From positions 1 through 20,656 of IMG/VR virus record IMGVR_UViG_3300031902_000065: 20,656 nucleotides of DNA. The stretch is one strand, 5' to 3'. Position 1 is the first letter of the stretch; each line of letters starts with the position of its first letter. The notes under the pieces were generated by a model. It was given only the letters and a program-made list of their open reading frames with translations. It made no database searches and was not told where the DNA came from. This DNA is from a virus. The position numbers and the translations under genes were made by a program. Shown here piece by piece: positions 1-20,656 of the stretch.

Positions 1-2225
1 AGCAGGTGGTTCCAGCACCGACGGAGCCTGCCGATCGTGAAGTCGTACGGACCGCCGGTGGCCGTGGTGTCCGACTTGATGAACGGGCGGATCATGTCCG
101 CCGTTGGCAGGTTGGCGTTGGTGACGTCAACGACCTTGGTGCCGTTGATGAACCCGCGGATGCGAAACGATCCGGCCGTCGCGCTCGACACGTTGGACCC
201 GAGGATCTCCAGCCGCATGCGGTACGTCGTGTTAGCCGCGATCGCAACACCGGTGTCTGTGTCGGTGGTCGATGACCCGGTGACGCGGATCTGCCAGTTC
301 GCGGTCGTGTTCTGGTTGAAGAACCCGACGTCGCGGTTGCCAGACCCGCCGTTGTTGTTCTGCACGCCAACGAAGAACAACCTGGTGTTGCTGGCGTCCG
401 TGATGGTGCCGGTGCGCAGGATCCACTCTTGAACGAAGGCGACGTCGGCGTTCATAAAGCACTCGTACGCCTCCGTGACCATGTGGCCGACCTGTGCGCC
501 GGAGCCCTGCCCGATCAGCTTGAGGCCGCGCTGGTTGATGTTGGCGTTCGGGTCTACGTAGTTGCGTTGGCAAGACGACGCACCGTTGTTGGACGGCACC
601 CACAGCCATCCTTCGGGATCTTCGATGACGGTGACTTCGGCGGCTCGAACCTGCTCGTTTGCCGAGATCGTGGTGCTGGCAACCCACATCGCAAGGATGT
701 GACCGGACAGGACGGTCCACGGGTTAGTCAGGACTGCCAGCGTGCTGTTGCCCGTACCGGAGTTGCTGGTGCCAGTGCCTACAGACGTCTGTACGCCGAA
801 CCCAGAAGTGTCGATGACCTGAAACGTGAAGTTCGACGTACCAGACGCTCGAGTCAGTACAGCGTTCACCGCCGTCACGGTCATGCCGACTCGCAGCCAG
901 TTGAAGTCCCATGAAAACGGCTCGCCAGATGCGGCGGAGCGAAGAACGATGCCCTGGCCACCGGTCGTGTCGACACCGCTGGAGTAGGAGGCGGGAGCCG
1001 AGTCGTGCGAGGCTGAGGCCAGCGCGACTCGACGAAACTGAGTGGATCCTCTCCTCCAGTTCTCGTCGATCTCGGTGACCTGACCCATGCGGTAGCCGCT
1101 GTGGTCTATCAGCGTCCGCATCTTGCCGTTGGACGACCGGAACTGCAGCAGCGGGTTGACGTCGGCCTCGGCCGTCGCCTGCACACCACCCTGTTGCCCC
1201 CAGGCGTGGAGGTAGTCGCCGGAGTTCATCACCGTGCCGTCGCGTAGGATGATCTGCGTCCCATCTCGCACAGCGAGCACGAACATGTTGTGCGCGAACT
1301 GGCTGTCGGCCACAGGCAGCGCGTTGAACGCAACCAGCGTGAGCAGGTTGTCCGTGTTGCCGTCTGAGATCGCGCCGTTGTCGGTCGTCAGGCCGTCGAA
1401 CCGACGGCGGAACCTGTTGCCCTCCGTGGTGGCCAGCCAGCCAACAGCGTTTCCGTCAGCCGGCGCGACAGAGAGCGTGGCACCGTTGAAGAACCCGGTC
1501 TCGCCTGGAACGCGGACGACGATCGTGCCGAACGACAGCGTGGTCCCATTCCAGCTGATGGCGGACCCGCGGACCATGACGTTGCGGTCCTGCGCCGCTT
1601 CGGCGCCGAGCGATCGACCGCGCATGTCGACGATGGTCGCCTGCGTGATGACCGCGACGCCGTTGGCGCGGTAGACGCGGGCGAGGTGCACGTACTTCCC
1701 AGCTCCACCGAGATACGGCGGCGTGGCGTCCGAGTTGGCCACGCTCGAGATCGTGCTGGCGGTGTTGAACCCGGTGGCAACGGCGTAGGACAGGGTCGCG
1801 GTCACCTTCTGCCGGACGGTCGTCTCGCCGAGCTTGGTCACCGCGATGTTGGGATCGGTCGCCGAGCTGATCTCGGACTCGAAGACGAGGAGCCAGACGT
1901 CAGTCACGCTATCCGCACCCGGGGTCGCGAGGCCGGTCTTGACGACGTCGGCAGCGAACTGGACGACGTAGCCAGCCGCAACCAGCGTGCCGGCCTTGAT
2001 GGTCAGCGTGTTGGACGCGACGCCGTCAGCAGTCACGCGACCGCCGTTGTCGTTGCTGTGGCAGTGGTAGGAGCCCTGCAGCGTGGTGAGCTGCTTCACC
2101 CGATCGCTGCGCTGGATCTTCTGCAGCTCGTTCAGCTCAGAATCGAGAACGTCCTCGCCACGCTGGAACGTGACCTCGGTGTAGCCGGCGGTGTCACTGA
2201 AGCTGTCGCGCGTTGTGTTGGCCAC
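1..2225 (-). CDS. Tail fibre / receptor-binding protein, C-terminus cut by window edge
   Basis: The minus-strand frame beginning with GTG 2225 stays open to the left edge: about 741 codons with no stop found when I read every codon. GGAG lies six to seven bases upstream, overlapping the end of the previous gene. Residues 14-47 (AGYTEVTFQRGEDVLDSELNELQKIQRSDR) resemble the N-terminal region of DUF4815-type tail fibre proteins that starts many phage fibres. Residues about 50-250 are beta-rich and repetitive in texture (LTIKAGTLVAAGYVVQF, ARVYRANGVAVITQATIVD). The last 170 visible residues (QEWILRTGTITDASNTRLFF ... RMRLEILGSN ... RIRGFINGTKVVDVT) look like a lectin-type jelly roll. It probably attaches to the wedge protein upstream and contacts the host. 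The true end lies outside the window. Confidence 0.85.
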   Translation of the reverse strand, partial: MANTTRDSFSDTAGYTEVTFQRGEDVLDSELNELQKIQRSDRVKQLTTLQGSYHCHSNDNGGRVTADGVASNTLTIKAGTLVAAGYVVQFAADVVKTGLATPGADSVTDVWLLVFESEISSATDPNIAVTKLGETTVRQKVTATLSYAVATGFNTASTISSVANSDATPPYLGGAGKYVHLARVYRANGVAVITQATIVDMRGRSLGAEAAQDRNVMVRGSAISWNGTTLSFGTIVVRVPGETGFFNGATLSVAPADGNAVGWLATTEGNRFRRRFDGLTTDNGAISDGNTDNLLTLVAFNALPVADSQFAHNMFVLAVRDGTQIILRDGTVMNSGDYLHAWGQQGGVQATAEADVNPLLQFRSSNGKMRTLIDHSGYRMGQVTEIDENWRRGSTQFRRVALASASHDSAPASYSSGVDTTGGQGIVLRSAASGEPFSWDFNWLRVGMTVTAVNAVLTRASGTSNFTFQVIDTSGFGVQTSVGTGTSNSGTGNSTLAVLTNPWTVLSGHILAMWVASTTISANEQVRAAEVTVIEDPEGWLWVPSNNGASSCQRNYVDPNANINQRGLKLIGQGSGAQVGHMVTEAYECFMNADVAFVQEWILRTGTITDASNTRLFFVGVQNNNGGSGNRDVGFFNQNTTANWQIRVTGSSTTDTDTGVAIAANTTYRMRLEILGSNVSSATAGSFRIRGFINGTKVVDVTNANLPTADMIRPFIKSDTTATGGPYDFTIGRLRRCWNHL

Positions 2226-2228
2226 TGG

Positions 2229-5200
2229 TCACTCCTGGTAGTAGATGAAGACACGACTGTTGAAGGGAAGCATCGCCGGCAGCATCGACCGAACGGCACG
2301 GTCGTGCTCCAAGGTCTGCCGCGGAACGATGGTTGCGAGATCGAACAATGCTGCAACGTCGCTCAGCGACAGCACCTCGTCAAGCACGACGGTAACCGCC
2401 GTCGAGCTGCCGAGAGACGAGACGCTCGTGATGCGAAACCACTGGCCCTGGTTGCGGTTCGGGTTGAGGTAGTCGCCGGGCCGCGCGTCGAGAGCATCGC
2501 CCTCGATCACCGCAGCGGTCCCAGAAGGCGACATCCAGAGCACCCGTCGGTTGGCCACGCGTGCAGCTCCGACGGGCGCGAGCACGATGACGTCGTCGTC
2601 TGTGGTTGGGTAATTCGCACCGCTGCCGGTTGGGGCCAGGCCGGACCAGATGACGTTGAACGGGTCGCCTGACTTGCCGAGCAGCGACAGATCGAACATC
2701 GGCTCGTACAGACCAGAGCGCGTGCCTGCGTAGAGCTTGGCGCGGAACGTCGGAACTCGAGCAGCGAAGTTGCCGGTGTACGAGAACGCGATCGCCACAG
2801 CCTGGCTGGCTCCGTTGGTCAAGCCAGGCGCTGTCGTCACCGTTCGCGTTGAGCTCACCGTGCCCAGGATGCTGACCGCAGCGCCGAGCCCGGTCTCGTG
2901 CAGCTTGCCGCCCGTGTACTGGCTGTCGTTGACAGACGTCGGCAGGACCACAGAGTTGCCGCCGGAGACAGTAGCGGTGAACGTCCGCTCTGCCACAGGC
3001 GTGAACGTCGCGTCATCGAACACAACCTTCGTGGCGGTGTTGGACCTGATGAGCTTGCTGTTGCCGAAGTAGTCGATGTAGACGCCGCCGGCGTACTTGT
3101 CGACAGGGAGGGCAAGGCTCGGCACGGTGATCGATCCGGTCGAGAGAGTCAGCGTGTTGACCGCCTGGCTGACGATAACGCGTGACGCCTCGCCATCCCA
3201 CGTCTGGAGGAATCGAACACCGAAGTCGAGCCCCGGAACGGTAACGGTGACCGCCTTCCAGCCGGTGAGCAGCGTGACGTAGTCGACGGCGGCAGCGACC
3301 GTTCCCTTGCGCTTGATGACGTCGATCGCGCCGCCCCACAGCCGGCGGCGAACAGACCCGAGGAGCCCGACGGCGTCCGGGTTGATGCTGCGGTCGCGCA
3401 GGAAGGCATCGACGATCGATGTCTGGTTCTGTGGATCTCCAATCAGACCGAGCGGTCCGACTTCAGGGTCCACGACGTCGATCACGCCTGCGATGTATCC
3501 TCGCGTCTGATCGACACCACGCTGGAGGAAGGTCGAGACGTCGTCGAGCAGGCCGGTCGCACGCCCCAGCGACTGGCGGTCCTGCTCGTCAGCGCGCCGG
3601 TAGACCTCCGGGAACTTGGCGTACAGGTACTTGCCGTCGATCGTCACGCGGTCCTCGAGCACGATGCCGCCGACCCTGTTCTGCACAGGCGCCGACGGGC
3701 CTGCGTCCGTGTCACCAGGTTGGCGCGCAAGCCGGCGCCAGTTGTTGAGGCCGCGCGTGAATGCCACAGCTGCGAGCGGGACGCGCGACACGAACAACGA
3801 GTAGTAGTAGAACCGGCGCGGTGTGACGTCCGTGTCCTGGTAGCTCCCTGCGCCCCCGGCAGCACCGATCGGCAGGCCGCTGTAGACGACCTTGCCCAGG
3901 GGGTCCAGGCCGACACCGAACGGTGTGGTCGGGATCGCGGTCGCCGGATTGCCGTTGTACAGGCGAACGAAGGCTATGCCACCGCGTGTTGGGGTGAGGC
4001 CGGAGGTCGACAAGGCGCCGATGAACAGCTGGTCGCTACCTGGCCCAGTCGTGAAAGCAGCGCCGCGTGCGTCGTCTGGAACACCGTCGAGCCACAGCCT
4101 CGCATGGCTCGTACCCGCACCCGTGATCGCAGCGACGGAACTCCACGCGAGCCGGATCTCAACAGGGGCGGTTGCGAGCGCGAGCGTCCCGCTGGTCGGG
4201 TTGGCCACGTTGACCGAGGTGCTGTCGACAATGATCCCCTGCGCAGCCTCACTGGTAGTGATCTGCAACTGACGGTCATCGATCGTGATAGCGCCGCCGA
4301 CGTGTGTCAGGTACACGACCATACCGAGCTGGCCGATGGTGTTTTGCACGCGCCGAACCTGCGTGCGGATCTCGCCTTGGGCCGCAGAGACGAATGCTCC
4401 TGGCATCGTTGCCGTCAGGTAGCACGCAACAGGCGACCGAGTTGCGCCGAGGCCGACCTGGCTGGGCACGTAGTCGGTCTGCGTCGTTCCTACAGCGATC
4501 ATCCGACAAGAGAAGCTCACCGAGCCCGCCGTGTCGACGCCGTCCAGACCTCCGTACAGACGAATGGTCACGCCTGTGCCTGCACCGGTAGAGAAGGTGA
4601 AGAAGTACCGCTTGTAGTACGGCTGCAGGTAGACGACGGTCTTGACGTTGACCAGTGTGGTCGTGTCCGCAGCATCTCGGATCCACACCGTGGCCTTGTG
4701 GCCTGAGATGTTCGACTTCGCGTAGAACGAGAACGTGTGGACCGTCGACCCGGTCAACGCCGTCTTGGTGAACGCAGCACGGCCGTCCACAGCCGTCTGA
4801 ACAACACGAACAGCACTCGACAGCCCGGTCGGCCCGGCGGACACCGTGTCGGATGTGGCGCTGGTGAACGTGATGTCGGAGATGCCCTCGCTGTCGGTCA
4901 GCAGGTTGAGGGCGGAGATGTCAAACGCACCGTCCAGCCTCGTGGCGTGTTCATACAGAGGGTGGAATCCGTGCCAAAACTGTGCTGGTGCGTACGACGT
5001 GCTGGTCGCGTACTTGGCCACCTGCTCGATCGAGCAAGTCTCGCCGATCTGCAGAGCAGGCCACCCGCCAGCTGCGATGCTCGACCTCGTGTACGTGATC
5101 GGCATGGTGTCAGGCGCAGTGAACGGAACCCGGCCGTGCGTGAACATCGCGCGAGCTTGCGGCTCGAGGATAGACAGCGCTGCAGCGCGCTCCCAGCCTG

Positions 5201-6773
5201 CGATGGACAGCACCTGCATGTGGACGCTGCGATCGGTCGCAGAGCCGGCGATCTTGCCGACGCTGAACACCGTAGAGAGGGTCCCGTGTGCCGTGATTGC
5301 GCCGCCGGTGATGAAGCCATCGAGATCGCCCCACGCTCGCATCGTTCCGACCGACCAGTCGATGATGCCGGCCACAGCATGCCACGCACCGTCTCCGTAG
5401 TTGGCGGGCAGGGTGATCGTGGAAGCCACGCTTGCAGTGAAAACCTGGAAGATCAGCTGGCCGCTGGTGTTGAGCGCCATCCTGTACCCGTTGGTCAGTG
5501 CGTCGTTCACGTTGGAGAACACCGTACGCGTGGTGCCCGGTAGGCGAGCAACGCGAAAGACGATGTACACGGCGATCGAGTTGCTGTTTCCCGTCGCAAG
5601 CACAACACCGCCGCCGGCCGACTCGTAGCTGGGAGAACTTGGTGGCGCCTGGTCGAAAAACTCCGGTGCGGTGACCAACTGCATCGCGCCGATGTTGATC
5701 CCGACGCACGGTACAAGCGAGGTCGGACCGTTGCTGGTGAGCTGGCCGGCGAACGTCACCTTGTCGAACACGGACTGGACAGCTAAGAACGCCGTACCGC
5801 CACCGGTCATGTCCCACAGGTACGTTGGTGTTGCGACGGACGGATACCTCTTGCCCCACTCGGAGATGCTGGTCGGGATGTACTGGGGGGTTGGCGTGGT
5901 CATGTCGACGCCAAGCGTTGGCGCAGGGTCGTCAACCAGGTCGACAGGCTGCAGCTCGGGCGGCGCCATCATCGATCGGACGATAGCCAACGACCGAGGC
6001 TCGTCGGGGCCAGCCAGGGTGTTGGTCCAGGACAGGTCGATGCGACCGCCGCCGGGCCAAGACCGAGCTCGAAGGTTCCCAACCGTAACGGGGTCAGAAA
6101 ACCTGTCCCACGTCGTCACGTACACGTTGTCGATCGTCACCGAGATGCCAGCGCTGTCGATCGGGTGTGCTTGCCGCGAGAAAAACATCAGCCGGTTGCC
6201 CTCATGAGAGAGCGGGGTGCTGATCACTGATCCGTGGCGGACGATGCCGGTGCGCGCGGCGTACGTCGTGTTCCACGCCGACCATGTGACGCCGCTGTCC
6301 GTGCTGAACTCTGCCCAGATCAGCATGTCGGCGCGAGCGACGCGAACGAGGAACGAGCTGGCTGGCAAACCGACGACTGAGAGCTTGCGCCCGATCTCGT
6401 TGTCGCTGCTCGGACTGAAATAGACGTTCGGCGAGCCTGCTGCGGTTCCGCCGAACTCGACGATCGGCGTGATGGACGTCCCGCCGTTACCGATTCCGAT
6501 ACCGGCGGAGGAGATGTTGGTCCCGTTGATGATGGTGACGCCTGCTACCTGGAACTGAACGAAGAAGTTTCGCCCAGCGCCGACATCGAGCCACGCGTTG
6601 GGGTACAGCCCGAGGGGGAACACCGTCCAATTTAGCCCACCCTGCGTGATCTCCAGCGTGAGGTTGCCGCTGACGATGCTAGGGATCAGGCCATCGTCGC
6701 CGGCGACGACGTTCCACGGGCTAGCGAGCACGCCAGATGAGAAGTCGTCGAAGAACTTGTCGATCGCCGCCAT
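2229..6773 (-). CDS. Giant wedge-adhesin: gpI-like domain fused to lectin-like domains
   Basis: The 1514-residue product is a multidomain baseplate and adsorption protein. Residues 1-222 look like a concanavalin-type jelly roll (KFFDDFSSGVLASPWNVV ... DNVYVTTWDRF). Residues 231-276 (RIDLSWT ... LAIVRSMMAPPELQP) and 955-998 (LGKVVYSG ... YQDTDVTPRRFYYYSLFVSR) look like two halves of one FN3-like domain. Between them lie a LamG-like domain (about 370-535), a carbohydrate-binding-module-like domain (about 605-770, with TFSFYAKS) and a second LamG-like domain (about 780-945). Residues 1043-1178 match the tail protein I type (LYAKFPEVYRRADEQD ... RLWGGAIDVIKRKGTVAAAV). Residues 1190-1514 are small beta units. 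ATG 6773 follows the J-like stop by three bases. It probably bridges J to the fibres and binds surface glycans; this is inferred from domain type. Confidence 0.85.
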   Translation of the reverse strand: MAAIDKFFDDFSSGVLASPWNVVAGDDGLIPSIVSGNLTLEITQGGLNWTVFPLGLYPNAWLDVGAGRNFFVQFQVAGVTIINGTNISSAGIGIGNGGTSITPIVEFGGTAAGSPNVYFSPSSDNEIGRKLSVVGLPASSFLVRVARADMLIWAEFSTDSGVTWSAWNTTYAARTGIVRHGSVISTPLSHEGNRLMFFSRQAHPIDSAGISVTIDNVYVTTWDRFSDPVTVGNLRARSWPGGGRIDLSWTNTLAGPDEPRSLAIVRSMMAPPELQPVDLVDDPAPTLGVDMTTPTPQYIPTSISEWGKRYPSVATPTYLWDMTGGGTAFLAVQSVFDKVTFAGQLTSNGPTSLVPCVGINIGAMQLVTAPEFFDQAPPSSPSYESAGGGVVLATGNSNSIAVYIVFRVARLPGTTRTVFSNVNDALTNGYRMALNTSGQLIFQVFTASVASTITLPANYGDGAWHAVAGIIDWSVGTMRAWGDLDGFITGGAITAHGTLSTVFSVGKIAGSATDRSVHMQVLSIAGWERAAALSILEPQARAMFTHGRVPFTAPDTMPITYTRSSIAAGGWPALQIGETCSIEQVAKYATSTSYAPAQFWHGFHPLYEHATRLDGAFDISALNLLTDSEGISDITFTSATSDTVSAGPTGLSSAVRVVQTAVDGRAAFTKTALTGSTVHTFSFYAKSNISGHKATVWIRDAADTTTLVNVKTVVYLQPYYKRYFFTFSTGAGTGVTIRLYGGLDGVDTAGSVSFSCRMIAVGTTQTDYVPSQVGLGATRSPVACYLTATMPGAFVSAAQGEIRTQVRRVQNTIGQLGMVVYLTHVGGAITIDDRQLQITTSEAAQGIIVDSTSVNVANPTSGTLALATAPVEIRLAWSSVAAITGAGTSHARLWLDGVPDDARGAAFTTGPGSDQLFIGALSTSGLTPTRGGIAFVRLYNGNPATAIPTTPFGVGLDPLGKVVYSGLPIGAAGGAGSYQDTDVTPRRFYYYSLFVSRVPLAAVAFTRGLNNWRRLARQPGDTDAGPSAPVQNRVGGIVLEDRVTIDGKYLYAKFPEVYRRADEQDRQSLGRATGLLDDVSTFLQRGVDQTRGYIAGVIDVVDPEVGPLGLIGDPQNQTSIVDAFLRDRSINPDAVGLLGSVRRRLWGGAIDVIKRKGTVAAAVDYVTLLTGWKAVTVTVPGLDFGVRFLQTWDGEASRVIVSQAVNTLTLSTGSITVPSLALPVDKYAGGVYIDYFGNSKLIRSNTATKVVFDDATFTPVAERTFTATVSGGNSVVLPTSVNDSQYTGGKLHETGLGAAVSILGTVSSTRTVTTAPGLTNGASQAVAIAFSYTGNFAARVPTFRAKLYAGTRSGLYEPMFDLSLLGKSGDPFNVIWSGLAPTGSGANYPTTDDDVIVLAPVGAARVANRRVLWMSPSGTAAVIEGDALDARPGDYLNPNRNQGQWFRITSVSSLGSSTAVTVVLDEVLSLSDVAALFDLATIVPRQTLEHDRAVRSMLPAMLPFNSRVFIYYQE

Positions 6774-6776
6774 GGC

Positions 6777-8765
6777 TTAGAACGCACTCGCGATCGTGAT
6801 CGTCAGGTTGGTTGAGGAGAGCGCGGGGATCTCGTCGTCGTCGAGCAGAACGTCGTCAACGAACTTGTACACGTCGATGACGTACTGGTCCCCGCTAGAG
6901 AACCCGGTGCCGGTGATCCGCCACGAGAACCCATGCTGGTCGCCGCCGATCTTGGTCGGCGTGTAGAGCGTCCCGACCGTGCCGGTTGCCGGCGTGGCTG
7001 TCCATTCGACACTGTACGGGTCTCCCGGGACCGCGAACGCGTACAGATCGGTCAAGCCAGACGCCGTGATGGCCTGACCTGTGCTCTGCGCCGCGTTGAT
7101 CAGGACCGTGCTCGTGCTGTTGGTGTTCGGGTTGAGCACAAGCGGCGTTACCACCAACGTCAGGTCTGGAAACAGCGCGCGATCGTCGGTCAGCACGCTG
7201 CGGGTGAGCCCGGTGCTGCGGCCGATGATCGACTCGGTGACGCCGTACGCGGTAGGAGACGTGAACTTGATGCGCCAGCGCCGGCGCACAAGCTCATCGG
7301 ATTGCAGCGCGTTCGGCAACCACACGAGGGCAGCGTCTGTGCTGTTGACGAACCCGCGAGCCTTGAGCTGCGGGATCGTGGTCAGCTGGTTGATTCGGCT
7401 GACCTGCATGCCGCGCACCTTCAGCTTGGCCAGCACGGCGTCGACGACGCTCACGGTGAGCTGTGGGTCACCTGCGTCATCTCGGGCGCCGAACCCCGTG
7501 TTGTCGAAATCGAGGATGCCGTTCTGCTGGTCTGTTGGGTTAGGCGTGAGAAACAGCGACTTCGCGAAGATCTGGATGTCGCTGACGCGGGCCGACTTCG
7601 TCACGAAGAGGTCCGCGTTGACTATGATGGGGACGTAGAACGGATCGCCTGCGATCACACGGTGGCCGACCTGCCGGCGTGACGCCAGGTACGCGAGCGC
7701 AGAGTTCTTGAGGACGTCGGACGGCGCTCCGCCGCCAGCCGGCGCGATGACCACGCGGATGCTGCGCGAATCGACCTGAACAGCTGATGCCTTGGCAACA
7801 GACGACGAGGACTGGCGGGCCAGCGCCGCGTAGTCCTGCAGCGTGACAGCTCGGTCGCCTGCCGACAGGCTAGCCGGCACCGCGCTGCGAGCCTGCTCGA
7901 TGGTCTCTTGGTCGTCACCGCCGCTGCCCGGGGTTGGGTTGCTCACGCTCTGTACGAACGCGGGCGCGCTGACGATCGACTTGATGGTGGCGATGCCAAC
8001 ACGGCCCTGCACACCGCCGCCGATCCTGTAGCTCGCGGTCACGGCCTGGGAGATCGGCGGGATCTTGCCGTTCACGCTGTCGCCGAAGATCACAGAGACC
8101 TTGCCCTCGTCATCTGCGCGAGCCCGGTAGACCTGGTCGCCTGGGGAGCTGTTGGTGAACGTGGTGACCCGCGTCCACGCGCTAGCCGACACGAACACGA
8201 CCAACGTCCCGTCGATCACCGGAGCGTTTGGAATGGTGAAGGTCTGGTTCTGCGCCCCGGTCGATGTGCCCAGCGCAACGGTGACGAACTGCTCGCCCTC
8301 GACTGCGCCGATGGTCTGGCTCGCCGTCGTGATCGTGTAGTCCTGGTCGGGCTGAAAGACGATGCCGCCGGCTGAAAACTTGGTGGTCGTCGCCGGTAGC
8401 AGCGCCGGCAGCAACCCTGCGTTGGAGGTGATCGTGATCGTGGTCGTCGCTGGGGAGGCAGCTCGCATCTCGTAGCCATACGACCGAGCGGCGACGAGCG
8501 CGTGTGACCGGCGCTGTGCAGTGGCAAGCGGAATCTCGCGCAGCCCAGCGTTCATATAGAACGTGCACATGTCCATGAAGTACCCGAGCAGCTCGAGGAA
8601 CACGACGGCGAACTGGGTGTTGTTGAAATCCGTCCAGCGATCGGTGTACGTCGCGCTCGCGTACGCCTTGAAGTCGGCGATGATCGACTCCCAGTCAAGG
8701 CTGGTGTAATCGATGACCGGAGCGGCTCGGTTGAAGTTGACGGCTGATCCGCCTGCGTTGCTCAT
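6777..8765 (-). CDS. Baseplate wedge protein (baseplate J / gp6-like)
   Basis: The 662-residue product is a large baseplate J/gp6-like protein, the ring-forming wedge component. The N-terminus has the DYTSLDWESIIADFKAYA and FLELLGYFMDMCTFYMN helices of the family. Around residues 224-240 lies VIFGDSVNGKIPP, followed by YRIGGGVQGRVG. PGSGGDDQETIEQAR (about 277-291) and AVTLQDYAALARQ (about 303-315) are the typical loop and helix of baseplate J. The C-terminal 250 residues are beta-rich (with IRVVIAPAGG-like strands earlier) and probably extend the wedge. It is about twice the length of P2 J and closer to T4 gp6. The stop is 3 bases before the next start. Confidence 0.92.
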   Translation of the reverse strand: MSNAGGSAVNFNRAAPVIDYTSLDWESIIADFKAYASATYTDRWTDFNNTQFAVVFLELLGYFMDMCTFYMNAGLREIPLATAQRRSHALVAARSYGYEMRAASPATTTITITSNAGLLPALLPATTTKFSAGGIVFQPDQDYTITTASQTIGAVEGEQFVTVALGTSTGAQNQTFTIPNAPVIDGTLVVFVSASAWTRVTTFTNSSPGDQVYRARADDEGKVSVIFGDSVNGKIPPISQAVTASYRIGGGVQGRVGIATIKSIVSAPAFVQSVSNPTPGSGGDDQETIEQARSAVPASLSAGDRAVTLQDYAALARQSSSSVAKASAVQVDSRSIRVVIAPAGGGAPSDVLKNSALAYLASRRQVGHRVIAGDPFYVPIIVNADLFVTKSARVSDIQIFAKSLFLTPNPTDQQNGILDFDNTGFGARDDAGDPQLTVSVVDAVLAKLKVRGMQVSRINQLTTIPQLKARGFVNSTDAALVWLPNALQSDELVRRRWRIKFTSPTAYGVTESIIGRSTGLTRSVLTDDRALFPDLTLVVTPLVLNPNTNSTSTVLINAAQSTGQAITASGLTDLYAFAVPGDPYSVEWTATPATGTVGTLYTPTKIGGDQHGFSWRITGTGFSSGDQYVIDVYKFVDDVLLDDDEIPALSSTNLTITIASAF

Positions 8766-9163
8766 GGGGTCTCCGGCTCGAGGATGAATGGAACGACCGC
8801 GTTGCCGCGCTGGTTGGTAGCACGGACGACGTACCTCAACGTGGTGAGCAGGCCGGTAGCGCCGCCGGCGTAGGCTTGCTCGACCACGTTGACCTTGATG
8901 ATCCTGACGCGCGGCTCGTTGCGCGTGATCGTGTCGAAGACGGATGGCTGAACCTGGTCAGCGGCAACGTCGACGTCCTCGAAGGTCATCTCCGGCAGCA
9001 CGGAGCCGATCTGCGCGTCTTTACGCTCTCCGACCCTGGTCAGGACCAGGCCCTTCACGCACTGCTCCACGTTCGACTCGTCCGACACGCGGACAAAGTC
9101 GTTGGTCGTCGGGTCCATACGAAGCGGCCATGCGAGACCTTTTCCGAGCAGCGAATCCGCCAT
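8762..9163 (-). CDS. Baseplate wedge protein gp25-like (GPW/gp25 family)
   Basis: The 133-residue product shows the gp25/W family signature: GLAWPLRM near the N-terminus, LTRVGERKDAQIGSVLPE with the GER motif at 45-47, and the conserved NEPRVRIIKVNV strand with EPR at 83-85. The length is typical. In contractile systems it joins the sheath start to the wedge and begins sheath polymerisation. It overlaps the upstream gene by one base (TGATG) and the downstream J-like gene by ATGA. Confidence 0.94.
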   Translation of the reverse strand: MADSLLGKGLAWPLRMDPTTNDFVRVSDESNVEQCVKGLVLTRVGERKDAQIGSVLPEMTFEDVDVAADQVQPSVFDTITRNEPRVRIIKVNVVEQAYAGGATGLLTTLRYVVRATNQRGNAVVPFILEPETP

Positions 9164-9378
9164 CAGGTCACCGTCCCGACAGCGGTGCAGGGCACAGCCG
9201 CAGGTCCCGCTGTCACGCCTGTTGCGGTTCCCGCGACCGTGACAACGCCGGCAGTCTGGATGTGAGAGACAACAGCTGCACCCATCGCGCGAAACAGCGC
9301 GACGCGATCCGTCTTGTCGGTCGTGGCGTCGATCGCCGCTCGCATCAGGTCGCCGAGAATGTCTCCGTTGAGCGCCAT
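9163..9378 (-). CDS. Small protein between spike and gp25-like genes, unknown (possible spike accessory)
   Basis: The 71-residue product starts at ATG 9378 behind an excellent AGGAGG seven bases upstream, the strongest ribosome binding site of the window. Residues 1-42 are helical (LGDLMRAAIDATTDKTDRVALF...); residues 44-71 are a glycine, threonine and valine-rich strand repeat (VVTVAGTATGV). No family was recognised with certainty. The strong site suggests a higher copy need than the neighbours. The position between spike and gp25 suggests a baseplate or tip component. Its stop shares one base with the next start (TGATG). Confidence 0.8.
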   Translation of the reverse strand: MALNGDILGDLMRAAIDATTDKTDRVALFRAMGAAVVSHIQTAGVVTVAGTATGVTAGPAAVPCTAVGTVT

Positions 9379-9389
9379 GTGACTTCCTC

Positions 9390-9887
9390 CTAGAGCTTGA
9401 CGAACACCATGGTGCTAGACCCGCCGAGAGTGGAGAGTGGGGCGCCAGTGAAAGGGTCGACGGTGCGGCCGGTGACGACCTGCAGGCTGTTCGGCCCTGG
9501 CGCCTGAAACGTGACGTTGATGTCGCCGCCGACCATCACCTTGTCGGCATCGATCCTGGCGAGCCCGCCGGCCTCGAGCACGATCTTGGTGGCGTCGGCA
9601 GATGACGAGCCGATCGGGAACACGCCGCACCAGATCGGAAAGCGCGGGTCTCCCTGCCGGAATTCCACCCAGACGCCCCAGCCATCGTCAGGCTGTGGAA
9701 CGAGCACGCCGCCGGTTCCGAGGTGAGCGAACCACGGGAAGCACGGCAGCGCCCAGTCCGTCCAGTGATCGGTGTCGTCCGTCTCGCCCATGACCTCGGG
9801 GACGTACAGACGTAGCCGGCCGCGGTTGTCTGGGTCGTTCGCATCGCGCACGAATCCGGCGTGCTTGCCGATCAGGTCGTCGCTCAC
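9390..9887 (-). CDS. Baseplate spike protein (gp5-type OB fold)
   Basis: The 165-residue product has the gp5/Vgr OB fold at residues 6-93: IGKHAGFVRDANDPDNRGRL, LYVPEV, WALPCFPW, GVLVPQPDDGWGVWVEFRQGD and FPIWCGVFP, a near-textbook pattern. After a short strand region (residues 100-130, perhaps a minimal beta-helix) it ends in VDPFTGAPLSTLGGSSTMVF, which looks like a PAAR-type tip motif cut short. It forms the membrane-piercing spike on the hub. The GTG start at 9887 forms a GTGA overlap with the hub gene and was chosen over the longer open frame, whose upstream part is arginine/glutamine-rich shadow sequence. Confidence 0.9.
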   Translation of the reverse strand: MSDDLIGKHAGFVRDANDPDNRGRLRLYVPEVMGETDDTDHWTDWALPCFPWFAHLGTGGVLVPQPDDGWGVWVEFRQGDPRFPIWCGVFPIGSSSADATKIVLEAGGLARIDADKVMVGGDINVTFQAPGPNSLQVVTGRTVDPFTGAPLSTLGGSSTMVFVKL

Positions 9888-11344
9888 TGTTGCCCCGTGA
9901 TCAACTTGTTGGGGATGCTGGCGGTCGGGCGCGTGACACGGCCGCTCTCGAGGTCGATGCCGACCGTCGGAATCGGCGGCTTGCTCTGCTCCTTCTTGTT
10001 CAAGGTCGTGCGGTTGTTGTCGACCTTCTTGGCCGCGGACTTGTCGGTGAACGCCCCGCGGTGGAGCTTGGCGGTGACCTTGTACGCCTTGTCGCTGATG
10101 TGGTGCGTCGTCTCTTCGCAGTACCATTGGCCCGAGAACTTAGGGTCTGGCAGCACGAAATTGTGCGTCGACTTCGCGCGGATGGACGGGACGCCGACCC
10201 ATTCGGCGGTGGCCTGCACCGAGTCCGCCAGAAAATCGCGCTTCACAGCCTTGGCCATCGCGGCGATCTTGGCCGCGTTCGTCTCTGGGGTCTTCAGCGC
10301 CGCCGACGTGCTGTCGGGCACGACCACGACCTTTCGCGTGCCCGTCTCCAGATCGATCTGCGTGACCGTTTTCGTCGTGGTGAGGCTCGACTGTAGGTTC
10401 GGAACATCGTGGTCGCGCTTGAGCTGGTCCATCTTCTTGGTGAGGTCAGCACCGCTCGTGATCTTGTTGCCGCCGGCGCCGGGCTTGATCGCGCTCAGCG
10501 TTCGCGAGCTGTCGTTGATGCTCTTGACCACGTCAGCGCCGAGATGGACACCGCCGACGTTGCTGCTGTCGACCTTCGGCTGCACAGCCTGGCCGGTCTT
10601 TGTGTCGACGGCCTTGGCGCCGACCACGACGTCGGCCGTCGCCTTGACGACCGGCTTGAAGCTCAGCAGGATCGACCCTGGCCCTCCGTAGACGAAGCGC
10701 TGACGCGGGCTCTCGCTGTAGGCCGTGTCGCGTGACTTGTACGTGAGCACGTCGTTCTCGACGTAGAATAGGAAGTCGATATCGTCCGCCAGCTCGCTCA
10801 GGAACTCGAAGTCCGACTGGTCAACAGGCTGGATGAACGCCGTCTCGTTCTGGTCGTCCGTGAACTCGATGTCGACCCGGAGCCCGTGGCGCTTCGCGAT
10901 CTGGTTCGCGATCTCGCTGCTCGAGATGCGCCCCCAGTTCCGCGCACCCTTGACGGTGGTCAGGGTGTGCGCCGTCCCATAGAGCGTCAACTTCTTGCTG
11001 TGGATCCCCGTGTGGTCGTAGATCGGCTCGTAGTATTTGAGGAGGAACCAACGGATCTCGCTGAGTTCGTTCGGGTATCCCCAGCGCACATCCCACCTGG
11101 CGTCTGGCGCGAAGCGCGGGTCGCCGGTGAACTCGTGCTGCGGATCGCTGATGTGGAGGTCGAGCTTGTCGACGTGAGCACCGCCGCCCTTCTTGCCCTT
11201 TCGAGAGCCCTTGCCCTTGCCGCTCATCTTGTGGTTGTCGTTGTACTTCATCTCAATAATACGCGCCGACAGGTCAGCCGACACGGCGCCGTCAACACGC
11301 ACCAGAACAATCGGCGTTCGATACTGGTCGTAGCCCTCGATCAC
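9884..11344 (-). CDS. Baseplate hub protein (gp27 / late control D-like)
   Basis: The 486-residue product fits the gp27-like hub family (phage late control D, VgrG N-terminal part), a trimer that adapts the six-fold tube to the three-fold spike. Features are an N-terminal strand pattern IVLVRVDGAVSADLSARII, a central SSSEIANQIAKRHGLRVDI helix-strand segment with QPVDQSDFEFLSELADDIDF after it, and a C-terminal HNFVLPDPKFSGQWYCEETT then YKVTAKLHRG. This is the classic late control D ending. Residues 38-57 form an unusual lysine/glycine-rich loop. Residues 250-390 are a lower-complexity, hydrophilic part. No lysozyme domain is seen. The GTG start at 11344 overlaps the LysM stop, and the stop overlaps the spike start (GTGA). 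Confidence 0.88.
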   Translation of the reverse strand: MIEGYDQYRTPIVLVRVDGAVSADLSARIIEMKYNDNHKMSGKGKGSRKGKKGGGAHVDKLDLHISDPQHEFTGDPRFAPDARWDVRWGYPNELSEIRWFLLKYYEPIYDHTGIHSKKLTLYGTAHTLTTVKGARNWGRISSSEIANQIAKRHGLRVDIEFTDDQNETAFIQPVDQSDFEFLSELADDIDFLFYVENDVLTYKSRDTAYSESPRQRFVYGGPGSILLSFKPVVKATADVVVGAKAVDTKTGQAVQPKVDSSNVGGVHLGADVVKSINDSSRTLSAIKPGAGGNKITSGADLTKKMDQLKRDHDVPNLQSSLTTTKTVTQIDLETGTRKVVVVPDSTSAALKTPETNAAKIAAMAKAVKRDFLADSVQATAEWVGVPSIRAKSTHNFVLPDPKFSGQWYCEETTHHISDKAYKVTAKLHRGAFTDKSAAKKVDNNRTTLNKKEQSKPPIPTVGIDLESGRVTRPTASIPNKLITGQQ

Positions 11345-11703
11345 GAACCACCTCCGATGAGCTCGAAGGCCACCGTTTCAAACGACGGAACCGTAAGCGT
11401 GCCGCCGGCGTTGGGCGTGGTTTTTCCGGGCGCCAGCTCGGTGAACGGATCGATGACGCCGGAAAACTCGGCGATGGCCCACCAGTATTGCGCCTGCCCG
11501 TGCATGAACCGGAGGCCGAGCGTGTGCCACGTGTCGCCGCCGCGGACGGTGTACTGGGTGACGTCAGGCCGGCGCTCGGCGGTGATCACCGGGCGTGGAT
11601 ACGGAAGGTCCAGACGGACGTTCTCGATCGCGTCGCCGGACGCGTCGATGGGAACGACCGCGGGAAGTGCGGACACGAACCGGCTGTCTCGTGAAATTGT
11701 CAT
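11341..11703 (-). CDS. LysM-domain baseplate protein (gp53-like role)
   Basis: The 120-residue product contains one LysM domain at about residues 50-106 (YTVRGGDTWHTLGLRFMHG ... WWAIAEFSG ... LTVPS), with an extended N-terminus. In phage and phage-like baseplates such small LysM proteins (T4 gp53, P2 X-like) bind other baseplate subunits and are thought to lock the wedge to the hub rather than bind cell wall. It overlaps the preceding gene by ATGA and the hub gene by GTGA. Together the two upstream products correspond to the single CIS-tube plus LysM protein of other systems. Confidence 0.88.
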   Translation of the reverse strand: MTISRDSRFVSALPAVVPIDASGDAIENVRLDLPYPRPVITAERRPDVTQYTVRGGDTWHTLGLRFMHGQAQYWWAIAEFSGVIDPFTELAPGKTTPNAGGTLTVPSFETVAFELIGGGS

Positions 11704-12356
11704 TCGAGGCTCCTCAAGTCGAGCGCGGTGAGGTCGGTGCTCGCGTCGTCGTCTGGCCCGCCGCCGATGTCACTGGCGTAGACGGTCATGGTGGCAGCGA
11801 CCAGCAGCTTCATCTCGATCCGAGCGCGGAGCGGAGCGAGCTGCGGCGTGAAGGCGGTGACCTGGATCTCGATGTCCTCGGCCACAGCTCGCTGGCGGGT
11901 GAAGAACGAACCGAGCGTGAGGATGAAGCTCGGCGGCGTCGCTCCGCTCACGAACGACTTGCTGAAGCCGGTCCCTGACGGCTGCTCCGGGTAGGTCAGC
12001 GACCGGTAGAAGTTCAGCTCGTCCGAGATGTCGAAGCCGACATCGCCAGACCCGGCTGTAGCGACACGGCGCCGGTCGCTGCGACCGCGGTCGCCGTCGA
12101 TGAGGAGGGTGAAGGTGATCGGCTCGTCCTCGCCGCTGCCACCAGACAGGATGTTGTGGCTGTGGCCGACGACGGAGTGCTTGCCCCATTTCCACTTGTG
12201 GTTGGTCTTGACCTCGGTGGGGTTGAACATGAACGTGTGGACGTTCCGAACCTTGGGCAGGACGATCCGGCCGTGCGAGAGCTGCACGGCAAGCCCGGAC
12301 ACCTGGCCGCCGTCCAGGAACTGTGAGAACGGAAACGGATTGGGGTCGTTGGCCAT
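11700..12356 (-). CDS. CIS-tube-like (Afp7-type) hub-proximal baseplate protein
   Basis: The 218-residue product resembles the contractile-injection-system tube-family N-terminal domain found in Afp7/Pvc7 and phage proteins at the tube-baseplate junction. The signature is a strand ending in FNPTEV (residues 44-49), followed by FTLLIDGD (82-89) and a late AFTPQLAPLRARIEMKLLVA segment. The usual C-terminal LysM domain is absent here and is encoded by the next gene. It starts two bases after the tape measure stop and ends in an ATGA overlap with the LysM gene. It probably forms the adaptor ring between tube and hub. Confidence 0.8.
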   Translation of the reverse strand: MANDPNPFPFSQFLDGGQVSGLAVQLSHGRIVLPKVRNVHTFMFNPTEVKTNHKWKWGKHSVVGHSHNILSGGSGEDEPITFTLLIDGDRGRSDRRRVATAGSGDVGFDISDELNFYRSLTYPEQPSGTGFSKSFVSGATPPSFILTLGSFFTRQRAVAEDIEIQVTAFTPQLAPLRARIEMKLLVAATMTVYASDIGGGPDDDASTDLTALDLRSLE

Positions 12357-12358
12357 GG

Positions 12359-14524
12359 CTATTTTCCCATCCTACCTGTTCGCTCGTCCATGTGGGCCTG
12401 GTTCCTGTCCATGGCCTGGCCGACGAGCTGGCCGTCCATGTACACGGCGATCGGCGACCTCGCCACCTGCAGGATCGCCTCGTGGTACTTCGCGAGCCGC
12501 TCCTCGAGCGCCTTCGTCGAGGTCCCGCTGATCTGGTCCTGGTTCTTCAACCACTGGCTCGGGTTGACGCCGGACAGCAGGCCCGCGGCATCACCGCTCA
12601 TGATCAGCGCGTCGTTCTTCTTCTCGAACTCGGTCCGATCGTCCGGGTTGTAGAGGTCAGCAACCTGCTTCGCGGCCGGGCGCTGCATGCCCGTTTGCAT
12701 CGCGCTGACCTTGCGCTGCATCCACTTGGTGTACTGGCCGACGTTGTCGTATCCGCCGGCGCCTGAGCCGGATCCCTTGTCGGACAGCGTGCCCTGGTCA
12801 CCGGGCTCGTAGTCGCCCTGGTCGTTGTACCAGTCCCAGATTCCTTTGATCTCTCGAAGCGTCTTGAGCAGCGGATGTGCCTCCTGCTCGAGACCGTTCA
12901 TGCCCTGCTTGACAGAGCCGAGCCCGTCGATCAGGTAGCCGATGGCGATCACCGAGAAGTCGATCGCCCGCACGATGAGGCCGAACCCGTAGCCGAACGC
13001 GCCGACGATCGTGCTGATCACGCCGGCGATCGCCGAGCCCGCGTTCGACCAGTCGATGCTTGCGCCCGTGGCCGTCAGGCCCATCGTGTCGCCGACGTCG
13101 CCCATGAGGTTCTTGACTTGGTCGCTCAAGAAGAGAAGCGACTCGTGCGCGAAGCCGCCGGGGCCGAACGCCTCCTTCAAGCCCTCCCACAGGGACTCGA
13201 ACATCTTCTTCACCCTGTAGCCGGTCTGCAGGAGGGTGGTCGTGACGCCAGTGAGCCCCTTGTCGTCCAGCGCGTTCACCGTGCTCTCGGACAGGGTAGC
13301 CATGCCGTTGTTGATGTTGGAGAGGCCCTCCCACACGGCCGACAGCACCATACCAATCCGCTCCATTGTGTCGGCCACACCCTCGCCGTTCACGGCCCAC
13401 TTCGCGAGCATGTAGACGGCGCCGGCAAGCACGCCGACCAGGATAGCCACGGGCAGCATCGTGGTGAACAGCCCGCTGAACGCGAAGGCGACGGACATGA
13501 CGCCGAGCTTGATCGCCACGATCGCCGCGCCAAGACCGGCTGCGGCGCCGATGATCGCTGTGACAGCCCCGACGATCTTGATCAGGTTCGGGTGAGCCAT
13601 CGTGAACTCGAACATGTGCCGAGCCAGCCCACCAAGGTACGTCGCCGTGGTCGCGATGAACCTGCCGATGTCGCCGAACGCAGCAGCCATCGCGTCGAGC
13701 TTGTGGATGTTCTCGTGCGTCAGCAGACCCTCGCCGGGCTTCGTGAAGTAGTCGAGGAACTCGTGCAGCGGACCCTTGAGCGCGTTCATCATCGGCGTCC
13801 CGAGCGTCGACCACAGCTTCTGCTGGACGTCCTTGATCTGGTTGCTCAGGTATGGCCACGTGTCCATCAGGTAGTTCGTCAGGTCACCGAAGTCGCGAGC
13901 GAGCAGCGGGACCAGCTTCGCCCACTTCTCGGTGTTGTCGGTGACGCCGGCAAGCGCCTTGTCGTAGTCGTCCAGGTGAGCGGCGATCGGCCGCAGCATC
14001 ATGGCGGCTCGCTTCATGTGACCGTTCATCAGCGCGAAGATCCCGGCCTGCAAACCGACGTCTGATCTCGCCGCCAAGCCGACCTCCGACAGCAGCACGG
14101 CGCTGTTCTTGATCGCCAAGTTCGTTTTGTCGACCTCTTGCTGAACACGCGGGCTGAAGATGTCGACGTTGTTGACCTGCTTCATCATCGCGACCATGTC
14201 GTGCAGCTCCTTCTGGGTCTGCATCGAGTAGAGCGACGCGTCGGAGACCTGCTCCTTGACGTGCTCGAACGCGTTGACGTCCTTCATGTCGCGGTAGGCG
14301 AACGCCATCTCCTGGACGGCATGCTCGACCTCTGCAGACGTGTCGATCAGCGACTTGCCGGTCTTCACCAGCAAGCCGAAGCTGTGCTCGAACGTCTCGC
14401 GAAGCTCGCTGCCGACAGCTGCCACGGTGCCCGACAGGTCACCGAGCATGCCCTCGATCCGGCCGATGCCGCGCTCGACGCCGCTGGTTGCAGCGTTGAA
14501 AACCAGGCCGAATCCCATGTTCAT
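12359..14524 (-). CDS. Tape measure protein
   Basis: The 721-residue product is the largest tail gene between tube and hub and has the expected tape-measure make-up: a long helical N-terminus (residues 1-300, with amphipathic stretches such as SAEVEHAVQEMAFAYRDM), a hydrophobic, glycine/alanine-rich block at about 316-372 with several membrane-like segments, a second one near 495-540, and a C-terminal SPIAVYMDGQLVGQAMDRN strand pattern typical of the family. It sets tail length and is ejected with the DNA. No lysozyme or peptidase motif was seen. ATG 14524 overlaps the stop of the frameshift extension (ATGA), and AAGG lies eight bases upstream. At about 1.5 angstrom per residue it predicts a tail near 108 nm, short for a myovirus. 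Confidence 0.9.
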   Translation of the reverse strand: MNMGFGLVFNAATSGVERGIGRIEGMLGDLSGTVAAVGSELRETFEHSFGLLVKTGKSLIDTSAEVEHAVQEMAFAYRDMKDVNAFEHVKEQVSDASLYSMQTQKELHDMVAMMKQVNNVDIFSPRVQQEVDKTNLAIKNSAVLLSEVGLAARSDVGLQAGIFALMNGHMKRAAMMLRPIAAHLDDYDKALAGVTDNTEKWAKLVPLLARDFGDLTNYLMDTWPYLSNQIKDVQQKLWSTLGTPMMNALKGPLHEFLDYFTKPGEGLLTHENIHKLDAMAAAFGDIGRFIATTATYLGGLARHMFEFTMAHPNLIKIVGAVTAIIGAAAGLGAAIVAIKLGVMSVAFAFSGLFTTMLPVAILVGVLAGAVYMLAKWAVNGEGVADTMERIGMVLSAVWEGLSNINNGMATLSESTVNALDDKGLTGVTTTLLQTGYRVKKMFESLWEGLKEAFGPGGFAHESLLFLSDQVKNLMGDVGDTMGLTATGASIDWSNAGSAIAGVISTIVGAFGYGFGLIVRAIDFSVIAIGYLIDGLGSVKQGMNGLEQEAHPLLKTLREIKGIWDWYNDQGDYEPGDQGTLSDKGSGSGAGGYDNVGQYTKWMQRKVSAMQTGMQRPAAKQVADLYNPDDRTEFEKKNDALIMSGDAAGLLSGVNPSQWLKNQDQISGTSTKALEERLAKYHEAILQVARSPIAVYMDGQLVGQAMDRNQAHMDERTGRMGK

Positions 14525-14721
14525 CTGTTGCGCCTTCGTTGGTCGTACAGGATCGCGAGGTTGACCAGGTTCTCGCGCTCTAGGATCGTCATCTTCTTGA
14601 TCTCGCTCGGCGGCCAGCGCCACTCACGGCTGATGACCGTGCAGTCCTGCATGAAGGCCGAGAGCTGTATCTCCACGCCGTCGCTGGTTCGTCCAACCGT
14701 CAGCGGCTCAGCGTGGGTCGG
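14521..14721 (-). CDS. -1 frame extension (DUF6760-like), probably translated only by frameshifting
   Basis: After a slip at the heptamer, 66 residues are added before a TGA at 14523-14521. The extension contains a segment of the type REWRWPPSEIKKMTILERE followed by a short basic tail. This resembles the small DUF6760 proteins (W-P-x-x-EI...ER...) encoded just before tape measure or hub genes in other contractile systems. No start codon with a usable ribosome site is present: the candidates are a GTG in the DGVEIQ segment and an ATG at 14652, which would give 43 residues. In-frame fusion by frameshifting is therefore the simplest reading, though internal initiation at 14652 remains possible. 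The TGA overlaps the tape measure ATG (ATGA), so frameshifted ribosomes end exactly at that start. Confidence 0.6.
   Translation of the reverse strand, partial: PTHAEPLTVGRTSDGVEIQLSAFMQDCTVISREWRWPPSEIKKMTILERENLVNLAILYDQRRRNR
14682..14705 (-). promoter_or_regulatory. Stem-loop downstream of the slippery site
   Basis: In the minus-strand transcript, CGCTG (14705-14701) can pair with CAGCG (14686-14682), and GTT (14697-14695) with AAC (14689-14687). This gives about eight base pairs with a three-base bulge and a five-base loop. It spans the zero-frame stop codon. A second CGCTG eight bases after the heptamer could pair with the same 3' arm instead, which would shorten the spacing to seven bases. 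Such structures stimulate -1 frameshifting; the first spacing is rather long, so the role is tentative. Confidence 0.4.
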
Positions 14722-15557
14722 AAAAAACCCGGCTTGATGTCGATTCCCACCTCCATCGTGCTGCCACAGCCGGGGCAGTCGGCGACGTCGACCTTGACGT
14801 CGATCCCGTAGTTGACCTTGTCGGACATCTCGCCGCGGAGCGAGTCGCGGTCGTCCAGCGGCCACATCTTCGTGTCGAGGTACGACTTGAGCTTGGCGCC
14901 GTCAACATCGATGATCGAGGCGTACAGCTCGACGCTGGCGCGATCCTCCTCGTGTTGCTTCTGCAGCGCGATCAGGCGATCGATGTCGTTGGACCCGGGC
15001 ATGCCGAAGCGAACCACCTTGCCGGTGACAGGCAGCCTGTACTCATAGATGCGAGCAACGTTAGACGGAGCCGGCCGGATGTTGAGGGATCCCAGATCGA
15101 CCCTGTGGTTGTGCTGGCGGTTCTTGCACCGCTTGTTCCGGCAAAGGACGCTGAACTTGTAGTCGTTGCCCGTGACGAACGACCGACGCCGGATCGCGAA
15201 CAGCAGAAACGTGATGTCGGCGATCGTCAGCTTCTTGACCGCCTCAAGCATAGAACGGCGCGTCTCGGTCGAACGGTCGTCGTATCGCACCTCGATCGGC
15301 CCGAGGCGGGTCACACACGATGCGACGATCCGAATCATCGGGTCGCCGTGGTCACCGGTGAGCATGTCCTCCTCGATGCCGGTCATTGGGGCGATCGACG
15401 CCTCGCGATGGAAAACGTCGCCGACCGAGAAGCCGATCGGCAACTCAAGCTCGCCGCGGACGTCCACGAGCTGGTACCTGCTGGCGACGGAGCCGTCGTC
15501 GTTGAAGCGAAGCTCGAACTCGTTCTCTGCCAGAGCGATCTGCGATGGTGCGTACAT
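14700..15557 (-). CDS. T4 gp26-like baseplate/tail assembly protein with zinc ribbon, zero-frame product
   Basis: The 285-residue product resembles the T4 baseplate-assembly (gp26-type) family found upstream of tape measure genes in many myoviruses. It has a beta-rich N-terminus (residues 1-60), a central helical part, and two paired-cysteine knuckles, CRNKRC (C139, C144) and CPGCG (C261, C264), which could form one split zinc ribbon. It ends with the family-like GFF segment. ATG 15557 is preceded by GAAAGG seven bases away; upstream ATGs at 15581 and 15641 lack well-placed ribosome sites, and the latter would translate the hairpin into an arginine run. Near the 3' end a T TTT TTC heptamer permits a -1 shift into the next frame, giving a predicted 345-residue longer form. 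By position it would be the short member of a tail assembly chaperone pair. Confidence 0.78.
   Translation of the reverse strand: MYAPSQIALAENEFELRFNDDGSVASRYQLVDVRGELELPIGFSVGDVFHREASIAPMTGIEEDMLTGDHGDPMIRIVASCVTRLGPIEVRYDDRSTETRRSMLEAVKKLTIADITFLLFAIRRRSFVTGNDYKFSVLCRNKRCKNRQHNHRVDLGSLNIRPAPSNVARIYEYRLPVTGKVVRFGMPGSNDIDRLIALQKQHEEDRASVELYASIIDVDGAKLKSYLDTKMWPLDDRDSLRGEMSDKVNYGIDVKVDVADCPGCGSTMEVGIDIKPGFFRPTLSR
14721..14727 (-). promoter_or_regulatory. Probable programmed -1 frameshift site (T TTT TTC)
   Basis: Read on the minus strand, this is TTTTTTC in exact zero-frame phase T TTT TTC, a canonical X XXY YYZ slippery heptamer. Codons GGT TTT TTC encode the final Gly-Phe-Phe of the gp26-like protein. 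The zero-frame stop follows six codons later at 14702-14700. A -1 slip enters an open frame that continues to 14521, next to the tape measure start. A stem-loop lies 15 bases downstream. The position, before the tape measure gene, is that of the well-known G/GT frameshift of tail assembly chaperones. Confidence 0.6.
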
Positions 15558-15600
15558 TGGTGGGCCTTTCGTTGAGAGCATCGTACCACGGCGCCCCAGA

Positions 15601-15633
15601 ACGACCGATGGCGCCCTCGCGAGGCGCCGTCGT
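15601..15633 (-). promoter_or_regulatory. Strong hairpin after the tube gene, possible attenuator or mRNA-stability element
   Basis: The 33 bases form an inverted repeat. The inner arms are GGCGCC at 15610-15615 and 15623-15628 around a seven-base loop; the outer arms are ACGAC and GTCGT at 15601-15605 and 15629-15633, with a four-base bulge on one side. It lies in the 108-base gap between the tube and the assembly-protein genes. In the transcript no run of U follows, so it is not a textbook intrinsic terminator. It could be a partial terminator, a 3'-end protector or an RNase site separating high sheath/tube expression from the lower downstream expression. A further GGCGCC lies at 15590-15595. 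Confidence 0.5.
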
Positions 15634-15665
15634 CTGTTCATGCCTCGCCGGCGAATTGACCTGGG

Positions 15666-16139
15666 CTAGAGGACGCGCTCGACACCTTCGTTCTGCAGCG
15701 TCAGCTCCTCGATCCAGGTGTCGTTGTTCATGGCGTTGAGGTCGCCACCCTTCCAGTCGCTCGGCCACGCGTTGTAGATCCGGTACAGCGCACCGGTCGA
15801 GCCGTCGCGGTTGGGCACGCGGATGTCGAGGTCGCGACGGTAGTCCTTCGACTGGGCGCGCACGGCCTGGACGTTGTGCACCTGCTGCAGCCACAGGCGG
15901 AAGTCATCGACCCCGTTCTGTGTCGCCGGCAAGATGCCGCGCTTGATGACGATCGGATCGAAGTCGGTGGTACCGGCGCTGAGACGCGGCTGTGCGTTGT
16001 CGCCGCCTTCGCGGTACTTGATGACCTCGGTCTTGCGGCTGAGCCCGGTGACCTCGGTGCAGCCGGCCTTCGCGAAGCCATCGACTTCGACGAGGAAGTT
16101 GGAGTTCTTGAGGGGGTCTTCGATACTTGAGCGAGGCAT
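15666..16139 (-). CDS. Tail tube protein (T4 gp19-like)
   Basis: The 157-residue product is the tail tube subunit, which stacks as rings to form the inner DNA channel. The family pattern is clear: an NSNFLVEVDGF first strand, the GLSRKTEVIKYREGG segment near residues 32-46 and the RRDLDIRVPNRDGS hairpin that contributes to the tube beta barrel. Size and composition fit contractile-tail tubes. ATG 16139 is preceded by GGAGA about six bases away. It lies 24 bases after the sheath stop and is followed by the longest intergenic gap of the window, which holds a strong hairpin. That fits a need for much more tube and sheath than baseplate protein. Confidence 0.95.
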   Translation of the reverse strand: MPRSSIEDPLKNSNFLVEVDGFAKAGCTEVTGLSRKTEVIKYREGGDNAQPRLSAGTTDFDPIVIKRGILPATQNGVDDFRLWLQQVHNVQAVRAQSKDYRRDLDIRVPNRDGSTGALYRIYNAWPSDWKGGDLNAMNNDTWIEELTLQNEGVERVL

Positions 16140-16163
16140 GTTGCTCTCCTGTCTTGCCTGGGG

Positions 16164-17930
16164 TTAGAGACCAGCCGCCGCCAGCTCGGCCTGTGCCTCG
16201 CGCTGGTCTCGGAACAGCCGGAAGATGACGAACTCGGCCGGGTTAGCGACCGCAAGCCCGATGTCCGTGAACAGCTGGCCCGCCGCCTGCGTGCTGGCCG
16301 GGTTGTTGTCCTCGTTGCACTTCACGGTGAACGCGGCCGAGGCGGTCTTGCCCTTGAGCCGGCGGTTGCGCCACTCCTGGTTGAGGAACGACGTGATGCC
16401 ACGCTCGATCCACGACCGGGTCCGCTCGTCGTTCTCCTCGAACAGGATGACGTCGTACGACTGCTTGAGCGACGCCTCGATGTAGTTGAACACCCGGCGC
16501 ACGTTGACGTAGAGGAAGTCGCCCTTGGCGAGCGTGCGAGCACCCATCACGCACACGCCCTTGCCGTCGAGCGCCAGGATGGCGTTGATACCTGCTGGGT
16601 TGAGGATGTCAGTGTCAGCCTGGAGGAGCTTGCGCTCCACCGTGGTCACGTTGGTCAGCCGACCCTTCTCGGTGCCGGCTGGCGCACGCTGGACGCCGAA
16701 CTTGGAGGCGGTGCGAGCTGCCATGCCCATGACCGCGCCGCTTGGCGGGAACAGGTTCTGGACGCTCGGCGTGCCTGGGAAGGTCGGGTCGACCTGCTGA
16801 ATCCACGGGTAGTAGATCGAGACGTTGGCCGAGAACAGCTGCGCTGTGCTCTGCACGTACGTGATCGCACCGGCCGGCGTCAGACCGCTCGGCGCGTCGA
16901 TGATGCCCCACATCTTGGTGCTGAGCCGTGCTTCGAGGTAGTTGATCAAGCCGGCGTTCGAGACCGCAGTTGACCAGCCAGGTGCAGCGAGCATCGACGC
17001 TTCGTTGACCGAATCGAAGGCGAAGTATCCGGTGCCTGGGGGGCCGACGGTCCCGACGATGTCGGCTTCGGCGACCGCCGTTCCATCAGCGCCGGCAGCG
17101 AACAGCACGGGAACCGTGTCGTTGGCCGGACGCGGATCGACCGTGTTGCTGTTGGCCAGCAGGTTGTCGGTCGTAACCACGATCTCGCGGAACGGGTCGT
17201 TGTTGTTGATGACGTTCTTGAAATACTTGTTGCCGGCCGTCGGGTCCATCGCCATGCCGCCGACCGCCGGGATCGTCTCGGAGACGACGCCTTGGCGCAG
17301 CACGGTGATCGAGAACTCCTCGAGCGTGACGGTCGAGCCGGCCGCGGTGATCGCGCCGCTCGGCGCGCGCGACGGGAAGAACACCGTCTTGGACGTCGGA
17401 TCGATCCCTGTGATGGTGACCCGGAGGTTGGTCGTGTTGAGGATGTTGATCGTCGCGCCGACATAGAGCTGGCGGACGTCGCTCAGCACCGCAGACGTCA
17501 CGGCGCCTGTGCCGAGGCTGGTCGCGAGCGCGCCGACGACAGGATTCACCCGGTCGACGTCACAGCTCAGCAGGTTGCCGTGTGATCCGACCGAGAACGC
17601 GCCGAGCAGGATGGTGCTGGATGGCGTGGTGTTCGACAGCTGGCGGGCTGCAACCACGCTGCCGCTCGCTCCGATCACGCGGCTCACCCACAACGCGGTG
17701 CCGCCGTTCTCGAAGAACTGGCGAGCGCCATGTGCCAGGTACGACCCGGTGAAGTACGTGCCGAACGCCCGGAAGAACTGGTCGAGCGACGTGATGCGGA
17801 CCGGCCTGTTCGGCGGCCCCTTGGTGGCTGCGCCGAGCATCGCACCAACATCGGTGGGGGCGGCGGTGACGAGCGTGGGCGAGCTTTGCGGCTCCTCGAA
17901 GTACAGACCAGGTGAACGGTAGTTGGGCAC
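16164..17930 (-). CDS. Contractile tail sheath protein
   Basis: The 588-residue product is the tail sheath, the contractile outer cylinder around the tail tube. The N-terminus carries the sheath signature PGLYFEE (residues 7-13) and the ENGGTALWVSRV strand near residues 74-85. The middle is a beta-rich, variable, surface-exposed insertion domain. The C-terminal domain from about residue 457 is the most conserved part of sheath proteins, with GDFLYVNVRRVFNYIEASL, a LNQEWRNRRLKG segment and a final EFVIFRL strand, which in the family provides the inter-subunit linking arms. The GTG start at 17930 is preceded by GGAGA with seven bases of spacing. It is followed directly by the tube gene, the usual pairing. 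The length is within the normal phage sheath range. Confidence 0.96.
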   Translation of the reverse strand: MPNYRSPGLYFEEPQSSPTLVTAAPTDVGAMLGAATKGPPNRPVRITSLDQFFRAFGTYFTGSYLAHGARQFFENGGTALWVSRVIGASGSVVAARQLSNTTPSSTILLGAFSVGSHGNLLSCDVDRVNPVVGALATSLGTGAVTSAVLSDVRQLYVGATINILNTTNLRVTITGIDPTSKTVFFPSRAPSGAITAAGSTVTLEEFSITVLRQGVVSETIPAVGGMAMDPTAGNKYFKNVINNNDPFREIVVTTDNLLANSNTVDPRPANDTVPVLFAAGADGTAVAEADIVGTVGPPGTGYFAFDSVNEASMLAAPGWSTAVSNAGLINYLEARLSTKMWGIIDAPSGLTPAGAITYVQSTAQLFSANVSIYYPWIQQVDPTFPGTPSVQNLFPPSGAVMGMAARTASKFGVQRAPAGTEKGRLTNVTTVERKLLQADTDILNPAGINAILALDGKGVCVMGARTLAKGDFLYVNVRRVFNYIEASLKQSYDVILFEENDERTRSWIERGITSFLNQEWRNRRLKGKTASAAFTVKCNEDNNPASTQAAGQLFTDIGLAVANPAEFVIFRLFRDQREAQAELAAAGL

Positions 17931-17945
17931 GGGATGGTCTCCTGA

Positions 17946-18221
17946 CTATGCCTTGTTGGGTTTCGCGGATGGTACCGCAGCTGCAGGTGCAGCCGCTACA
18001 TTCTTGACAGGAGCAGGGATTTCCTTGACGAGATCACCGCGCTCGAGAAGGCCGGCGAACGTCGGCTGCTTGAGATCAGCGTCCGTGCACTCGCAGCGGT
18101 CGTCGAGCTCACCGGCTTCGTTCCTGTGTCCGAACGGCATGAGCATGCCGCCACGCAGCGCGCCGTCGACCGTCGCGAAGTCGACCGAGAGCGCCCGGTT
18201 GGTCTGGTTGATGATGATCAT
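17946..18221 (-). CDS. Small protein of unknown function upstream of sheath
   Basis: This is a 91-residue hypothetical protein. A clear GGAG lies five bases before ATG 18221 and overlaps the end of the preceding stop, so the short start is well supported. The N-terminal 65 residues look like a small compact domain beginning with a strand (MIIINQTNRALSVDFAT), with an acidic segment containing two cysteines (ELDDRCECTDADL, residues 38-50). The last 20 or so residues are rich in alanine, proline and lysine and probably flexible. It sits between the terminator candidate and the sheath, 15 bases before the sheath start. I do not recognise a family. A neck or sheath-accessory part is possible. Confidence 0.75.
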   Translation of the reverse strand: MIIINQTNRALSVDFATVDGALRGGMLMPFGHRNEAGELDDRCECTDADLKQPTFAGLLERGDLVKEIPAPVKNVAAAPAAAVPSAKPNKA

Positions 18222-18229
18222 TTTCGCTC

Positions 18230-18958
18230 CTACTGCTTGGTGAAGTTGAACGTCGGGTCGGTGATCGTGCGATGGAGGACCGTGGCCAGCGTGTTGTCCA
18301 TCCAGGTCTCGATGTCGTAGGTCATGGACCAGTGCCAGCCGCGCTGCTGCTCGCCGGTCAGCTGCGGCTCCGGGTCGTCGACGTTGAGGGACGTGACGAG
18401 GTTGAGCTGCAAGAACTGGGGGGCGCCGTCTGCCCACAGCACCGAGATGCCACCACGCGGGGGCAACGCCTCGAGCACGCTGGCGACCATCAGCATCACA
18501 GGGTCGTTCTGCATGCCCCACAGGTCGATCTGGTACTGGATGACGTACGGCTCAGGATGCGGACGCACGCGGCGCAGCGTAGCGCCGGACACCTGGTTGC
18601 CCATCGGAGAGGTTGCAGTGACGTGCGAGCCGGCGACCTCGGTGGAGATCGCGTCCCTGTAGTGAGGCCGGCGAGGCCCTGGGTCGTAGCGCAAGCCGAC
18701 CGTCTCATAGCTGATGGACGGCCACGCCTCGATCTTCCGCTGCCCGATCATGCCGAACCTGTAGACAGGAACGCGCGTCGGGATGCCGCCTGTGCGCAGC
18801 TCGCGCTGGCCGACCTTGACGGACGGGATGTTCTCCAGCCGGGCGCTGTACAGTGTGGTTGGGAACCCGAGCGCGGCGAGGGTCGTCTGCGGGATCTTGG
18901 CCGGGCTGACGCCTGTCAGTGCCGCGGCGATGCCGACATCCGTGTTGAGTCCGATCAC
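18230..18958 (-). CDS. Probable tail terminator / tail completion protein
   Basis: The 242-residue product is not confidently matched to a family. Its place between the gp10-like protein and the sheath is where tail terminator or tail-completion proteins usually lie, so it probably caps the tube or sheath and joins it to the head; this is an inference from position. Residues about 137-225 contain alternating strands and a helix (YVIQYQIDLWGMQ, VMLMVASVLEALPP, WHWSMTYDIETWM), resembling the two-layer folds of terminators. Residues 41-90 are basic and beta-rich. The GTG start at 18958 gives a GTGA overlap with the upstream gene; the open frame extends 44 codons further upstream, but that stretch lies within the gp10-like gene and is arginine-rich shadow sequence. 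It stops with TAG just before the next ribosome binding site. Confidence 0.6.
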   Translation of the reverse strand: MIGLNTDVGIAAALTGVSPAKIPQTTLAALGFPTTLYSARLENIPSVKVGQRELRTGGIPTRVPVYRFGMIGQRKIEAWPSISYETVGLRYDPGPRRPHYRDAISTEVAGSHVTATSPMGNQVSGATLRRVRPHPEPYVIQYQIDLWGMQNDPVMLMVASVLEALPPRGGISVLWADGAPQFLQLNLVTSLNVDDPEPQLTGEQQRGWHWSMTYDIETWMDNTLATVLHRTITDPTFNFTKQ

Positions 18959-19407
18959 TTGGCTAGCTCCTCTGCGATTCGCATCAGCGTGACGCGCCCG
19001 ACCTCTGGTGCGATCTGGGTCATCGCGTAGTCCGCAGCCGGCCGGAAGTGCGGGCGCGGCGGCATCGTGCGGGTGCCGAACTCGAGCCATTGAGCCAGGG
19101 AGCGCAACTCGTCTGTGGCCAGGTCAACAGCCCAGCCATTCGCCTCTGGTGAACGCCTGACCATCATCGAGTCGATGTAGTCGCGCGTGACGACCAAGAT
19201 CGGGTTGTCGATGCCTTTGCGCGCTGCGTACAGAGCGCTGAGCGGCTGCAGGTTCAGCGACCGGGTCAGGATCGAGTTACGCAGCCATTCAACCGTCTTG
19301 TCCGCGCACGCCTTTGCCGCGTCGTCGCCGAGCTTGGCGAGCTTGCCGCGCAGCCGCCGGGCGTTCGACTTGAACTCCTCGACGCCCGTCAGCTCGATCT
19401 CGATCAT
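18955..19407 (-). CDS. HK97 gp10-like neck / tail completion protein
   Basis: The 150-residue product resembles the HK97 gp10-like family, small proteins at the head-tail junction of tailed phages. The N-terminus (MIEIELTGVEEFKSNARRL) has the usual strand-then-helix start. The family hallmark is seen near residues 108-124 (LEFGTRTMPPRPHFRPA), an FGT motif followed by a PRP-F-RPA segment and a C-terminal helix. ATG at 19407 was chosen over the longer open frame because it forms a precise ATGA overlap with the preceding gene and gives the normal family length. It ends in a GTGA overlap with the next gene. The order (gp10-like, terminator candidate, sheath) is the standard head-to-tail order in tailed phages. 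Confidence 0.85.
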   Translation of the reverse strand: MIEIELTGVEEFKSNARRLRGKLAKLGDDAAKACADKTVEWLRNSILTRSLNLQPLSALYAARKGIDNPILVVTRDYIDSMMVRRSPEANGWAVDLATDELRSLAQWLEFGTRTMPPRPHFRPAADYAMTQIAPEVGRVTLMRIAEELAK

Positions 19408-20651
19408 GAGGCGTTGAGCTGGAACCCGTTGCCCAGCACGTCGATCAGCCCCGTCACCGGATCTTGGATGACGATGTCGTAGCGCAGGCCGACGAAGTTG
19501 ACCTGGTTGATGAACGTCGGAACGACGAAGACGGCGGTGGTCAAGTCGATCACGGTGACCACGATGTCCTTGTCGCCGAACTTCGCCGGCATGCCGGCAA
19601 CGAATCCGGTGCCCCTGAGCGTGCACACGGTCCCGGATGGACCTGCTGTCGGCGTGAGCGCGTTGAGCGACGCGAACAGAGGGCGCATCGACTTCGTCGT
19701 CACGACGACCTCGTTGCTGCCGGTGAACACGTCGTTCAGACCGATCACGAACATCCGGTAGTAGTAGGTCGTGTTGGGCTCGAGGGGCGGTGCGGTCGCC
19801 GGGCCAAGACCGCGAGGGTTCTGGTTCGTGTAGCCGGTGTCTGTGAACCCGTTGATCGTCTGGCCGCCCTGCTCAGACAGGATGGCGATCGTGCCGACGC
19901 GCTCGCGGATCGAGTGCGGGCCAGCGGACCGCATGGCGAGCTTGGCGGTGTAGACCCTCTTGGTGTTGTCCCGCAGCACCTCGGGAACGTCCGTCATGGT
20001 CGAGACGTCTGGCGGGCGCTCGATCATCGGTCGCGTGTCGCGCCACAGCTCGTACGCGTAGAACTGCTGCTCGCGGCTCCGCGTCCAACGCAGCGTGACC
20101 TTGGTGTCTTCGATGTCCCGGTCCTCCACGCTCAAGACAACCGGGATGGGCTCAAGGGCTGCGCCGATCGGCCCCATCCAGCCCGTGCGCATCGAGCGCC
20201 GGTAGACAGCGGTCGTGATGACCTCGCCTCGGCCGGTATCCGACTGGTCGAGCGGCGTGGCAACGGGGATCACGCGGAGCTGGCGGGTGCGGTCCCCCTT
20301 GTACGTGTACTCGAGCGCCTCCGCCATCTCGAGCAGCTCGGTGCTCGTGTACTCCATGTTCGCGCGCTTCGCCGCATCGCCGGCGAGCGACCGGTACGCC
20401 TCCGACTGTGCAAGCATCAGGACGAACGTCTCTTCCTCTGCAGGAACGGTTGCGGGGGTGTACCGGATGTTGTGCCGGTGACAGGCGGTGCGGAGGAACT
20501 CTTCGAGTTCGGCGTCCGAGTAGAGGTGACACCGAATTGGAACAGCTCCGCCGAGGCAGCTTGCAGGACCGTGCAGCACGAGGTCGGCTGCTGGGTGGTC
20601 AGGCTCGAAGTCGCGATCGACCTCGACCAGGTAGCCAGGCTGCACGTTCAT
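19404..20651 (-). CDS. Virion neck/connector-type protein with FN3-like and IPT/TIG-like regions
   Basis: The 415-residue product is probably a structural protein of the neck or upper tail; its exact role is unknown. Residues 44-118 are rich in helix-forming residues (for example ELEEFLRTACHRH and LLEMAEALEYTYKGD), as in connector-type proteins. Residues about 165-320 look like an FN3 domain: an early strand KVTLRWTRS, a late PNTTYYYRMFVIG strand and a closing EVVVTT strand, with about 60 extra residues between. Residues 327-415 look like an IPT/TIG immunoglobulin-like fold (LTPTAGPSGTVCTLRGTGF). ATG at 20651 overlaps a TGA in another frame (ATGA), which may be the stop of an upstream gene cut off by the window. 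The frame is open to the window edge, so an earlier start cannot be excluded. It overlaps the next gene by 4 bases (ATGA). Its place before the gp10-like gene supports a neck role. Confidence 0.7.
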   Translation of the reverse strand: MNVQPGYLVEVDRDFEPDHPAADLVLHGPASCLGGAVPIRCHLYSDAELEEFLRTACHRHNIRYTPATVPAEEETFVLMLAQSEAYRSLAGDAAKRANMEYTSTELLEMAEALEYTYKGDRTRQLRVIPVATPLDQSDTGRGEVITTAVYRRSMRTGWMGPIGAALEPIPVVLSVEDRDIEDTKVTLRWTRSREQQFYAYELWRDTRPMIERPPDVSTMTDVPEVLRDNTKRVYTAKLAMRSAGPHSIRERVGTIAILSEQGGQTINGFTDTGYTNQNPRGLGPATAPPLEPNTTYYYRMFVIGLNDVFTGSNEVVVTTKSMRPLFASLNALTPTAGPSGTVCTLRGTGFVAGMPAKFGDKDIVVTVIDLTTAVFVVPTFINQVNFVGLRYDIVIQDPVTGLIDVLGNGFQLNAS

Positions 20652-20656
20652 GAAGT

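Follow-up and report, generated by a model that had tools for sequence, protein, structure and literature searches.

Residues 226-276 and about 942-1038 of a baseplate protein encoded on this virus contig are the two halves of one FN3 domain, separated by an inserted block of 665 residues. Taken as a whole, the evidence is best explained by a BW3 wedge protein whose FN3 domain carries the block in its C-C' turn for putative binding of host polysaccharide, a reading that we consider probable. Read from the minus strand of the window, by which we mean the whole analysed stretch of 20,656 bases, the gene starts with ATG and encodes 1514 aa. Its parts and two neighbouring wedge genes are as follows.

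2229-6773, minus strand: whole gene, with an N-terminal beta domain, the split FN3, the inserted block, a Tail_P2_I-like core and a C-terminal beta region
6099-6773, minus strand: N-terminal domain (residues 1-225), phmmer match to L002 at E 3e-9
5946-6098, minus strand: first FN3 half (strands A, B and C; residues 226-276)
3951-5945, minus strand: inserted block (residues 277-941, 665 aa) in the C-C' turn of FN3, missing in all relatives compared
5109-5876, minus strand: part 1 of the insert (residues 300-555), LamG-like by motif only (DGAWHAVAGIID..)
4434-4913, minus strand: middle domain of the insert, CBM-like, with similarity to the GTA head-spike fibre domain NF048003
3951-4439, minus strand: second LamG-like domain of the insert (residues 779-941), with the Laminin_G_3 match on 3951-4217
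3660-3950, minus strand: second FN3 half (strands C' to G; residues ~942-1038), with RFYYYSLF as strand F
3237-3614, minus strand: Tail_P2_I / TIGR02242-like helical core (residues 1054-1179), weak alone and strong in relatives, with helices in the AF2 model
2232-3236, minus strand: C-terminal beta-rich region with the NPNRNQGQWFRI motif, kept in P0002 (BLASTP)
6777-8765, minus strand: gp6/gpJ-like baseplate wedge protein, the upstream neighbour (phrog_219, E 3e-39)
8762-9163, minus strand: gp25-like baseplate wedge protein (PF04965, E 2.6e-6; phrog_261)

Further neighbours encode spike OB-fold, hub-like, CIS_tube-like and tape-measure proteins, with sheath and tube genes farther upstream; the contig, which is viral, therefore carries part of the baseplate operon of a phage with a contractile tail. 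The downstream gene (3-2225), open at the contig edge, showed a weak N-terminal match to DUF4815 / phrog_877, and the gene that comes after the wedge gene in relatives starts in a similar way. Long plus-strand frames (3720-4706 (+) and others) run antisense in this GC-rich region (64% GC) and are probably coding-strand artefacts.

One FN3 domain in two halves

When viral contigs were scanned with the whole protein, a single relative came up: P0002 (861 aa, locus L002), which matched query residues 1-1513, is encoded directly downstream of a gp6-like gene and has an unbroken FN3. BLASTP aligned this nearest relative in two collinear segments (query 1-276 with subject 5-287, and query 942-1513 with subject 286-861), which adjoin in P0002 and leave about 665 query residues without a counterpart. 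Identity to its single FN3 was 53% (26/49) for the first half and 50% (19/38) for the second. The motifs named in the original prediction lie in the expected places, near residue 249 (RIDLSWT), at 960 (GKVVYSG) and near 987 (FYYYSLF). The original prediction had placed a lectin block of about 675 residues in one loop of an FN3-like domain, with the break at residues 277-953. The nesting was borne out by the uninterrupted homologues and the two-piece profile match described below, and the left edge at 277 held; the right edge shifts left from 953 to 941 because NPATAIPTTPFGVGLDPLG aligns with the P0002 loop HPHLYIGAAPVGLGINTFG, which gives a block of 665 residues. The N-terminal domain (residues 1-225) is common to the window protein and P0002 only, and other relatives carry an Ig-like domain, LamG or nothing there, making the N-terminus a second variable position.

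Scanning with the wedge neighbour and the tail core as queries brought in relatives beyond P0002, among them L049 (573 aa). An unbroken FN3 was found in P0002, P0005 (755 aa), L048 (546 aa), L051 (938 aa) and about 30 further viral loci. Homologues with a continuous FN3, which the prediction had named as a check, thus exist, and the domain is unbroken at the C-C' turn in all relatives compared. A scan of genome contigs with the wedge alignment gave no relative, and tblastn of P0001, P0002 and P0005 against INPHARED phage records gave nothing; INPHARED matched only with the gp6-like neighbour, which led to the Streptomyces phages discussed below.

The FN3 alignment relied on MAFFT E-INS-i and, in a different aligner, on repeated anchor fragments, as default MAFFT put the first half inside the insert. 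From the B-strand Trp to the F-strand Phe (the first Phe of FYYY), 22 aligned relatives have 51-65 residues and the window protein has 739. A profile built from these 22 relatives only matched the window protein at E 2.2e-7, or 5.1e-7 when P0002 was left out, far below the best of 1000 shuffles (E 0.23, and 0.7 for the profile without P0002), and the match is therefore not due to chance. It falls in two non-overlapping collinear pieces, with profile positions 7-41 at residues 232-270 and 64-84 at 977-997.

Structure prediction had also been proposed as a check. In an AlphaFold2 model of residues 226-1110, both FN3 halves showed confident strands (pLDDT 70-92), and the insert showed almost none (pLDDT mostly <50). 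When the model was compared with FNIII structures by VIA-align, the joined halves matched at Z 8-9.5, the roughly 92 aligned residues being spread over model residues 1-816. The two halves are thus predicted to form a single FN3 (best Z 9.5). Since the input alignment already placed the FN3 of the relatives across the gap, this joint folding is not independent evidence; the independent evidence for one FN3 is the contiguous relatives. The model of the unbroken relative L048 has seven strands (4-11, 18-24, 32-39, 50-55, 60-65, 72-82 and 95-101) and matches FN3 domains with Z up to 11.6. The break sits between its strands three and four, that is, at the C-C' turn. A PDB fold search with L048 was filled by FN3 domains, with no bacteriophage baseplate protein among the 50 matches listed, and was uninformative on the helical core.

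Two other accounts of the interruption were weighed. The segments might be separate complete domains merely resembling FN3 halves, and the Pfam fn3 profile (PF00041) indeed gave no match to the window protein at E <= 1, which is why we call the domain FN3 by fold and not by Pfam membership. This account is very improbable, being contradicted by homologues that are contiguous and share about 50% identity with each half, by the complementary two-piece profile match and by the joint fold of the predicted model. An assembly chimera joining two genes is hardly credible: the contig is metagenomic and the interrupted version is known from a single copy, but both junctions are in frame within one open frame of 1514 codons, GC is homogeneous (0.62-0.69 throughout), and codon use differs between insert and core no more than between core and wedge gene. 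With GC and codon use like those of its surroundings, the insert shows no sign of a recent foreign origin. Flanking DNA repeats were not found at the insert junctions, and a loop duplication at the two edges was not supported (left edge shuffle p ~0.15). As every relative examined lacks the block, it is probably an acquisition of this lineage and not something that the others have lost.

Wedge identity and contents of the block

We infer that the window protein is a BW3 (gpI/gp7-like) peripheral baseplate wedge protein of a contractile-tailed phage, an identity demonstrated for its relatives, because of the Tail_P2_I that follows FN3 in the relatives and because of gene order. PF09684 (Tail_P2_I) scored above its cut-off directly after FN3 in L056, L067 and L095-L097 (LuckySocke, pSt2308 and GiJojo). 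The window protein itself gave no match to PF09684 and a weak one to TIGR02242 at the core (17 bits vs a cut-off of 51.85). Synteny with the gp25 and gp6-like genes was evident, and the order gp25 (8762-9163), gp6/gpJ-like (6777-8765), window gene fits that of gp25 - gp6/gpJ - gpI. Both the Tail_P2_I straight after FN3 in relatives and the position after the gp25-like and gp6-like wedge genes agree with the wedge protein named in the original prediction. Structure matches in BFVD include 'Tail protein I', 'CBM-cenC' and 'Chitin-binding type-3'. Receptor-binding proteins usually attach to BW3 (PMC10811340).

The block had been described as two LamG-like domains and a CBM-like domain, and profiles support the latter two of its three parts. 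The middle domain, a CBM in the broad sense, matched NF048003, a GTA spike fibre domain, over 151 residues at E 3.3e-8 (34.2 bits vs a cut-off of 36). The second LamG-like domain matched Laminin_G_3 (PF13385) at E 1e-4 to 1e-6 with 22.8-26.2 bits, below the curated cut-off of 27.6; E was 7e-5 for the domain alone and 9.6e-6 for the whole protein. The first LamG of the description did not gain such support, as part 1 (the first ~280 residues, with the LamG-like motif) matched no Pfam or NCBIfam profile. A search for relatives of the insert elsewhere found none. Downstream in the nearest relative, L002:11304-12071 encodes a separate 256-aa protein of LamG-like appearance with weak similarity (E 0.4) to part 1.

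Proposed role and decoration in relatives

In the mechanism we propose, the FN3 preceding the Tail_P2_I core has accepted the ~665-residue block in its C-C' turn, and the model predicts that its two halves still fold as one domain. With the halves folded together in this way, the block would project sideways from the edge of the baseplate as a chain of beta-sandwich domains of the sugar-binding type. Judging from domain similarity and from BW3 as the anchor of receptor-binding proteins (RBPs), it would most likely bind host surface polysaccharide, and by analogy with the CBMs of evolved Dit in siphophages it might help or replace separate tail fibres. Separate tail fibres are possible too, since the record is a 20.7 kb fragment. 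Virion beta-sandwich decorations are often general adhesins, and the block could accordingly be structural or stabilising, in the baseplate lattice or through virion stickiness to environmental polysaccharide, instead of a host-specific receptor binder. We regard this as quite unlikely, as host binding is favoured by the RBP-anchoring role of BW3 and by the resemblance of the block to LamG and to a head-spike domain that binds capsule.

No insert at the C-C' turn was found among the 22 aligned representatives and the other relatives compared. Two other lineages have the FN3 of this family interrupted at other places. In L049 (8275-9993), about 170 residues lie between strands C and F of FN3 (residues 46-216), in a different loop; this intervening part includes a GRLL..NSQVHRILSNTSTSLTL motif like that of the C-terminal region of the wedge family. 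The Streptomyces phages BRock (L094:4233-6608), LuckySocke (L095:3875-6226), pSt2308 (L096:3709-6063) and GiJojo (L097:3662-6013) carry a CBM_5/12-like insertion of about 46 residues in the F-G loop, which matched Pfam CBM_5/12 at E ~0.02 in pSt2308 and GiJojo and more weakly or not at all in BRock and LuckySocke. Their proteins, annotated 'hypothetical' or 'minor tail protein', also gave clear CBM_5_12 matches at residues 320-352, after the Tail_P2_I core. Other family members have CBM_4_9, CBM_5_12 or LamG outside FN3. In L051:12007-15909, the wedge protein has an N-terminal LamG (Pfam, above cut-off) and an Ig-like domain followed by an unbroken FN3, and is preceded by an Ig/TIG-containing protein with a possible lectin-like C-terminal part (12007-13062). 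Since relatives carry other insertions in other loops, this FN3 tolerates decoration. It is fair to state that the wedge family is often decorated with carbohydrate-binding modules and that its FN3 accepts insertions in several loops, use of the C-C' turn being known once.

The original prediction had gone further and seen in the loop a slot where receptor-binding cassettes are exchanged around an unchanging baseplate core. Tolerance of insertions at other loops of this FN3 agrees with part of that idea, and the ~170 residues in L049, the F-G insertion of the Streptomyces phages and the CBM_5_12, CBM_4_9 or LamG elsewhere in other members could be counted in its favour. The C-C' turn, however, is occupied only here, the other insertions sit at other loops, and neither a second cassette nor flanking repeats were found; a dedicated slot at this turn is doubtful. 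Tentatively, the FN3 of the BW3/gpI-like family may be an evolvable docking platform that takes up unrelated sugar-binding modules on different loops (C-C' here, C-F in L049 and F-G in the Streptomyces phages). If true, the baseplate rim itself would be a receptor-binding organ of contractile phages.

Comparison with known systems

Among BW3 proteins (P2 gpI with Tail_P2_I, T4 gp7, pyocin PA0619 and A511 gp104), the window protein shares the gene order after the gp25 and gp6-like genes, the Tail_P2_I found in its relatives and the place of BW3 as attachment site for RBPs (PMC10811340). It differs in that FN3 precedes the core and itself bears the putative binding domains. The Streptomyces phage proteins BRock gp126, LuckySocke gp100, GiJojo 92 and that of pSt2308 belong to the same FN3 + Tail_P2_I family (profile E 1e-21 to 1e-26) and have CBM_5_12 modules, but their FN3 is unbroken at C-C', with the small CBM_5/12-like insertion at F-G and CBM_5_12 after the Tail_P2_I core. 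AlgoCIS Alg11 likewise has carbohydrate-binding modules (two, in domain IV) in a baseplate wedge protein of a contractile system, though it is a different wedge protein, described as a spike-cage former, with no FN3 insertion (PMC8894135). The head spikes of RcGTA mediate attachment to the recipient capsule (PMC13420450), and their fibre domain NF048003 matches the middle domain of the insert over 151 residues with a score just under the curated cut-off; its location is the head in RcGTA and the baseplate here.

The closest functional parallel, by analogy, is the evolved Dit of siphophages, in which inserted CBMs promote adsorption (PMC10688798, PMC7291167). In both cases sugar-binding domains sit in a beta-sandwich loop of a conserved baseplate protein, there the galectin domain of Dit, and the N- and C-terminal parts align to a plain version (PMC10688798, PMC7291167). 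Here the host domain is the FN3 of a BW3/gpI-like wedge protein of a contractile tail, the binding is putative, and the insert has 665 residues against 168 and 319 in evolved Dit (PMC10688798). The window protein is not a Dit with inserted CBMs, as its relatives match Tail_P2_I and not Dit, and the analogy is a functional one only.

A full-text literature search of partial coverage gave no account in which lectin-type domains lie within the FN3 of a gpI-like protein. The kind of arrangement is known from CBM insertion in Dit, and what may be new, as far as that search reached, is the site. The protein offers a defined insertion point and, as controls, many natural uninterrupted relatives; both are useful in studies of how baseplates gain host-recognition domains and in the annotation of metagenomic phages for receptor-binding domains. 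That the CBM-insertion logic of siphophage Dit is met again in the RBP-anchoring wedge protein of a contractile phage suggests convergent evolution.
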